From an uncultured Bacteroides sp. (GTDB lineage: Bacteria; Bacteroidota; Bacteroidia; Bacteroidales; Bacteroidaceae), in NCBI GenBank assembly GCA_947646015.1, contig CANSEY010000001.1, positions 372,001 to 436,000 on the forward strand: 64,000 nucleotides of DNA, written 5' to 3'. This document shows positions 1 to 64,000 of this stretch, in pieces. The notes below the pieces were generated by a model that searched no databases, was not told where the DNA came from, and worked only from the letters and a program-made list of their open reading frames with translations. A program made the translations under genes and the position numbers. How positions within the stretch are numbered: the first letter of the stretch is position 1; every line of letters starts with the position of its first letter.

Positions 1-420
1 TTTTATCCGAATATTAGATTTTTCATAATCAATCATTCCTAATATATTATTTTGAATATAGGTAAAGTCATAATGTAGAGCGTAATAGTTGGCATCTACC
101 TTATTCCTTTTTTTAGGCATATAAACATCTACATTAAAAAACCGATGTTCGGGTAAAGAACAAAGTTCTATGATGTTTTTGACCTTTTCGGATATACACA
201 AATGCTCTATCGGACTGAAAATAAAATCATTCAGCCTATTAAATTCCACATCATCATAAATCCTAATTTCAAGATTTAAGTCGGGAATTTGTTCAGGATA
301 TGCACCGTTTTCTTTAATATATTCTCTCAAAGAGAATTTTGGTTGCTTTTTCCAATAGTTCTTTGTAAACTCCGCAGAACTTGTGTCCTCTACTTCTAAT
401 ACATAGTATCCTTTGTTCAT
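1..420 (-). CDS. Imm11-like (DUF1629) immunity protein, C-terminus outside window
   Basis: A reading frame starts at ATG 420 on the minus strand and stays open to the window edge (140 codons). It begins MNKGYYVLEVED and later reads SEKVKNIIEL and MIDYEKSNI. This resembles the Imm11/DUF1629 layout: a YYVLE-type start, a 'SEKVKNIL' segment, then an 'IDxExS' segment. That family is found as immunity proteins in polymorphic-toxin and T6SS defence gene arrays. There is no signal peptide, so the protein should be cytoplasmic. It lies 74 bp downstream of a tyrosine recombinase on the same strand, and the gene is clearly AT-rich compared with the core genes further right. The family call rests on pattern similarity of the visible part only. 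The toxin it would neutralise cannot be told from the sequence. Confidence 0.55.
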   Translation of the reverse strand, partial: MNKGYYVLEVEDTSSAEFTKNYWKKQPKFSLREYIKENGAYPEQIPDLNLEIRIYDDVEFNRLNDFIFSPIEHLCISEKVKNIIELCSLPEHRFFNVDVYMPKKRNKVDANYYALHYDFTYIQNNILGMIDYEKSNIRIK

Positions 421-452
421 AGACTTTCTGTTTTTGCTAATGTATTCAATAA

Positions 453-495
453 CCACACCTTATGGTGTAGTTCCTAATCTCTAATATCCACACCT
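453..495. repeat. Repeated CCACACCT boxes and small hairpin between recombinase and immunity gene
   Basis: The 74-bp gap between the recombinase stop and the immunity-gene start contains CCACACCT twice (453-460 and 488-495, 35 bp apart). The first copy forms a small hairpin, ACACC-TTAT-GGTGT (455-468). Conserved intergenic sequence is reported for recombinase-associated immunity clusters. Whether this is a recombination site, a terminator or chance cannot be decided from one gap. Confidence 0.3.
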
Positions 496-1598
496 CACGA
501 ATCATCCAGTGTATCAAGTGGATTGGGTATGCTTGATTTATGGGCACTCGTTACATGAAGATATATACTTGTTGTCTTAATGTCATTGTGCCCCAGCAAC
601 TCCTGTATGGTTCTTAGATCAGTACCTTGTTCCAGTAAATGGGTAGCGAAAGAGTGACGGAGCATGTGTACATGTACCCGATGTTTGATACCTGCACGTT
701 CGGCAGCTTCTTTCAGTATTTTCACCAATGCACTTGCCGAATATTGCTCACCGGAAGTATCACCCTCAAACAGCCATTTCTTCGGACGGTACTCTTTGTA
801 ATATGTTCGTAGCTCATTCAATACTTTTTCTGATAACAATGAATAACGGCACTTTTTCCCTTTACCCATTATGCGTACTAACATCCGTTCGCTAATGATG
901 TCTTTCGGGGTAAGGTTCAGCAGTTCGCTTCTTCTTAGTCCGGCAGAATATATCAGCGAAATCATGCAATGATGTTTCAAGTTAGGCAAACAGGAGAGGA
1001 TACGGCTTATCTCATTACGGCTAAGCACTTCGGGCAGTGTCTTGTACTCTTTGGCACGTGTAATTCCGCCGTAATATTGCCGCTTGCCACCTTTTACTTT
1101 CTCGTAGTAGAACTTGATAGCGTTAATGCGCATATTCTGTTGTGACACGGAGATTTTTTTCTCATTTACCAAATAAAGTATATAGTGATTGATGTCCGCC
1201 ACTTTCAGACGGTCAATGTTACGCCCTTTGTGATACTCCATGAAATCACTGAAATAAATCCTGTAAGTCTTGATTGTCGAGGGACTGTAACGCTTCTGTT
1301 CCAGTAATTCCAAATAGCCTTTCGGCAGCACGTATTCACGTTGGGGTTTAGGATGACGAACATATACCCGGCTGTAATCAATATAAGCGTGGGGAGAGTA
1401 ACGAGTGTAGAACTCCGAAAGCCGGAAAGTGGATGCTTGTATGTATGCACTTCCGTTCCCGATTGTTTTAATTCCTTTGTCTTGCGAAAGTAGCAAGGCA
1501 ATAGTCTGATTATCGGCATATTCTATCCGTATATAATCCTGACCGTCTATATTTTGTTTTGTCAGTACGATACTTCCCCGTTGTTTGCTTGCATCCAT
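495..1598 (-). CDS. Tyrosine recombinase/integrase (XerD-like)
   Basis: A 367-residue site-specific recombinase. The C-terminal catalytic domain has every active-site residue of the family: Arg222 (GLRRSEL), Lys246 (GKGKK), His311 and Arg314 (HMLRHSF), His337 (LLGH) and nucleophile Tyr346 (SIYLHV). A SAM-like core-binding domain lies around residues 90-175 (SPSTIKTYRIYFSDF). The first 85 or so residues are an extra N-terminal region of the type seen in Bacteroides integrases. It should cut and rejoin DNA through a 3'-phosphotyrosine link. It sits directly upstream of an Imm11-like gene on the same strand, as in recombinase-associated immunity-gene arrays of gut Bacteroidales, and no conjugation genes are visible nearby. 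A TAnnTTTG promoter box lies upstream at 1649-1656. Confidence 0.93.
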   Translation of the reverse strand: MDASKQRGSIVLTKQNIDGQDYIRIEYADNQTIALLLSQDKGIKTIGNGSAYIQASTFRLSEFYTRYSPHAYIDYSRVYVRHPKPQREYVLPKGYLELLEQKRYSPSTIKTYRIYFSDFMEYHKGRNIDRLKVADINHYILYLVNEKKISVSQQNMRINAIKFYYEKVKGGKRQYYGGITRAKEYKTLPEVLSRNEISRILSCLPNLKHHCMISLIYSAGLRRSELLNLTPKDIISERMLVRIMGKGKKCRYSLLSEKVLNELRTYYKEYRPKKWLFEGDTSGEQYSASALVKILKEAAERAGIKHRVHVHMLRHSFATHLLEQGTDLRTIQELLGHNDIKTTSIYLHVTSAHKSSIPNPLDTLDDS

Positions 1599-1648
1599 GT
1601 AGGGCTTGTTTTATAACATTACAACTCTCATTAATTAAATGATATTGC

Positions 1649-1656
1649 CAAAGTTA
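1649..1656 (-). promoter_or_regulatory. Bacteroides -7 box of the recombinase gene
   Basis: On the minus strand the bases read TAACTTTG, matching the Bacteroides TAnnTTTG -7 consensus, about 50 bp upstream of the recombinase ATG. Confidence 0.5.
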
Positions 1657-1755
1657 TAAAACTATCCCGAATAAAGTAAACGAACGTTTTCTTTTTATCT
1701 TTTTTTTGCACAGACAATTAGGGCAGCAAGGGGAGCAGCGTTCAATGGAGACTGT

Positions 1756-2403
1756 TTAGCGTTTCAACAAGGAGTAAACAGCATGTAAATGTTTGGAGAG
1801 TTTTTCGGTGTTCAGTCCACCTAAAAAAGACATTTCAAAGGATAACCCCATGTAAACCTGCCGGAACATGACTACCGCATCCTCCACATCCACATCCTCT
1901 CTTAGTTCTCCGGTAGCTATGGCACGTTGTATAGCGGTACGCCAGTAAGCATAATCAACTTCTACAAGATTACGGAGTTTTTCTTTTGCATCAGGATCGT
2001 ATTGGAGCAGTTGGAACAGAAAATGAAAATATTGGGCGTGATATGTGAACTTTCCTTGCGCCACCTTTTCCCTGTCTGCACCTATCAGGTTGCCCAGCAT
2101 ATCCATTGTCCGTTGTACGCCACGCACATATTCGTCTATAAATTCCGCAAACGTGCCGTTCGTTTCAGTGAATTTGTTTCGTGGATTTTGCGTGCTGAAC
2201 CAAAACCTGTCCACCACGGCAATGAATAGCTCCTGTTTGTTTTTGTAATATTTGAATATTCCGGCTTTCGACATTCCGAGCATCTTTCCAAGTTCCGCAA
2301 AACTGGCTTTTTCATAGTTCACGGACATAAACAGCTTGAACGCAGCTATCAGTAATTCATCACGGGTAATTTTCATTTTACGGCAGTCTTTTATATTTTC
2401 CAA
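1756..2403 (-). CDS. TetR/AcrR family transcriptional regulator
   Basis: A 215-residue DNA-binding regulator. The N-terminal helix-turn-helix is clear at about residues 34-53 (SFAELGKMLGMSKAGIFKYY), the usual TetR position. The rest is a helical ligand-binding and dimerisation domain with no recognisable ligand signature. An alternative start at Met10 (MKITRDELL, position 2376) would give the more usual TetR N-terminus. The gene stands alone, about 150 bp upstream of the recombinase and on the same strand, with no obvious adjacent efflux or enzyme target. It may act on its own promoter or on genes elsewhere. Confidence 0.9.
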   Translation of the reverse strand: MENIKDCRKMKITRDELLIAAFKLFMSVNYEKASFAELGKMLGMSKAGIFKYYKNKQELFIAVVDRFWFSTQNPRNKFTETNGTFAEFIDEYVRGVQRTMDMLGNLIGADREKVAQGKFTYHAQYFHFLFQLLQYDPDAKEKLRNLVEVDYAYWRTAIQRAIATGELREDVDVEDAVVMFRQVYMGLSFEMSFLGGLNTEKLSKHLHAVYSLLKR

Positions 2404-2457
2404 TCCCGAAAATACTATTTTATTCCCATACAGACCACATTACAAGTAATAGATTAA

Positions 2458-2465
2458 CAAAAATA
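2458..2465 (-). promoter_or_regulatory. Candidate -7 box of the TetR gene
   Basis: The minus strand reads TATTTTTG (TAnnTTTG) about 55 bp upstream of the TetR start codon. Confidence 0.45.
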
Positions 2466-2520
2466 AATTTGCGAACTCTGTTGGCAAATCGAAGCAAGGT
2501 CATTTTGGGACAAGTCATTT

Positions 2521-2575
2521 TTAGGTGCAAGGTGCAAGCATATATTTATATATATAGCTTGCACCTTGCACCTAA
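2521..2575. repeat. Perfect 19-bp inverted repeat around an AT-only spacer
   Basis: The left arm 2521-2539 (TTAGGTGCAAGGTGCAAGC) is matched perfectly by its reverse complement at 2557-2575. The 17-bp spacer is only A and T. Each arm carries a tandem GGTGCAA repeat. There is no T-run on either side, so it is not a typical intrinsic terminator. It sits between the TetR promoter region and a candidate small RNA, at the edge of the accessory segment. It could be a protein-binding palindrome, a recombination site or a cruciform. Confidence 0.8.
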
Positions 2576-2622
2576 GTTGAAATATTAATAATCAAATACT
2601 TGCATAATTCAAAACGAATGCG

Positions 2623-2630
2623 TACTTTTG
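2623..2630 (+). promoter_or_regulatory. Bacteroides -7 box for the candidate small RNA
   Basis: The box reads TACTTTTG (TAnnTTTG) with a TTG-containing -33-like element about 20 bp upstream. Transcription would begin near 2636. Confidence 0.55.
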
Positions 2631-2635
2631 AACCC

Positions 2636-2849
2636 AAGATAAATGGAGACAGACATCTGCCAAAAGCAGACAGAAACCTATAAAAAAGTTAGTATCCAAA
2701 TCGTACCCCCTCAAAAGGGTAAGGATAGATAAAATATTGATATTTAGGACTGTGAACCGGGTGGGTTAAAGACCCAGGCGGATCACTGAGAACAAAAGAA
2801 AAATCAATCAAATCCCTGATAATCAAGCATTATCAGGGATTTCTTTTTT
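2636..2849 (+). ncRNA. Candidate structured small RNA of about 210 nt
   Basis: The stretch is bounded by a TAnnTTTG promoter box and a strong intrinsic terminator, and contains three further hairpins. TCTGC/GCAGA pair around CAAAA (2657-2671). TACCC/GGGTA pair at 2704-2721. An interrupted stem at 2752-2786 pairs GTGA/TCAC, CCG/CGG and TGGGT/ACCCA. The span also holds a 41-codon frame (ATG 2644, stop 2767-2769) starting METDICQKQTE; its stop codon lies in the loop of the last stem. The layered hairpins favour a regulatory RNA, but a small-protein mRNA is possible. I do not recognise the RNA family. Confidence 0.5.
2810..2849 (+). terminator. Intrinsic terminator
   Basis: A perfect 14-bp stem (AAATCCCTGATAAT with its complement), a 5-nt loop, then a T-rich tract. 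It ends the candidate small-RNA transcript. Confidence 0.85.
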
Positions 2850-3000
2850 CTGGTAGGTGGCAGAAAATAGCCGTTTCAAGCATATTATCGGTGGATAAAA
2901 TCAAAATTAAGACTTGCAGCAATCTGATTTTCAAAATATTACAAAAAACAACAACAGTACCTTTTAGGTATTTTCCAATCTCACCGGAACTCTAAACAAA

Positions 3001-3294
3001 TTGCACGAAAATCAACAAAAAGATTTCAGTATCCATAAAGGAAATAGAGAAACTGATCTCCGAAAAGGAAACAGTAGTGGAATATCCTCTTTTCAGTCCG
3101 GACAAATAGCAGTTCTTATAGACGAACTTTACCACAACTTATGTGATAGACCTCAGCCTACGGAGAAAATACCGCAAAGAATAACAAATGTGAAGGAGGA
3201 GTTGAGACAGCCTATTCAAGAACCGGACAATCGGCTACATCTGTATTCCAAAGGAGTAAGTCCGAACTTTCGCTTGAAAGCAGTAGAGAAATGA
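3001..3294 (+). pseudogene. Probable frameshifted remnant of a small Bacteroides gene
   Basis: Two overlapping plus-strand frames look like halves of one protein. One frame reads SIKEIEKLISEKETVVEYP then LFSPDK and stops at about 3110. The other, opened only by a TTG at 3001, continues AVLIDELYHNLCDRPQPTE and so on to a stop near 3294. A single frameshift around 3105-3115 would join them. The 3' end overlaps the convergent AraC gene, and there is no ATG start or promoter. I do not recognise the family. It could also be non-coding DNA with chance open frames. Confidence 0.3.
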
Positions 3295-4223
3295 GCATGA
3301 TATTCATAACCGACACACGCCCCAATCTCCTGTATCGTCTTACTGCTGTCCAATAGATAGCGACAAGCCATCTTCATGCGATACTCAAAGATGTGACCAA
3401 ATACGGTTGTACCAAATACTGTCTTAAATCCTCGCTTAAGCGTACATTCATTGGTACCCACCCGCAATGCCAGCTGGTGAAGTGACGGAGGATTTAGATA
3501 TTCCTGCTCAATAATGGCCCTAGCATGATGAATTTTATCACATGTTATCCCGATAGTACATGAGCAATGAAGATAATTTTCTTCTTCCTGCCCGGCCAGA
3601 AAAAGTGAAAGGATCTCCCGTATCTTAGCATCTGCATACATAGATGCCATATTGCCATTGAGTTGTGAAAGTCTGATATCGTGCAACGCTTTATAAACAC
3701 CCGGACCAAACGGACGATTTTTCCGGTACGCCCTGTACAGACCATTACAAAGGACGGTTTCAAAATCTTTACCGCCCAGCAAATCGGGATAGTGTATGGC
3801 AAGTTCACGGAGATAATCATGTGACAGCATGATTTCCATCATATGGAATGGCGTGTTTTTAGGAAAGTGAACACAAGAGTCTACCCCGTCACATTTTAAC
3901 AAATTGGCATCTCCTTTATTCCACTCCTCACTTCGGATTACAGAGTTATAACAACAGGTAGCATGTCCTGCAAAAGTGGCACAAAACCAAACGGCATGAT
4001 AGTCGTCAGCCCGAGTATATATTTTAATAGGTTCTTCACTGGATATATGTTGATCCATAATCGAAAACAACGGAGTAGATATCTCTTCAAATGTCGCTTT
4101 CAAATACGTATTGTCAATCCGGTAGTTATTTTTTTCCGTCCGTTTTCCTTTTACGATGTTCGGCATGGGCCATTCCAACACCATTTCACACAAATCATGT
4201 TTCATTAACCGAGTAACCATCAT
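3216..4223 (-). CDS. AraC family transcriptional regulator (PchR-like context)
   Basis: A 335-residue regulator. The C-terminal double helix-turn-helix of AraC proteins spans about residues 236-327, with SLHQLALRVGTNECTLKRGF as the first HTH and TIQEIGACVGYEYHAHFSTA then FKRKFGLTPLEY as the second. The N-terminal part has no recognisable sugar-binding cupin. It lies divergent from a TonB receptor and a DUF4374 lipoprotein. AraC regulators in this position, such as PchR-type siderophore sensors, usually control the adjacent iron-uptake genes. The divergent -7 boxes are only about 20 bp apart, so one bound regulator could affect both promoters. Start codons at residue 1, 2 or 7 are all possible. 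Confidence 0.88.
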   Translation of the reverse strand: MMVTRLMKHDLCEMVLEWPMPNIVKGKRTEKNNYRIDNTYLKATFEEISTPLFSIMDQHISSEEPIKIYTRADDYHAVWFCATFAGHATCCYNSVIRSEEWNKGDANLLKCDGVDSCVHFPKNTPFHMMEIMLSHDYLRELAIHYPDLLGGKDFETVLCNGLYRAYRKNRPFGPGVYKALHDIRLSQLNGNMASMYADAKIREILSLFLAGQEEENYLHCSCTIGITCDKIHHARAIIEQEYLNPPSLHQLALRVGTNECTLKRGFKTVFGTTVFGHIFEYRMKMACRYLLDSSKTIQEIGACVGYEYHAHFSTAFKRKFGLTPLEYRCSRLSGS

Positions 4224-4283
4224 TATTCCTTTAAGTTAAAGTCAAGTTCCTTTTCGCGTAAGCAGTAAAAGCCGATAAGGCTC

Positions 4284-4320
4284 TACTTTTGTTCCCAATT
4301 GGAGAACTGATACAAAATTA
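4284..4320. promoter_or_regulatory. Divergent promoters for the AraC gene and the TonB receptor operon
   Basis: The plus-strand box TACTTTTG (4284-4291) faces rightward. The minus-strand box TAATTTTG (4313-4320) faces leftward toward the AraC gene. Both match TAnnTTTG. The two promoters overlap, which fits cross-regulation by the AraC protein. Confidence 0.55.
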
Positions 4321-4405
4321 CGATAACCCATACATCGGTACAATCCCCATTAATAGGTAAATTACAGTAAATCATAAACATCAACCCAAAACATAAAAAC
4401 TAAAT

Positions 4406-4564
4406 ATGAAAGTAAATTTATCCGGAGTTCCCGAAACTCTGTTTATCACCTTACGGGTACAGGCTGCCGAAACCGCCAAGCCTAACAGTAGCACCAGGGC
4501 CCCTTATACCATTGAAGTTCGACCGACATTTATCGAAATAAGGAGAGAAAGCCATGAAATATAG
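4406..4564 (+). pseudogene. N-terminal fragment of an LCM/TcmP-type methyltransferase
   Basis: A 52-codon frame (ATG 4406, stop 4562-4564) begins MKVNLSGVPETLFITLRV and continues AAETAKPNSSTRAPYTIEV. This resembles the conserved start of leucine-carboxyl-methyltransferase / TcmP O-methyltransferases (GVPETxLxxLxxRAxESxxP...DPxAVEI). Those enzymes are around 270 residues, so only the first 39 or so remain. The frame then runs into the upstream region of the TonB receptor and overlaps its start by 11 bp. The likely history is an internal deletion that removed the rest of the gene. The remnant may still couple translation to the receptor. Confidence 0.55.
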
Positions 4565-6893
4565 GATACTTGTTTTAACCGCCATCCTGTTTACCGCATG
4601 CAACTTACTTCATGCACAAGTGCAGACAGGAAAATTAAGCGGAGTCATCATAGATGCCAATAATGAAGAAACACTGGTGGGGGCCAATATATACGTAGAG
4701 TCACTGAAAAAAGGGACTTCCACCGATAAGAACGGTGAATTTTCAATAGAAGTCCCTGCGGGACACTATCGAATTGTTATCTCCTATATGGGATATCGTA
4801 CCCGACAAGAAGAGGTCAGAATCTCCGAATTGAAAACCAAGAAGTTAGTGATTCGTCTAGAACCGGAAACTCAGTCGTTGGGTGAAGTTGTCGTCACAGC
4901 CAAAAGCGAAGCCCGCCAACTGCGCGAACAGGCTATGCCCATGTCAGTGATAAGTATGCAACAGTTGCAGGGAACTGTCAGTAATGTTCAGGATGTTCTG
5001 TCGAAAACGGTAGGTGTAACTATCCGCAACACAGGAGGGGTAGGCAGTTCATCCCGTGTTTCCGTACGTGGGTTAGAGGGAAAACGCATCGGCTTTTTCA
5101 TAGACGGTAGCCCGATGAATGACAATTCAGACTTCATCGATATCAATGACATACCTGTAGACATGATCGACCGAATCGAAATCTACAAAGGAGTGGTACC
5201 GGCCAGGTTTGGCGGCTCTTCTGTGGGGGGAGCCGTAAATATTGTCATCAGAGAGTATCCACCTAAATACCTCGATGCCAGTTACAGTATCGAAAGTTTT
5301 AACACACACAAACTTTCGTTAGTAACCAAACGCAACATCGCTACCAAAGGATTAGAATTCGGAGGCGGAGGATTTTATACTTACTCTGACAATAACTACA
5401 AGATGGAATCTCCTTTTGAAGAAGGGCTTATCATTAAGCGCAACCATGACAAATTCAAGAAACTGGCTGTTGCAGGTAGCCTGAAGGCTCGTAAATGGTG
5501 GTTCGATTTGGTAGAGTTCGAACCTGTCTTTATACACACTTTCAAAGAGATACAAGGTATTGAATATAATATTGAGAAAGCCCACACTTACTCAGACGCC
5601 TTCATTTTCGCCAACAAACTGGAAAAAGAAAACTTCCTGACAGAAGGGCTCGATATGGAATCGAATCTGGCCTATGCCTACACGGTATTCCACATGGTGG
5701 ATACCGCTGCTTACCGATACAACTGGGACGGTACGACTTATCCTGCTGTATCCGAATATGGAGGAGAGATAGGCAAATGGGCCTCGAATGCCAGAAACGA
5801 GAAACACACCATCACCCACAAGTTGCATCTGAACTATGTGATCAATAATAATCATTCTATCAACTTGAACTCACTCTTCAGTTTCGCATCCGGACACCCG
5901 AAAGATGACCTGAAAAATAAAGTTGTTGGTTATAAAACCAATTTCAGAAGTACGATGGCAAGCTGGATTGCCGGACTGGGATACGATTTCCGCACCGACA
6001 ATGATATCTTCCTGAATTCGTTCAACGTGAAATATTATATGTATGGTATGAATACTCACATGAGCAGTATCATGTCTTCGGAAGCCGAGAAAGTGGATAT
6101 GTTGAAACGGGATTTTGGCATCAGCAACGCTCTACGCTATAGATTTACTCCGGATTTCATGGGTAAACTCTCGGTAGGATATGACGTACGCCTGCCGGCC
6201 GAAAGCGAACTTTTGGGTGACGGATATACAGTCGCCCCTTCCGGAAACCTGCTTCCTGAACGCAATACAAGCGTAAACCTGGGTTTTCTTTTAGACCGCA
6301 CCGGAAAGGATGCCAGCAACTTACAGGTAGAAGTAAATACCTTCTATGGATATCTTGAGAATATGATCCGGTTTACAGGAGGATATCTCCAGTCTCAATA
6401 TCAAAACTTCGGAAAAATGCGTACCCTTGGAGTTGAAGTAGAGGTCAAGGCGGACTTGACTCATTGGCTTTACGGCTACTGCAACATGACCTACCAGGAC
6501 TTACGGGATGTGCGGAAATTTGAACCGAATACCCATATAACCAACCCGACCAAAGGTAGTCGGATGCCTAACATTCCCTACCTTCTGGCAAATGCCGGAC
6601 TAGAATATCATAAAGAGAATCTGTTCGGAGGCAAGGGACAGAACACCCGTATCTTTACAGACGGTTCTTTTGTTGAAGAATATTTCTACGATTTTGAACA
6701 AAGCCGGTTTCAGGAACGGAGAATTCCACGCACCTTCTCGGCCAATATCGGAATAGAACACAGCTTTATGAACGGACGGTTCATCATTTCGGCACGAATG
6801 AATAATCTGACTGATGCTCGAATGATGTCTGAGTTCAATCGTCCCCTACCCGGACGTAACTGGGGAGTAAGGTTAAGATATGTATTGAAATGA
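4554..6893 (+). CDS. TonB-dependent outer membrane receptor, XusA-like
   Basis: A 779-residue outer-membrane transporter. A signal peptide ends near LLHAQ (residues 17-21). A carboxypeptidase-regulatory-like domain follows at about 27-105 (LSGVIIDANNEETLVGANIY), then a Ton-box-like LGEVVVTAKSE, a plug domain at about 120-235 (VSVRGLEGKRIGFFIDGSPM) and a C-terminal beta-barrel. It is followed 33 bp later by a DUF4374 lipoprotein and preceded by an AraC regulator. In B. thetaiotaomicron a TonB receptor paired with a DUF4374-type lipoprotein (XusA/XusB) captures xenosiderophores, usually with a PepSY membrane reductase (XusC). No PepSY gene is present here. An iron-siderophore substrate is inferred from context. 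Confidence 0.85.
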   Translation: MKYRILVLTAILFTACNLLHAQVQTGKLSGVIIDANNEETLVGANIYVESLKKGTSTDKNGEFSIEVPAGHYRIVISYMGYRTRQEEVRISELKTKKLVIRLEPETQSLGEVVVTAKSEARQLREQAMPMSVISMQQLQGTVSNVQDVLSKTVGVTIRNTGGVGSSSRVSVRGLEGKRIGFFIDGSPMNDNSDFIDINDIPVDMIDRIEIYKGVVPARFGGSSVGGAVNIVIREYPPKYLDASYSIESFNTHKLSLVTKRNIATKGLEFGGGGFYTYSDNNYKMESPFEEGLIIKRNHDKFKKLAVAGSLKARKWWFDLVEFEPVFIHTFKEIQGIEYNIEKAHTYSDAFIFANKLEKENFLTEGLDMESNLAYAYTVFHMVDTAAYRYNWDGTTYPAVSEYGGEIGKWASNARNEKHTITHKLHLNYVINNNHSINLNSLFSFASGHPKDDLKNKVVGYKTNFRSTMASWIAGLGYDFRTDNDIFLNSFNVKYYMYGMNTHMSSIMSSEAEKVDMLKRDFGISNALRYRFTPDFMGKLSVGYDVRLPAESELLGDGYTVAPSGNLLPERNTSVNLGFLLDRTGKDASNLQVEVNTFYGYLENMIRFTGGYLQSQYQNFGKMRTLGVEVEVKADLTHWLYGYCNMTYQDLRDVRKFEPNTHITNPTKGSRMPNIPYLLANAGLEYHKENLFGGKGQNTRIFTDGSFVEEYFYDFEQSRFQERRIPRTFSANIGIEHSFMNGRFIISARMNNLTDARMMSEFNRPLPGRNWGVRLRYVLK

Positions 6894-6926
6894 AACAAGA
6901 TTATTTATTTTAAAAACCCAAAAACT

Positions 6927-8150
6927 ATGAAGATTAGAAATTTGATGCTGGCACTTGCCGGCACTGCACTCGTATTTTCTGCATGCGAAAAAGATCCGAA
7001 CCCTAAAGTCCCGACCACCGATGCCAACATCGCTCTGGCAACCATCCTGCCCAATCCCGACGGAATGACAGGAGCAGCTTACCTGCAACTGATCCGTGAC
7101 GAGTTTCCACAAAATACAAATAACAACAACGGAATTCCCATTCCGTACGGAGGATCATACCCGATTATCGAAGGGAACGATATTTTCGTTTTTCCGGGAT
7201 ACATGGGCGATAGCAAGAACGAGTTAGTGAAATATACACGGAACAACGGGCAGCTGTCAAGAACGGGAACAATGAAATTGCCACCCAACTCTTCCGCCAC
7301 CAATATCGTTTTTGCGTCTACCGGCAAAGCTTATCTATCCATGGCAGGATTAGGCAAGATCACTATCTTCGATCCCACTACCATGACACAGCAAGGAGAG
7401 ATAGACCTGACTTCATTAGGAGTATCCGACAGCAATCCGGATCCATCCGCCATGTTACTGCGCGACGGACTCCTATTCGTAGGCCTCAGCCAGATGGTGG
7501 GTGGATGGATTCCCCCACAGGATCGCCCGTACAGCGACATTGCCATCATTGACACCCAAACGGATAAGTTGCTGAAAATGATAACAGACAAGACCAGCGG
7601 CATCTCTATGCCAACCCGCCCAATCGACCGCTATTCCATCTTCATGGACGAGAAGAAAGACATCTACATTTCGTGTATGGGAGGCTTTGGTATGGTCAAA
7701 GGGCATAATGCCGGAGTTCTGCGTATCAAAGCCGGAGAAACGGAGTTCGACCCGACTTATCAATGGACAATCACAGGAGCCGCCATCAGCGGAGAAGAAA
7801 AGACTGCCGGATTTATCTCCGCCATCCGGTATGTAGGTAATGGAAAAGCGTATGCTTACATCAATATGCCGGGTTACTACAAACCGGGAGAACAAGGACA
7901 CACAGCCATCGCCGATCTTGCAGTGGAAATAGATCTGTACAATAAAACCATGAAAAAAGTGCAAGGACTTGACTTGTCCAACGGTTTCGGGGTTATGCTT
8001 TCCCTTTATAAAGGGAGTATGTTGATAGGTAACTCATCGGCTAAAGCAAAAGGTATCTACTCACTGGATATACAGACAGGTGAAGTGTCTAAAGAACCGA
8101 TACTGACCACGGTAGGCAATCCGATATTATGTTACTATTTTGAAAAATAA
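6927..8150 (+). CDS. DUF4374 surface lipoprotein, XusB-like
   Basis: A 407-residue lipoprotein. The lipobox LVFSAC places the lipidated Cys at residue 20, followed by EKDPN, an acidic tail compatible with Bacteroides surface export. The body has repeating beta-strand segments with glycine turns (e.g. ATNIVFASTGKAYLSMAG, YSDIAIIDTQTDKLLKMI), as in a beta-propeller. DUF4374 proteins sit beside TonB receptors in Bacteroidetes iron loci, and the characterised example XusB binds ferric enterobactin at the cell surface. Here it would hand substrate to the receptor encoded 33 bp upstream, in the same transcript. Substrate specificity is inferred. Confidence 0.8.
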   Translation: MKIRNLMLALAGTALVFSACEKDPNPKVPTTDANIALATILPNPDGMTGAAYLQLIRDEFPQNTNNNNGIPIPYGGSYPIIEGNDIFVFPGYMGDSKNELVKYTRNNGQLSRTGTMKLPPNSSATNIVFASTGKAYLSMAGLGKITIFDPTTMTQQGEIDLTSLGVSDSNPDPSAMLLRDGLLFVGLSQMVGGWIPPQDRPYSDIAIIDTQTDKLLKMITDKTSGISMPTRPIDRYSIFMDEKKDIYISCMGGFGMVKGHNAGVLRIKAGETEFDPTYQWTITGAAISGEEKTAGFISAIRYVGNGKAYAYINMPGYYKPGEQGHTAIADLAVEIDLYNKTMKKVQGLDLSNGFGVMLSLYKGSMLIGNSSAKAKGIYSLDIQTGEVSKEPILTTVGNPILCYYFEK

Positions 8151-8212
8151 GGATAGTCACCTTTGGATGATTTTAAGAAAGAAGTGCTCTTGCAGGATAC
8201 ACAGAGTTACCG

Positions 8213-8220
8213 TATCTTTG
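8213..8220 (+). promoter_or_regulatory. Bacteroides -7 box of the DUF4250 gene
   Basis: TATCTTTG (TAnnTTTG) 25 bp upstream of ATG 8246, with a TTGC about 20 bp further upstream. Confidence 0.6.
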
Positions 8221-8245
8221 CAGCCGTTTTAAAAAAAGAATAATT

Positions 8246-8422
8246 ATGGAACTTCCTGAAGATCCGATGATGCTGTTTAGCGTCATCAACATGAAACTTC
8301 GCGATTGCTATGCATCGCTCGACGAACTCTGTGAAGATATGAATATCAGCAAGGACATACTGATCGGAAAACTGGAATCGATCGGGTTCGAATACAATGC
8401 CGAACAAAATAAGTTCTGGTAA
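8246..8422 (+). CDS. DUF4250 domain protein (58 aa)
   Basis: A short complete gene (ATG 8246, TAA 8420-8422) starting MELPEDPMMLFSVINMKLRD and ending FEYNAEQNKFW. This matches the DUF4250 pattern (LPxDPxxLxSxxNMKLRD...LCEDxxxxxxxIxxKLxxIGYxYNxExNxF), a family of about 60 residues widespread in Bacteroidetes and Firmicutes. The middle (CYASLDELCEDMNISKDILI) looks like a winged-helix or HTH-like fold. The cellular role is unknown. It has its own promoter just upstream, so it is probably transcribed alone and not as part of the iron-uptake operon. Confidence 0.9.
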   Translation: MELPEDPMMLFSVINMKLRDCYASLDELCEDMNISKDILIGKLESIGFEYNAEQNKFW

Positions 8423-8617
8423 ATGTGCCATATACCTGAAATCGCCACAGATTGAAAGTATGTCGAAACTCGCACTCATCACAGCTTACACGGATTTATA
8501 CTAATAAATATCATTAGCTATCAATAGGTTAAATTCGTTCTGTGGAACTCTATGTTACTCTGCAATGAGTTTCGGCACACTCCCAATCTATGGCGAAAAG
8601 GTTATCCCCGCCTTTTA

Positions 8618-10198
8618 TTATTTATTGGTGAAACGGAACCAATTAAAATCGGTATATCCGTCTTCTCCCGCTTTCTCCTTACTAAAATTGAATAAGGCAA
8701 AACGATTGGCAGTCCAGACCAGCCCAAGCCCCATACTAAGTTCATTACCGATGGGAAGGAAATACTTGCCATCGGTACTGTAATAGAAAACGGCACGGAA
8801 ACCTACATCCATCACACGGGCACGTATCCATATTTTGTTCCCTTCAAAACGATCGATTGTTTCAATCGTTTGACCATCATTACACATTACAATTTTCTTT
8901 TCACCATTAGTCTGCTCTACAGCCACATAGGCATAGGGGAATTCAAATACACCGAAACCGGCTACATTTCCGTCTTTCAGTCCGGAGACATCCAGTTCGA
9001 CTGTTGCTTCGGAAGAAGGTCCCTGTACCCTCTGGGTCAATGTATTGCGGGCTGTCTTCAACGATTCGGCATACGAGGCTTTCAGTCGCATATGTCCTTT
9101 CCGTTCCTTCAGGGACCAACGGCTATTGTCCGGATTATGGTTCCACTGCCATTGAAGTCCGAGCGAAGATGTATTGAATTCATCCGTTGTGGCAGGAGAA
9201 GCGAACGGATAGGTCTTTCCGACCTCAGGTTTCGGATAGGTAATAATGTCTTTACCACCACTGCCAAGCATCGGCCATCCATCTACCCATTTCACCGGTA
9301 CCAAATGAGGTACACGCCCGATAGGGCCTCTGTCTTGCATGATAATAAACCACCAGTCACCATTCTTCAACTGCACCATCCCCCCCTGATGCAAACCGTT
9401 GGGGGGATAAGAACCGGAATCATTCATGATCAGTTTATGTTCGTAGGGTCCATAGATGTTATCGGAACGCAGACATATTTGCCAGCCTTCGGTTCCACCG
9501 GCCGGACAAGTGAGATAATACTTCCCGTTGATCTTATAAGCATGGGCACCTTCCATGCCATAGCCTCCTCCGAATTCATGGGCATTCTTAAATCGCTTAT
9601 CCCATATCTTCACTTTCTCTCCCTTCACAGATTTAGCATCGGAAGCCAGCTCTGTAACATACAGTGTCCCTTGTCCGTGGAAAACATATACTTTGCCATC
9701 GTCATCGAACAGTAATCCCGGATCATACAGGTATTCCGGAAAGATAGTCCGTTCCCAAGGGCCTTTCACATCATCGGCAATGCAAATGGAAAAGTGCCCG
9801 GGGCCCTCTCCTTCCCAAGAAGGAGTGCAAAAGCCAACATAGAATTTACCGTTATGATGACGGATAGTGGCAGCCCATGATCCACGCAGATAACGATCGC
9901 CCCCCTTCAAATCATAGCGTGCATCTTCATCGTATCGGTCGACAGCATACCCTGCCATCTTCCAATTTACCAAATCTTTCGATGTGGCAATGGGACAACC
10001 GGGAACATAATGCATACTTGTGGAGACAAAATAGAAGTCATCGCCCACCCGGATCACATCCGGATCAGGCCAATCACCCCACATAATAGGATTAGTAAAC
10101 GTCCCATTTCCATTATCCGGATTCCAAACCGGAGCTTGTGCATGGATACTACATAAAGGCAACATCCATGCAATCAATACATACAAATATTTTTTCAT
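8618..10198 (-). CDS. GH43 glycoside hydrolase (beta-xylosidase / alpha-L-arabinofuranosidase type)
   Basis: A 526-residue secreted enzyme. The start is set at MKKYLYVLIAW because a normal signal peptide follows (cleavage near SIHAQ); the frame opens eight codons earlier. The five-bladed propeller has the GH43 catalytic trio: Asp45 (WPDPDVI, base), Asp159 (YDPGLLFD, pKa modulator) and Glu216 (GMEGAH, acid). Residues from about 330 form the beta-sandwich C-terminal domain common in xylosidase/arabinofuranosidase subfamilies. It should remove terminal pentoses from a glycan. It is the last gene of the minus-strand polysaccharide locus, 11 bp after the GH35 gene. The exact subfamily and linkage cannot be read from the sequence. 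Confidence 0.9.
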   Translation of the reverse strand: MKKYLYVLIAWMLPLCSIHAQAPVWNPDNGNGTFTNPIMWGDWPDPDVIRVGDDFYFVSTSMHYVPGCPIATSKDLVNWKMAGYAVDRYDEDARYDLKGGDRYLRGSWAATIRHHNGKFYVGFCTPSWEGEGPGHFSICIADDVKGPWERTIFPEYLYDPGLLFDDDGKVYVFHGQGTLYVTELASDAKSVKGEKVKIWDKRFKNAHEFGGGYGMEGAHAYKINGKYYLTCPAGGTEGWQICLRSDNIYGPYEHKLIMNDSGSYPPNGLHQGGMVQLKNGDWWFIIMQDRGPIGRVPHLVPVKWVDGWPMLGSGGKDIITYPKPEVGKTYPFASPATTDEFNTSSLGLQWQWNHNPDNSRWSLKERKGHMRLKASYAESLKTARNTLTQRVQGPSSEATVELDVSGLKDGNVAGFGVFEFPYAYVAVEQTNGEKKIVMCNDGQTIETIDRFEGNKIWIRARVMDVGFRAVFYYSTDGKYFLPIGNELSMGLGLVWTANRFALFNFSKEKAGEDGYTDFNWFRFTNK

Positions 10199-10209
10199 GA
10201 CAGCTCTTA

Positions 10210-13005
10210 TTATTTCATACATTCGACATCCTCTGTATAAGGAGCCACCTCAGCGCCAAACAGGCAGGCACCTTTCGTTTCGGACTGACGTAATCCAAGT
10301 ATTATCACATTCTTTTCTCCGGCACGTAACCAACACTCCGGAAGATAGAACTCTCGTTGCGGCCCCTCTTCCCAATAGCGTCCGATATTGTGTCCGTTCA
10401 ACCACATATATCCCGTTCCGGTAGCATTTACAATCAACTTCCAGGGAATCCATACCGAAGGATTTTTCCGGGGCATATTGAATTCGAGACGATACCAGGT
10501 AAGCAATGCATCCCGTCCGCCATCGACTGTTCCGGTTAGCTCTCCTTTACGCACCAAAGGATAATCGGCTGATAACTTCACAACAGACCAGCCCTCTGTG
10601 CTTCCCGTTCCCAAATTCCAGTCCTGACAGATTCCTCCGAGATCGGTGGAAACTTCCCAGTTCAGCTTCTTGATCACCTCGAACTCCTGTTTTAAACGGA
10701 CTCCCTTGAGCAGACCACCTGCCCCGCTCCGGTTACTCACCACCATAGCTATCTCATTATCGCCCTCGTGAATGAAAGGGGCCACATTGATTACATAAGG
10801 TTTATCCCACTCTTCGTGCGTACCTACTTCCACACCATTCACCCATAAGGTCCCGGCATCATCTATACAACCAAATTCAAGGACAGTCATCCCTTCACGA
10901 ATCATTTCTGGTGTCCAGCGGATACATGTACGATAGACGGCACAACCGGCTTTCTCCTGTAAAATCCAGGCAGCAGGCCATTTCGGTTTCTCCAATCCGG
11001 CAATTTGCAAGGTAGCCAGGTTATCAATCGTTTGCTGATCGAGCAGAATTTTTTCCCACCCCGCATCTTCAGCAAATACAGCGGGCATCAAACGGGGCTC
11101 GTCCGTTCCGACAGATTTTACAAACCATTCTTCAATAGGCTGAATACCTGTCTGCCTGCGTCCGAAACCGGCCTGCTTGACTCCGCTTAATTCCTCCATC
11201 GGACGGTATCCGTGAGCATGCCCCCGGTTCTCGTAAATGGCAATGATCTCGTTAACGCCTTTGTGTAAAAGCCCGGATACGATAAAAGTATTGTCCAGCT
11301 CGTCCTTCGATACACGCTCAGCAAATTCCCCATTCACGCGGACGTAAACAGGATCACCGGTGAAGAGTTCAAAAACCAGCGAACCATAGCGGTCAACTTC
11401 TTTCTGGGTAAGATTCACCTGACTACGATACATTGAATAACGGCAATCATTGACTCCCAACTCGGGAAGAGATTTACCTTTACGCAACGGTATCCAGTCT
11501 CCACGAAAGTCTTCGTCTTTCCGCCAGACATCTGTAATAGTGATAGGTAAGGGTAAAGCGACCGGACGTTCCGGCAAAGTTTGTTCACGCGGATACCACT
11601 CCACCATATCAGTTCCGGCGTGCACCACCAGTAACTTACTATCCAAAGCTGCCAACTGACAATCTATCCTCATGGGTTTCCCTTCAACAGTCAGGTTGAC
11701 TAATTGACGGAATGCCTGTTTTTTATCACGATTCAACAGAAAGACAAACAAAGTTCCGTCGGCAGCCCGGCGAATCCCAATAGTCAGGTTATCGGCTCCT
11801 TGCACATCGAACCGGACAGGCCGACTTCTGACAAGCAGTCCCCCGAACTTATCGACCACCTCACCAATTCCTTTCACTGCAGCGTATTTCTCACCGACCC
11901 CTCCGTTTTCCTTTAGCGGAGCTCCATAATCATAAGTAGTAGTCATACGACGGGCTCCCCATCCGGCAAAATGAGTACCGCCAAAGAACATATAATAATT
12001 CAATCCGGTAGAACCACCCGCCATAGCCATCAAAGCCATCCCCCGAGCATGACGTCCGTCCAGATAACTGTCTTCACTCAGACGCCCACCGACGGTAGAG
12101 AACCAGCCACCTTGCAACTCGCACACAAATGCAGGTGCATTGGGTTGTTCGGCCTTTAACTTCTCTATACGCGATTTAGCCTCGTGCATATTCCACCATA
12201 CATATTGATTATCCATGTCAAACAGCTGGCTGATCACCGGATCATGAGAACCGCGCACTTCGGGAGTCACACAAGTAAAAAGAGGGACATCAATGCCATT
12301 TCGGATGCAAGCATCCGAAAGTACCCGCAGAAATTCTTCCTTTTTCTCGGACTCCATATCAAAGTAAATGTATTCATTCTCCAATTGTACCATTATGATA
12401 CCCTTCTCACCCGGTTGCTTACGAGTGAGTTGTTCCTCACTAAATACCCGGCAAACAGCATTGTACCAATGCTCCGACCATTTCATGTGCTCAGGATGGT
12501 TGCTCCGAAGCCAGAAACTGGTATCATAGCTGTCCGGGCAAAATCTGGCAAGCCAGCGCGGATAAGCACCACCGGCCCACTCGGCACAAATAAAAGGACC
12601 GGGACGGACAATGGTATACAATCCGAACTCTTCATGTGCCATATGCAGCCATGCTTTCAGATCATCAAAATTGCATTGCGAATAGTCGTCCACACTCTTC
12701 GGCATATTCCGTTCATGCCAATTCCAGGGGACATAGGTTTCCACAGTATTGAATCCGGCTTCTTTTATCTTCCGGAAGCGGTCACGCCACAATTCCTGCG
12801 GGCAACGGAAGTAATGGAACGCAGCACTGAGTATAAAAATATCCTTTCCTTCGATAGTAAAACAATCTTTATCATATTTCACCCGGTCGGGATGGAAAAA
12901 TTGCTTCTCCGGCAAGGTCTGTGCCTCCACAGTGAAATGTACTATCATTCCTAACAGAATGGATAGAGTCAAACTTCGATAATTCATATTCATTACTTTT
13001 TTCAT
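10210..13005 (-). CDS. GH35 beta-galactosidase
   Basis: A 931-residue secreted enzyme with a signal peptide ending near VEAQ. The N-terminal TIM barrel carries GH35 signatures: SAAFHYFRCPQELWRDR, RPGPFICAEWAGG, the acid/base Glu211 in QLENEY, and the nucleophile Glu296 in VCELQGGW. The C-terminal half has jelly-roll domains ending with YMWLNGHNIGRYWEEGPQ, typical of GH35. It should release terminal beta-galactose in the periplasm. Its ATG directly abuts the stop of the upstream GH2 gene (13005/13006), so the two are cotranscribed. Met5 or Met7 are alternative starts. It has the same operon context as the GH43 gene. Confidence 0.92.
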   Translation of the reverse strand: MKKVMNMNYRSLTLSILLGMIVHFTVEAQTLPEKQFFHPDRVKYDKDCFTIEGKDIFILSAAFHYFRCPQELWRDRFRKIKEAGFNTVETYVPWNWHERNMPKSVDDYSQCNFDDLKAWLHMAHEEFGLYTIVRPGPFICAEWAGGAYPRWLARFCPDSYDTSFWLRSNHPEHMKWSEHWYNAVCRVFSEEQLTRKQPGEKGIIMVQLENEYIYFDMESEKKEEFLRVLSDACIRNGIDVPLFTCVTPEVRGSHDPVISQLFDMDNQYVWWNMHEAKSRIEKLKAEQPNAPAFVCELQGGWFSTVGGRLSEDSYLDGRHARGMALMAMAGGSTGLNYYMFFGGTHFAGWGARRMTTTYDYGAPLKENGGVGEKYAAVKGIGEVVDKFGGLLVRSRPVRFDVQGADNLTIGIRRAADGTLFVFLLNRDKKQAFRQLVNLTVEGKPMRIDCQLAALDSKLLVVHAGTDMVEWYPREQTLPERPVALPLPITITDVWRKDEDFRGDWIPLRKGKSLPELGVNDCRYSMYRSQVNLTQKEVDRYGSLVFELFTGDPVYVRVNGEFAERVSKDELDNTFIVSGLLHKGVNEIIAIYENRGHAHGYRPMEELSGVKQAGFGRRQTGIQPIEEWFVKSVGTDEPRLMPAVFAEDAGWEKILLDQQTIDNLATLQIAGLEKPKWPAAWILQEKAGCAVYRTCIRWTPEMIREGMTVLEFGCIDDAGTLWVNGVEVGTHEEWDKPYVINVAPFIHEGDNEIAMVVSNRSGAGGLLKGVRLKQEFEVIKKLNWEVSTDLGGICQDWNLGTGSTEGWSVVKLSADYPLVRKGELTGTVDGGRDALLTWYRLEFNMPRKNPSVWIPWKLIVNATGTGYMWLNGHNIGRYWEEGPQREFYLPECWLRAGEKNVIILGLRQSETKGACLFGAEVAPYTEDVECMK

Positions 13006-15933
13006 TTATTGATACAATGTAACTTCAGCCAATCCGGCTGCTCCCTCCGAGCTTTTCTCAATGGTAAGGCGCATATATTTCAGTTCCTTACCGATCTGCA
13101 CAGGCTTAAAATCCCATCCGGTACATTCTCGTTCGTATAGAGTCTCCCAACTCTTTCCGTCGATAGAAATTTCGACTTTATGGGTATAAGTAGAACTATC
13201 CTTCTGAAAACGAATCCGACTGGCAAACACATTCACAGATCGTTCCAATTCAAGTAGAACGATCTGGGGCTGAGATTCATCATCAGCAATCCACCATGAA
13301 AAATCATCTCCATCTGTAATATGAGAAGCCTCATAGCGTTTCTGTTCCGAAGTAGCCTCAACCCGAACCACTTTTAACGGAGTTTTTGTACGGATGACGT
13401 TTTCCCAAGCAGTAGCCTTTACAACAACTCCCTCTTCTTCATCTCCGGAATAGGGAACGTGATACCCTTCAGGTACAAATACCCCGTCGTATCTCCGGGT
13501 TACAATTTCCCGGGTGTCCCCCCGGAGTCCGTCTGCCGTAACCGAAATATGAATTTTACCGGGACGACAAGTCGTTCGTATCAGCGCATATCCTACTCCG
13601 CCTTCCACCAACTGGGGATTAATCCCGATACGCTCTATTCCATCCCCGATCAGACTTCCCTCACCGGATACGGAAATATGTATTTGGACATCCGATGTAT
13701 TGACAAGAGTACCATTTGAATCACAGACCTTAAAGTAGACAGGAATCATATCCGATCCGTCCGCCACAGGTTGTATATTCTCTTCCTTCAACCAGATTTT
13801 GACCTGTCGAGGTTGTTCCGGAGTGCGTACACTGTGGGTAGCAACGACTTTTCCATCTACTATCCCTTCTGCCACTAATTCACCGGCCTCATAAGTACCG
13901 GCATTAAAAACATAACAGGGACTCCCACCTTTTTCTACAATGGAACGATAGAGAGGAGTACGCTCCTTACGCATCTGTTTTCCAATCAAATGATGATTAC
14001 GGAAAAGGCGTACTTCGTCACAATTGGAAAATACGGTGATCTCATTTACTGACGAAACATAACGTGAAGCAGTGTTTTGTGATGCAATAAATACCATCGG
14101 CCCATCATATAATCCCGGTTGGAATATTCCTTTATCACGCATGCTCTGCATCATATAGTAACTGAACTTAGGATATCTGTTTATATCGACTATCCCACAA
14201 AACATGGTTTCCTGCTCTGCTCCACGTGCATAATCATTATAACTCCACAAAAAATGTCCTCCCATTCTGGGATTAGCATCAAGCATGCACCAGTCGAAAT
14301 ATCCATGCCCGTTAAGTTGCAAAAAACGCCCTCTGCACTGTTTCAATTGCTCTTCTTCATTTTCCATCAGGCTTACCCTAGGTTTTTCTCCTACTCCGTC
14401 ACCCCACTCACGACAAAACAAAGGTTTCACTGCGATCTGGTCCTCCGGATAATTACTCATCACATCACCGTCTTTTGGAAAACGGGATACCTGTTTATAA
14501 AAAACATCGAAACAGTCTACCCGGTCTGCATGTCCAAAGTAGTCGCCGGCAGTGTACATCTGATCTCCGGGATATTCGGTATGTGCTATAGCATATAGAT
14601 TCCGGGCTATCTCTGCCGGATAGCGGCTTTCATTAAGCGCTGTTTCCCATAGTATGACGGAAGGGTGATTCCTATCCCGACGAATCATTTGCTTCCCAAC
14701 TTCATAAAGACGGGAAATGAATGTAGAATCGTTCTTGAAATACTGCCATCCGGGGATACACTCCACTACCAGCAACCCGTACTTATCACAAGCAGCCAAA
14801 AATGCAGGATCCTGCGGATAATGAGCTGCTCTGACGGCATTGCATCCGCCCCGCTTCAAATCGATCACATCTCTTTCTTGCATAGAATTAGCAGCTGCAT
14901 CTCCTATATGTGCAAATGCCTGATGGCGATTGGCTCCACGCAGATAAAGTGATTCGCCATTAATATAGAAACCTCCGTCGCGGGTATAAGCAATAGTACG
15001 TATACCTATGGATTCAGTATGACAATCTACAACCTTACCGTTTTCAACAATCTCATTTTGCAACGTATACAAGTTTGGATCATAGGGATGCCATAACGAT
15101 GGATGTACTATTTCCAGATTTTGCTCCAGATGAATGGCCTCACCGGCTGACAACCGAAAAGGAGTCAATTGACAGGCCACTATTTTTCCACTCTTATCTA
15201 TCAGTTGTGTACGAAGTTGGGCTTTCCTCTTTCGTTTCCCTTCGTTTCTGACATGAGCCTTAACATGGGTCACGGCTTTTTCTTTTCCGACTACCGGATA
15301 AGTAACAAAGATGCCTCCTCCAGCTACCTCTTCCTCTTCTAAAGCATGAGTGATATGTAACGGATCACTGATAACCATTTCCACATCTCTATAAATCCCG
15401 CTATAGTAATAGAAGTCCATACCTGCCTGTGGTTTTCCAGGAGGTGTAAGTGGATCATATTCGGCAGAAACCCGAACTGCCAGCAGATTGTCCCGGTCCC
15501 AGTTTATCCGGGTAGTAATATCTGTTACAAAACCGACATAACCTCCCCGATGAGCACTAATCTTCTGTCCGTTCAAATAGACTTCACAAGCATTCATGAC
15601 TCCTTCAAACGAAATTTTTATTTGTTTGTCTTTGTATTGTGACGGTACTCTGAAAGTACGTCGATACCACCCGACTCCATCATAAATAATATCTCCTCCA
15701 CAATGCTTCTTCTCTAATTGCATAATATGAGGGATGATAGCTGCTATCCAACCGGAATCATCCAAACCGGGCTGCCCACCGCTTTCAACTTCTCCCCGAT
15801 GAAAAGCCCAACCGGTATTCATGTTCAACACCACTCTTGCCTCTGCCTCCCCTGCCAATGCAGGGAAGGAGCAGAATACAAGCATACTACAGAAAAAAAA
15901 TATCCTGAAAAACATCTCTATTACCTTAACCAT
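13006..15933 (-). CDS. GH2 beta-galactosidase-like enzyme with C-terminal F5/8-type module
   Basis: A 975-residue secreted GH2 enzyme with a signal peptide ending near PALAG. The order is an N-terminal sugar-binding jelly roll (about 40-190, VGWYRRTFRVP), an immunoglobulin-like domain, a TIM barrel with acid/base Glu435 (ETALNES) and nucleophile Glu509 (CREWGDG), extra beta domains, and from about residue 850 an F5/8 type C (CBM32-like) module (SHITDGDDFSWWIADDES). Beta-galactosidase is the likeliest activity, but GH2 also includes glucuronidases, mannosidases and arabinosidases. It follows susD by 18 bp and abuts the GH35 gene, so it belongs to the susCD transcript. Confidence 0.88.
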   Translation of the reverse strand: MVKVIEMFFRIFFFCSMLVFCSFPALAGEAEARVVLNMNTGWAFHRGEVESGGQPGLDDSGWIAAIIPHIMQLEKKHCGGDIIYDGVGWYRRTFRVPSQYKDKQIKISFEGVMNACEVYLNGQKISAHRGGYVGFVTDITTRINWDRDNLLAVRVSAEYDPLTPPGKPQAGMDFYYYSGIYRDVEMVISDPLHITHALEEEEVAGGGIFVTYPVVGKEKAVTHVKAHVRNEGKRKRKAQLRTQLIDKSGKIVACQLTPFRLSAGEAIHLEQNLEIVHPSLWHPYDPNLYTLQNEIVENGKVVDCHTESIGIRTIAYTRDGGFYINGESLYLRGANRHQAFAHIGDAAANSMQERDVIDLKRGGCNAVRAAHYPQDPAFLAACDKYGLLVVECIPGWQYFKNDSTFISRLYEVGKQMIRRDRNHPSVILWETALNESRYPAEIARNLYAIAHTEYPGDQMYTAGDYFGHADRVDCFDVFYKQVSRFPKDGDVMSNYPEDQIAVKPLFCREWGDGVGEKPRVSLMENEEEQLKQCRGRFLQLNGHGYFDWCMLDANPRMGGHFLWSYNDYARGAEQETMFCGIVDINRYPKFSYYMMQSMRDKGIFQPGLYDGPMVFIASQNTASRYVSSVNEITVFSNCDEVRLFRNHHLIGKQMRKERTPLYRSIVEKGGSPCYVFNAGTYEAGELVAEGIVDGKVVATHSVRTPEQPRQVKIWLKEENIQPVADGSDMIPVYFKVCDSNGTLVNTSDVQIHISVSGEGSLIGDGIERIGINPQLVEGGVGYALIRTTCRPGKIHISVTADGLRGDTREIVTRRYDGVFVPEGYHVPYSGDEEEGVVVKATAWENVIRTKTPLKVVRVEATSEQKRYEASHITDGDDFSWWIADDESQPQIVLLELERSVNVFASRIRFQKDSSTYTHKVEISIDGKSWETLYERECTGWDFKPVQIGKELKYMRLTIEKSSEGAAGLAEVTLYQ

Positions 15934-15951
15934 ATATCAAATAGAGAGAAA

Positions 15952-17520
15952 TTAATAATGGGGATTTTGTACAATTGCCGGAGTGGCATCAATCACTGTC
16001 TGCGGAATAGGCCACAGATAATGCTTTGCCGGATCAAATTTCCGGTTCTCAACAAAAATTCGTTCATTTGTCAATGAAAGGGCACCGGTTACAGGATCGA
16101 CCGTTCCAAGTAAACAACCATATACCTTCCCGTTCAACACTTGTTCACCGATTTTCCAACGGCAAATATCGAACCACCGAAGTCCTTCCATAGCAAGCTC
16201 CACACGTCTTTCTCTTCTGAGTAATTCACGCAATTTCTCCTGACCGGTATATCGGGTCCTGTCTACAACCGGCATTTTAGCACGGGTACGTATGTCGTCC
16301 AAAATATCGTAAACGGAATTATCAATCTGATTCAGCTCTATTTTACATTCGGCATACATCAACAGCACTTCTGCATAACGCATAACAATGGCATTCATAC
16401 CACAATCCCACATATCTGCATAATCAGACAAATCGTCCACATATTTACGAACTAGATATCCTGTTTTAGAACGTCCGTAGGGAGCATAATAATCTCCATT
16501 CGGATCTTTCACATCGATTGGGTCATAACGTTTTCCTTCGTATAGATTTCCCGGAGCTAATACGGTAACAGCCAAACGAGGGTCTCTGTGCAGGTAAGGT
16601 TCTTTCGGATCATATACCTCAGACTCTTCGATTGTTTTTCCATCTTCACACTCAAAAGCATCTACCAGTGATTGAGTAGGATTGATAGAACACCATCCGC
16701 CCACACTGGCCGGAGGCAATACTCCCAAAACCCAGTTACCGTACAGGCTTTCTACATATTGTACATCCAGAATAACTTCCGAATTATTTTCATTCGCAAT
16801 CTTAAACAAACCTTTATAATCAGGAAACAGTTCGTAGCCCAATCCCATTACTTCGCTACAAGTAGCCATACAATCATCATACTGATGTTCGAACAGTTCC
16901 AGACGAGCTTTCAGTGTCAAAGCTGCACCACGAGTTATACGTCCGACATCACTTCCGGAGTAAGATTCGGGAAGTTGCGGAGCGATCTCTTTCAGTTCTT
17001 TCAAGATAAACTCAACCACTTTCGCTTTCTCAGTACGTGGCAAATTGGCGTTTTTAATTTCAAGAACGGAAGTTACCAAGGGCACATCACCATAATGCGT
17101 CACTTTCTGAAAATAATCCCATGCACGCAGAAAACGTACTTCGGCTATCAAGCGTTTGCGTAAATCTTCATTCATTTCGGGGCGATGGATATTCTCCAGG
17201 AAATTATTATAGCGAACCATGTTTCCATACCCCATATAACTATAACCCGGATCGGTCGGGGTCGCTGTACCTGCAGCCTGTACCGCCCAGCCTTCCCAAG
17301 TAAAAGGATTATAAGCATTATCCGACGCACAGTCGGCATAAATCACTTCATCCATAGAAAACCAACCATTATAACACCCTGTAGCTGCGGCCATGGCATC
17401 TTTTTCAGTTCTCCAAAAGGCTTCGTTTGAAGGTTTGTCCAAAGGATTCCGATCTAGAAAATCGGTACTACATGCCGAGAACAAAGCGGCAAACAACAAA
17501 CTATATATTATCTTTTTCAT
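15952..17520 (-). CDS. SusD/RagB family glycan-binding lipoprotein
   Basis: A 522-residue outer-membrane lipoprotein. The lipobox LFSAC puts the lipidated cysteine at residue 17, followed by STDFLDRNP, the classic start of mature SusD proteins. The body has the tetratricopeptide-rich SusD/RagB fold (RFLRAWDYFQKVTHYGDVPL near residue 130) and ends with the usual LWPIPQTVIDATPAIVQNP motif. It should bind oligosaccharide at the cell surface and cap the SusC barrel. It lies 12 bp downstream of susC and leads into GH2-GH35-GH43, so it defines this region as a polysaccharide utilization locus. The glycan is not evident from the protein. Confidence 0.96.
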   Translation of the reverse strand: MKKIIYSLLFAALFSACSTDFLDRNPLDKPSNEAFWRTEKDAMAAATGCYNGWFSMDEVIYADCASDNAYNPFTWEGWAVQAAGTATPTDPGYSYMGYGNMVRYNNFLENIHRPEMNEDLRKRLIAEVRFLRAWDYFQKVTHYGDVPLVTSVLEIKNANLPRTEKAKVVEFILKELKEIAPQLPESYSGSDVGRITRGAALTLKARLELFEHQYDDCMATCSEVMGLGYELFPDYKGLFKIANENNSEVILDVQYVESLYGNWVLGVLPPASVGGWCSINPTQSLVDAFECEDGKTIEESEVYDPKEPYLHRDPRLAVTVLAPGNLYEGKRYDPIDVKDPNGDYYAPYGRSKTGYLVRKYVDDLSDYADMWDCGMNAIVMRYAEVLLMYAECKIELNQIDNSVYDILDDIRTRAKMPVVDRTRYTGQEKLRELLRRERRVELAMEGLRWFDICRWKIGEQVLNGKVYGCLLGTVDPVTGALSLTNERIFVENRKFDPAKHYLWPIPQTVIDATPAIVQNPHY

Positions 17521-17532
17521 ATGTATTATCTA

Positions 17533-20500
17533 TCAGAAAGTAATGTTTAAACCAAATGTATTTGTTTTGACCTGAGGATAAGAGCTTCCTCCTTCGGGTG
17601 ATTCCGGATCGAACCCTTTATCAAATTTGGTAAAGGTAAGCAGATTCTGCCCGCTATAATAAACTCTGATTCGTGAAATTCCCATCATATTACACCACTC
17701 TTTTGGAAGTGTATATCCCAACTGGAAGTTCTTCAAACGTAAATATGAAGAGTTGACAATCCAGAAAGAAGAGGGATTATAAATACTGTTGTTCTGGCGA
17801 TAAGAAGAGAATGCTCTCGGAAACTTACCATTCGGATTGGTTTCAGCATCCCAACAATCACGATACATATAAGAAGGCTTTCCCTTAGCTCCAATCATTT
17901 CACCTACTACACCCGGACCTGCAAGATAGCCTTGCACATCAGCTGCTCCCTGGAACAGAAAAGTAGCATCGAGTCCTTTCCATTCGGCAAACAGATTCAA
18001 GCCAAATGTCCACTTAGGCATGGTGTTACCAATGTAGACACGGTCTTCTCCATCGATTTTTCCATCGTTATTAATATCACGGTACTTGATGTCGCCCGGT
18101 GCTGTATCAGTGCCGGGAATCGTTGCGCTATTAGCAACCTCTTCTTCAGTTTTAAAAAGTCCCTCGGCAATGTATCCTCCGATAGAGTTGATGGCATATC
18201 CTTCCTGGTTGAAATATTTACCACTCCAAATGCGTGCACCACCATTCTTCAGGTCCATCACTTCATTCTTATTATATGCGGCATTTGCCGATACCTGAAA
18301 ATTCCAGCCATGAGTATTCAATTTATAACCTGCCGTTATCTCCAAACCGGTATTCTTTACTTTACCTGCATTTTGATAAGGTGCATTTAAACCATATAAG
18401 GTACTTACGGGTAATTTCATCAGAATATCATACGTCAATTTGCGGTATCCTTCGATAGATAAAGTATATTGATTGCCCAGAAACCCCATGTCAAGTCCAA
18501 AGTTCAAAGTCTCGGTAGTCTCCCAGATCAAATCGCGGTTAGCTCCATCGACCGGTGCTACCCCTTGTACAACAGTTCCGCCAAACGAATAATTAGCCTG
18601 ATCAAGTACAGATTGGTAAGAATAGTAAGAAATAGCCTGATTACCCAAAACTCCCCAGCCGCCTCTCAGCTTAAGATCTGACAACACATTACGGGTTCCT
18701 TCCATGAAAGGCTCATTAATAATTCGCCATGCACCAGAGAAAGATGGGAATACTCCCCAACGTGAGTCCTTAAAGATACGTGAAGTTCCGTCACGACGGA
18801 TATTTGCCTCAACCAAATAACGATTATCATAGTCGTAAGTCAAGCGTCCGAAGAATGAACGCAAAGCATATTCATTAGCCGAACCATCTGCAGTCTGACC
18901 ATCAGGTGAACCGGCATTCAACTCCCAAAGATCATTGTTCAGAAAGTTTTTCCGATATCCTTTTGTCCAGTCTTCACGGTAATATTCCTGTTCGTATCCT
19001 GCCAATGCACCTACAGTATGTTTTCCAAACGTATTGTTATAGCTGACCAAAGTCTGTAAGTTCAGTTTCAGACCATTTTTACGTTCATCAGTTTGATTGT
19101 TAGGTCCCTGATACTTTGTAGGCTCACCTGTTTTCCAGTTATAATATTGAATATCCTTAATGAATTTTTCATCAGAAATTGATTTATATTCGTAACCCAC
19201 GATTTCCTGAATTTTCAACCCTTTAATCGGTTCATAACTTACATTTCCGATGGCTCTGGTAATATGCTGTTTGGTAGTACGTAAATTACCTTCTTCAATA
19301 AATGCAAGTGGATTACCATCATTGGCATATCCATAATATCCATTTGAATATTTATAAGGAATGAAAGGAGCTATCTGATTGATCTGCGAAAAGATGTTAG
19401 ACATTTCACCGGTAAAACCACTCACCGGTTCTTGTGCCTCCCCATAAGTAAAAGAAAGATTCATACCTGCCGTGAACTTGCCCATCTTGGCATTCATATT
19501 GCCTCGCACCGAATAACGGTCATATTTAGCAATATCTATAATACCGTCCTGTCCCAAGTAACCAGCAGAAAACATATAGGTCATTTTATCCGTACCACCT
19601 GAAATTTCAGCGCGGTGGCTATGCTGCAAACCGGTCTTATAAAATAATCCCTGCCAGTCTGTATCCGGATAATTGTCAAGATCCGAACCATTTCTGAACT
19701 TTTCGATCTCTTCATCTGTATAGATCGGATTCTTTCCTTCGTTAACCATAGCTTTGTTATATAACTTCGCATATTCCCACGAGTGCAGATATTCAGGAAG
19801 AGCCGTAGGTTTCTGCCACCCCACATAGCCATCATAACGAAGCGTGGGAGCTTTATCTCCTCCTTTTTTAGTAGTAATCAAGATTACTCCATTTGCCGCA
19901 CGCGAACCATAGATAGCAGCTGAAGAAGCATCTTTCAGTACCGAGATGTTCTCGATATCGCTGGGATCCACTTCATTTATGCTGGATACCGGCAAACCGT
20001 CTACCACATACATCGGATTAGAATTATTCAGAGTCCCGACACCACGTACCCGTATGGTTGTATTATCACTTCCCGGCTGCCCCGTCCCGGAGATAACCGT
20101 TACTCCGGGCAAAAGTCCCTGAATCGCATTCGAAACGTTTGTTACCGGACGATTCTGCAACGACTTGGAATCGACAGCAGCGACAGCTCCCGTTAAGTTT
20201 ACTTTCTTTTGAACCCCATATCCTACTACAACCACCTCATCCAGGGTCTTCGTATCTTCCTTCATGATGATGTTAAACGCATCTTTTCCTTTTGTCGACA
20301 CATCTTGTTGGAGATAACCGATATAACTGATAATCAAAGAAGCATTTTCCGGAACTTCCAGTGTGAATTCCCCATCCAGATTTGTTATCACCCCATTGGT
20401 ACCGACTCCTTTTTCCACGACATTCGCACCAATAATCGGTTCGCCTGTAGCATCCTTCACCACTCCGGATACTTTTTTCTTTCGGGAACCGGACTGTTGG

Positions 20501-20814
20501 TCCGCTTTTTTTTCAATAAAATAAATCTTATTGTTTTTTATTTCAAAAGTTACCTTCGTTCCTGCCAACAGTTTAGACAATGCTTCATCCAGACTGGCAT
20601 CTTTCACTTGAATAGAAATTTTGCGATTCACATCAATCAACTGATCGCTGAATACCAACCCCATTCCTGTTTGTGCTTTTATAGAAGACAGTATTTTTTC
20701 TACCTTCTCATTATTAAAATTCAAAGAAACTTTTTGTGACCATGCCGAAACAGTGAAGCCAAATAAAAGAACTCCTAAGAGCAACAGCATTTTCGTTCTG
20801 GTTCTTGTTTTCAT
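17533..20814 (-). CDS. SusC family TonB-dependent receptor with STN domain
   Basis: A 1093-residue outer-membrane importer. After a signal peptide (to about residue 26) comes an STN domain (about 30-100, NNEKVEKILSSIKAQTG), then a carboxypeptidase-like domain (115-190, GVVKDATGEPIIGANVVEKG), the SusC signature DEVVVVGYGVQKKVNLTGAV (192-211), a plug (PMYVVDGLPVSS) and a barrel. An STN domain is the mark of receptors that signal through FecR to an ECF sigma factor, and such a pair lies upstream at 23.5-25.2 kb. A promoter matching those of fecR and the GH95-like gene precedes it (20875-20902). It imports oligosaccharide together with the SusD protein. Confidence 0.97.
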   Translation of the reverse strand: MKTRTRTKMLLLLGVLLFGFTVSAWSQKVSLNFNNEKVEKILSSIKAQTGMGLVFSDQLIDVNRKISIQVKDASLDEALSKLLAGTKVTFEIKNNKIYFIEKKADQQSGSRKKKVSGVVKDATGEPIIGANVVEKGVGTNGVITNLDGEFTLEVPENASLIISYIGYLQQDVSTKGKDAFNIIMKEDTKTLDEVVVVGYGVQKKVNLTGAVAAVDSKSLQNRPVTNVSNAIQGLLPGVTVISGTGQPGSDNTTIRVRGVGTLNNSNPMYVVDGLPVSSINEVDPSDIENISVLKDASSAAIYGSRAANGVILITTKKGGDKAPTLRYDGYVGWQKPTALPEYLHSWEYAKLYNKAMVNEGKNPIYTDEEIEKFRNGSDLDNYPDTDWQGLFYKTGLQHSHRAEISGGTDKMTYMFSAGYLGQDGIIDIAKYDRYSVRGNMNAKMGKFTAGMNLSFTYGEAQEPVSGFTGEMSNIFSQINQIAPFIPYKYSNGYYGYANDGNPLAFIEEGNLRTTKQHITRAIGNVSYEPIKGLKIQEIVGYEYKSISDEKFIKDIQYYNWKTGEPTKYQGPNNQTDERKNGLKLNLQTLVSYNNTFGKHTVGALAGYEQEYYREDWTKGYRKNFLNNDLWELNAGSPDGQTADGSANEYALRSFFGRLTYDYDNRYLVEANIRRDGTSRIFKDSRWGVFPSFSGAWRIINEPFMEGTRNVLSDLKLRGGWGVLGNQAISYYSYQSVLDQANYSFGGTVVQGVAPVDGANRDLIWETTETLNFGLDMGFLGNQYTLSIEGYRKLTYDILMKLPVSTLYGLNAPYQNAGKVKNTGLEITAGYKLNTHGWNFQVSANAAYNKNEVMDLKNGGARIWSGKYFNQEGYAINSIGGYIAEGLFKTEEEVANSATIPGTDTAPGDIKYRDINNDGKIDGEDRVYIGNTMPKWTFGLNLFAEWKGLDATFLFQGAADVQGYLAGPGVVGEMIGAKGKPSYMYRDCWDAETNPNGKFPRAFSSYRQNNSIYNPSSFWIVNSSYLRLKNFQLGYTLPKEWCNMMGISRIRVYYSGQNLLTFTKFDKGFDPESPEGGSSYPQVKTNTFGLNITF

Positions 20815-20874
20815 TTCATACAGTATTAAATTAATTATTTTTATAGTTTATAAAAAGGCCTTTCTATATAAGCT

Positions 20875-20902
20875 AACACACCATCGAAAAGAAGGTATGA
20901 GT
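20875..20902 (-). promoter_or_regulatory. Putative ECF-sigma promoter of susC
   Basis: The minus strand reads ACTCATAC-N15-GTGTT, with GATG at fixed position 18-21. The same 28-bp pattern occurs upstream of the GH95-like gene and fecR. The 15-bp spacing fits -35/-10 elements of an ECF sigma factor. A downstream palindrome AAAGGCCTTT (20854-20863) is shared with the GH95-like leader but not with fecR. Confidence 0.7.
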
Positions 20903-20909
20903 GCTATTT

Positions 20910-23312
20910 TTATTTTTCTGCAAAAAAAGATGCAGAGAAATGATAGGTCTTGCCCTTATGTAGTTGTACATGCCTTCTAACATCCCCACAAACCACCTCG
21001 TACCGTTCATTTTGCCGTGCATACAAAACAGCTTCTATCAATTTTCCCGCTTTCCAGGTAATGTCCAAAGTATGTCCTCCATAGATTTTTATACCTTTTA
21101 TAGAACCATCGGCATAATCACAAGGCCAGGCCGGCAAAAGTTCTATTTTTCCCTTCTCGGTATAAACCAGCATCTCCATTAGCAGGCGTGGGATGCTCAA
21201 GACTGCATCCAAATTGTATACTTGATGTTCCGGATCATGTGAAGTGACCAATCCGTCATATAAATAATGACGACGACTGAAACGGTCCAGATTTGTTTTT
21301 ACCTTATCTATATCGCCCAGACGCACTGCCTGAAGAGCCACATGAATTAATCCATGGGCAGAACCGGTATCGAAAGCAAAACGTTTGTTTAATGCGATAC
21401 GTGCTGCATGTATAAGACGAGGATCTCCCTCCGACTTACCCAACTGCGAACCGGGAAAAACCGGATAGAGATGAGAAAGATGTCTGTGATTATATACGTC
21501 CTGATAAGCTTCATCAATCCATTCGGCCAAGGCTCCTTCGTCATTAATCCGGTAGGAAGGCAACCGTTGCAGGTAATTATTCCATTTAGCCAATTCTTTT
21601 TTGTCAGCACGAAATGTACGCCCCATCTCAAGAAGCAAACGGAACACTTCTTTAGCAATAGCAACATCCATTATAGCATCTTTGCTCAACCAGGTGTCAG
21701 TCCCCGGAGGAGCATTCTCGGGAGAAACACTGGGGCAAATGTGATATAAGCTATCACCATCCATAGTCAAGTAGTCTTCATAGAAGTCGGCCATTTCCCT
21801 GTATAGCGGGAACACATGTTTCTTAAGAAAAGCCTCATTACCGGTCAGCATGGCATACTCATAAAAAGGACGTATATTCCAGCCGGCACCACCGGGCCAG
21901 CACATCCAGGGAAAAGACCGTCCGAAATGGGTGAGATATCCACTTTCCGGATCATTATAATGGGCAACAATAAAGCCTCTGCACCCCAGATAATTTCGCG
22001 CGTTCAGTCTCCATCCGGGAAGCAGACTCTCCACATAACCAATATAAGATTCCGCACATTCATGCAAATTGCCCATAGATGCTGCCGAGACGGCCAAGTT
22101 GATATTTGAATCCCATACAAAGCCACCGATCCATCCGGGTTTCCATCCTCCTCCCCAGATTCCCTGTAAAGGAGGAGGATACTTGCCGGATGAAGAAATA
22201 AGCAAATAACGTCCCATAGCATGAATCTGCTCAAGAAACAAAGGAGTAACCCCATGCTTATGAATATCGGAAAGCATTTTCTCTGTCGAAGTCGTTTTCC
22301 AATCGGAAGAACAGCCTAAATCCAATTGCATGCGGCGAAACATTTCGGCATGTTTCCGACTGTGAGGTAACAACAGAGTATTATAATCGAGCGGTAAACG
22401 TGACAACTCCCTTTGCACGGAAGGGCGTACCGACAAATTTGCATTCTCCAACGGAGTAATTCTCACAAGAACGAGTACCTCGTCAGCGTCTGCTATTCTC
22501 AAAAAATCACCTTCGGTAATCATACTTCCCCCTTTAAGAGACACTCGGGCCAATCCCTCATAACCACCGGCATCATATTTGTAAGCGGCACGGTAAGATA
22601 ACCATCCTGAAAATGCTTCTGTACTCACCGATGAGAAAGCACTATCCAGATTATGCTCAAAATGAACTCCTTCACGTCCCGGAGTCTCCTTAAGCCCCAA
22701 CACTAAATTTATCTTTCTTTGTCCGGTTGCTTTCAGACGGAGCACATTGACATTATGCTCTCTGGATGAGAATACAGATTCCGTCACTCCTCCTCTTCCA
22801 CCCCAAAAGGCGGAAGTCTCACCCGTTTCCAGATCAAGTTGTCTTCTATAGCCATTCTCTGCCTGTAGAGTGGTATCGGTATACCGAATGCACAGATCAA
22901 AAGCTGGATGGGGTATAAGAGGCCAGCGCTGTACGGCTCCCATAGCAACCAATTGCCGGTCAGCTTCACCGGTCATCAACTCATCTGCTGCATCGCTTCT
23001 CCCGGATTCTATCAACCGGCGCACTTCCGGAAGAAGCGAAGCTGTTGAAGGAACCGCTACTTTATGACGATCCCATCCTCTTATAAACAATTCCTCGTGG
23101 ACACAGATTATTCGTTCCGATCCCGGTTGCCCCATCACCATCGTCCCGTGGCGACCATTGCCGGTGACAAATGCATCCTGCCATGATGTGGCAGGTTTCT
23201 CCGCCCAAACCACCCATCGTCCGGACGAAACAGAAGAAGATGGATGATGTACCGTACCGTAAGTAGTTGACAATGACAGACAGGCCATCAAAAGTGTAAA
23301 CAAATATTTCAT
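20910..23312 (-). CDS. GH95-like glycoside hydrolase, divergent
   Basis: An 800-residue secreted protein. The start is set at MKYLFTLLMACLSLS because a signal peptide follows and a promoter (23407-23434) lies inside the longer open frame. The N-terminal beta-sandwich has GH95 features (TSWQDAFVTGNGRHGTMVMG). The helical barrel reads YPPPLQGIWGGGWKPGWIG, HRHLSHLYPVFPGSQL and ELLPAWPCDYADGSIKG, all GH95 landmarks. The catalytic-site segments differ from typical fucosidases: NINLQMNYWPAE becomes NINLAVSAASMG, and the HPPFQIDGNFG region reads HDPEHQVYNLDAV. It is therefore GH95-like; alpha-L-fucosidase activity is plausible but another specificity is possible. It stops 35 bp upstream of the susC promoter palindrome region. 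Confidence 0.75.
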   Translation of the reverse strand: MKYLFTLLMACLSLSTTYGTVHHPSSSVSSGRWVVWAEKPATSWQDAFVTGNGRHGTMVMGQPGSERIICVHEELFIRGWDRHKVAVPSTASLLPEVRRLIESGRSDAADELMTGEADRQLVAMGAVQRWPLIPHPAFDLCIRYTDTTLQAENGYRRQLDLETGETSAFWGGRGGVTESVFSSREHNVNVLRLKATGQRKINLVLGLKETPGREGVHFEHNLDSAFSSVSTEAFSGWLSYRAAYKYDAGGYEGLARVSLKGGSMITEGDFLRIADADEVLVLVRITPLENANLSVRPSVQRELSRLPLDYNTLLLPHSRKHAEMFRRMQLDLGCSSDWKTTSTEKMLSDIHKHGVTPLFLEQIHAMGRYLLISSSGKYPPPLQGIWGGGWKPGWIGGFVWDSNINLAVSAASMGNLHECAESYIGYVESLLPGWRLNARNYLGCRGFIVAHYNDPESGYLTHFGRSFPWMCWPGGAGWNIRPFYEYAMLTGNEAFLKKHVFPLYREMADFYEDYLTMDGDSLYHICPSVSPENAPPGTDTWLSKDAIMDVAIAKEVFRLLLEMGRTFRADKKELAKWNNYLQRLPSYRINDEGALAEWIDEAYQDVYNHRHLSHLYPVFPGSQLGKSEGDPRLIHAARIALNKRFAFDTGSAHGLIHVALQAVRLGDIDKVKTNLDRFSRRHYLYDGLVTSHDPEHQVYNLDAVLSIPRLLMEMLVYTEKGKIELLPAWPCDYADGSIKGIKIYGGHTLDITWKAGKLIEAVLYARQNERYEVVCGDVRRHVQLHKGKTYHFSASFFAEK

Positions 23313-23406
23313 ATAAACACATATTTGCTGTGATATCTCTTGTGTATAGATATCCGGTTCATACTTGAAATTAAATATTTTTAAAGGCCCTTTTACTACA
23401 TAAGCT

Positions 23407-23434
23407 AACACCCCATCCGAAAGAAAGTATGAGT
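23407..23434 (-). promoter_or_regulatory. Putative ECF-sigma promoter of the GH95-like gene
   Basis: The minus strand reads ACTCATAC-N15-GTGTT with GATG at position 18-21, identical in spacing to the susC and fecR sites. The leader carries AAAGGGCCTTT (23383-23393) like susC. The distance to the chosen ATG is about 90 bp. Confidence 0.7.
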
Positions 23435-23518
23435 TTCCATATAAGAGCTTATCTAAAAAAATAGATGCAGCTCCTGAACAGGGTCTGCATCTATCTATAG
23501 AATAATAATTCAATCAAT

Positions 23519-24517
23519 CTATTTTTCCTTCTGAATTTCGAATACCCCATCTTCCGTTTGCAAGAAACGTATCCATGAAACCGCTTCCAAATCACGCAAT
23601 ACATCGTCCACATTCACTTTGCTGGTAGATAGAGTAAACCTGTTATTCAATAGGGTGGAATCACGCACCACAAAATGAACATCATACTGCCGTTCCATGA
23701 CCTTTATAATATCTCTCAGCGGAGTAAGATAAAAATTCAGGCTATTGGAACGCCAGGATGAAATCTGGCTCATATCATCCGGTTTGGTTATCTGGCAAAT
23801 TCCGGATGTCCGGTTGTATTCGGCACTTTCACCCGGTACAAGAGGATATTCCTTGTTCTTGGTATCTTTCAACAGCACGCCTCCTTCTTCCAAGGTGACC
23901 CATACATTGGGTTCTGACGGATATGCCTTTACATTAAATTTAGTTCCGGTGACCTTTACTTCAACACCTTTCAAATCGACGATAAACGGACGCTTCTTAT
24001 CCTTAGCGACCACAAAAAAGCCTTCTCCCCATAACTCCACACTCCGACTGAACAGACCGAACTTCTTGGGATACCGCAAACGGGTATCCGAATTCAACTG
24101 TATAACTGTTCCATCTTGCAGAACAACCTGCATTTGCTCTCCGCAAGGAACCTTTAATTCAGCATATTCTGTGGCAGAAAAGACTCCGGTTCTGTCAGCC
24201 AGAAACCAAAGAGATATACTAAGGAATAAAAAAGGAATCAATACCGCTGCCGCTATCAGTCCACGACGATAAGAAACTATTTTTTTCTCAGGTTTTATTT
24301 GCCCGATGAAGCGTTCCCGCATCCGTTCTTCCGGCACCGGATGGTCTAACCATTCCCGGGCCCGTTCTTCGGTGAGCCGTGCAGACTCGCTCTCCAAACG
24401 CCCCGACAAATATTCGCTACCCTCTTCTGTAGCAAACCATTCCGCAACCAATCCCGCTTCTTCCACAGAAGCTTCGTTATTGAGCACTTTATCTATAATC
24501 GCATCATCTATTTTCAT
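23519..24517 (-). CDS. FecR family anti-sigma factor
   Basis: A 332-residue inner-membrane regulator. The cytoplasmic N-terminus (1-85) would hold the sigma factor. A single transmembrane helix spans about 86-106 (GLIAAAVLIPFLFLSISLWF). The periplasmic FecR domain follows (about 118-215, VPCGEQMQVVLQDGTVIQLN), then a C-terminal DUF4974/STN-like domain (from about 255, FYLTPLRDIIKVMERQYDVH). It should receive the signal from the STN domain of the SusC receptor and release the ECF sigma encoded just upstream. It has its own promoter copy in the 61-bp gap after the sigma gene, implying an amplifying feedback loop. Confidence 0.94.
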   Translation of the reverse strand: MKIDDAIIDKVLNNEASVEEAGLVAEWFATEEGSEYLSGRLESESARLTEERAREWLDHPVPEERMRERFIGQIKPEKKIVSYRRGLIAAAVLIPFLFLSISLWFLADRTGVFSATEYAELKVPCGEQMQVVLQDGTVIQLNSDTRLRYPKKFGLFSRSVELWGEGFFVVAKDKKRPFIVDLKGVEVKVTGTKFNVKAYPSEPNVWVTLEEGGVLLKDTKNKEYPLVPGESAEYNRTSGICQITKPDDMSQISSWRSNSLNFYLTPLRDIIKVMERQYDVHFVVRDSTLLNNRFTLSTSKVNVDDVLRDLEAVSWIRFLQTEDGVFEIQKEK

Positions 24518-24544
24518 TTCGACTTTTCTTTATCTAATAATAAA

Positions 24545-24572
24545 AACACTTCATCAACTTAAAAGTATGAGT
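24545..24572 (-). promoter_or_regulatory. Putative ECF-sigma promoter of fecR
   Basis: The minus strand reads ACTCATAC-N15-GTGTT with GATG at position 18-21. It lies between the sigma stop (24579) and the fecR ATG (24517). Confidence 0.65.
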
Positions 24573-24578
24573 TGCTGC

Positions 24579-25166
24579 TCACTCTAAAAAATGAATCCAC
24601 AATACATGAAGTAATACAATTAACGATTCAATCTCCGCACGGAGTATCTTAATGGCCTGAGTATAATGGGACTTTACGGTAGGCACCGTGATATGCATCT
24701 CGTCCGCTATTTCCTGGTTAGAAAGTCCTTTTTCTATTTTCAGGCGGCATATTTTCTGTTTTTGAGGAGGTAGTTTACCGATGGCAGTCCGAAGATGTTC
24801 CCTGAAATCTTTATCTTCAAAATTCTTCAGAAAACTGTCGTCCGCTTCTTCGTTCCGTTGAGCCATCTCGTAATGCTTTTCAAAGACAATCTGCCGATGT
24901 CTCAACTCGTTCATAATGTAGTTTTTCAGGATGGTGAACAACAGGCTTCTGATGCCGGATTGAAATTCAAAACTGGAACGTTGCTCCCACAATTTCATAA
25001 AAGTATATTGCACTGCGTCTTCAGCCTCTTCACCTGATTTAAAATACCGATAAGCCAGCGCATACAACAAGCGGTTATACCGTTCGAAAACAGTAACAAA
25101 AGCGTGCTCGCTGCCTTTACGGAGTTCAGCATACAGTTTCTGGTCAAAATCTAAAAATTGATTCAT
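24579..25166 (-). CDS. ECF-type RNA polymerase sigma factor
   Basis: A 195-residue sigma-70 family factor of the extracytoplasmic class. Region 2 is at about residues 25-95 (FERYNRLLYALAYRYFKSGE, then EAEDAVQYTFMKLW). Region 4 is at about 130-180 (LPPQKQKICRLKIEKGLSNQ, EIADEMHITVPTVKSHYTQA). It is the first gene of the minus-strand locus, next to fecR. Trans-envelope sigma/FecR/SusC switches often control mucin and other host-glycan loci in Bacteroides. Its targets are predicted to be fecR, the GH95-like gene and susC, all of which carry ACTCATAC-N15-GTGTT. A housekeeping-type TATCTTTG lies upstream of the sigma gene itself. Confidence 0.94.
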   Translation of the reverse strand: MNQFLDFDQKLYAELRKGSEHAFVTVFERYNRLLYALAYRYFKSGEEAEDAVQYTFMKLWEQRSSFEFQSGIRSLLFTILKNYIMNELRHRQIVFEKHYEMAQRNEEADDSFLKNFEDKDFREHLRTAIGKLPPQKQKICRLKIEKGLSNQEIADEMHITVPTVKSHYTQAIKILRAEIESLIVLLHVLWIHFLE

Positions 25167-25215
25167 TATCGAATATTTCTCACTTGGTGATCTAAGGTCC
25201 TGCTTTTAGAAATGG

Positions 25216-25223
25216 CAAAGATA
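25216..25223 (-). promoter_or_regulatory. Housekeeping -7 box of the ECF sigma gene
   Basis: The minus strand reads TATCTTTG (TAnnTTTG) 50 bp upstream of the sigma ATG. This differs from the ACTCATAC pattern of the target promoters. Confidence 0.5.
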
Positions 25224-25293
25224 AGAAAAAACAGTTTGAACCTTATCCTCTTTGAGAATGTTTTAACTGTAGAATCTTAAAACAATAACGGTT

Positions 25294-25533
25294 ATGGAGA
25301 AATATCTTATTCACAGTAATGAGCTGCACCTGATCGATCAAGAAAGAATCCACCAGGCAGTAGAGCAGATGGTAGAGTCATTGGATATGGCCGCCGGATC
25401 TACATTCAGTTTTGACCTTTACAAAGTGGTGGAAACCTATTTCAAGGATCTGGATAAACGGAGAGAGATAAACCATCTGTTAGGCATCACAGACAACACG
25501 TATGATCCTACAGAAGATTTCGGAGTGTGTTAA
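25294..25533 (+). CDS. Small conserved hypothetical protein (79 aa)
   Basis: A 79-residue acidic protein starting MEKYLIHSNELHLIDQERIH and ending DPTEDFGVC. It has no signal peptide or membrane segment and is predicted mostly helical (QAVEQMVESLDM, YKVVETYFKDLDKRREI). I do not recognise a family. It is a lone plus-strand gene ending in a clear hairpin terminator at 25554-25593, and it faces away from the sigma gene. Coding potential is supported by the clean start, the terminator position and codon use like its neighbours. Confidence 0.7.
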   Translation: MEKYLIHSNELHLIDQERIHQAVEQMVESLDMAAGSTFSFDLYKVVETYFKDLDKRREINHLLGITDNTYDPTEDFGVC

Positions 25534-25553
25534 TTGGTTAAATATAAATTTGC

Positions 25554-25593
25554 AAAAAGGGTGATTGCTTCTTCAGAAGTAGCCACCCTTTTT
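25554..25593. terminator. Bidirectional intrinsic terminator
   Basis: AAAAAGGGTG pairs with CACCCTTTTT around an inner GCTTC/GAAGTAGC-type stem, giving a U-tract on both strands. It serves the small plus-strand gene and the convergent mscS-like gene. Confidence 0.85.
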
Positions 25594-25602
25594 GAATATT
25601 CA

Positions 25603-26508
25603 TCAATTCGGAGCCTGATGAACCGTAAGTTGCGGAAAGGGAAAATTGATGCCTTTCTCATTGAACGTAGCATAAATCGTCTTGTTTATGTCGAAATAAA
25701 CGCCCCAATAATCGCTACTCTCCACCCAAACACGGACTACAACATTCACACTGCTGGCATCCAGCGCATGCAGAGCTATAAACGGAGCAGGATCATTGAG
25801 AATACGCTTATCGGCGGTCAGCACCTCACGTACCACTTTTTCCACCTTATTATAGTCTTCACCATAATCGACGCCAAAGATCCATTCAACGCGACGGGTC
25901 TTCTGGTTACTATAGTTAGTCACCACTCCACTGCTTAAAGCCCCGTTGGGCACATAGATGAGCTTGTTGTCGGCAGTTGTCAGGATTGTATGGAATATCT
26001 GGATTTCCTTGACCGTACCGGAAACACTTTGTGCTTCGATCCAGTCGCCTACCTTATAGGGTTTGAACAGTAAAATAACCAGTCCGCCGGCAAAATTTTG
26101 CAAATTACCGGAAAGCGCCATACCGACAGCCACACCGGCAGAAGCCAGCAAAGCAGCAAACGAAGTCGTCTCGACGCCCAATGCGCCTACCACGGAAACA
26201 ATTAATAGTACGGTAAGAAGGATATTAACGAGACTCTTTACAAAAGTCTTGATACTGATATCCACGTTTCTCTTATCCATCACCCGGCCGACCAGACGGT
26301 TCAGCATCCGGATCAGAAAACGTCCGACCAAAAATACAATGACCGCTTTCAGAATATGTCCTCCGGCCTGTATGCCCGAGTCTATCAGTTGTTGGGTGAT
26401 CAGTCCCAACTTATCGAGCCCGTCTGCCTGGGCTATAGCCTGGTCCAGCTTCTCAGCCGCCACTTGCAGGGAATCGGCGACTTGTTGTGTAGTTTGGAAT
26501 AGTAGCAT
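25603..26508 (-). CDS. mscS: Small-conductance mechanosensitive channel, MscS family
   Basis: A 301-residue inner-membrane channel. A short N-terminal periplasmic part is followed by membrane helices at about 52-75, 90-112 and the pore-lining helix TM3 (about 118-150, SFAALLASAGVAVGMALSGN). The MscS beta domain follows (FKPYKVGDWIEAQSVSGTVK, IQIFHTILTTADN, VPNGALSSGVVTNYS) and then the C-terminal alpha/beta domain. It opens under membrane tension to release solutes in osmotic downshock. The length is close to the E. coli protein. It is a single gene with a TAGCTTTG -7 box at 26550-26557 and a shared terminator at its end. Confidence 0.94.
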   Translation of the reverse strand: MLLFQTTQQVADSLQVAAEKLDQAIAQADGLDKLGLITQQLIDSGIQAGGHILKAVIVFLVGRFLIRMLNRLVGRVMDKRNVDISIKTFVKSLVNILLTVLLIVSVVGALGVETTSFAALLASAGVAVGMALSGNLQNFAGGLVILLFKPYKVGDWIEAQSVSGTVKEIQIFHTILTTADNKLIYVPNGALSSGVVTNYSNQKTRRVEWIFGVDYGEDYNKVEKVVREVLTADKRILNDPAPFIALHALDASSVNVVVRVWVESSDYWGVYFDINKTIYATFNEKGINFPFPQLTVHQAPN

Positions 26509-26549
26509 AATAATACAATTTTAGAGTTTGTCCATTTAATAACAGCGGA

Positions 26550-26557
26550 CAAAGCTA
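26550..26557 (-). promoter_or_regulatory. -7 box of the mscS-like gene
   Basis: The minus strand reads TAGCTTTG (TAnnTTTG) about 42 bp upstream of the start codon. Confidence 0.5.
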
Positions 26558-26610
26558 CAATGTTTTTATCAAATAGCGAAGTGTTTCTTGCTTTACACAA
26601 GCAAAAAGCG

Positions 26611-26618
26611 TAAATTTG
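26611..26618 (+). promoter_or_regulatory. -7 box of the thiamine operon
   Basis: TAAATTTG (TAnnTTTG) sits directly upstream of the TPP riboswitch, with a TTG 20 bp before it. Confidence 0.6.
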
Positions 26619-26630
26619 CCACCGATTCAC

Positions 26631-26706
26631 TTAGTAGGGGTGCCTTAACATGACGGGCTGAGAACATACCCTTTGACCTGATCCGGGTAATGCCGGCGTA
26701 GAGAAA
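26631..26706 (+). promoter_or_regulatory. TPP (THI element) riboswitch
   Basis: The sequence has the conserved TPP aptamer parts in order: GGGGTGCC opening P1/P2, GGGCTGAGA (CTGAGA at 26658-26663), ATACCC, then GACCTGATCCGGGTAATGCC and GGCGTAGAG. It ends about 15 nt before ATG 26721, with no terminator hairpin between. Thiamine pyrophosphate binding therefore probably blocks ribosome access. It controls the thiamine uptake and salvage genes that follow. Confidence 0.97.
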
Positions 26707-26720
26707 AACAAATTAGCAAC

Positions 26721-28940
26721 ATGAAAAAGATGATTTTTGCCGGCTGTCTGATGGCCGGAGCAAGTGTCTTCGCGCAAGCGGGCGAGACAGACAGCTTGAA
26801 AGTAGTAAATCTGCAAGAGGTGCAGATAGTATCCACACGTGCCACTTCAAAAACCCCGGTGGCATTCACCAACGTTTCGAAAGAAGAACTCAAAAAGCAG
26901 AACTTCGGGCAAGACATCCCTTTTCTGCTCAGTATGACTCCTTCGGCACTGACCACCAGTGATGCCGGAGCAGGTATCGGTTACACCACACTGCGCGTAC
27001 GGGGAACAGACGGGACACGCATCAACATCACAGCCAACGGAATCCCGATGAATGATGCCGAAAGCCATACACTCTTCTGGGTAAATATGCCCGACTTTGC
27101 TTCGTCCGTAAAGGATATACAGGTGCAGCGCGGTGCGGGTACATCGACCAACGGCGCAGGCGCTTTCGGAGCCAGTGTCAATATGCAGACGGAAGGTATT
27201 TCGATGCAACCTTATGCCGAAATAAACGCCTCGTACGGCAGCTTCAATGCTCACAAAGAGACAGTAAAATTCGGGACGGGATTGCTGAAGGATCATTGGG
27301 CATTCGATGCCCGCCTGTCCAACATCGGTACGGACGGATACATAGACCGGGCATCAGTAGACCTGTACTCTTTCTACGCACAGGGTGGATATTTTGCCGA
27401 CAATACTTCGGTGAAGTTCATCACCTTCGGCGGTAAAGAAAAGACGTATCATGCCTGGAATTATGCAACTAAGGAAGAGATGAAGAAATATGGCCGACGC
27501 TTCAACTCATGCGGCATGTACACAGATGACGACGGACACATCCGCTTTTACAAAGACCAGACGGACAACTACCTGCAAATGAACTATCAGCTCTTGCTGA
27601 ATCATACTTTCTCGGCAGCATGGAACCTGAATGCGGCACTCCATTATACAAAGGGGGACGGCTACTATCAGGAGTATAAAGAGGATCGCAGCCTGAAAGA
27701 GTATCGCCTGCATCCGTTTATGTACGACGGAAAGGAAGTGGAAAAAAGCGACCTGATCCGGCAGAAGAAGATGGACAATCACTTTGGCGGCGGCGTATTC
27801 TCGGTGAACTACCGGAATGAGAAGCTGGACGCTTCGCTGGGCGGCGCACTGAACTACTACGACGGATGGCACTTCGGACGGGTGATCTGGGTGAAGAACT
27901 ATATCGGCAAGTTGCTGCCCGACCACGAATATTACCGTAACAAAGCCAAGAAGACGGACGGGAACCTCTATCTGAAAGCCAACTACAATCTGGTGGCAGG
28001 CCTCAACGCGTATGCCGACCTGCAATACCGCTACATCAACTATAAGATACACGGTGACAATGACAAGTACGATTACAACACTGACGGACTGCAAAAGCTC
28101 GCAGTCAACGATCACTTCAACTTTTTCAACCCGAAAGCCGGACTGAACTGGGATATCGACTCCAACAACCGGGTTTACGCCTCTTTCTCCGTTGCCCAGA
28201 AAGAACCTACACGAAACAACTATACCGACGGTAACGCAGACGAATATCCGAAGGCGGAAAAACTGTACGACTACGAACTGGGGTATACCTACCGCAACAC
28301 ATGGTTGAGCGCCGGAGTCAACTTCTACTATATGGACTACAAGGACCAGTTGGTGCTGACCGGAGAATTGAACGAAATAGGCGAAGCCATGGCACGCAAC
28401 GTGCCGGACAGTTACCGGACGGGCGTAGAACTGATGCTAGGAGTTAAGCCATGCCGATGGTTCCAATGGGACATCAACGGTACGCTGAGCAAGAACCGGG
28501 TGAAAAACTTCACCGAAAAACTGTACGAAGACGAGTGGAAGAACCCGATCGAAGTGGAACATGGTAACACCCCGATCGCTTTCTCTCCGGACTTTATACT
28601 GAATAATCGTTTCTCGTTCAGCCACAAAGGATTCGAAGCCGCCCTCCAGTCACAGTACGTCAGCAAGCAGTATATGAGCAATGCCAAGCAAGCAGAGCAG
28701 ACACTCGATGCTTATTTTGTGAGCAACCTCAATCTGGCATATACATTCCAATTGCGACACGTGAAGTCAGTTACAGTGGGATTCACCATCTACAACCTCT
28801 TCAACGAAAAGTATGAAAACAACGGGTATGCCGGAAGCGGCTATACGCTGAAGGACGGCAAGCCCGAACGCTATAATTATGCCGGCTATGCCGCCCAGGC
28901 AGGTACAAATGTAATGGGTAACCTCTCGATCCGCTTCTAA
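26721..28940 (+). CDS. TonB-dependent outer membrane receptor for thiamine
   Basis: A 739-residue outer-membrane receptor. The signal peptide ends near VFAQA, and a Ton-box-like LQEVQIVSTRA comes next, with no carboxypeptidase-like domain. The plug is at about 55-160 (TTLRVRGTDGTRINITANGI, VQRGAGTSTNGAGAFGASV) and the barrel ends in the typical aromatic NLSIRF. A TPP riboswitch stands directly before it, and a PnuT transporter and thiamine pyrophosphokinase follow. This is the Bacteroides thiamine-scavenging arrangement studied in B. thetaiotaomicron. Thiamine as substrate is inferred from the riboswitch and operon. Confidence 0.92.
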   Translation: MKKMIFAGCLMAGASVFAQAGETDSLKVVNLQEVQIVSTRATSKTPVAFTNVSKEELKKQNFGQDIPFLLSMTPSALTTSDAGAGIGYTTLRVRGTDGTRINITANGIPMNDAESHTLFWVNMPDFASSVKDIQVQRGAGTSTNGAGAFGASVNMQTEGISMQPYAEINASYGSFNAHKETVKFGTGLLKDHWAFDARLSNIGTDGYIDRASVDLYSFYAQGGYFADNTSVKFITFGGKEKTYHAWNYATKEEMKKYGRRFNSCGMYTDDDGHIRFYKDQTDNYLQMNYQLLLNHTFSAAWNLNAALHYTKGDGYYQEYKEDRSLKEYRLHPFMYDGKEVEKSDLIRQKKMDNHFGGGVFSVNYRNEKLDASLGGALNYYDGWHFGRVIWVKNYIGKLLPDHEYYRNKAKKTDGNLYLKANYNLVAGLNAYADLQYRYINYKIHGDNDKYDYNTDGLQKLAVNDHFNFFNPKAGLNWDIDSNNRVYASFSVAQKEPTRNNYTDGNADEYPKAEKLYDYELGYTYRNTWLSAGVNFYYMDYKDQLVLTGELNEIGEAMARNVPDSYRTGVELMLGVKPCRWFQWDINGTLSKNRVKNFTEKLYEDEWKNPIEVEHGNTPIAFSPDFILNNRFSFSHKGFEAALQSQYVSKQYMSNAKQAEQTLDAYFVSNLNLAYTFQLRHVKSVTVGFTIYNLFNEKYENNGYAGSGYTLKDGKPERYNYAGYAAQAGTNVMGNLSIRF

Positions 28941-28943
28941 GCC

Positions 28944-29516
28944 ATGAACTATCTCGAAATCACAGGTGCCCTTGTCGGGCTGATTTACCTTTGGCTGGAA
29001 TACCGGGCAAGCATTTATCTCTGGATAGCGGGCATCATCATGCCGGCCATCTATATATTTGTATACTACCAAGCAGGATTGTATGCCGACTTCGGCATCA
29101 ATATCTACTATCTGCTCGCGGCCGCCTACGGCTGGATGGTCTGGATGCGGGGAAGCGAAAAAGAGACCCGGGCCGAGCTGCCCATCACGCACACACCCTT
29201 GAAAAGATACCTCCCCCTATTGCTGGTATTCCTAGCAGCCTTCTTCGGCATCGCCTGGATACTGATCCGGTTTACGGACAGCAACGTCCCCTGGCTCGAC
29301 TCGTTCACCACGGCGCTGAGCATCATCGGCATGTGGATGCTGGCACGCAAGTACGTCGAACAGTGGTGGGCATGGATCGTAGTCGACGTGGTATGTTGCG
29401 GACTCTACATCTATAAAGAGCTTTATTTCACATCCGCTCTTTACGGACTTTACTCAATAATCGCTATCTTTGGCTACTTTAAATGGAAACAAATGATGCA
29501 TTATGAAAGTAAATGA
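28944..29516 (+). CDS. pnuT: PnuC-family thiamine transporter (PnuT)
   Basis: A 190-residue inner-membrane protein with about seven helices. It has PnuC family marks: NYLEITGALVGLIYLWLEYR at the start, YADFGINIYYLLAAAYGWMV in the middle, and the C-terminal WAWIVVDVVCCGLYIYKELY. PnuC proteins carry out facilitated diffusion of B-vitamin precursors trapped by phosphorylation. Its position between a TPP-riboswitch receptor and thiamine pyrophosphokinase indicates thiamine, hence PnuT. It begins 3 bp after the receptor stop and overlaps the kinase start by 14 bp, so translation is probably coupled. Confidence 0.93.
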   Translation: MNYLEITGALVGLIYLWLEYRASIYLWIAGIIMPAIYIFVYYQAGLYADFGINIYYLLAAAYGWMVWMRGSEKETRAELPITHTPLKRYLPLLLVFLAAFFGIAWILIRFTDSNVPWLDSFTTALSIIGMWMLARKYVEQWWAWIVVDVVCCGLYIYKELYFTSALYGLYSIIAIFGYFKWKQMMHYESK

Positions 29517-30126
29517 TATCGATATGGACGCCGTCATACTGGGCAACGGCGAATATCCGACCCACTCAATGCCGGAAACCATGCTGATTATGGCGCCTTA
29601 CGTGGTGTGCTGCGACGGGTCCGCCGACGAACACATCCGAAGGGGATTTACACCCGATGCCATCATCGGCGACGGAGACTCGCTCTCACCGGAGAACAAG
29701 GAACGGTTCAGGACCATCTTCCACCAGATAGACGACCAGGAGACGAACGATCAGACCAAAGCGGTACACTTCCTGCTCGACCAAGGCAAAAAAACAATCA
29801 TCCTCGTGGGTGCAACCGGTAAACGGGAAGACCATACCCTGGGAAACATCAGTCTGCTGATAGACTATATGAAAGCAGGAGCGCAGGTAACGATGCTGAC
29901 GGACCACGGAATGTTTATTCCGGCATCGGGGCGGAACTGTTTCAAGTCATATCCCGGACAGCAAATCTCCATCTTCAACTTCAACGCCACCGGACTGAGG
30001 GCCGATGGGCTGGTATATCCGCTCAGTGACTTCAGTAACTGGTGGCAGGGTACGCTGAACGAAGCGACAGGCACCGAATTTACGATCCATGCGGAGGGAG
30101 ACTACTTGGTTTATCTGAATTACTGA
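29503..30126 (+). CDS. Thiamine pyrophosphokinase
   Basis: A 207-residue cytoplasmic enzyme that converts imported thiamine to thiamine pyrophosphate with ATP. It has TPK landmarks: VVCCDGSADEHIRRGFTPDA, IIGDGDSLSPENKERF, DQETNDQTKAVHFLLDQG, ILVGATGKREDHTLGNISLL, and a C-terminal thiamine-binding segment (GTLNEATGTEFTIHAEGDYL). Pyrophosphorylation traps thiamine brought in by the adjacent PnuT, and the product closes the riboswitch. It overlaps pnuT by 14 bp. Its 3' end overlaps the convergent EamA gene by 47 bp, so the two transcripts would be antisense there. Confidence 0.95.
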   Translation: MKVNDIDMDAVILGNGEYPTHSMPETMLIMAPYVVCCDGSADEHIRRGFTPDAIIGDGDSLSPENKERFRTIFHQIDDQETNDQTKAVHFLLDQGKKTIILVGATGKREDHTLGNISLLIDYMKAGAQVTMLTDHGMFIPASGRNCFKSYPGQQISIFNFNATGLRADGLVYPLSDFSNWWQGTLNEATGTEFTIHAEGDYLVYLNY

Positions 30127-31030
30127 CTGGTTTCTCCTTCGTCTCGGCCACTTCGACCAGATAGACACTGACGCAGATCATACCGATGGCAATGGTCTGC
30201 GACCAGCTGAAGCGGTCCTGTCCTACGAGTAGAGAGACGATGGTTGCCACGATCAGTATCAAATACCCATAGATGGCCACCACGGTAGTCTTCAGATATT
30301 TCAGTCCGATCGGTACCAACAGGTAGCTGACAACCGTAGGGAATATCAGGACAAAGAGGAGCACCGACAGCGGAAACCAGTGTAACGGCCCGGAAAATAC
30401 CGGAGCATGGAAACCGGTGACAGCCGAAACGACGATGCTTGAAAAAGCCGCTCCGGCAAAGGTATACTTCAATACTGTAAACATTCCGACCGACTTCAGT
30501 ATTCGGTTACTTGCCACCAGATAGACAGCATAGGCGATCGAACTCAACAGGCAGAGCATATTGCCTGTCAGGGCGTCCGAAGCCAGATCGTCACTCTTCT
30601 GAGCCAGAATGCAAAGAATGGCTCCGCCGAGTCCGAGGGAGATACCGGCTATCTTCATCGCACTGATCTTCTCCTTGAAGAAGACCACGGCGATCACAAA
30701 CACCCAGATAGGCTGCAAACTGGTGAAAATGGAACTCGAGACCGGAGTCGTTTTACTCAACCCCATCAGATAAAGAAACATGAAACCATAGATGCCCAAG
30801 GCTCCCAGGAGAAAAAGGAATATTTTTTCTTTCCGGGTGGAAATTTCGGGCTTGACAAACATCCCGATGATCCAGAAAGCAATGGCGGCAAACACGCACC
30901 GGAGGGTAACTCCCGAAAGGGGACTGACCCATACGGGAAGCAGATATTTCAACGCATTCATGTTCAATCCGCTAAAGGTTTTGGAAACCACCATACTCAG
31001 ATTGGCCTCCACTTTCTTATTCTTCATCAT
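30080..31030 (-). CDS. EamA/DMT family transporter
   Basis: A 316-residue inner-membrane protein with ten predicted helices in two EamA repeats. The first starts near SGLNMNALKYLLPVWVSP and contains SSIFTSLQPIWVFVIAVVFF. The second starts near LLSSIAYAVYLVASNRILKS and ends with VAIYGYLILIVATIVSLLVG. The family exports or exchanges metabolites, often amino acids or nucleosides. The substrate is not predictable here. The tail is charged and cytoplasmic. It is convergent with and overlaps the thiamine pyrophosphokinase gene. It is transcribed on the same strand as the threonine operon but is separated from it by a strong terminator. Confidence 0.9.
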   Translation of the reverse strand: MMKNKKVEANLSMVVSKTFSGLNMNALKYLLPVWVSPLSGVTLRCVFAAIAFWIIGMFVKPEISTRKEKIFLFLLGALGIYGFMFLYLMGLSKTTPVSSSIFTSLQPIWVFVIAVVFFKEKISAMKIAGISLGLGGAILCILAQKSDDLASDALTGNMLCLLSSIAYAVYLVASNRILKSVGMFTVLKYTFAGAAFSSIVVSAVTGFHAPVFSGPLHWFPLSVLLFVLIFPTVVSYLLVPIGLKYLKTTVVAIYGYLILIVATIVSLLVGQDRFSWSQTIAIGMICVSVYLVEVAETKEKPVSNSDKPSSLPPHGS

Positions 31031-31220
31031 ACGAGGGTTATTTTTTATTCCCGTACAACAAAAGAGGGAGACGGAAAGTTCGGAGAAAGAAGGACGATAA
31101 AGTCCGGAGCGGAAAGCAGATTACGATTATTTAGTTTTACACTAAAAACAGACTTTCACCCGCATGCGGAACGAAGAAAATCCGCGGGCGGGCGGAAGCG
31201 AAACCGGAGATGCCTGCAGG

Positions 31221-31261
31221 CAAAAAAAGTGGCGGGAGTTTTTTAAAAAAGTCCCGCCACT
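31221..31261 (-). terminator. Intrinsic terminator of the threonine operon
   Basis: AGTGGCGGGA pairs with TCCCGCCACT around a TTTTTTAAAAAA core, and on the minus strand a run of seven T follows. It ends the thrA-thrC transcript. Apart from this hairpin, I see nothing recognisable in the gene-free stretch 31031-31441. Confidence 0.88.
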
Positions 31262-31441
31262 CCCCCCCAGAAGTATCTCTGAGACCGTTTTCACAAACAA
31301 TTTCCCGTCAGCATCTCCATCCGGGAAAAGAGCCGCCGGCTGTGGGAAAAGCATATTTCACCATAGAGAGCGCAAAGCATTCACATTAATAATCCATAAC
31401 AAAAGTCATCTACATCACCCTGTGCCCTCAAGGGAGAGTCT

Positions 31442-32743
31442 CTACTTGCCCAGCAGATAGCTCTTGAAATCAGCAAACTCCTTCGTCATCGGCAAACTTT
31501 TCTTTTCGCCTTTCATAAAAGCCCGGAGCTTAGCAGGTATTTCGACCTCGGTACCAATGATGCTCTCCACCGTTTGCAGGAATTTGGCCGGATGGGCCGT
31601 TTCGAGGAATACGCCTGTCTCACCCGGCTGCAAGCCTTCCTCCAATGCACGGTAACCGCATGCTCCATGAGGATCGAGCAGATAACCCGTCTGCTGCCAG
31701 CACGCTTTCACGCTTTCACGAATCTGCTCGTCGGTGTACGTCGTTCCGGATATCTCGGCAGCGATGGCTGCATGCGAACCGCCATACAGGTCGAGCACAC
31801 GGGCAAAGTTGCTCGGATCACCCACATCCATCGCATTGGCAATGGTGGCAACGGACGGACGGGGATTGTACTGTCCTGTCTGCAAATATTGATAGAAAAT
31901 ATCATTCTTATTGTTGGCGGCGATAAAACGGCGGACGGGCAAGCCCATCTTTTTGCCGAACAAGCCTGCAGTAATGTTACCAAAGTTTCCGCTCGGCACA
32001 CAGATGACGGCATTCTCTGCCCGGCCGGCCTTCTTCAATTGCGCATAGGCATAAAAGTAATAGAATGCCTGCGGCAGGAAACGTGCCACGTTGATAGAGT
32101 TAGCCGAGGTCAGCAACAACCGTTCGTTCAGTTCGTGATCCATAAAGGCTGCTTTCACCAGCGCCTGGCAGTCGTCAAACGTTCCGTCCACCTCCAGGGC
32201 TGTAATATTCCGCCCCAGCGTAGTGAACTGTTTTTCCTGTATCTCGCTGACTTTTCCCTTCGGATAGAGCACATACACATGAATACCCTCTACCCCCAAA
32301 AAGCCATTGGCTACCGCACTACCGGTATCTCCGGAAGTGGCAACGAGCACATTCACCTGTTTCCGCCCCTCTTTCCGGATGAAGTATCCCAACAAACGGG
32401 CCATAAACCGTCCACCTACATCTTTAAAAGCCAATGTAGGACCGTGGAAAAGCTCCAGGGAATAGATGTTCTCCTTCACCGGCACCAACGGGACATCAAA
32501 ATTCAACGTATCATAAACGATCTCTTTCAGCGTTTCCGCCGGAACATCTTCTCCAAAGAAAGCATCTGCCACCCGGTAAGCGATTTCCCGGAAAGAAAGA
32601 TTCTCTATCTCGTCATAAAACTCTTGGGGCAAGGGTTTGATGGTCATGGGCATGAATAGCCCCTTATCAGAAGCAAGTCCTTTGACTACCGCTTCTTCAA
32701 GCGAAGCAAGCGGAGCTTGTTTGTTAGTACTATAATATTTCAT
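31442..32743 (-). CDS. thrC: Threonine synthase
   Basis: A 433-residue PLP enzyme that converts O-phosphohomoserine to threonine. The start is set at MKYYSTNKQAPLASLEE, the usual start of ThrC; 16 upstream codons are also open. PLP-lysine motif: FHGPTLAFKDVGGRF with Lys107. Further marks: VLVATSGDTGSAVANGFLGV, and the C-terminal GVFLETAHPAKF. It is the last gene of thrA / homoserine-kinase / thrC, separated from the upstream gene by 142 bp that hold an inverted-repeat element (32777-32862). A strong terminator follows. Expression should depend on the leader upstream of thrA. Confidence 0.97.
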   Translation of the reverse strand: MKYYSTNKQAPLASLEEAVVKGLASDKGLFMPMTIKPLPQEFYDEIENLSFREIAYRVADAFFGEDVPAETLKEIVYDTLNFDVPLVPVKENIYSLELFHGPTLAFKDVGGRFMARLLGYFIRKEGRKQVNVLVATSGDTGSAVANGFLGVEGIHVYVLYPKGKVSEIQEKQFTTLGRNITALEVDGTFDDCQALVKAAFMDHELNERLLLTSANSINVARFLPQAFYYFYAYAQLKKAGRAENAVICVPSGNFGNITAGLFGKKMGLPVRRFIAANNKNDIFYQYLQTGQYNPRPSVATIANAMDVGDPSNFARVLDLYGGSHAAIAAEISGTTYTDEQIRESVKACWQQTGYLLDPHGACGYRALEEGLQPGETGVFLETAHPAKFLQTVESIIGTEVEIPAKLRAFMKGEKKSLPMTKEFADFKSYLLGK

Positions 32744-32776
32744 GGGTATTTTTATAAATGGTTTCGGAGTCGGTGC

Positions 32777-32862
32777 ACCACAGAGTCCCACAGAGTTTTA
32801 AGTTCTTATTATATGTGCTTAAGAGATAAAAAATTCTCTGTGAAAATCTGTGTAATCTGCGG
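32777..32862. repeat. CACAGAG-type inverted-repeat element between two threonine operon genes
   Basis: The left arm 32777-32797 (ACCACAGAG-TCC-CACAGAGTT) differs by two bases from the repeat right of the GxxExxY gene at 40558-40578 (read in reverse complement). The right arm (32836-32862) is a weaker inverted copy with CTCTGTG and ATCTGTG, ending TGCGGT. It looks like a small or empty copy of the element framing the GxxExxY gene. Confidence 0.6.
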
Positions 32863-32885
32863 TGAACAAACTCTGTTCCTATTCC

Positions 32886-34097
32886 TTAACGGTTCATAAA
32901 CTCTTTAATAAATTCATCCTCTTTCAGCAATCCGTAACTGCCCTCCACTGCTGCAACTTCATCGAAGGTCTGCACGCTGTCCGGCTCGATACCCGGATAC
33001 CAGATAAAAAACGGGACCGGCTCGTTGGTATGCGTACGCAGTTCACAGGGAGTAGGATGATCGGGTAATACGGCAATCGCTACCGGCTCTTCCCACTCCT
33101 TCACAGCCTCGTAGATAGGACCTACGGCACGGCTATCCAGGTTTTCAATCGTTTTCAGTTTCAGCGCCACATCACCCTCATGACCGGCTTCGTCACTGGC
33201 TTCAATGTGCAGATAGACAAAGTCGTCCGTTTTCAGGGCCTCCAGTGCGGCGGCCACTTTATTCTCGTAATTGGTATCGTACAGCCCCGTTGCCCCTTCT
33301 ACCGCAATACGGCGCAGCCCGGCATAATATCCGATACCGTTGATCAGATCGACGGCCGAGATGACAGCTCCCCTCTTCACTTGCGGGAAGGTGTCGGACA
33401 GACGTTCCATTTGCGGACGGTAACCCGGGCTCCACGGCCAGATGCTGTTGGCAGGGTCTTTCCCCTCAGCCATCCGCTTCAGGTTCAGCGGATGATCTTT
33501 CAGCAGTTCCTGAGACTTCAGGATCAGTTCATTGAGCAGGCTAGCAGTCTCTTCGGCCTCCGGTACCAAAGGTTTCACCATCAGCGGACGGAAAGGCTTC
33601 AAAGGCACATCGTGCGGAGGGGTGCAGTCGAGTTGCTTGTTTCCGCCTTTCACCACCAGCAGATGGCGGTATTGCACCCCGGTATGAAACCTCACCCGGT
33701 CGTCCCCCAGTTTCTCCTGAAGGTATTGAATCAACACATCCGCCTCTTCTGTTGTGATATGCCCTGCCGAATGATTCTTCAGGATATCTCCTTCCGTACA
33801 AATCAGATTGCAACGCATTGCCATCTCGCCCGGCTGCAAATCGACACCGATGCTGGCAGCCTCGAGTGGTCCGCGCCCTTCGTATACTTTCGGAAGATTG
33901 TATCCCAGAACCGACATATTGGCTACTTCACTTCCCGGATGGAACCCGTCGGCTACGGTTATCAACCGTCCGTTCCGTCCCATACGGGCCAGTTTATCCA
34001 TATAAGGCGTTTTTGCATATTGCAGGAGCGTCTTGTCTCCCAACGACTTTACAGCCCAGTCGGCCATTCCGTCACCCAGTATGATGATGTGTTTCAT
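32886..34097 (-). CDS. Phosphoglycerate mutase-like protein acting as homoserine kinase
   Basis: A 403-residue member of the archaeal-type cofactor-independent phosphoglycerate mutase family (alkaline phosphatase superfamily). Marks: HIIILGDGMADWAVKSLGDK at the start, HPGSEVANMSVLGY at about 53-66, VYEGRGPLEAASIGVDLQPG, and the metal-binding HIEASDEAGHEGDVALK plus AVLPDHPTPCELRTH near the end. Genome context and mutant phenotypes in B. thetaiotaomicron support homoserine kinase activity for this family, replacing ThrB. It lies between thrA and thrC, 11 bp after thrA. No classical GHMP ThrB gene is seen in the window. Plain phosphoglycerate mutase annotation would be misleading. Confidence 0.85.
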   Translation of the reverse strand: MKHIIILGDGMADWAVKSLGDKTLLQYAKTPYMDKLARMGRNGRLITVADGFHPGSEVANMSVLGYNLPKVYEGRGPLEAASIGVDLQPGEMAMRCNLICTEGDILKNHSAGHITTEEADVLIQYLQEKLGDDRVRFHTGVQYRHLLVVKGGNKQLDCTPPHDVPLKPFRPLMVKPLVPEAEETASLLNELILKSQELLKDHPLNLKRMAEGKDPANSIWPWSPGYRPQMERLSDTFPQVKRGAVISAVDLINGIGYYAGLRRIAVEGATGLYDTNYENKVAAALEALKTDDFVYLHIEASDEAGHEGDVALKLKTIENLDSRAVGPIYEAVKEWEEPVAIAVLPDHPTPCELRTHTNEPVPFFIWYPGIEPDSVQTFDEVAAVEGSYGLLKEDEFIKEFMNR

Positions 34098-34108
34098 AAG
34101 CTTCTTTT

Positions 34109-36544
34109 TTATACGTTTGCAATGCTCATAATGTCAGCAAATACACCGGCCGCCGTCACTCCGGCACCCGCACCGTATCCCTGAATCATCATCGGATATT
34201 CTTTATAGCGTTCGGTGGTGAGCAAGATGATGTTATTGCTGCCTTCCAATCCGTAGAAAGGATGGTTGCGGTCCACTTCCTGCAAACCGACGGATGCTTT
34301 GCCGTTCTCCAGCTTGGCAACGAAACGCCAATGTTTATTCTCACTCTCGAGCACCTTGCGGCGAGCTTCGAAATCAGCATCCAGACTAGGCACTTTTTTC
34401 CAGAAGTCTTCCAGTGAACCTTCAAAGAAGTCATTCGGTACGAAAAGATTTTTCTCCACGTCTTCCTGTTCCAGCTTGTATCCGGCCTCACGCGCCAGGA
34501 TCACGAGCTTACGGATCACGTCCTTACCGCTCAAGTCAATGCGCGGATCGGGTTCCGAATAACGCTCTTCCTGCGCCATCTTGATGGTACGGCTGAAGGG
34601 AACATCGGCACTGATCTTATTGAAAATATAGTTCAGCGTACCCGAAAGCACTGCCTCGATCTTCAGAATCTTATCACCGCTATGTATCAGGTCATTGATG
34701 GTATTGATAATCGGAAGTCCAGCCCCCACGTTGGTTTCAAACAGATATTTCACACCACGCTGACGGGCTATCAGCTTCAGTTCACGGTAATTCTCGTAAG
34801 CCGATGAAGCAGCAATCTTATTGGCCGCCACCACAGAAATGTTATGTTGCAGGAAGTCCTTATATAGAGAGGCTATGTCCGGACTGGCCGTACAATCCAC
34901 AAATACCGAATTGAATATATTCATGCCGATAATCTCGTCACGTATAGTATCCAGCGAACTGTCCACTCCCTTCTCTTTCAGCTCTTCGCGATAGTTGGCC
35001 AGATCGAATCCGGCACGGCTGAACATCGCCTTCGTCGCATCGATAATACCTACCACATGGAGTTTCAGGCCATTTTCTACCATCAGCTTCTTCTGCTGCT
35101 GGCGGATCTGCTCGACAAGACTTCCTCCCACCGTGCCCACACCGCAGATAAAGAGGTTGAGCACCTGATATTCGGAGAGGAAGAACGAGTCGTGAATCAC
35201 ATTCAGCGATTTACGCAACGACTTTGAATCGACAACAAACGAGATGTTGGTCTCGGAAGCTCCCTGTGCACAGGCTATCACATTGATGCCATTTCGTCCC
35301 AGCGTACCGAACAGCTTTCCGGCAATGCCCGGCGTATGTTTCATGTTCTCACCCACGATAGCTACCGTAGCCAGGTTCTTCTCTGCCTGGATAGGCGAAA
35401 TCTCACCCATTTCGATCTCTTTGGCAAACTCTTCGTTCAGCACTTCGCAAGCCAGATCGGCATCGGCATTACGCACACCGATAGAGGTACTGTTCTCCGA
35501 TGAAGCCTGCGAAACGAGGAACACACTGATTCCATTCTTTGCCAGCGCCTTAAAGATGCGGTAGTTGACACCGATCACGCCCACCATACCTAAACCCTGT
35601 ACGGTAATCAGGCTCGTGTCGTTGATGGACGAAATCCCTTTGATGGCTTTGCTCTTCGTGTGGTCTACGTGTTGTTTGATCACCGTTCCCTGGGCATCCG
35701 GGTTGAAAGTATTCTTAATCAGGATCGGTATGTTTTTGTGACATACCGGATAGATGGTAGGCGGATACACCACTTTTGCACCGAAATTACAAAGTTCGGT
35801 AGCCTCTACATAAGTCAGCTCGCTGATAGTATAGGCCGTACTGATCACACGCGGGTCGGCTGTCATGAAGCCGTCTACATCCGTCCAAATCTCCAGACTA
35901 TCGGCATCGAGAGCTGCGGCAATAACAGCTGCGGTATAGTCGGAACCGCCCCTGCCCAGATTCGTTACGTCTCCCGAAACCTTATCCGAAGAGATGAATC
36001 CGGGTACCAGCGAAACCCGGGGGATTTCTTTGAAAGCTTCCCGCACCAACCGATTGGTCAGTTCCGTGTCCAGTGTATGTTTATTATGTTTCTTTTCTGT
36101 CTTGATAAAAGTACGTGAGTCGAACCATACAGCCCCTTGGATCAGTCTTGACGCAATCAGTGAAGACAGACGTTCACCATAACTGACAATGGTATCGGAC
36201 GTTTTCGGAGAAAGATCTTTAATCAGATAAATACCCTGAAAGATATCTTTCAGTTCGTCGAGCAATTCATTCACCTGATAGTGCAACAGGGTCTGAGTCT
36301 CTCCGGCAGGAATCACTCCCTGCACCATCTCTTCGTGGCGACGAACTATTTCCCGGTATGCCCCTTCGTAAGCTGCATCACCCATGGCGGCCATTCGGGA
36401 GGTACTGATCAACTGGTCAGTGATCCCGCCCAATGCAGACACTACTACGATTACCGGTTCACCGGCAGACTCTACGATTTTCTTTACGCTTAAAATGCTG
36501 TTCACGGAACCTACGGACGTTCCGCCGAATTTCATTACTTTCAT
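34109..36544 (-). CDS. thrA: Bifunctional aspartokinase / homoserine dehydrogenase
   Basis: An 811-residue fused enzyme for the first and third steps of the aspartate pathway. The aspartokinase part starts KFGGTSVGSVNSI (residues 5-17) and has TNLGRGGSDYTAAVIAAALD. Two ACT domains lie at about 310-460 (LGMVGVIGVNYRIFKALAKN, GIAGKLFGTLGRNGINVIAC), the site of amino-acid feedback control. Homoserine dehydrogenase begins near residue 465 (NLFICGVGTVGGSLVEQI) and has EAVLSGTLNYIFNKIS. It feeds threonine, methionine and isoleucine synthesis. It is the first gene of the operon, behind a leader of about 260 nt with a Thr/Met-rich peptide. Confidence 0.97.
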   Translation of the reverse strand: MKVMKFGGTSVGSVNSILSVKKIVESAGEPVIVVVSALGGITDQLISTSRMAAMGDAAYEGAYREIVRRHEEMVQGVIPAGETQTLLHYQVNELLDELKDIFQGIYLIKDLSPKTSDTIVSYGERLSSLIASRLIQGAVWFDSRTFIKTEKKHNKHTLDTELTNRLVREAFKEIPRVSLVPGFISSDKVSGDVTNLGRGGSDYTAAVIAAALDADSLEIWTDVDGFMTADPRVISTAYTISELTYVEATELCNFGAKVVYPPTIYPVCHKNIPILIKNTFNPDAQGTVIKQHVDHTKSKAIKGISSINDTSLITVQGLGMVGVIGVNYRIFKALAKNGISVFLVSQASSENSTSIGVRNADADLACEVLNEEFAKEIEMGEISPIQAEKNLATVAIVGENMKHTPGIAGKLFGTLGRNGINVIACAQGASETNISFVVDSKSLRKSLNVIHDSFFLSEYQVLNLFICGVGTVGGSLVEQIRQQQKKLMVENGLKLHVVGIIDATKAMFSRAGFDLANYREELKEKGVDSSLDTIRDEIIGMNIFNSVFVDCTASPDIASLYKDFLQHNISVVAANKIAASSAYENYRELKLIARQRGVKYLFETNVGAGLPIINTINDLIHSGDKILKIEAVLSGTLNYIFNKISADVPFSRTIKMAQEERYSEPDPRIDLSGKDVIRKLVILAREAGYKLEQEDVEKNLFVPNDFFEGSLEDFWKKVPSLDADFEARRKVLESENKHWRFVAKLENGKASVGLQEVDRNHPFYGLEGSNNIILLTTERYKEYPMMIQGYGAGAGVTAAGVFADIMSIANV

Positions 36545-36687
36545 GCAGATACTTATTTAATGGAATGCCTTGTACGCTCTTTCAGACATACAAAACCATC
36601 TTTGTTGATACGAATAATAAAATATAAAATTGAGTTTTGCTTACTTCCTGTAAGCGTGAATCACGTAGATACACATCATACTATATA

Positions 36688-36774
36688 TTAACCCCTAGGG
36701 GTCATCCCCATTGTCCCCTGTGTCCCAATCATGGTACACATCGATGTGACTGTATGTGGATAGCATTGCATCAT
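36688..36774 (-). CDS. Thr/Met-rich leader peptide of the threonine operon (candidate attenuator)
   Basis: A 28-codon frame, ATG 36774 to TAA 36690-36688, lies 30-40 nt inside the predicted thrA transcript. It has six threonines (residues 8, 10, 14, 18, 21, 25), six methionines including the start, and one isoleucine, all products of the pathway encoded by thrA. The last third reads TMIGTQGTMGMTPRG. Its final codons can form two mutually exclusive short stems sharing one CCCC: GGGG-ATGA-CCCC and ACCC-CTAG-GGGT (36691-36709). A further hairpin follows (36639-36655, GCTTAC/GTAAGC). Ribosome stalling at Thr or Met codons would shift the folding. No T-run directly follows the last hairpin, so the exact mechanism is open. 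Confidence 0.65.
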   Translation of the reverse strand: MMQCYPHTVTSMCTMIGTQGTMGMTPRG

Positions 36775-36811
36775 TGTTTCTGTTTCTACGTTCGATTTTG
36801 ATAAGATGTTG

Positions 36812-36819
36812 CAAAAATA
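36812..36819 (-). promoter_or_regulatory. -7 box of the threonine operon
   Basis: The minus strand reads TATTTTTG (TAnnTTTG). Transcription would start near 36805, giving a leader of about 260 nt before the thrA ATG at 36544. The leader also contains the 12-bp palindrome CACATCGATGTG (36737-36748). Confidence 0.55.
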
Positions 36820-37002
36820 AGAATAATTTCATTCAATCTATCACTTTTTGCGATTATTTTGCGATAAAAGCACAGAAAGCCCCAGAAAGAGGGGTAAAAA
36901 TGTAACATAGAACAATTACATTTTTATAGTGCCCATTGCTTTTTCTCCGGATAAAGCGGATCACTTTCTTGACACTTTGCTGCCATTTACAAGATATATC
37001 AT

Positions 37003-37010
37003 TATCTTTG
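37003..37010 (+). promoter_or_regulatory. -7 box of the asparaginase gene
   Basis: TATCTTTG (TAnnTTTG) 28 bp upstream of ATG 37038. Confidence 0.6.
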
Positions 37011-37037
37011 CAACGATACATTCTTCATTTAAGGACT

Positions 37038-38087
37038 ATGAACCCATCAGACACTTCCATATTGTTAATATATACGGGCGGAACCATCGGTATGATAGAA
37101 AACCCTGAAACCGGAGCACTCGAAAACTTCAATTTCGAGCAATTGCAGAAGCATGTACCCGAACTTCAGAAGTTTACCTTCCCGATAGACTCTTACCAAT
37201 TCGATCCGCCTATGGACTCTTCGGACATGGAACCGGAAGCCTGGAGGAAACTGGTACACGTCATCAGTGAACACTACCACCAGTACACCGGCTTTGTCAT
37301 CCTGCATGGTACGGATACGATGGCCTTCACCGCTTCAGCCCTCAGCTTCATGCTCGAAGGACTCGACAAACCGGTTATCCTGACAGGTTCACAACTGCCC
37401 ATAGGAGTGCTTCGTACCGATGGCAAGGAGAATCTGATGACCAGCATCGAAATAGCATCGGCACGCGACAGAAGCGGTAATCCCATGGTTCCTGAAGTAT
37501 GTATATTTTTCGAGAACCGGTTAATGCGTGGCAATCGTACGACCAAAATGAGTGCGGAGAATTTCAACGCCTTCCGTTCGTTCAATTATCCGGTACTGGC
37601 AGAGGCAGGGATACATATTAAATACAACAATGTGCAGATTCACATTGAAGGGGAGAAACGCGAACTGCATCCTCACTATCTGCTGGACACCAATATAGCT
37701 ATCCTCAAACTCTTTCCGGGCATACAAGAGAACGTCGTAACCGCTACACTCGCCATCGAAGGATTGAAGGCAGTGGTACTCGAAACGTATGGTTCGGGCA
37801 ACGCTTCCCGCAAGGAGTGGTTTCTGCGGAGGCTTCGTGATGCCAGCGAACGGGGTGTTGTCATTGTCAACGTAACCCAATGTAGCGCCGGTAGCGTAGA
37901 GATGGAACGTTACGAAACGGGATATCATCTGCTGAAGGCGGGCATCGTCAGTGGACACGACAGTACTACCGAATCGGCCGTAACCAAACTGATGTTTCTG
38001 TTAGGACACGGATATTCGCCGGACGAAGTACGCCGGAGGATGAACGAGTCGATGGCAGGAGAGATTAGTATCGATTTGTCAAAATGA
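37038..38087 (+). CDS. ansA: Type I L-asparaginase
   Basis: A 349-residue enzyme that hydrolyses asparagine to aspartate and ammonia. The start is set at MNPSDTSILLIYTGGTIGMI, just after the promoter; an upstream open stretch lacks coding character. The active-site threonines are in IYTGGTIG (Thr13) and LHGTDTMAFTASAL (Thr92-Asp93). Downstream marks include LTGSQLPIGVLRTDGKEN and VLETYGSGNASRKEW. There is no signal peptide, so it is the cytoplasmic type I enzyme. It is divergent from the threonine operon and supplies aspartate, the substrate of ThrA, though a regulatory link is speculative. Confidence 0.93.
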   Translation: MNPSDTSILLIYTGGTIGMIENPETGALENFNFEQLQKHVPELQKFTFPIDSYQFDPPMDSSDMEPEAWRKLVHVISEHYHQYTGFVILHGTDTMAFTASALSFMLEGLDKPVILTGSQLPIGVLRTDGKENLMTSIEIASARDRSGNPMVPEVCIFFENRLMRGNRTTKMSAENFNAFRSFNYPVLAEAGIHIKYNNVQIHIEGEKRELHPHYLLDTNIAILKLFPGIQENVVTATLAIEGLKAVVLETYGSGNASRKEWFLRRLRDASERGVVIVNVTQCSAGSVEMERYETGYHLLKAGIVSGHDSTTESAVTKLMFLLGHGYSPDEVRRRMNESMAGEISIDLSK

Positions 38088-38376
38088 TATTCAGGAGGCC
38101 TCAGAATCCGTTTTTCCGAACAGATGCCGACGGAGTACGAAAAAAACGCATCCACGCCATTCGGGCAATTATCAGTTTGACAGGTATATTCAGAATTTCT
38201 CGCCAAAAGTCAAAGCAATACCTCTTCGTACTATCTCCGACAACGTCCGGAAGCAAAAACAGATTCTTTATGCCATCTCGCGGCAGTATCCGCCAAGGGA
38301 CAAAGCAGACGGAAAGATACCGGAAAATTCTTTAAGGCAAGGCTCTCCTTTCAAGAAACAAAGCCTCTGTCTACAG

Positions 38377-38451
38377 GAAGTTAACACTCTATTTGCAGGA
38401 AGTTAACATCGTATTCCGATGAAGTTAACAGTTTATCGGCACGAAGTTAAT
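38377..38451. repeat. Four GAAGTTAAC direct repeats at exact 22-bp period
   Basis: GAAGTTAAC occurs at 38377, 38399 and 38421, and GAAGTTAAT at 38443, each exactly 22 bp apart. The spacers share little sequence. This is the main feature in the gene-free stretch 38088-38744. A short open frame at 38084-38335 overlaps the asparaginase stop but has no coding character I can support. The 22-bp period is near two helical turns, so all boxes face the same side of the DNA. Confidence 0.75.
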
Positions 38452-38714
38452 AATCCGGAGATCTAAATCCCAATAAACCGATAACAGAAGTGACGGATAT
38501 GCAGTTATCCGGGAGTATTTATCCGGATTCCATTTCCGGATCACTGTCTTTCTACACAGAGCTTGTCAGCGAAACCGCATGATACGCTCCATAGAGTCAG
38601 TAATCCATCCATTTCACTGACAATCGGTCAGGGGCTTTATCAAAAAGAAAAACGACTTCACGGGGTTCAAGAGTCAAAAGCTATATTCTGTTTGGCAGAA
38701 AAAGACGAAATGCG

Positions 38715-38722
38715 TAACTTTG
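38715..38722 (+). promoter_or_regulatory. -7 box of radA
   Basis: TAACTTTG (TAnnTTTG) 23 bp upstream of the radA ATG. Confidence 0.6.
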
Positions 38723-38744
38723 AGACCTATTTATCAAGAGATCA

Positions 38745-40112
38745 ATGGCAAAAGAGAAAACCGTTTATGTATGCAGTAACTGCGGACAGGAATCACCCAA
38801 ATGGGTGGGCAAATGTCCTTCGTGTGGCGAATGGAATACCTATGTAGAAGAGATTGTTCGCAAGGAAGTTCCGAATAAACGTCCGGTATCAGGCATCGAA
38901 TCGCCCAAAGCCAAACCCGTCACCCTGAGCGAGATCGAAGCAGATGAAGAACCCCGCATCGACATGCACGACGAGGAGCTGAACCGGGTGCTGGGAGGAG
39001 GGCTGGTACCCGGATCGCTGGTACTGATCGGTGGCGAACCCGGCATCGGGAAGTCCACACTGGTGCTCCAAACCGTGCTCCACATGCCTGAGCGGAGGAT
39101 ACTCTACATCTCGGGAGAAGAGAGCGCAAGGCAACTGAAACTTCGTGCCGACCGGTTAACCCGAACTTCGAGCGACTGCCTGATTGTCTGCGAAACATCG
39201 TTGGAACAGATCTATGTACATATCAAAAATACACGTCCGGACCTAGTAATCATCGACTCCATACAGACGATATCGACCGAAAGCATCGAATCGTCACCGG
39301 GAAGCATCGCGCAAGTCCGGGAGTGCTCGGCATCCATCCTCCGTTTTGCCAAAGAGACGCATACCCCGGTGTTGCTGATCGGGCATATCAACAAAGAAGG
39401 CAGCATTGCCGGACCGAAGGTTCTAGAGCACATCGTAGACACCGTACTCCAATTCGAGGGAGACCAGCATTATATGTACCGTATCCTGCGCAGCATCAAG
39501 AACCGCTTTGGAAGTACCGCTGAATTGGGCATCTATGAGATGCGTCAAGACGGGCTTCGCCAAGTCAGCAACCCTTCGGAATTGTTACTGTCGCAGGACC
39601 ACGAAGGCATGAGCGGGGTAGCCATCGCATCTGCCATCGAAGGGGTAAGACCCTTCCTGATAGAGACGCAAGCACTTGTCAGCTCTGCGGTTTACGGCAA
39701 TCCGCAACGTTCGGCAACGGGATTCGATATTCGCCGCATGAACATGCTGCTGGCCGTATTAGAGAAGCGTGTCGGATTTAAGCTGGCACAAAAAGATGTC
39801 TTTCTAAATATTGCCGGAGGACTGAAGGTTAACGACCCTGCCATCGACCTGGCTGTTATCAGTGCCATCCTTTCATCCAATATGGATGCTGCCATCGAAC
39901 CTGAGGTTTGCATGGCCGGAGAAATCGGATTATCCGGTGAAATCCGTCCGGTAAACCGGATCGAACAACGTATCGGTGAAGCTGAGAAGCTCGGGTTCAA
40001 ACGGTTCATCCTACCTAAATACAACATGCAGGGCATCGATACAAAGAAGCTGAGGATAGAACTGGTGCCGGTAAGAAAGGTGGAAGAAGCATTCCGGACG
40101 CTCTTCGGGTGA
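38745..40112 (+). CDS. radA: DNA repair protein RadA (Sms)
   Basis: A 455-residue ATPase that promotes branch migration in homologous recombination. An N-terminal zinc finger uses Cys10, Cys13, Cys24 and Cys27 (VCSNCGQ, GKCPSCGEW). Walker A is GGEPGIGKST (about 96-105), and Walker B is DLVIIDSIQTI. The RadA-specific KNRFGST motif is at about 258, and the C-terminal Lon-like domain contains DVFLNIAGGLKVNDPAIDLA. It has the standard length and all key motifs. It has its own promoter; the gene after it is separated by a CACAGAG inverted repeat. Confidence 0.97.
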   Translation: MAKEKTVYVCSNCGQESPKWVGKCPSCGEWNTYVEEIVRKEVPNKRPVSGIESPKAKPVTLSEIEADEEPRIDMHDEELNRVLGGGLVPGSLVLIGGEPGIGKSTLVLQTVLHMPERRILYISGEESARQLKLRADRLTRTSSDCLIVCETSLEQIYVHIKNTRPDLVIIDSIQTISTESIESSPGSIAQVRECSASILRFAKETHTPVLLIGHINKEGSIAGPKVLEHIVDTVLQFEGDQHYMYRILRSIKNRFGSTAELGIYEMRQDGLRQVSNPSELLLSQDHEGMSGVAIASAIEGVRPFLIETQALVSSAVYGNPQRSATGFDIRRMNMLLAVLEKRVGFKLAQKDVFLNIAGGLKVNDPAIDLAVISAILSSNMDAAIEPEVCMAGEIGLSGEIRPVNRIEQRIGEAEKLGFKRFILPKYNMQGIDTKKLRIELVPVRKVEEAFRTLFG

Positions 40113-40116
40113 GTTC

Positions 40117-40146
40117 ACCACAGAGAACACGGAGTCACACAGAGTT
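40117..40146. repeat. Left inverted repeat of the GxxExxY element
   Basis: ACCACAGAG and CACACAGAGTT lie in this 30-bp stretch, 5 bp after the radA stop. The reverse complement occurs right of the GxxExxY gene at 40558-40578. The left copy has about 9 extra bases in the middle. Confidence 0.75.
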
Positions 40147-40167
40147 CTTACCATTAAACATTAAAAC

Positions 40168-40539
40168 ATGGAGATAAATGAATTAACAGGACTGATACTA
40201 AAGAAAGCTTATGAAGTACATACTGTTTTAGGACCCAGATTACTAGAAAGTGCTTATGAAGAATGCTTATGCTACGAATTAATCCAATGTGGATTAAACG
40301 TAGAAAAACAGAAAGCACTACCCGTAGTATATAAAAACATTAAAGTAGATGCAGGTTACAGATTGGATATTGTAGTCAACAATGCTGTTATAATAGAGAT
40401 AAAAGCTGTAGAAGAATTACATCCCGTTCACACCGCACAGCTAATAACCTATTTAAAACTATCAGGAATCAAATATGGCCTGCTTATCAATTTTAATGTA
40501 AGAAGCCTCAAAGAAGGCATCAGAAGATATATTGTTTAA
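40168..40539 (+). CDS. GxxExxY family protein (PD-(D/E)XK nuclease-like)
   Basis: A 123-residue protein, nearly full length for the family. It opens MEINELTGLILKKAYEVHTV and has the core VDAGYRLDIVVNNAVIIEIK then AVEELHPVHTAQLITYLKLS, which fits a PD-(D/E)XK nuclease fold (Asp in RLDIVV, Glu and Lys in IEIK). The eponymous motif is altered: GPRLLESAYEE has Arg where family members have the Gly of GxxExxY. Base composition is more AT-rich than radA and the downstream flavoprotein. It is enclosed by inverted CACAGAG repeats, suggesting it arrived as a cassette. The function of the family is unknown. Confidence 0.9.
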   Translation: MEINELTGLILKKAYEVHTVLGPRLLESAYEECLCYELIQCGLNVEKQKALPVVYKNIKVDAGYRLDIVVNNAVIIEIKAVEELHPVHTAQLITYLKLSGIKYGLLINFNVRSLKEGIRRYIV

Positions 40540-40557
40540 TTAAAAAAGACTCAGTGA

Positions 40558-40578
40558 AACTCTGTGTCACTCTGTGGT
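40558..40578. repeat. Right inverted repeat of the GxxExxY element
   Basis: AACTCTGTGTCACTCTGTGG followed by T; this is the reverse complement of the left repeat at 40117-40146 minus its insert. It ends 5 bp before the next start codon and may carry that gene's ribosome-access region. Confidence 0.75.
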
Positions 40579-40583
40579 AAACC

Positions 40584-42173
40584 ATGATACAAGAATACCA
40601 ACTCCGCATCCTCCCCGAAATTGCCGCCAGCGAGCAGCAACTCAAAGCATACCTTTCACAGGAGAAAGGACTGAATCAGCGCGATATTACCGCCCTGCGT
40701 ACACTGAAACGGAGTATTGATGCCCGCCAACGCACGATCTACGTCAATCTCAAAGTTCGGGTATACCTGAACGAAATGCCTAAGGACGATGAGTACGAAC
40801 ATACTATATATAATAATGTGGAAGGAAAACCGCAGGTTATTGTGGTAGGTGCAGGCCCCGGAGGACTGTTTGCCGCATTACGGCTGATAGAACTGGGGCT
40901 GCGTCCTGTCGTCGTGGAGCGTGGCAAGGATGTGCGCGAACGTAAGAAAGACCTGGCACAGATCAGCCGGGAGCATCGGGTAGACCCGGAATCAAACTAC
41001 AGTTTCGGTGAAGGAGGAGCCGGTGCATACTCGGACGGAAAGCTGTATACCCGAAGCAAGAAGCGCGGGAATGTGGACAAGATACTCAATGTATTCTGCC
41101 AACATGGTGCTTCTACGGCCATTCTGGTAGATGCCCATCCGCATATCGGCACGGACAAGCTGCCACGGGTGATAGAGAATATGCGCAATACGATTATTGA
41201 ATGTGGAGGCGAAGTACACTTCAAGACACGGATGGATGCATTGATCATCGAACAGGGAGAAGTGAAAGGAATAGAGACGAATACGGGCGAAACATTCCTC
41301 GGTCCGGTCATCCTGGCAACAGGTCATTCGGCAAGAGATGTATATCGCTGGCTGGCCGCCAACAACGTGACTATCGAAGCCAAAGGAATAGCCGTCGGAG
41401 TGCGTCTGGAACATCCTGCAGGATTGATAGACCAAATACAATACCACAACCGGAGCGGAAGAGGTAAATACCTGCCGGCTGCCGAATACAGTTTCGTCAC
41501 ACAAGTGGACGGCCGCGGAGTATACAGTTTCTGCATGTGTCCCGGGGGATTCATCGTACCGGCGGCCAGCGGTCCCGAACAGGTGGTAGTCAACGGAATG
41601 TCGCCATCCAATCGCGGATCCCGGTGGAGTAACTCGGGAATGGTGGTGGAGATACAACCGGAAGACATCATCAACGATAAACGGTTAACGGTAAACAATG
41701 AAGCAGAAGAAACCTTCCCCGAACTGGCTGTGCTGCACTTCCAGGAAGAGTTGGAACGCCAGTGTTGGTTGCAAGGAGGCAGACGCCAAACGGCACCCGC
41801 ACAACGCATGGTGGACTTTACACGCAAGAAACTGAGTTACGACTTGCCGGAGTCTTCGTACAGCCCCGGATTGATATCCTCCCCCTTGCATTTCTGGATG
41901 CCGGAATTCATTGCCGGACGACTGTCACAAGGCTTCCAACAGTTCGGGCGCAGCAGCCACGGTTTCCTGACCAACGAAGCCGTGATGATAGGGGTAGAAA
42001 CCCGTACCTCTTCTCCGGTCCGCATCGTACGAGACAAGGATACCCTGCAACACATCACCTTACGCGGTCTCTTCCCCTGTGGCGAAGGAGCCGGTTATGC
42101 GGGCGGCATCGTCTCGGCAGGAATCGATGGAGAACGATGCGCAGAAGCAGTAGCACAATTTATGAATCCATAG
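40584..42173 (+). CDS. NAD(P)/FAD-dependent oxidoreductase (COG2509)
   Basis: A 529-residue flavoprotein. The N-terminal 80 residues form a family-specific domain (SIDARQRTIYVNLKVRVYLN). The FAD-binding Rossmann motif follows at about 86-93 (VIVVGAGPGGLFAALRLIEL), with VVVERGKDVRERKKDLAQI, then SNYSFGEGGAGAYSDGKLYT, typical of this uncharacterised dehydrogenase group. The C-terminus reads LFPCGEGAGYAGGIVSAGID. It has no signal peptide. The substrate is unknown. It follows the GxxExxY element by a few bases and lies 4 bp upstream of a LuxR-type regulator, which may be cotranscribed. Confidence 0.9.
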   Translation: MIQEYQLRILPEIAASEQQLKAYLSQEKGLNQRDITALRTLKRSIDARQRTIYVNLKVRVYLNEMPKDDEYEHTIYNNVEGKPQVIVVGAGPGGLFAALRLIELGLRPVVVERGKDVRERKKDLAQISREHRVDPESNYSFGEGGAGAYSDGKLYTRSKKRGNVDKILNVFCQHGASTAILVDAHPHIGTDKLPRVIENMRNTIIECGGEVHFKTRMDALIIEQGEVKGIETNTGETFLGPVILATGHSARDVYRWLAANNVTIEAKGIAVGVRLEHPAGLIDQIQYHNRSGRGKYLPAAEYSFVTQVDGRGVYSFCMCPGGFIVPAASGPEQVVVNGMSPSNRGSRWSNSGMVVEIQPEDIINDKRLTVNNEAEETFPELAVLHFQEELERQCWLQGGRRQTAPAQRMVDFTRKKLSYDLPESSYSPGLISSPLHFWMPEFIAGRLSQGFQQFGRSSHGFLTNEAVMIGVETRTSSPVRIVRDKDTLQHITLRGLFPCGEGAGYAGGIVSAGIDGERCAEAVAQFMNP

Positions 42174-42177
42174 ACTT

Positions 42178-42777
42178 ATGATGAATCACCAACCAGAAAT
42201 AGCTATCGTAGAGGCGAACACCCTCACCAGCCTGGGACTGAAAACAATCCTGGAGAGAATGATCCCCATGGCAGTCATCCGCACGTTCCATAGCTTCGGC
42301 GAACTGACAGATGACACCCCGGATATGTATGCCCACTACTTCATCTCGGCACAGATTTATGTGGAGCACAACGCTTTCTTCCTCCCCCGAAAGCGGAAAA
42401 CCATCGTGTTGGCGGGAGACAGCCACCAGTTCCAACTCTCCGGCGTCCCCATACTCAACATCTACCAGGCAGAGGAACAGTTGGTGAAAGACATCCTAAA
42501 GCTCCACCAGCATGCACATCATGACGGCTATCCGGTAAAGGACATGCCTCCTACCCCGCCGACCACCGGACACGAACTCTCGGCACGCGAAATCGAGGTT
42601 CTGGTCCTGATCACCAAAGGACTGATCAACAAAGAGATCGCGGACAAACTGAATATCGGCCTGACCACCGTAATCACGCATCGGAAGAACATTACCGAAA
42701 AGCTGGGCATCAAATCGGTTTCGGGCCTAACCATCTATGCGGTGATGAACGGGTATGTGGAGGCAGACCGCATATAG
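42178..42777 (+). CDS. LuxR-type response regulator with degenerate receiver
   Basis: A 199-residue regulator. The C-terminal LuxR/GerE helix-turn-helix is clear (about 137-190, ELSAREIEVLVLITKGLINK, then EIADKLNIGLTTVITHRKNI). The N-terminal 120 residues look like a receiver domain but lack its phosphorylation chemistry: the acidic pair near the start reads VEAN and the usual phosphoacceptor Asp position falls in YAHYFISAQIY. It may act without phosphorylation. It begins 4 bp after the flavoprotein gene and ends about 110 bp before a TonB receptor gene that it could control. Confidence 0.88.
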   Translation: MMNHQPEIAIVEANTLTSLGLKTILERMIPMAVIRTFHSFGELTDDTPDMYAHYFISAQIYVEHNAFFLPRKRKTIVLAGDSHQFQLSGVPILNIYQAEEQLVKDILKLHQHAHHDGYPVKDMPPTPPTTGHELSAREIEVLVLITKGLINKEIADKLNIGLTTVITHRKNITEKLGIKSVSGLTIYAVMNGYVEADRI

Positions 42778-42887
42778 CGAACTATGTGGTGAATCCATGG
42801 TGAAAGCATATATCCTAATAAATGAGGATTGCCGTTTAACATTTTTTGCTGCATCTTTGCAAACGAATCAATGAAAAGATACAGCAC

Positions 42888-45275
42888 ATGAAGAAAAACA
42901 GTATTCTTATTGCCCTTGCCCTCTTTTCTGCCAGTGGCACATGGGCTGAAGAGCTTCCGAAAGACACACTGAAAGTGATAGATGTGGAAGAGATTGTAGT
43001 CATCGCAGCTCCGAAAGAAAACCGCAAACTACGCGAACAGCCAACCGCGGTAACCATGCTCTCACAACAGGATATGCAGGCCAATCAGGTGAACTCCATC
43101 AAGAGCCTGACGGCACTTGTTCCGAATATCTTCATCCCCGACTATGGCTCGAAACTGACTTCCGCCATCTACATCCGTGGGATCGGTTCACGCATCAATA
43201 CACCGTCAGTAGGTTTGTACGTAGACAATGTCCCTTACATCGACAAATCAGCTTTCGACTTCAACTATGCCGACATTGAGCGCATCGACGTGTTGCGCGG
43301 TCCGCAGGGAACCCTCTATGGACGCAACACCATGGGAGGACTGATCAAGGTACACACCAAATCGCCTTTCAGTTATCAAGGCACCGACCTTCGACTGAGT
43401 GCCGGAACTTACGATAATTACAATGCTTCCGTGACTCACTATCACCGCATGTCGAATCAGTTTGCCTTCTCCACCGGAGCATTTTATGAATACGGAGGAG
43501 GTTTTTTCAAGAATACCTACCTTAACAAAAAGATAGACAAAAGCCAAGCTGCCGGAGGACGGTTCCGAGGCATCTACCTGCCCAGCGAGAACATGAAGCT
43601 GGACTTGAACGTCAGCTATGAGTACAGCGATCAGGGAGGATATGCTTACGGAGCTTATGACAAGCACACGGGAACCTACCTGAAACCGGCCTACAATGAT
43701 CCCAGCAGTTACTATCGCAATCTGCTGAATGCAGGGTTGAATCTGGAATATCAGGGAGACCACTTCACACTGAGTTCGGTAACGGGACTGCAACACTTGC
43801 GTGACCGTATGTTTATCGATCAAGACTTCTCTCCTGCCAATATCTATGTGCTGGAACAGAAGCAGAAGCTGACCACGATCTCCGAAGAAATCGTCCTCAA
43901 ATCGAAATCCGGACGACGCTGGGAATGGACCACAGGTGCCTTCGGGTTCTATCAGTGGCTCACCACCAACGGACCGGTTACATTCAAGGAAGACGGGGTG
44001 ACAGAAATGCTGGAGAAAGGCATCAACAGTCACTTCCCCGATCTCTCGGCGATGGGAATGAAAATGAACCTGAACATCACGAACCCTACGTTGTTGGTGG
44101 ACGGACGCTTCCACACACCGATCCTCAGTGGAGCAGTCTATCATCAGTCCACCTTCCGTGACTTGCTGATAGAAGGACTTTCGGCTACCGTAGGACTACG
44201 TCTGGACTACGAAAAGAACTGGATGAAATACAACTCAGGCAGCACCATTGACTATCAGTTCAACATGACAAGCCCTTTCATGCCTATACGCCTGGAACAG
44301 ACCAGTTCACCACGCCTGAACGGCAAGTTCAGCAACGACTATCTGCAGCTATTACCCAAGTTCGCCCTGCAATACGAATGGAAGAAGGGTAACAACGTAT
44401 ATGCCACCGTATCACGCGGATACCGTTCGGGAGGATACAATATACAGATGTTCTCGGATCTGATACAGGGTAATATGCAAAACGACATGCAAGGACAGAT
44501 CAAGGCAGGCACGAAACAGATCTTCGACCGCCTTGTGACTCAAGGCATGCCACAGGCCATCGCGGACCGCATCTTGTCGAATATTCCGGATGCGGGTGAG
44601 AATGCGGATCCGAAAGCATCGACCATCTACAAGCCCGAATATTCCTGGAATTACGAAGTGGGTAGTCACCTCACTCTGTGGGAAGGTAAGCTGTGGATGG
44701 ATCTTGCCGCCTTCCTGATGGATACGCGTGATCAGCAAATCGCCCAGTTTGCCAAAAGCGGATTGGGGCGTATTACGGTCAATGCCGGCAAAAGCCGGAG
44801 CTATGGGGCTGAAGCGGCACTGCGTGCTAACCTGACCGATGCTCTCAGCATGAACGCAAGCTACGGATATACGTATGCCACGTTCACCGATTATAAAACC
44901 ATCGACCGGGGACAAAATGAAATCAGCTATGACGGCAATTATGTACCTTTCGTTCCGAAACATACCCTCAACGTGGGTGGGCAATACATCTTCCGCATTG
45001 CTCCCCGCCACTGGCTGGACCGTATACAGGTGAACGTGAATTATAATGGTGCCGGACGCATCTACTGGACAGAGCAAAACGATGTAAGCCAGTCATTCTA
45101 CGGAACGCTGAATAGCCGTGTCAGCCTGGCGAAGGGGAACGGACAAATCGACTTCTGGGTTCGCAATGCGCTGGATAAGAAGTATGCTACTTTCTACTTC
45201 GAATCGATGGGCAACGGATTTATGCAGAAAGGACGTCCGGTACACTTCGGGGTAGACATAAGATGCCGATTCTAA
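42888..45275 (+). CDS. TonB-dependent outer membrane receptor
   Basis: A 795-residue receptor. The start is set at MKKNSILIALALFSASGTWA, which gives a normal signal peptide; an ATG at 42871 in another frame and an upstream open stretch lack one. A Ton-box-like EEIVVIAAPKEN is followed by a plug (about 60-165, SAIYIRGIGSRINTPSVGLY, RIDVLRGPQGTLYGRNTMGG) and a barrel ending VDIRCRF. The plug is of the siderophore-receptor type, without a carboxypeptidase-like domain. No lipoprotein or transporter partner lies next to it, so the substrate is unknown. It is followed by a pair of hairpins and a convergent gene. Confidence 0.92.
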   Translation: MKKNSILIALALFSASGTWAEELPKDTLKVIDVEEIVVIAAPKENRKLREQPTAVTMLSQQDMQANQVNSIKSLTALVPNIFIPDYGSKLTSAIYIRGIGSRINTPSVGLYVDNVPYIDKSAFDFNYADIERIDVLRGPQGTLYGRNTMGGLIKVHTKSPFSYQGTDLRLSAGTYDNYNASVTHYHRMSNQFAFSTGAFYEYGGGFFKNTYLNKKIDKSQAAGGRFRGIYLPSENMKLDLNVSYEYSDQGGYAYGAYDKHTGTYLKPAYNDPSSYYRNLLNAGLNLEYQGDHFTLSSVTGLQHLRDRMFIDQDFSPANIYVLEQKQKLTTISEEIVLKSKSGRRWEWTTGAFGFYQWLTTNGPVTFKEDGVTEMLEKGINSHFPDLSAMGMKMNLNITNPTLLVDGRFHTPILSGAVYHQSTFRDLLIEGLSATVGLRLDYEKNWMKYNSGSTIDYQFNMTSPFMPIRLEQTSSPRLNGKFSNDYLQLLPKFALQYEWKKGNNVYATVSRGYRSGGYNIQMFSDLIQGNMQNDMQGQIKAGTKQIFDRLVTQGMPQAIADRILSNIPDAGENADPKASTIYKPEYSWNYEVGSHLTLWEGKLWMDLAAFLMDTRDQQIAQFAKSGLGRITVNAGKSRSYGAEAALRANLTDALSMNASYGYTYATFTDYKTIDRGQNEISYDGNYVPFVPKHTLNVGGQYIFRIAPRHWLDRIQVNVNYNGAGRIYWTEQNDVSQSFYGTLNSRVSLAKGNGQIDFWVRNALDKKYATFYFESMGNGFMQKGRPVHFGVDIRCRF

Positions 45276-45319
45276 TATAATAAAACCAGACATAAGATCG
45301 ACTAATTTTTAATTTAAAA

Positions 45320-45400
45320 GGTAAGGGGTGTTGGTTTAAAACCAATGCCCCTTACCTCTCTGGGTAAACTCCTCTTGGTTTTAAACCAACGGAGAGTACC
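45320..45400. repeat. Twin hairpins sharing a TTGGTTT/AAACCAA core
   Basis: The first stem 45320-45356 pairs GGTAAGGGG with CCCCTTACC around TTGGTTTAAAACCAA. The second, 45363-45400, pairs GGTA/TACC and ACTCC/GGAGAGT around TTGGTTTTAAACCAA. They lie 6 bp apart between a TonB receptor and a convergent membrane-protein gene. Neither is followed by a clear T-run. Confidence 0.75.
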
Positions 45401-45428
45401 TCCCCAACATTCATACCACATTCCCGAT

Positions 45429-46403
45429 TTATTCGTTAACAGCCCCACAGTGAGGACATTGCCCTTTCTCCCGAAGCTTTTGTCCACAGTTCCCACAACG
45501 GTATTTATAGCCGGAACCCCTACGTACTTTCTTTACAAAAAGCCAGATGAAACAGGCCAGAAAGAAATAGCCGATATAGATGTGAGTGGTGAGAATAAAG
45601 AAAAAGTAACAAAAAATGCAGCACGACATCAGTCCCAGCAAGTAGAAAACAGCAGCGGCAGGAGTAAGCTGACGGAACAGATCATCAAGTACGGCCAAAG
45701 TGACGATGATAAACAGCCAAATGCCGGTCAGGAATACCGAAAGAATGAAAGGCACCTTGAACGGAGACAAGGTGGGATTGAAGTAAAAATGCTCCCAGGT
45801 GTCGGGTACAAACACCTGCATCGTCTCGTAGACTGTAGCGCTGAATGCCATCAACAGGCAAAGAAACAACGGATAGACGCTGTCGATATCATTAAAGTAA
45901 ACCATCTGTAACCGCTTCTTCATAAAAGCACGGAGCAGATAGACCCCGACAAACAAGGCGAATATGAAAACGAAATATGAAGCGTGGGTATCGCTGAACA
46001 GATGGATGAACTGCGAAATACTATCAGTCGGTACGAACGAACCAACCAACTCTTTATTGCGTACCCACCCCTGCACTTCCTGAGAATGGGCTACTTTTAC
46101 CCAGATACTGTCTACACTGTCCTGCGGATGGACAGAAAACTCTGCCACAACCACACGGTCACCTTTATACAGATTGACATAGGCATCCTTCAACGGAAGA
46201 TATTCCAGACGAACCGAATCGTCCAACACCTCCAGGTTCGTATTCCACGTATAATGATACTTGGAAAGGTAAGTCAGAGAGTCTTTGGTCTTCCGGCTCA
46301 TTCCCTCCGCCGGAAGATCGGGCAGGGAATAACGGCAAGAGGCCAACAGAACCATGACCACCGAACAACACAAGGCTACGCAGAACCGGACCTTCTCTCT
46401 CAT
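45429..46403 (-). CDS. Membrane lipoprotein with SH3-like region and C-terminal zinc ribbon
   Basis: A 324-residue protein of unknown function. A lipobox-like VLLASC ends the signal segment (Cys23). An extracytoplasmic part (about 25-130) has an SH3-like stretch (AYVNLYKGDRVVVAEFSV, VKVAHSQEVQGWVRN). Four or five membrane helices follow (about 140-290), then a short cytoplasmic tail with a zinc ribbon: RCGNCGQKLREKGQCPHCG. It overlaps the upstream U32 peptidase gene by 4 bp (ATGA), so translation is probably coupled. Its role in the metA operon is not clear. The family is seen in Bacteroides but I know of no characterised member. Confidence 0.75.
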   Translation of the reverse strand: MREKVRFCVALCCSVVMVLLASCRYSLPDLPAEGMSRKTKDSLTYLSKYHYTWNTNLEVLDDSVRLEYLPLKDAYVNLYKGDRVVVAEFSVHPQDSVDSIWVKVAHSQEVQGWVRNKELVGSFVPTDSISQFIHLFSDTHASYFVFIFALFVGVYLLRAFMKKRLQMVYFNDIDSVYPLFLCLLMAFSATVYETMQVFVPDTWEHFYFNPTLSPFKVPFILSVFLTGIWLFIIVTLAVLDDLFRQLTPAAAVFYLLGLMSCCIFCYFFFILTTHIYIGYFFLACFIWLFVKKVRRGSGYKYRCGNCGQKLREKGQCPHCGAVNE

Positions 46404-48226
46404 ACGGCATTCACTTTCATTTGGCAGTTCTTACAGTCAAACTCGAGGCGGAAGCGTTTACCATCTGTCGACACCAGATAATAAGGCTCACGGTACGGAG
46501 AGCGTTCCCGTTGATGGACAGGACACCATCCCATGCTGTAGCGCAGGCAATGTTTGCAAAACATCAATACCGCCTTTTCTGCCGGTGCCCGCTCAAAAGC
46601 AGGAGCGATGCTTGCCACGCCGTGCCCGGCATAGAAAGAAACGGCTTGTGCATTCATCACATTTCCCAGATAGGTAAGCGTGCTTTGTGGAAAGGCATGA
46701 GCGGTAGGTTTCAGTACAAATAATTCCCTCCGATAATTGATACGGCGGGCGGAAATCAGTTTCTCAACGGCCTGCCGGCGAAAATCGGCGAGTACCGAAG
46801 CAGGTAGAAACCAGTTCCCGGCAAAGTCGATATCGATGCGTACCGCTTCGAAAGGGGTGTTGCCAAACTTAGCCAACTGTGTTTTCAGATTCTCTTCCTG
46901 TGGTGTACGTGCCGGCTCTTTCTCACGCGCCAGAGACAGGGTTACACTGTTATCATCTTCATCTGTCAGTGTCAGAGCGAATCCGAAAGGAGTATCCGTC
47001 AATCGGACAGACACAGCTATCCTGCGCTCGGACGACTTACGAACCAGAATCTTTTCGAACTCCTGATCGAAATTTCGATATAACACCGTACGGGGTTTGA
47101 TACGGGGCATCTCCTGCGGATAAAGCTTATTGCCCTCCACCCGGTTGATGCGGAAGCCTTGCAGCCTGCCTTGCTCATCGATGTAGCACACCCCGTCACC
47201 GTTATTAAAAGATTTCAATCCCGCTACGGTCAGATAGTTTCCTCTTGCCTCTTTCATCGTACCCATCTCCTCGCCCAACGACTTAGGGGTGTCGAACGAA
47301 AAAACGTCCTTGGTACGTCCATGCAGGTAATAATGGGTAAAGCCTCGGCTGAAACTCTTGTCGAGCTGAGGGTTAAAGGCATAACGGCAACTCCCGGACG
47401 AGGCACGCGCGTACTCTTTGCGGCGGGCAAAGATGGCATCCAGCTTCCGGCGATAGGCAGCCGTCACATTCTTTACATAAGAGACATCCTTCAGTCGTCC
47501 CTCTATCTTGAAAGAAGAGGCACCGGCATCGAGCAGTGCTTCCAATTCGTCACTCTGATTGAGGTCTTTGAGTGAAAGGAGGTGCTTGTCCTTCACGATC
47601 ACCCGTCCCTCAGCATCGACCAGACTGAACGGCAAACGGCAAAACTGGGCACATTCGCCCCGGTTGGCGCTACGCCCGAAACAAGCCTGACTGACATAAC
47701 ACTGCCCGCTATAGCTGACGCAGAGAGCTCCATGCACGAATATTTCCAAAGGTACATCCGGACAAGCTTCGTGTATCTTGCTGATCTCACGCAGCGAAAG
47801 TTCGCGCGCCAACACCACTTGCCGGAAACCGGCATCAGCCAGAAATCGCACCTTCTCCACCGTACGGTTATCCATCTGGGTACTGGCGTGCAGCGGAATA
47901 GGCGGCAGATTCAGGCCGGTGATTCCCATATCCTGCACAATCAGTGCATCTACACCGGCACGGAACAAAGCCCAAATCATCTTCTCCGTCTCTTGCAGTT
48001 CTTCATCTTTCAAGATAGTATTGACTGTCACATAAATCCGGGCATTGTACAGATGGGCATACTCTACCAAAGCAGCTATGTCCTCCAATGAATTGACTGC
48101 CGCCGCGCGGGCACCAAACTTCGGCGCACCGATATACACAGCATCCGCTCCATGATCAATAGCAGCTATGCCACATTCCAGATTTTTGGCCGGAGCCAGC
48201 AATTCTATTTTACGTTGTTTTATCAT
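46400..48226 (-). CDS. U32 family peptidase
   Basis: A 608-residue cytoplasmic protein of the U32 group. It starts [20 protein letters not shown], and carries the family core [40 protein letters not shown] and the cysteine-rich [19 protein letters not shown]-terminal cluster ([21 protein letters not shown]) adds cysteines. U32 relatives such as RlhA/TrhP hydroxylate rRNA or tRNA with prephenate-linked iron-sulfur chemistry, so this may be an RNA-modifying enzyme and not a protease. It overlaps metA upstream and the zinc-ribbon gene downstream by 4 bp each, forming a tight operon. Confidence 0.9.
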
Positions 48227-49140
48227 CGGATATCTTCAATATTATAAGGAGTCTCCTGATAGACGAAATAGTTCAGCCAATTGGAGAACAACAGGTTGGC
48301 ATGTCCGCGCCAACGCACCAGCGGTCCTTTGTCCGGATCATCATTCACGTAATAGTTACGGGGAATCTCGATGGGAAGCCCTTTCGAAACATCCCGGCGA
48401 TATTCCGTATCCAGTGTCAGTGGAGAGTACTCGGAGTGCCCGGTAACAAAAAACTCACGCCCGCCACGGGCTACCACCATATATACCCCCGAATCATCCG
48501 ACTCGGAAAGTAATGTCAATTCCGGTACTTTCAGTATATCTTCCTTTCGCACTTCCGTATGCCGGCTATGGGGCACATAGAATTCATCATCGAAGCCACG
48601 GAAGATGGGATGCAGCGGAAGCAGCGTGCGATGCTTGAAAATGCCGAACATTTTCTTATCCAAAGCATACTTGGGGATACCGTAATGATGATACAGTCCC
48701 GCCTGTGCTGCCCAACAAATATAGAGTGTGGAGGTGACATGGGTACGTGCCCAGTCGAATATCTCCGTTATTTCATCCCAATAGTTCACTTCCTCAAACT
48801 CCATTTGCTCTACCGGTGCACCGGTGATAATCATACCGTCATACCTGTCTTCTCTCATCTTGTCGAAGTCGGTATAAAATGTTTTCATGTGCTCTATCGG
48901 TGTATTCTTCGAGGTGTGGCTTTTAATCTTCATAAAAGAAATTTCCACCTGAAGCGGAGTGTTTGAGAGTAAACGCACCAAGTCTGTTTCTGTCGTAATC
49001 TTCAACGGCATCAGGTTGAGGATAACAATTCGTAGCGGACGGATGTCTTGTTGTGTTGCGCGGGAGTTATCTATCACAAAGATATTCTCCTCTTTTAATA
49101 GTTCTATCGCAGGAAGCTTATCGGGTAAATTTAAAGGCAT
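48223..49140 (-). CDS. metA: Homoserine O-acyltransferase (MetA), predicted acetyl-specific
   Basis: A 305-residue enzyme for the first committed step of methionine synthesis. The catalytic Cys142 is in [15 protein letters not shown], and the His/Glu pair is in [13 protein letters not shown]. Residue 111 is Glu ([10 protein letters not shown]). In characterised MetA proteins Glu at 111 goes with acetyl-CoA use and Gly (as in E. coli) with succinyl-CoA use, so this is probably a homoserine O-acetyltransferase. It draws homoserine made by ThrA. It is first in a three-gene overlapping operon with a TATTTTTG box at 49168-49175. No SAM riboswitch is seen in the short leader. Confidence 0.95.
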
Positions 49141-49167
49141 AATTGCATACGTATTTAATAATCAATG

Positions 49168-49175
49168 CAAAAATA
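49168..49175 (-). promoter_or_regulatory. -7 box of the metA operon
   Basis: The minus strand reads TATTTTTG (TAnnTTTG), about 28 bp upstream of the metA ATG. Confidence 0.55.
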
Positions 49176-49251
49176 GTGTTTTCCTTATTTAGAAGATATA
49201 CAAATTAAAACATTTTAATCAAAAACGATACCAACTAATGATTAAAAACTC

Positions 49252-49259
49252 TATTTTTG
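49252..49259 (+). promoter_or_regulatory. -7 box of the ferredoxin gene
   Basis: TATTTTTG (TAnnTTTG) about 40 bp upstream of ATG 49300. Confidence 0.6.
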
Positions 49260-49299
49260 TACCTACAAATTAGTACTAATAATTAAAATATCAAACAAA

Positions 49300-49470
49300 A
49301 TGGCTTACGTAATTAGTGAAGATTGTATTGCTTGCGGAACTTGTATTGACGAGTGTCCGGTTGGCGCTATCTCTGAAGGTGATATTTACTCAATTGATCC
49401 TGAGCAGTGTACAGATTGTGGTACTTGCGCAGATGTATGTCCTTCTGAAGCAATTCACCCAGCTGAATAA
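49300..49470 (+). CDS. 2[4Fe-4S] ferredoxin (56 aa)
   Basis: A complete small gene (ATG 49300, TAA 49468-49470). The protein starts MAYVISEDCIACGTC and has two clusters of the CxxCxxCxxxCP type: Cys9, 12, 15, 19 and Cys37, 40, 43, 47. This is the clostridial-type two-cluster ferredoxin of about 55 residues, an electron carrier for pyruvate:ferredoxin oxidoreductase and related enzymes in anaerobes. It is monocistronic, with its own promoter and a strong terminator directly after the stop, as expected for a highly expressed gene. Confidence 0.97.
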   Translation: MAYVISEDCIACGTCIDECPVGAISEGDIYSIDPEQCTDCGTCADVCPSEAIHPAE

Positions 49471-49490
49471 TACAATCCCCAACAAAAAAG

Positions 49491-49538
49491 ATAAAGGCTG
49501 CCTTCCTAATGGAAAGCAGCCTTTATTTATTTCTTTTC
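49491..49538. terminator. Bidirectional intrinsic terminator
   Basis: ATAAAGGCTGC pairs with GCAGCCTTTAT around TTCC/GGAA, with T-rich tracts on both sides. It ends the ferredoxin transcript and the convergent GH78 gene. Confidence 0.9.
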
Positions 49539-49552
49539 AGACGTTTGGCAAA

Positions 49553-52288
49553 TTATAACCGTGTCTTCAATCGATAACTTCCCGAAGGAAAACTAAAGAC
49601 AGCATAACTACCTTCCATCCGGAGAAAAGTCCCCCCCTCTCCGACGATCCGCTTCTTTTCTTTCGGATCGATACTTTTATCTGCTACCGGCACATAAACC
49701 AAAGCAGAAGTATTGCACGGCACCGAGATGTCCCAACAGAACGAACCGTCCTCTTTTTTCCAATGACTTCTCACCTCACCGTAGATAGAGTGAAACGAAG
49801 TATTCACAAAATCGAGGCCATCTACCGGGTAAGGCTTTAGCTGTATCTGTTTAAAACCGACACTCCCGGGAGCATTGCTAATACCTCCCAGATAGCCATA
49901 TGCCCATACAATCAGATCGCCCAACAGCATCACATGGTTGGCAGAATTCATAGCCGGGTCGGCTGTATTACCATTCCACAACTCCCAGATTGTGGTTGCC
50001 CCATTATCTACCATATATCCCCAACTCGGATAAGTCCGGTTAGTCGCTATCCGATAGGCGAGGTCAGTTCTTCCATAATCCGATAGTCCGCGCATCAACT
50101 GCTGGATACCGACCAGGCCGGTACTGACATGCCCATTGAAATCTTTCATTGTTTTCTCAACTATATTCCGGAACACGACTTCCTTATAAGCCTCAGGAAC
50201 CATGCCGAACCGCAGGGAAAGGATATTTGCAGTAACTGTATTGTTGCTATAATACCCCAATTCCGTATGAAGGTATTTTGAATTAAAAGCTTCTTTAACC
50301 AGTTCACTCTCTTTCCGAAAATTGTCAGCATCCTGCGGATAACCGGCCAACGCTGCAAACCGTACCATCAAATTGGACAAATAATAATAAAAGGTTGTTC
50401 CCAGCACCGCAGCTTCCGTGATACGTGAAGGATCTTTAGAGTGGATCAGTTCGGGAGATTCGGGAGGCATACACCAGTCTCCAAAATTATCTTTCGTCAT
50501 AATATGATCTACCATATACTTATCTTTCATATAACGCATCCACTTCTTCATCGAAGGATAATGTTTGATGATGGGTTGTTTATCGCCAAACTGATCATAA
50601 AGCATATTTGCTATGATTAAATAGGCACCGGGCCAGGTCATATTGTCAGTGCAAACGTCCCAGTAGTTAGGAGCCACATCGGGTACAGCTCCATTTTCTT
50701 TCTGCGCCTGTTCAATATCATCGAGCCATTTGGCGTAAAGAAGATGATTATTAAAAATATAACTTTCTCCTTGCGAACCAACCGCACGGTCACCCAGCCA
50801 CCCCATACGTTCGTCACGCTGCGGACAGTCGGTAGGCATGCCGCGATAATTACCGCGTATACCCCAATAAGCGTTCTTGTAAATCCGGTTGATCATCGGG
50901 TCGGAGGTTTCCAGATTACCCGTAGTCTCCATTTCATCATAAATCACTTGTCCCTCGAAGTCGGATAGAGAAGGTTTTTCCCTGAAACCCGTCAATTCAA
51001 CAAAACGAAATCCATGATAAGTAAAAGTCGGTTGCCACTCTTCCATAGAATTTCCCTTTAAGATATAGGTATCTGCCGAATGTGCCGTTCGCAGATTTGC
51101 CGTATAAATAGAACCGTCTTTCTGCAACAACTCGGCAAAACGCAGTTTCAACGTATCGCCGGATTGCCCCTTTACTTTCATGCGAAGCCAACCAACCATA
51201 TTTTGTCCCATATCCAGAATATATACTCCGGGAGCCGATTCGGTAATACCGATAGGTTTCACGGTATCCATCACTTTCATATTACGATTGAGTTGGGCCT
51301 CCAACTTTCCTCCCGGCAGGCTTACAACTTCTGCCTGAAGCCACTTCGTATCATCAAACGGATATGTATTCCATCCCGGCATCTCTTTTCTTGCATCATA
51401 CTCTTCACCGTCAAACTCATTATTTGTCCCGATGGGACCTTCGGCCGTTATTTTCCAGGAAGCATCGCTCGCAATCACCCGTTTCTCTCCATCTTCATAG
51501 TATACCTCAAGTTGGGCAATCATTTTAGGTACATCAAAATGGCGCACTCCCGGCATACGCATCGAAGTATACCGTCCGTTGCCCAAGATGACACCGATGG
51601 CATTAGCTCCCTTTAATAATTGTCCGGTCACATCAAACCGATTATACTTCACCGATTTGGAATAATCCGTAGGCGTAGGAGCCAATACCTGATCTCCAAT
51701 CTTCTTTCCGTTAATATAGGCCTCATAAAATCCTAATCCGCAAATGTACAGGGTAGCCTTTCTCACTTTCTTCGAGTTCAAATTGAAAGGTTTGCGCAGA
51801 TAACGGGCAGGGACTCGCGTATTCCCCTCCAGTTTATCTTGTGGAAAAGCTCTCCCTATCCACACAGCCTGCCAGTCCGACGGATGCAACAGTCCCATCT
51901 CCCAACTGGCAGGTTCACTCCAAGCGGAAATACCTTTATTGGTTTTTACCCTCACTTTCCAATAACATTGGGTACGGCTATCGAGCATATCGCCGCCATA
52001 CGAAATATATGCGGACTGATCGGACGCCACATCACCCGTATCCCACAAATCACCTTCTTCCCGGTTTAATTTCTCCAACGAAGTGGATACGAGGATATGG
52101 TAGGAGACTTGTCTTACATCTCTCACATCAGATAAAATCTCCCAACTCAAACGGGGAGAGGGACAATCAATGTTTTGGGGATTTACAAGCATCTCGGTTT
52201 TCAGACAGGAGATACTCACTTGAGCCTTCTTACCGGATACGGCGAGGCTCATGCTTAAGAATAAGCAGATAAAAAAAATGTTCTTCAT
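49553..52288 (-). CDS. GH78 alpha-L-rhamnosidase
   Basis: A 911-residue secreted enzyme. The start is set at MKNIFFICLFLSMSLAVSGK, which gives a signal peptide; the frame opens 28 codons earlier. N-terminal beta domains (LSWEILSDVRDVRQVSYHIL; ARYLRKPFNL) precede the (alpha/alpha)6 barrel, which carries the GH78 signature GMPTDCPQRDERMGWLGDRA with catalytic acidic residues. The C-terminal beta-sandwich ends near VGFKQIQLKPYPVDGLDFVN. It removes terminal rhamnose from plant glycans or glycosides. It is a lone gene with no SusC/SusD partner beside it, convergent with the ferredoxin gene. Confidence 0.94.
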   Translation of the reverse strand: MKNIFFICLFLSMSLAVSGKKAQVSISCLKTEMLVNPQNIDCPSPRLSWEILSDVRDVRQVSYHILVSTSLEKLNREEGDLWDTGDVASDQSAYISYGGDMLDSRTQCYWKVRVKTNKGISAWSEPASWEMGLLHPSDWQAVWIGRAFPQDKLEGNTRVPARYLRKPFNLNSKKVRKATLYICGLGFYEAYINGKKIGDQVLAPTPTDYSKSVKYNRFDVTGQLLKGANAIGVILGNGRYTSMRMPGVRHFDVPKMIAQLEVYYEDGEKRVIASDASWKITAEGPIGTNNEFDGEEYDARKEMPGWNTYPFDDTKWLQAEVVSLPGGKLEAQLNRNMKVMDTVKPIGITESAPGVYILDMGQNMVGWLRMKVKGQSGDTLKLRFAELLQKDGSIYTANLRTAHSADTYILKGNSMEEWQPTFTYHGFRFVELTGFREKPSLSDFEGQVIYDEMETTGNLETSDPMINRIYKNAYWGIRGNYRGMPTDCPQRDERMGWLGDRAVGSQGESYIFNNHLLYAKWLDDIEQAQKENGAVPDVAPNYWDVCTDNMTWPGAYLIIANMLYDQFGDKQPIIKHYPSMKKWMRYMKDKYMVDHIMTKDNFGDWCMPPESPELIHSKDPSRITEAAVLGTTFYYYLSNLMVRFAALAGYPQDADNFRKESELVKEAFNSKYLHTELGYYSNNTVTANILSLRFGMVPEAYKEVVFRNIVEKTMKDFNGHVSTGLVGIQQLMRGLSDYGRTDLAYRIATNRTYPSWGYMVDNGATTIWELWNGNTADPAMNSANHVMLLGDLIVWAYGYLGGISNAPGSVGFKQIQLKPYPVDGLDFVNTSFHSIYGEVRSHWKKEDGSFCWDISVPCNTSALVYVPVADKSIDPKEKKRIVGEGGTFLRMEGSYAVFSFPSGSYRLKTRL

Positions 52289-52417
52289 GTGTTGTGTATA
52301 TTTTGTGTTGTAATGTCTCTTTAGAGAACAGAGTATCGAAACCAAATACTCTAAAAGTAAAGAAGGATGCACCTTTTCACAGATAACACCCTCCTTTTTT
52401 ATCTGATTGGCTGAATC

Positions 52418-53611
52418 TTATTTCAACTTCGCCAATGCTTCTTTAATACGGCGAATTGCTTCAACGATATTTTCATCGCTGGTAGCATAACTCATGCGAA
52501 TGCATTCAGGAGCTCCGAAAGAAGTACCGCCTACACATGCTACGTGAGCATCTTCAAGCAGATACATCGCCAGATCATCCGAATTCTCAATCTTACGGTC
52601 ACCCGCTGATTTACCAAAGAAAGAACTGCATTTAGGGAACAGGTAGAAAGCACCTTCCGGTACATTTACCTCAAATCCGGGAACTTCCTTTGCCAATTTT
52701 ACAATCAGGTCACGACGACGTTCGAAGGCTTGACGCATCTCCTCAACCGGAGCCTGAGAACCTGTATAAGCAGCCTCGGCAGCCTTCTGAGATACCGAAC
52801 AAGGGCCTGAAGTATACTGTCCCTGAAGTTTATTGCAAGCCTTCACAATCCATTCCGGGCCGGCTATGAACCCAATTCTCCATCCGGTCATCGCATACGC
52901 CTTTGACACACCGTTAACAATCACGGTACGATCTTTCATCTCGGGGAACTGAGCAATGCTCTGATGTTTTCCGATATAATTGATGTGTTCATAGATCTCG
53001 TCGGCAACGACTATGACTTGTGGATACTTTGCCAACACAGCAGCCAAACCAGCCAATTCTTCTTTGCTGTAAACCGAACCGGTCGGGTTAGACGGTGAGC
53101 AAAGTATCAATGCTTTGGTTTTGGGAGTAATGGCAGCTTCCAGTTGCGCAGGAGTAATTTTGAAATCCTGTTCGATACCGGCAGTCACAATCACCGGTGT
53201 ACCTTCTGCCAGTTTCACCATTTCAGGATAGCTTACCCAATAAGGAGCAGGTACAATGACCTCGTCACCCGGATTCACCAACACCATAATAGTGTTACAT
53301 ACAGATTGTTTTGCCCCATTTGCACAAGAAATCTGAGCGGCTGTATATTCCAGACCGTTTTCTTTCTTCAGTTTCTCTACGATAGCATTACGCAAAGCCG
53401 GATAACCCGGAACCGGAGAGTAGCGAGAGAAGTTGTCATCTACCGCTTTCTTGGCAGCTTCTTTGATGTGGTCGGGAGTATTGAAGTCAGGTTCTCCCAC
53501 ACTGAGGTTAATTACATCAACACCCTGAGCTTTCAGCTCAGCACTTTTTTGCGACATAGCAAGAGTCGCCGAGGGCGACAAGCTGTTCAAACGGTCTGAT
53601 AGTTGGTTCAT
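52418..53611 (-). CDS. aspC: Aspartate aminotransferase (class I PLP)
   Basis: A 397-residue fold-type I aminotransferase of the Ib subgroup. It starts MNQLSDRLNSLSPSATLAMS and has VINLSVGEPDFNTPDHIKEA, SPSNPTGSVYSKEEL, VADEIYEHINY and the PLP-lysine Lys237 in VNGVSKAYAMTGWRIGF. The conserved C-terminal Arg that binds the substrate carboxylate is in ECIRMSYATSDEN. It interconverts aspartate/2-oxoglutarate and oxaloacetate/glutamate, so it links to the aspartate-family genes elsewhere in the window. It appears monocistronic. Prephenate or other amino-donor specificity cannot be excluded. Confidence 0.92.
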   Translation of the reverse strand: MNQLSDRLNSLSPSATLAMSQKSAELKAQGVDVINLSVGEPDFNTPDHIKEAAKKAVDDNFSRYSPVPGYPALRNAIVEKLKKENGLEYTAAQISCANGAKQSVCNTIMVLVNPGDEVIVPAPYWVSYPEMVKLAEGTPVIVTAGIEQDFKITPAQLEAAITPKTKALILCSPSNPTGSVYSKEELAGLAAVLAKYPQVIVVADEIYEHINYIGKHQSIAQFPEMKDRTVIVNGVSKAYAMTGWRIGFIAGPEWIVKACNKLQGQYTSGPCSVSQKAAEAAYTGSQAPVEEMRQAFERRRDLIVKLAKEVPGFEVNVPEGAFYLFPKCSSFFGKSAGDRKIENSDDLAMYLLEDAHVACVGGTSFGAPECIRMSYATSDENIVEAIRRIKEALAKLK

Positions 53612-53693
53612 TTCGTATCTATTTTATTGTTGTTGAGTGAATTTGATTGCAAAATAAACTATAATATTTGATATATGAAAGCAAATAGACAGT

Positions 53694-54908
53694 TTACTTA
53701 TTAAAATGAAGCGTATGACCCATTCTATCTTTCTTAGTCTTCAGGTAGCGTTCATTATAAGGATTCGGCTTAATCTCAATTCCCACATTCTCGGTAATCT
53801 CTAACCCATAGGCTTCCAGACCGATACGTTTCACCGGATTGTTAGTCATCAGTTTCATCTTCTTCACTCCGATCTCACGCAAAATCTGTGCACCGACTCC
53901 ATAATCACGTTCGTCGGCATCAAAACCCAAATGGAGATTGGCATCTACCGTGTCATAACCTTCTTCCTGAAGTTTATAAGCAGCAATCTTATTCATCAGG
54001 CCGATGCCACGACCTTCCTGATTCATGTAAACGATCACCCCTTTACCGGCAGCCTCAATCATTTCCATAGCTTTGTGAAGCTGTTCACCACACTCACAAC
54101 GACATGAACCAAAGATATCACCCGTCATACAAGAAGAGTGCACACGCACCAGAATCGGTTCGTCTGTATCCCAGGTTCCCTTTATCAATGCAATGTGTTC
54201 CATTCCATTTGATTTCTGGCGGAAAGGTATCAGACGGAAATGCCCGAACTGTGTAGGCATATCCACTTCAACACCTCTATCGACAATAGACTCCATCTGG
54301 AGACGATAAGCAATCAGATCTTTAATGGAGATTATTTTCAATCCGAAGCGACGGGCTACTTCTACCAACTGAGGCAGACGGGCCATGGTGCCGTCTTCAT
54401 TGATAATTTCGATCAATGCAGCGGCAGGATATAATCCGGCAAGCTTAGCCAGATCAACACTTGCCTCGGTATGACCTGCACGACGAAGTACCCCGCGAGA
54501 GCGGGCACGCAAAGGATTGATATGTCCCGGACGCCCCAGGTCGGCAGGTTTTGTCTTCGGATCAGCCAAAGCGCGAATAGTCATTGCACGGTCATGCATG
54601 GAAACTCCGGTTGTACACCCCTCAAGCAAGTCGACAGTAACAGTAAACGGAGTTTCGTAAATTGAAGTGTTGGACGACACCTGCATATCCAGTTCCAACT
54701 CAGCGCAGCGTTCTTCTGTGATTGGAGCACAAAGTACTCCACGACCGTGAGTCAGCATGAAATTTACTTTTTCCGGAGTAATCTTCTCGGCAGCAATAAT
54801 GAAATCACCTTCATTTTCACGATCTTCATCATCTACCACAATTACAAAATTACCTTCTTTGAAGTCAGCTATCGCCTCTTCAATGGTATTCAGTCTGATT
54901 GGTTCCAT
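53694..54908 (-). CDS. ribBA: Bifunctional DHBP synthase / GTP cyclohydrolase II
   Basis: A 404-residue fused riboflavin enzyme. The N-terminal RibB domain (1-200) has [34 protein letters not shown] and the [16 protein letters not shown] motif. The RibA domain (from about 210) has the zinc cysteines in [20 protein letters not shown] and the GTP-binding [13 protein letters not shown]. It makes both precursors of the riboflavin ring system. It begins 4 bp after the LptF/G gene, so the two are probably cotranscribed. I found no FMN riboswitch nearby. Confidence 0.97.
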
Positions 54909-54912
54909 ACTT

Positions 54913-56823
54913 TTATATCTTGTTTTCGTTATTAATATCTTTTATTGTCAATTCCACATCCCGGTTCAATGCGATAATCCGCTCCATGTCTTTATTCAGA
55001 CGTATACGAAAAGCCCAGATCCGGAAATAAAAGAACAGACCAATAGGAATCACAATTCCTATTGCCATATTAAGCCAATAATTATGGAATGGGCGCACAT
55101 GCGCATTTACAGGGATAATCGGATATTTTTCCAACTTCTGAAGTAGTATCAGTGAACGGGTATTAGACATCTCATCAACCAATGCTTCCATACGGCTGTT
55201 TATAGCGATAATTTCCTGATCTTGCCCGCCGGACATCCACAGGCTAAAATAATTGGGTGCCTTGGCCAATCGGTTCTTTTGCATATAAGCCCTACACTCC
55301 TCTGAAAGGCCATTCAAATCGAACGGAAGACGTTGATAATCCGGATCATGAATAATAACTTCCTTCTTGGACAGATGTCGGACACTACGTACCCCAAACA
55401 CTCTTTTGAACCAAGAGATATATACATCCGTATTCAATACAACGGAGTCTTTATTCGATTTATAAGTCAGGAAATATCCAAGCGGAGCCAGAATGGCAGA
55501 ACTCATCCACATCCCCATCCACACAATCCACTTTCCATCACGGGCCATTTTATAACCCGTGTTGTCTATTATATAGTAAATAATAAAGGTAAGTACGGAA
55601 ACAATAACAGGCATTCCCAATCCACCTTTACGAATAATCCCTCCCAAAGGTGCACCAATGAAAAAGAATAAAAGACAGGATAGAGAAATCGTGATCTTCC
55701 GGTGCCATTCTATTTTATGTTTCCTTATACTGAAGTCATTCTGGGTCATCGTAAAGCTCTTAAATCCCCAGTCACTCGACAGATTCTCTGTACGCCCAAC
55801 AGCTGATGCTATAATCTTCTGCTTATTCATCAACGTAGCAGCCTCAAACAGACTATCTACATTATAGTCACGAATCTGCGCTTCCTGCATTTTCAAGGTA
55901 TCTTCTTTCGTCAATCCGACTGCTGTACGATAGGGTCCCTTACTTGCTTCAACAAAATACTGTCTTCCGATACTATCGGCCAATACGGTCATAGAATCGA
56001 TAGATGCCTGTATTTTTATCATATCTTTGGTAGTGGACTGATTGCTCATGATGCTGGCATCAGCCATATTAAAATCTGAGTCGAACTGAATAATCGAATG
56101 CTTTTCCCGGAAAGACTCACGACGGTAAGGAACATTCTTCGAACTCATGCTCTGTGCTTTCAGATTCTCAAACATCTCGCCGCTGTACAGATGCAAGTAG
56201 AGATGCTGTTTATCAGCGGTCATTTCCAAACGTCCCGAATCAGCAACTATAATGCGAGCATTATCAAAGTTGTTGGAGAAATCATAAATGATCACATCAT
56301 AAAGCATACCCGTTTTACGGTCTTTCCTTTGTACTTTCAGGTTATAACCATCTATTTCATCATAGAAAACTCCTTCGGGAATATCAACTTCAGGAGATTT
56401 CTGCTTCATCGAAATAAGCAGGGTTCCCAACTTGGCTTGCGCCTGCGGACCGATGACGTTCTGGAAATAAAAGGATACACAACAAATGGCAAAGACGAGA
56501 ACAATAAGCGGGCGCATGATTTTAAGTAATGAAATCCCCGCCGCTTTCATGGCAAGCAACTCAAAACGTTCACCAAAATTACCAAATGTTATCAAAGAAG
56601 CCAACAACACTGCCAAGGGTAGTGACATCGGTACCAGACTCAACGCAGAATAAAAGAAGAATTGAGCCAGTACACTCATCTCCAACCCTTTTCCCACCAA
56701 TTCGTCTACATACTTCCACAAAAACTGCATCATGAAGATGAAGAGGCAGATGAAAAATGTACCGACAAAGAGTAATAAAAAACTCTTTATTATAAAAATA
56801 TCTAATCTTTTTATGCGTAGCAT
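54913..56823 (-). CDS. LptF/LptG family lipopolysaccharide export permease
   Basis: A 636-residue inner-membrane protein. The start is set at [20 protein letters not shown]; six upstream codons are also open. The N-terminus has the family helices ([40 protein letters not shown]), then a large periplasmic beta domain (about 120-390), then further helices ([20 protein letters not shown]). Family members extract lipopolysaccharide from the inner membrane with LptB. It is longer than E. coli LptF/G (about 360), with a C-terminal extension of about 150 residues containing two more helices. Long forms are usual in Bacteroidetes. ribBA follows after 4 bp. Confidence 0.9.
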
Positions 56824-56899
56824 CTTAATAGTTTCATGCAATTAAGATACAAAATTAGCACAAAAAAAGGAGTGCGAAAAATTTTTGGTCGAAAGTTAA

Positions 56900-57298
56900 C
56901 TAAAAACCACATGTTCTCCGTAACTTACTCACCTGAGAATCCCACAATTCCTTCAAATCATCCTCTTCATCCGCTTCAGAAAAGTCAGTAATTTCGAGCA
57001 CATAGTCACCCGTCAATTCATTATAACTCATCTTAATTTCAAAATAGTCCCTTTCATTTTCGTCATCAAGCCAGTGGAAACGAATGAACGAATATGCCCG
57101 AATCGCAACAATACCAGCCTGACGCTGTTCGGTTTTGCCCCAACAAAAGGTCACCGTTTTATCATCTGATACTACTTTGTCTGCGAACCAGTCCTCCAAA
57201 CCGGTAGGTGTGCTAATTGCTGACCAAAGAATATTTTTAGAGGTCGCATTCAGAAGGTATTCCAAATGTATTTTCTCTTTTTTCATAGCTTCATTCAT
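56900..57298 (-). CDS. START-like (SRPBCC) domain protein
   Basis: A 132-residue cytoplasmic protein. It has the helix-grip layout of AHSA1/START-like proteins: IHLEYLLNATSKNILWSAIS, TPTGLEDWFADKVVSDDKTV, IRFHWLDDENERDYFEIKM, and a C-terminal helix DLKELWDSQVSKLRRTCGF. The family is conserved in Bacteroidetes and probably binds a hydrophobic ligand; no function is known. Met5 is an alternative start. It lies 76 bp upstream of the LptF/G gene on the same strand, which may form one transcript. Confidence 0.85.
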   Translation of the reverse strand: MNEAMKKEKIHLEYLLNATSKNILWSAISTPTGLEDWFADKVVSDDKTVTFCWGKTEQRQAGIVAIRAYSFIRFHWLDDENERDYFEIKMSYNELTGDYVLEITDFSEADEEDDLKELWDSQVSKLRRTCGF

Positions 57299-57458
57299 TA
57301 TTGATTGTGTGTGCCAAGATAAATACTTTTTTCTAATTACAAGGCATAATTAATTCACTTTCTTCATTACATCTCTTCTTTCCGGGTCAGGAACAGCCTG
57401 TCCATCGTACTTTCAAAGATCTTTTTTTTAAGTTAAACACAAAAAAGATAGAAAATGT

Positions 57459-57489
57459 TTTGGAGATTTAAAAAAAGGCTCTATCTTTG
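57459..57489 (+). promoter_or_regulatory. Promoter of the tRNA gene
   Basis: TTTG (57459-57462), a 19-bp spacer, then TATCTTTG (57482-57489). This is a full match to the Bacteroides -33/-7 consensus, 22 bp before the tRNA. Confidence 0.85.
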
Positions 57490-57510
57490 CACCCGCAATC
57501 GAGAAACAAT

Positions 57511-57587
57511 GGCGGGATAGCTCAGCTGGTTAGAGCGCATGATTCATAATCATGAGGTCCCCGGTTCAATCCCGGGTCCCGCTACCA
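57511..57587 (+). tRNA. tRNA with CAU anticodon, probably elongator tRNA-Met
   Basis: A full cloverleaf: acceptor GGCGGGA with TCCCGCT (one G-U pair at the end), D arm TAGCTCAGCTGGTTAGAGCG, anticodon stem CATGA/TCATG with loop TTCATAA (anticodon CAT), and T arm with GGTTCAATCCC. The terminal ACCA is encoded. The anticodon stem lacks the three G-C pairs of an initiator. tRNA-Ile2 (lysidine-modified CAU) cannot be excluded from sequence alone. Confidence 0.93.
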
Positions 57588-57597
57588 AAAGAAAATT

Positions 57598-57633
57598 AGC
57601 GTTTAGGAGGCTTCCACTCTTGGGCGCTTTTTT
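57598..57633 (+). terminator. Terminator of the tRNA gene, first copy of a repeated hairpin
   Basis: AGCGTTTAGGAG pairs with CTCTTGGGCGCT, using several G-U pairs, followed by TTTTTT. The counterpart at 58988-59023 has perfect Watson-Crick pairing. Confidence 0.75.
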
Positions 57634-57660
57634 ATTGCCACATACTCTCCTATAGTTAGA

Positions 57661-57716
57661 TTCTTAACACAGTTATCAACATAGTTATTAACAGATATAC
57701 ACCAAAGTTATTAACA
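57661..57716. repeat. DnaA-box-like array, copy A
   Basis: Four 9-mers in one orientation: TTCTTAACA (57661), TTATCAACA (57673), TTATTAACA (57685) and TTATTAACA (57708), spaced 12, 12 and 23 bp. They resemble the DnaA box TTATNCACA with one or two changes. A further TTATCAACA lies at 57786. The gene-free stretch up to 58160 is otherwise AT-rich with nothing I can name. Confidence 0.6.
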
Positions 57717-58160
57717 GGTTAACAGACTACAATTCAATAAATTAAGTATTTTACCTCCATATCAATCAACTAGCTTTTCAAAAGGTTATCAACAAGCTGG
57801 AAAATACTCAATTTTTCCATTTCAACATTCAAAAGCATTACAAACTCCGTTGCTCACCTTATGAAATAAAAAAGTGACTAACAGATCCCAAAGAATATAT
57901 TGTATATCAAAACAAAACATTTATTTTTGCATAAATCATGATGCTACAGATACTAAAAATAGAGACACATGACCAAGCTAAAAAGTGTAACAGCTTAAAA
58001 TAATAAAAAGAAAAGTACTTTCAGAGAGCCATTCTTTGCGTATCAGCAGCCGTCTGATGTAACATAGTGAACTAATCTTGAGAGTTATTTATGATATTAA
58101 CCTGAAACCCAGTATAGATGTAAATATAGTATTAGGGATATAATTTAAAGAATAACAAAA

Positions 58161-58817
58161 ATGGAGATATTTAGAAATTTAACCGTTGTCCTTGCCATAA
58201 CTACCTTGGTGGCTTGTAATGATGTTACGATAGAAGGCTCTTGGGTGGAATCGGTTCCCGGAATATCTAATTTAAAACAAGGATTCACGCTTGAAGCAAA
58301 CGGAAGTGCTTCTTCCATCAATATGGCCACTTTGAAATATGAGAAATGGAAGAAAGAAGGAAACTTATTACTCCTTTCCGGTATAAGCATCGGCAACCAC
58401 CAAAGTATATCCTTTACAGATACACTAACAGTAGAGCAATTGACTCAGGACAGTTTGATTCTCAAAAAAGGCGAGTTGGTTTTGAGGTATTCCAAGACGA
58501 ATGAAATACCAGACGAAGAAGCTATACCGACACCGGACACTCCTACCCAGAAACTTTTGTCCGTAAAAGGTAAATTGATCATCGGACATGAAACACGTTC
58601 TTTCACTTCAGAAGGGGATTCCACTGATTATTGGATTGTTGATAAAACAGGAGAACTCCTACAAAAGTATGATGGTGAAACAAAAGGAATCAAAAATGGA
58701 ACACCTGTATATGTGGAATTAGAAGTTATTGATATGGGTAAATCAGACGAAGGCTTTGCCGCCGATTATGCCGGTGTTTATCATGTCATGAAAATCAATA
58801 AAATAACTGTAAAATAA
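58161..58817 (+). CDS. Lipocalin-like lipoprotein with NlpE C-terminal OB-type domain
   Basis: A 218-residue lipoprotein. The lipobox LVAC puts the lipidated Cys at residue 19, followed by NDVTIEGSWVE, the start of a lipocalin-like fold (strands to about 115, GFTLEANGSASSINMATLKY, KEGNLLLLSGIS). After a Pro-rich linker (EEAIPTPDTPTQ) comes a second beta domain (about 130-218, VKGKLIIGHETRSFTSEGDS, TPVYVELEVIDMG), which resembles the OB-like C-terminal domain of NlpE. NlpE-type proteins sense envelope stress; a similar role is a guess. It stands alone between two DnaA-box-like arrays. Confidence 0.75.
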   Translation: MEIFRNLTVVLAITTLVACNDVTIEGSWVESVPGISNLKQGFTLEANGSASSINMATLKYEKWKKEGNLLLLSGISIGNHQSISFTDTLTVEQLTQDSLILKKGELVLRYSKTNEIPDEEAIPTPDTPTQKLLSVKGKLIIGHETRSFTSEGDSTDYWIVDKTGELLQKYDGETKGIKNGTPVYVELEVIDMGKSDEGFAADYAGVYHVMKINKITVK

Positions 58818-58987
58818 CATCTTACACCAAAATTGCACAAAGCATGGAAAAAAGGGGAAACAACCTAATTGTCGATAAAAAAAAGCAAATGCGTGGAACG
58901 TAAAGAAATAGAAAATCATTGATTAGTATCCAATTCATACCTACGAGTGCCTTAGGCAAATCTCAAATTCCATTAACACCCAGAAAT

Positions 58988-59023
58988 CAGCGTTTAAGAA
59001 ATTTAGACTCTTAAACGCTGTTT
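58988..59023 (+). terminator. Hairpin terminator, second copy of the repeated hairpin
   Basis: CAGCGTTTAAGA pairs perfectly with TCTTAAACGCTG, followed by TTTT and then ATTGCC as in the first copy. It could end the lipoprotein transcript about 170 nt downstream of its stop codon. Confidence 0.75.
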
Positions 59024-59063
59024 TATTGCCTAACATTTCCAGACACTTAATTCCCCCACGCAG

Positions 59064-59119
59064 TTGTCAACAAAGTTATTAACATAGTTATCAACAGATA
59101 TCAACCGAAGTTATCAACA
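59064..59119. repeat. DnaA-box-like array, copy B
   Basis: Four 9-mers: TTGTCAACA (59064), TTATTAACA (59076), TTATCAACA (59088) and TTATCAACA (59111), spaced 12, 12 and 23 bp, exactly as in copy A. The rest of the gene-free region 58818-59773 is AT-rich. A 60-codon open frame at 59177-59359 has no supporting features. Confidence 0.6.
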
Positions 59120-59599
59120 GGATAATTCACTATTGAACAATGAATTAGCAATCCAAATACAATCTACAACATCACCATGTATAGTTTCACCCTAACACAT
59201 TGTTCTTTTTTCAAATACACCTACACTATAGATCGCGGTTACTATATGATCTCATTCATCAAAAAGGTACTTCTCACCACGTCTTTGACCTTTAAGCAAA
59301 TTACTGATAAACTAAATTCAGCATCAGGAAAAGACATATCTAAATGTATCCTGGCTTGAAACAGTCAAGGAACAACACAACAGTCGATATCCTAGAGAAT
59401 TTCAACAAAGTAGTTTCCACCTCCAAACGAATGTACTAATATAACAAGTATACGGATTCAACTTCAAAAGAGACAAATAAAGAAGAAGAAGTTGAATTTA
59501 CAATATATCACTTATTATCAATCTGTTAATATTCTCCCTTTTGTATTTGGAAAACACCTGATTTAACAGTATGTTAAAATAAGTTCTTTAATGATAGAA

Positions 59600-59634
59600 A
59601 ACAAGTCTTTGAGATGCTAAAGACTTGTTTTTTG
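59600..59634 (+). terminator. Intrinsic terminator of an unidentified plus-strand transcript
   Basis: AACAAGTCTTT pairs perfectly with AAAGACTTGTT, then TTTTT follows. No supported gene precedes it within 700 bp on this strand, so a small RNA or unannotated short gene may end here. The stretch 59635-59773 shows nothing else. Confidence 0.75.
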
Positions 59635-59773
59635 CCGGTAAAAAAAGAATGAAAGAGAAATGCCATTAACAATGTTAATGAAAACAATACTGCGCTTCTA
59701 TGCACTTCTGAATATTCGGAAAGTAATACGATCTCAATTCAAAAAGAATAGAAACGCAGTATGCCCAAGAAAA

Positions 59774-60529
59774 CTATTTTAAATTTAAATTGCTCCTTAC
59801 AGAAACAATGGCCGGTTTAGCCGGTGTAACGGCTTTTTGAGTACAATAATCAAATACAGCCGATTTATCTCCACTAAATGACTTCCATTTCAAAGTCAAC
59901 GGAACCGTTTTTCCATTCGTATCCGGAAGTCCCACCAGCTTAAAGGCTACCAAGCCATCACCAACCGTACCATATGTATCGCCATATGCATTATGGCGAA
60001 ACTCAACCTCATATGGGTCAGACGGATTTTGCCCCAACAATAAATTTACGAAATGGGCTTTATTATAATCACCCCATTTTGTTCTGAATCGTAGGGTCAA
60101 ATAACCATCTTCCGCAATAGTCACCCAATCGTTTACTATTTCCACGGGATCCGTTCCATAAACAACGTCATTTTCTGATCCTAAATCCGGGGCAATCGAT
60201 TTCGTCAAAATACTATCTATCCAGTTCACCTGTACCGCCTTATCATATCTGCCACCAGACTCACTCACTTCATTATAATTCACCAATGCCCTGACTTCTT
60301 TATCTCCAAAAGGTGAAGAGGACATATTGGTCGGCAACAAAGTCGTGCTATCATTCAGCTGTAAGAAGAATGAACCATCAGTCGCATTTTTTACCGTAAC
60401 AAGAGCATTGGGAAATCCTTCCACATAATAGTACTTATCATTGTCATCCAGACAAGACTGTAAACCGGCAGAACAAACAACTGCCACTGCAATCATAACT
60501 CCTTTATTCAAGCATGAACAGATCTTCAT
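59774..60529 (-). CDS. NigD-like lipoprotein
   Basis: A 251-residue lipoprotein. The signal ends at LQSC (Cys26), followed by LDDNDKYYYVEG, an acidic start compatible with surface export. The N-terminal OB-like domain (PNALVTVKNATDGSFFLQLN; GDKEVRALVNYNEV) and the C-terminal beta domain (TLRFRTKWGDYNKAHFVNLL; VEFRHNAYGDTYGTVGDGLV) match the NigD-like pattern of Bacteroidetes. The family is named after a gene in a Prevotella nigrescin locus, and its function is unknown. It lies 105 bp downstream of the GH115 gene on the same strand. Confidence 0.85.
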   Translation of the reverse strand: MKICSCLNKGVMIAVAVVCSAGLQSCLDDNDKYYYVEGFPNALVTVKNATDGSFFLQLNDSTTLLPTNMSSSPFGDKEVRALVNYNEVSESGGRYDKAVQVNWIDSILTKSIAPDLGSENDVVYGTDPVEIVNDWVTIAEDGYLTLRFRTKWGDYNKAHFVNLLLGQNPSDPYEVEFRHNAYGDTYGTVGDGLVAFKLVGLPDTNGKTVPLTLKWKSFSGDKSAVFDYCTQKAVTPAKPAIVSVRSNLNLK

Positions 60530-60634
60530 AATAAATTTCTTTTTTCGTTAGATATTCAAAATATGTTCTCTTTACTTATAGAAATAGAATATTCATAGAA
60601 AGCCTGCATGCAAGAATGTTAATTAAAAATAATA

Positions 60635-63583
60635 TTAACGGCAAAGAGTTGTTTCAGGTCCTAAATATGACCTTTTGAGCCCACCCATATCAATAACGAT
60701 TTTCTGAATCACAGTTCCGGGATCTCCACAGCGAATCTGCAATGTATGCTTACCGGGGGCCTTTACATAAAGAGTGGATTTATTCACTCTACAATTTTTC
60801 AGCACACTGTCATACCAGATCTGGGAATATTCTATGGCTGAAGTGGATGGAGTAGAAATAGATCCGTCATCGATACGGACACTATATTTGGTATCCGAAT
60901 TGGTATGCTCCGGTAGTTTATAATCCCGATCAGCATGCAAAGGGAAAGTGGGCAGTACGTAGGTATACACATCAACCATTCCAGCATTGAAAGTATAAAA
61001 ATCATATTCCACTCTAGGCACCTCGGACGAACGATACATTTGTAAGGGAGCTATCGGACTTCCTATTTGCAAGGCAGCACCTTCAAAGCCCAAACCGGGA
61101 AGTACACTCATCTTGACATCTTCACTCTCAAACTTACGGTGGAAGGCTGTAGCGGGCAGAGATACGTAGCCATTTTCCTCTATGAAAAGTCCTTGTAATT
61201 CGTCGCGTACCGGAGTCTTCGGATTGAATACGGAAACAAGCACCCGTTCTTTCTGCATTCCGGAAGAGAACTCAATAAATCCTGTGACTTTCTCTCCTGA
61301 TGGTACTTTACTCCAATCGATCGATACTTGGATACGATCTTCAGTACGAGTACTGCCCGACTGACGAGACAAAACGATCCACTCGTCAGAAAGTTCCGAT
61401 TTCCAGTCCAACATTCCTCCCCCCTGATTATAAACATCGATCCAGTGACTTTTACGGGAGTAAGTATTGAACACGGGTAAAGCCCGGAAACTAAAACCTC
61501 CCCGATTCAACTGCTCACTTTCTACCTGAACGGCCAACTTCGGATCGCCCGTTGCCACATAACTTTCTTCCATCAATGGAAGCATAAAATAGGAACTGCT
61601 TCCATCATAATTTTGTCTTAGTGACATCATGTATTTCCATTTGCCGTCCAGGAGCGAATTATATCCGTCGGTAATAATCTCCAAACTATCGTGACAAGTC
61701 GTTGCTTCTCTCTTCAGATCATCGGCAGCAGCACGTTTCTGACGAACATATTGCCGATAAAGCTGACCGGTCATATTCATACGATTCATCAGTTCGGCCC
61801 CTTTCACCGGATAATACAACAACTGATACAGCGCCGGTTTTGCCTTTTTATCTACAGTTGCCAACATTTCCTCTGCTTTTTTACCGATCCGCCGGTACTC
61901 AGCCAAACGCCTCCCGGCTTCATTGTAATTTATAAAAGAAAACTCGGTATCGGTACGTTTTTCACCTCCACCCCAATAGTTATTCCAGTATCCCCACCCC
62001 ATGTATTCCGGTTTTCTGGAAAAAGCCAAATTTATATGTGAGCAGGTAATGTCTTTCAATGTATCGTAATATTGTTCTCCGAAGATTTTTGCCAACCAAC
62101 GGGCAGGATAAGTATGCACATTATTTTCGTTGAATTGGTCGATATCATAAGCCATATCGAGAAAAAACGATACTTGTGCCTCAGCCCCTTTCAGGTCTCC
62201 ACAGTTTGCCAACCAGATACGGTCGGCCGTAGTATCATACGCTTTGCGAAGCTCTTCATACATTAATGCCGGAGGAGTGGTACTAAACCATAAATAGCTA
62301 TGAGGTACACCGAGGTAAGAAATATGATAGTATACACCTGCACGTCCTGTACGTTTTTGTTCTTGAGGGCCACTCAAACGCTTCATATAGCCAAAATTAT
62401 CATCCGCCCAGATAATGGTCACATCATCCGGCAGTTCCAATCCATTCGAGTAGATTTCCAGCACCTCTTTATAAGGGGTGAATGCCTGCGGGATAGTTTC
62501 GGCAGGCTTATCAATATGCCGGGTTAGCAGGCTTCTCTGGTCTTTCAAAGCATTCTCCAGCATTTTCACTTTCTCTTTCATCGGTACGTCTCCTCCACCC
62601 ATGGCAGCATCGTGCAATCCTCTCAAGGCTAATGTGTATACATTCTCATAAGCACAATTTTCTTTCACACGATTGCCCAAAACTTCATTAATCTTATCCT
62701 TATTAGCATTATAATCCCAGGGTCCCATAGTCTTGCTATGCCACTCGCTGGCCGTATTCAACAATAAGGGTTCACAATGGCTGGAGCCCATAACAATGGC
62801 AAACGTATCTGCTACGAGCTTATTCTCGGGAATCTGATAAAAAGCGGTAGATACGGGATGCATTGCCGGAGCCAGATGATTAGCTTTCAAACGCAGTAAC
62901 AGTTCACAAATCTTCGCATAGGTACGGGGGCCAATATTACCGCGTTCTTTCTCAAAGGTCTTAGCAGCCCAGGGTTTCAGCCCCCAATCTTCATCGTTCA
63001 GGAAAATACCCCTATATTTCACGGAAGGTGTTTTAGAATATGTGGGCGGAGCATCTACATACAAAGCCTTGTGCGTTTTTACCGGGACATCACCCCACCA
63101 ATACCAAGGGGATACTCCCATCATTTCGGAAATAGAGAACAGGCCATAAGCCGCTCCCCGCCGATCACTCCCTGCTATAACCAATGCTTTGGCTACTCCT
63201 GGAGAAGGGTTGTCGACAGTTTGAATCAAATACCGTTCCCAAGCACCCTGCAATGGCCGGATATCAATTTTTCCTTTTTGCGCCAATTCACAAATCCATT
63301 GATTCTTTTCAATGGTTCCGACAATAACCAGAGCTTTGGCTCTTTCCCTTTTTTGGATCAGTTCAGGCTTTTGACCGGTCACCATTTGAATATCGCGGGC
63401 AAACAATTCTGCCGATCTCTTGATAACAAGCGCATCATTCACATCGTAATAAATCTTAGCCCGTGTTTTCGCAGTAGTCAAAGCAAAACCGGTTTTACTT
63501 TTAGGAAGTCGTTCTTGTACACGAATCTGTGCATAAGAAATGCAGGCACAAAATAGTGCTGCCAATAAAAATAAATGTCTCAT
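60635..63583 (-). CDS. GH115 alpha-glucuronidase
   Basis: A 982-residue secreted enzyme with a signal peptide ending near CISYAQ. GH115 landmarks appear in order: ALVIAGSDRRGAAYGLFSIS, SPWYWWGDVPV, SVKYRGIFLNDEDWGLKPWA, RLKANHLAPAMHPVSTAFYQ, FAIVMGSSHCEPLLLNTASE, and VTIIWADDNFGYMKRL. The C-terminal beta-sandwich runs from about 790. Characterised members release (4-O-methyl)glucuronic acid from xylan side chains or complex arabinogalactans. A TATCTTTG box lies upstream (63617-63624). It is near a NigD-like lipoprotein but not in a SusC/SusD locus within this window. Confidence 0.95.
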   Translation of the reverse strand: MRHLFLLAALFCACISYAQIRVQERLPKSKTGFALTTAKTRAKIYYDVNDALVIKRSAELFARDIQMVTGQKPELIQKRERAKALVIVGTIEKNQWICELAQKGKIDIRPLQGAWERYLIQTVDNPSPGVAKALVIAGSDRRGAAYGLFSISEMMGVSPWYWWGDVPVKTHKALYVDAPPTYSKTPSVKYRGIFLNDEDWGLKPWAAKTFEKERGNIGPRTYAKICELLLRLKANHLAPAMHPVSTAFYQIPENKLVADTFAIVMGSSHCEPLLLNTASEWHSKTMGPWDYNANKDKINEVLGNRVKENCAYENVYTLALRGLHDAAMGGGDVPMKEKVKMLENALKDQRSLLTRHIDKPAETIPQAFTPYKEVLEIYSNGLELPDDVTIIWADDNFGYMKRLSGPQEQKRTGRAGVYYHISYLGVPHSYLWFSTTPPALMYEELRKAYDTTADRIWLANCGDLKGAEAQVSFFLDMAYDIDQFNENNVHTYPARWLAKIFGEQYYDTLKDITCSHINLAFSRKPEYMGWGYWNNYWGGGEKRTDTEFSFINYNEAGRRLAEYRRIGKKAEEMLATVDKKAKPALYQLLYYPVKGAELMNRMNMTGQLYRQYVRQKRAAADDLKREATTCHDSLEIITDGYNSLLDGKWKYMMSLRQNYDGSSSYFMLPLMEESYVATGDPKLAVQVESEQLNRGGFSFRALPVFNTYSRKSHWIDVYNQGGGMLDWKSELSDEWIVLSRQSGSTRTEDRIQVSIDWSKVPSGEKVTGFIEFSSGMQKERVLVSVFNPKTPVRDELQGLFIEENGYVSLPATAFHRKFESEDVKMSVLPGLGFEGAALQIGSPIAPLQMYRSSEVPRVEYDFYTFNAGMVDVYTYVLPTFPLHADRDYKLPEHTNSDTKYSVRIDDGSISTPSTSAIEYSQIWYDSVLKNCRVNKSTLYVKAPGKHTLQIRCGDPGTVIQKIVIDMGGLKRSYLGPETTLCR

Positions 63584-63616
63584 TTTGTGTTTATGTTAGT
63601 GTTTTTTCATTTTATG

Positions 63617-63624
63617 CAAAGATA
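63617..63624 (-). promoter_or_regulatory. -7 box of the GH115 gene
   Basis: The minus strand reads TATCTTTG (TAnnTTTG), about 35 bp upstream of the start codon. Confidence 0.6.
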
Positions 63625-63670
63625 CGTATTCCTACTATTTTTCAAGCTTACTACAGAAACTGTTTCTCAT

Positions 63671-63733
63671 AAAAATATCCCATACACTCACAAACTGAAA
63701 CATATCGTATGTTTCGTCTTATGAGTATATGGG
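63671..63733 (-). terminator. Long imperfect hairpin terminator of the gene at the right edge
   Basis: On the minus strand CCCATA/TATGGG, ACTCA/TGAGT and GAAACATA/TATGTTTC pair in one interrupted stem (63679-63733), followed by a TTTTT-containing tract. It ends the partial gene starting beyond the window. Confidence 0.7.
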
Positions 63734-63755
63734 ATTAACAGGAGTTATTGTAAAG

Positions 63756-64000
63756 TCAATAACCGGACTGCCCAAAAGCCCAATTGCAATATCCTTCAGG
63801 CAAAGAACAGGTTTTACCATCGAAAGACACAGAGAAAGAATGCTTCAAGTTGCAATGTAGATTCACGATCTGTTTCTCGTCTGCCTTTACAGTCAATGTA
63901 TTCCCCTTCCGGGTTACACGGCAATTGTATCCTACGACTTCTCCATTCGGACGTTCTATGACAAAAGCGTTAGTCAGAACAGCTTCACCGATACATTTAA
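63756..64000 (-). CDS. C-terminal end of an unidentified protein
   Basis: The last 81 or so codons of a minus-strand gene that enters from beyond the right edge; the stop is 63756-63758. The visible part reads AVLTNAFVIERPNGEVVGYN, then KGNTLTVKADEKQIVNLHC, and ends GYCNWAFGQSGY. It looks like a beta-rich C-terminal domain. Its neighbour is a secreted GH115 enzyme on the same strand, so a secreted carbohydrate-active enzyme is plausible, but I do not recognise the family. Confidence 0.7.
   Translation of the reverse strand, partial: KCIGEAVLTNAFVIERPNGEVVGYNCRVTRKGNTLTVKADEKQIVNLHCNLKHSFSVSFDGKTCSLPEGYCNWAFGQSGY

What the first reader, a model, noticed from the sequence alone, without database searches (positions are those of the whole stretch)
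36639..36819. Thr/Met-rich leader peptide and competing stems upstream of thrA: a probable Bacteroides threonine-operon attenuator
Seen: a 28-codon frame in the about 260-nt thrA leader has six Thr, six Met and one Ile codon, far above average use. Two short stems that share one CCCC overlap its last codons, and a third hairpin follows. Known: thrA products feed Thr, Met and Ile, and proteobacterial thr operons use Thr/Ile-rich leader peptides. Inference: a similar but independent attenuation device in Bacteroides, possibly sensing both Thr and Met. The lack of a T-run leaves the termination step unclear.
Basis: partly seen in the sequence, partly recalled or inferred. Interest (0 to 1): 0.85.

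Follow-up and report, generated by a model that had tools for sequence, protein, structure and literature searches.

The report
Threonine leader peptide of Bacteroides thr operon
Upstream of the threonine genes of this gut bacterium lies a short, evolutionarily conserved threonine-rich reading frame wrapped in conserved RNA folds, probably a sensor that lets a slow ribosome switch threonine synthesis on, but built unlike the textbook version because it lacks the usual stop signal.

Summary
On the minus strand, 36774-36688 encodes MMQCYPHTVTSMCTMIGTQGTMGMTPRG just downstream of a Bacteroides-type promoter and upstream of thrA, a homoserine kinase gene and thrC. A leader of this kind was found in 92 of 161 distinct thrA upstream regions (0-2 of 161 in shuffles). 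It is Thr-rich throughout; Met enrichment is confined to the Bacteroidaceae. Frame-preserving indels and excess synonymous change argue that it is translated. Around it sit a hairpin in its last codons (H), a covarying long-range helix between its early codons and the RNA just past its stop (P1), and hairpins B and C. Element B occurs once in each of 40 genomes of the genus.

A Thr-sensing leader-peptide control is therefore very likely. The classical switch is not supported: 55 of 60 his, ilv, phe and trp leaders of the genus carry strong intrinsic terminators, but only 4 of 77 thr leaders. How a stalled ribosome changes thrA expression remains inferred; my model is a ribosome-controlled P1/hairpin B switch ending transcription at B or through Rho. 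It is a new variant of a known kind.

The parts
36812..36836 (-). putative promoter: TATTTTTG (TAnnTTTG type) at 36819-36812 and TTGA near 36836-36833; start of transcription expected around 36805
   Evidence: read; a TTG(A)...TAnnTTTG block stands at the same place in many relatives printed; consensus recalled, start site not measured
36781..36791 (-). strand A (ACGTAGAAACA) in the 5' UTR, able to pair with UGUAUCUACGU of hairpin B
   Evidence: duplex -11.7 kcal/mol in the window's own sequence; strong in most Bacteroides but no clear covariation in the larger sets
36688..36774 (-). leader ORF, 28 codons, MMQCYPHTVTSMCTMIGTQGTMGMTPRG, 6 Thr, 6 Met, 1 Ile
   Evidence: homologues; synonymous excess; frame-preserving spacing
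36760..36766 (-). P1 5' strand (ATGCTAT), leader codons 3-5
   Evidence: covarying with the post-stop strand across relatives; weak in the window itself (-5.6 kcal/mol)
36691..36702 (-). hairpin H ACCCC-UA-GGGGU formed by the last leader codons
   Evidence: three C-G pairs invariant in 34 of 34 representatives, so no covariation; analogous ACCCC..GGGG hairpin in distant Bacteroidales leaders
   Evidence: present in 10 of 92 leaders
36678..36684 (-). P1 3' strand (ATAGTAT) just after the leader stop codon
36656..36674 (-). hairpin B, GUGUAUC-UACGU-GAUUCAC, loop CUACGUG most conserved
   Evidence: pair counts (two inner pairs often open); one copy in each of 40 genomes; near a thrA-like start in all 30 loci read
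36639..36655 (-). hairpin C, GCUUAC-AGGAA-GUAAGC; absent in relatives that have a U-run after B
   Evidence: 97.8% of cells paired, 4 pairs changed on both sides, 30 sequences
36567..36596 (-). hairpin D, GUUUUGUAUG..CGUACAAGGC, upstream of thrA, not followed by a U-run
   Evidence: predicted; similar hairpin with mean probability about 0.4 in 22 group I relatives; role unknown
34109..36544 (-). thrA, bifunctional aspartate kinase/homoserine dehydrogenase I
   Evidence: NCBIfam NF006959, 1056 bits against a cut-off of 726
32886..34097 (-). proposed homoserine kinase (TIGR02535), second gene of the operon
   Evidence: 586 bits against a cut-off of 446
31442..32791 (-). thrC, threonine synthase
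   Evidence: TIGR00260, 302 bits against a cut-off of 167 (scanned 31445-32743); ORF, true start uncertain

Best explanation
It is a threonine-responsive, ribosome-sensing leader of the thr operon, with Met as a probable second signal in Bacteroidaceae. RNA polymerase starts near 36805 and a ribosome translates the leader behind it. When charged tRNA-Thr is scarce the ribosome halts at the Thr codons in the middle of the frame; this keeps it away from the RNA past the stop codon and keeps the next ribosome from loading. The 5' part of the leader (strand A, and the P1 5' strand if the halt is at the later Thr codons) can then pair with the RNA just past the stop (P1 3' strand and the 5' half of hairpin B), hairpin B is broken up and transcription runs into thrA. 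When Thr is plentiful the ribosome reaches the stop codon and covers the P1 3' strand, hairpin B (with C, or with the U-run that follows B in some species) forms, and most transcripts end before thrA, perhaps with Rho. Shown by comparison: the conserved, apparently translated Thr-rich frame, P1, H, B and C, and their tie to thrA. Inferred: stalling, the direction of the switch, and that the output is the end of transcription. My confidence is about 0.85 for the sensor and about 0.35 for this exact switch.
For: The operon is thrA-homoserine kinase-thrC. Leader found in 92 of 161 distinct upstream regions against 0-2 in shuffles; Thr 4.3-fold and Met 4.5-fold over background in 1928 codons of the 92 leaders. 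Coding signal, with no condition on amino acids or open frame: synonymous share of single-base codon differences 0.496 against 0.275 expected in the leader frame, 0.180 against 0.243 and 0.246 against 0.265 in the other two frames, 41 sequences; 46 of 49 raw spacings in one phase. P1: cognate duplexes -9.56 against -7.72 kcal/mol permuted, 0 of 5000 permutations as good with 34 representatives, 21 of 5000 with 18; better than the mean of their own shuffles in 56 of 63. B and C counted together: 42 cells changed on both sides against 14.4 in shuffles, 0 of 500 (30 sequences). Element B once in each of 40 genomes, 88-211 nt upstream of a thrA-like start in all 30 loci read. In thermodynamic folding a ribosome at the stop codon abolishes P1 (mean 0.96 to 0.01) and raises the mean probability of B from 0.34 to 0.48 (63 leaders).
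Against: No intrinsic terminator by the scan in 73 of 77 Bacteroidaceae and 12 of 15 distant leaders, though it finds them in other leaders of the genus. The simulated switch is weak: with a ribosome at the first Thr codon B is 0.42, hardly below 0.48 at the stop codon, P1 is mostly lost too (0.13), and A:B' is 0.36 against 0.29. Pairing of A with B does not covary in the larger sets (z -0.4 with 62 and 49 sequences, -1.1 with 34; z -2.1 only with 18) and is weak in the Phocaeicola-type leaders; the two strands of B are not better matched to each other than to those of other species (z between -0.2 and 0.8), and C not in the smallest set (z -1.1) (all). Two inner pairs of B are open in 20 and 10 of 30 sequences. 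On the 34-sequence alignment two of five measures do not clear the shuffles (46 and 77 of 500 as high). P1 in the window itself is weak (-5.6 kcal/mol), and in distant families a P1-like pairing is only marginal (363 of 10000 permutations as good). Only 8 of 15 distant leaders have two or more Thr outside the last six residues. 69 of 161 upstream regions have no leader by the rule, among them all seven loci titled Prevotella sp. (L096, L099, L100, L104, L105, L109, L110). No expression data were available.
Confidence: 0.65

Rival explanations
1. Rho-dependent control: the same Thr leader, but the folds (P1, H, B, C) only decide whether the untranslated stretch between leader and thrA is open to Rho; no intrinsic terminator is needed.
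For: Terminators are missing in most; 68-254 nt, median 138, of RNA lie between leader stop and thrA; the leader frame itself is richer in C than G in 74 of 92 leaders.
Against: The stretch after the leader is not C-rich (mean C 0.176, G 0.177; C above G in 43 of 92). Rho sites of Bacteroides were not studied here.
Confidence: 0.3
2. Classical attenuation with an intrinsic terminator as in E. coli thrL and in the his, ilv, phe and trp leaders of the same genus.
For: Thr codons next to hairpins; in 24 of 63 leaders hairpin B is followed within about four bases by at least four U (grouping); such leaders exist in the same genus.
Against: Strong hairpin plus U-run in only 4 of 77; an earlier scan of every second Bacteroidaceae leader gave 4 of 39 against 8% in shuffles, and 4 of 15 distant ones against 16%. 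No conserved downstream partner for the post-stop strand was found in group I (22 leaders) or II (20 of 24).
Confidence: 0.2
3. The output is translation or stability of the thrA mRNA, not termination: leader translation rearranges the 5' UTR, or ribosomes reinitiate at thrA.
For: Conserved hairpins without a terminator; a D hairpin lies close to thrA.
Against: The distance to thrA varies from 68 to 254 nt; leader genes in Bacteroidetes are reported to be most frequent at 11-14 bp from the structural gene, read there as reinitiation (PMC4833913, passages). No conserved fold of the thrA start region was seen except a weak UUCAU:AUGAA pairing at 0.29 in one state.
Confidence: 0.15
4. B is a DNA operator (palindrome GTGTWTCTACGTGAWTCAC) for a regulator, and the ORF is incidental.
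For: Near-palindromic B with an invariant centre; compensatory change alone cannot tell a DNA palindrome from an RNA hairpin.
Against: One copy in each of 40 genomes at up to one mismatch, so no regulon at that stringency; P1 is not a palindrome; the frame itself is under coding selection.
Confidence: 0.07

Closest known systems
Threonine operon leader (thrL) of gammaproteobacteria
   Same: Thr-rich short leader peptide upstream of thrA (AK-HSD I) and the rest of the thr operon
   Different: No Rfam match; Met instead of Ile as the second enriched residue in Bacteroidaceae; no intrinsic terminator in most; different RNA folds. Description of thrL recalled
Bacteroid-trp RF01692, Bacteroidete tryptophan peptide leader RNA (Weinberg 2010, PMC2864571)
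   Same: Leader peptide with control codons (MRTMLVNTYWWWRPLQLRQS) in the same genus, 20 of 24 genomes, own genome included
   Different: Trp leader ends in a very strong intrinsic terminator (median -28 kcal/mol, 6 of 6 looked at); the family does not match at thrA
his, ilvD and pheA leaders of Bacteroides found here
   Same: Same logic: control codons of the product amino acid in a short frame upstream of the gene
   Different: 49 of 54 carry strong terminators (23/23, 11/16, 15/15); the thr leaders mostly do not
Leader-peptide attenuation reported for Flavobacterium psychrophilum (PMC9723704)
   Same: Same phylum; the paper reports strong clues for leader peptide attenuation upstream of amino acid operons (section 19 read)
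   Different: thrA and threonine are not mentioned in its main text; its supplement was not available

Membership tests
ribosome-mediated leader-peptide control (general) | short frame rich in codons of the operon's product, upstream of the biosynthetic operon | tested here: met
ribosome-mediated leader-peptide control (general) | the frame is translated | tested here: met
   by selection only; no ribosome data
ribosome-mediated leader-peptide control (general) | conserved RNA structure overlapping the frame | tested here: met
classical transcription attenuator | intrinsic terminator between leader and first gene | tested here: not met
   4 of 77 and 3 of 15, against 23/23, 15/15, 11/16 and 6/6 in his, phe, ilvD and trp leaders; the window's own leader has none by this scan
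classical transcription attenuator | mutually exclusive antiterminator and terminator set by ribosome position | tested here: inconclusive
   P1, A:B' and B respond to ribosome position only weakly in folding
classical transcription attenuator | expression rises on starvation for the amino acid | not testable with these tools
   needs expression data
Rfam families, including the threonine operon leader, T-box and riboswitches | covariance model match | tested here: not met
   no match at gathering score at this locus; only two lncRNA matches, E 0.56 and 8.1, below their gathering scores
Bacteroid-trp RF01692 | covariance model match at this locus | tested here: not met
   RF01692 matches elsewhere in the same genome, G000:C14
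DNA operator of a regulon | several copies upstream of co-regulated genes | tested here: not met
   one copy per genome in 40 of 40 at up to one mismatch; at three mismatches two more matches in the own genome, not followed up

The most novel reading that the evidence does not exclude
A ribosome-sensing amino acid leader whose switch helix points backwards: the strand just past the leader stop codon has its conserved partner in the early codons of the leader itself and not in a downstream terminator, so a ribosome held in the middle sits inside the loop of the helix it controls. It reads Thr and Met together and ends transcription without an intrinsic terminator (through Rho, a protein that knows the invariant CUACGUG loop, or an unusual terminator). 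Lineages of the order keep the Thr frame and the H hairpin while the rest of the fold has been rebuilt.
Probability: 0.35. Interest if true: 0.85.

Novelty: new variant of a known kind. Interest (0 to 1): 0.7.

Why it matters
Regulation of amino acid synthesis in Bacteroides, major members of the human gut flora, is little explored. Of the amino acid leaders seen here, the trp leader is the only one that my Rfam scans matched. This locus gives a defined, testable element of about 200 nt with a clear prediction (Thr, perhaps Met). Together with the his, ilv and phe leaders noticed on the way it suggests that ribosome-sensing leaders are a general mode of control here, with the thr leader as the odd one whose output step is unknown. 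If termination really happens there without an intrinsic terminator, that is a mechanism to be found.

Tried and rejected
Rejected or without result. (1) Whole-leader folding of the window alone: not unusual (z -1.53). (2) RNAalifold on one alignment of 62 leaders: gave only short stems, I think because variable frame lengths misalign the rest; replaced by anchored and per-element tests. (3) Intrinsic terminator scans: no enrichment in thr leaders. (4) A:B' pairing as the general switch: no covariation in the larger sets, weak in Phocaeicola-type leaders (in six leaders, L004, L010, L011, L022, L023 and L024, the choice of an upstream in-frame ATG cut strand A out of the test). (5) Ribosome-position folding: changes are small. 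(6) A first synonymous-change test gave 0.636 against 0.245, but its 16 leaders had been picked by an amino acid pattern, which favours synonymous change; repeated without any such condition it gave 0.496 against 0.275, with the other two frames as controls, and only this is used. (7) A first spacing test with a loose anchor gave 12 in one phase and 8 in another; repeated with the GGGG of hairpin H it gave 46 of 49. In-phase spacings take 9 values, off-phase ones 3; the three off-phase rows look like anchor slips by eye. (8) P1 in distant families: marginal. (9) Rut-like composition after the leader: none. (10) Literature: ten searches listed no paper that I could recognise as describing a Bacteroides thr leader; Lopatovskaya 2010 on attenuation across bacteria, which may treat Bacteroidetes, is not held (known here from a reference list). 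PMC7366714 (passages) mentions short ORFs in long 5' UTRs reminiscent of leader peptides in B. thetaiotaomicron, with no occurrence of thrA or threonine in its main text. PMC7903761 and PMC6429828 were looked at in passages only and gave nothing on thrA.

Rows dropped before counts: upstream stretches identical over 250 bases; L078 and L106 left out of the 63-leader structural set; L221 (short) from the his count; 2 of 17 pheA loci that the parser missed; 7 of the 50 new order-level thrA hits were not fetched (G138, G065, G174, G063, G160, G077, G125); of 77 Bacteroidaceae leaders only every second was compared with shuffles; A1 holds 30 of 57 distinct B elements, those with a C-like hairpin; A2 holds 34 representatives chosen at 75% identity; 4 of 24 group II leaders were too far from thrA; one search compares only pairs at least 75% identical, 41 of 59 distinct segments.

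Full report
What is there. The finding lies on the minus strand. A frame of 28 codons runs from 36774 to 36688 and reads MMQCYPHTVTSMCTMIGTQGTMGMTPRG, with six Thr, six Met and one Ile. A TATTTTTG box stands at 36819-36812 with TTGA near 36836, the shape of a Bacteroides promoter as I recall it, so transcription should start near 36805 and take in the whole frame. Downstream follow thrA (aspartate kinase/homoserine dehydrogenase I), a proposed homoserine kinase and thrC: a complete threonine operon.

Is it more than chance? Binomial tails for Thr and Met in this one frame are 0.0028 and 0.0005, suggestive only. I collected thrA upstream regions from titled public contigs (80 loci), from genus mates (thrA in 47 of 60 genomes) and from the order (thrA in 53 of 158 genomes; 43 of the 50 new ones fetched), 172 in all and 161 distinct. 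One rule, a short ORF with a terminal ACCC..GGG hairpin and a Thr near its end, finds 92 leaders in the 161, 5 on the reverse strand, and 0, 0, 1, 1 and 2 in five shuffled sets. Of the 43 order-level loci 14 have it. Typical Bacteroides leaders read M(N/M)KYYPHTVTSMCTMTLRG, Phocaeicola-like ones MTERCLYIILTGMGLMSLITSATGMTPRG, and distant Bacteroidales MQNKPPYFSYTTTTTPWGV or MMFWQLHITTTTTTTPAGV. The rule favours a Thr near the end; outside the last six residues Thr is still 20.0% (77 Bacteroidaceae-type) and 18.4% (15 distant), against 5.4% in window proteins, though only 8 of the 15 distant ones have two or more such Thr. Met is 12.6% and 3.1%, against 2.5%: Thr is the shared signal and Met an addition of the Bacteroidaceae.

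Is it translated? I cut a fixed stretch upstream of hairpin H by nucleotide anchors alone, 59 distinct segments, and compared all pairs at least 75% identical (41 sequences). In the leader frame 0.496 of single-base codon differences are synonymous against 0.275 expected; in the other two frames 0.180 against 0.243 and 0.246 against 0.265. Without asking for an open frame, 46 of 49 distinct sequences keep one phase between the Tyr-block motif and hairpin H, over spacings from 40 to 109 bases. The stop codon itself switches between TAA, TAG and TGA. Pairs of relatives are not independent. No ribosome data were seen.

RNA structure. Hairpin H (ACCC..GGGU) overlaps the last codons; its three C-G pairs never vary in 34 representatives, so they give no covariation. 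P1 joins early codons (UACUAUC, coding Tyr-Tyr) to GAUAGUA just past the stop: no permutation of 5000 pairs as well as the cognates with 62, 49 or 34 sequences, 21 of 5000 with 18; 56 of 63 leaders beat the mean of their own shuffles. On the MAFFT alignment of 34 representatives, where several rows are shifted by a base, the whole structure exceeds its slid versions; three of five measures clear the shuffles and two do not (46 and 77 of 500). Hairpins B and C counted together covary (0 of 500 shuffles for four measures, 1 of 500 for the fifth; 30 sequences), C more cleanly than B, whose two inner pairs are open in 20 and 10 of 30; and by duplex energy the two strands of B fit those of other species as well as their own. 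The loop CUACGUG of B is nearly invariant. At up to one mismatch element B occurs exactly once in each of 40 genomes of the genus, with no match of the reversed pattern; in all 30 loci read it lies 88-211 nt upstream of a thrA-like start. This speaks against a regulator with many targets. Strand A of the 5' UTR can pair with the 5' half and loop of B in most Bacteroides, but this does not covary except in single cases such as L026.

The missing terminator. In the same genus I found leaders upstream of hisG (23 of 23 loci parsed), ilvD (16 of 16) and pheA (17 of 17), and the known Bacteroid-trp RNA in 20 of 24 genomes. One scan for a hairpin of -8 kcal/mol or better followed by five U in six finds terminators in 23 of 23 his, 15 of 15 parsed phe, 11 of 16 ilvD and 6 of 6 trp leaders, but in only 4 of 77 Bacteroidaceae and 3 of 15 distant thr leaders. 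The his leaders show the textbook pairing: the strand after the stop codon (UCGGUGGGC) fits the 5' arm of the terminator (read off). In the thr leader the strand after the stop codon instead fits the early codons of the leader. So the thr device is not a plain copy of its neighbours.

How it may work. With no ribosome, P1 forms (mean 0.96 on the scale used); a ribosome at the stop codon abolishes it (0.01), and the mean probability of B rises from 0.34 to 0.48; with a ribosome at the first Thr codon P1 is 0.13 and B 0.42 (63 leaders). So a halt at the first Thr codon alone hardly differs from the ribosome at the stop codon, and the model needs strand A or a halt at the later Thr codons. In 24 of 63 leaders B is followed within about four bases by at least four U (the rule by which forms group II), in others by hairpin C. 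I therefore commit to Thr-sensing ribosome control with high confidence, and only with modest confidence to the switch described in Best explanation, with Rho as the main rival for the last step.

GGGG-AUGA-CCCC and CCCC-UA-GGGG share CCCC in the window (L001), its nearest relative L003, seven Phocaeicola-like leaders (L058, L060, L063-L066, L108) and L078, 10 of 92. They may tune the device in these lineages, but they are not its common core.

Comparison with what is known. No Rfam family matches at the locus. A trp leader RNA of Bacteroidetes is known (RF01692; table passage of PMC2864571 read; named a peptide leader by Rfam), and clues for leader-peptide control of amino acid operons were reported in Flavobacterium (section 19 of PMC9723704 read). 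[quoted passage not shown] My ten searches of open papers showed no description of a Bacteroides thr leader in their listings; subscription papers were not covered, and Lopatovskaya 2010 could not be read. I file it as a new variant of a known kind.

Noticed in passing
L212 (own genome G000:C5:153621-154085) and L205-L228: hisG of Bacteroides is preceded by a His-rich leader (MKYTATHHHHHFPNE type) in 23 of 23 parsed loci of 24, with a strong terminator in 23 of 23; no Rfam match in the two scanned (L212, L210).
   Followed up: partly
L235-L250: ilvD is preceded by an Ile/Val/Leu-rich leader (MNLHTSINLAVLHIIRVVVVASRA type) in 16 of 16 loci, with a terminator in 11 of 16; no Rfam match in the two scanned (L248, L235). 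ilvD was not found in the incomplete own genome.
   Followed up: partly
L254 (own genome G000:C9:28919-29452) and L251-L267: The prephenate dehydratase gene is preceded by a Phe/Tyr-rich leader (MKSFTYAYYFFFYFYFSQKVEREFVCIK type) in 17 of 17 loci, with a terminator in 15 of 15 parsed; no Rfam match in L254.
   Followed up: partly
L230 (own genome G000:C14:51506-51650): Known Bacteroid-trp RNA (RF01692) with leader MRTMLVNTYWWWRPLQLRQS.
   Followed up: yes
window 26626-26721 (+): TPP riboswitch, 57.7 bits.
   Followed up: no
window 37035-38087 (+): Divergently transcribed type I asparaginase gene (TIGR00519) next to the thr operon.
   Followed up: no
L012 (upstream of thrA): Leader expanded to MMLNRYYRHFVTSTYVGTMTSVGTMTHAGIMTCVGTTTPRG, with repeated Val/Gly-Thr-Met-Thr units: Thr and Met codons look multiplied by repeat growth.
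   Followed up: no
window 36596-36567 (-): Hairpin D close upstream of thrA, of changing sequence but similar position in group I relatives; role unknown.
   Followed up: partly
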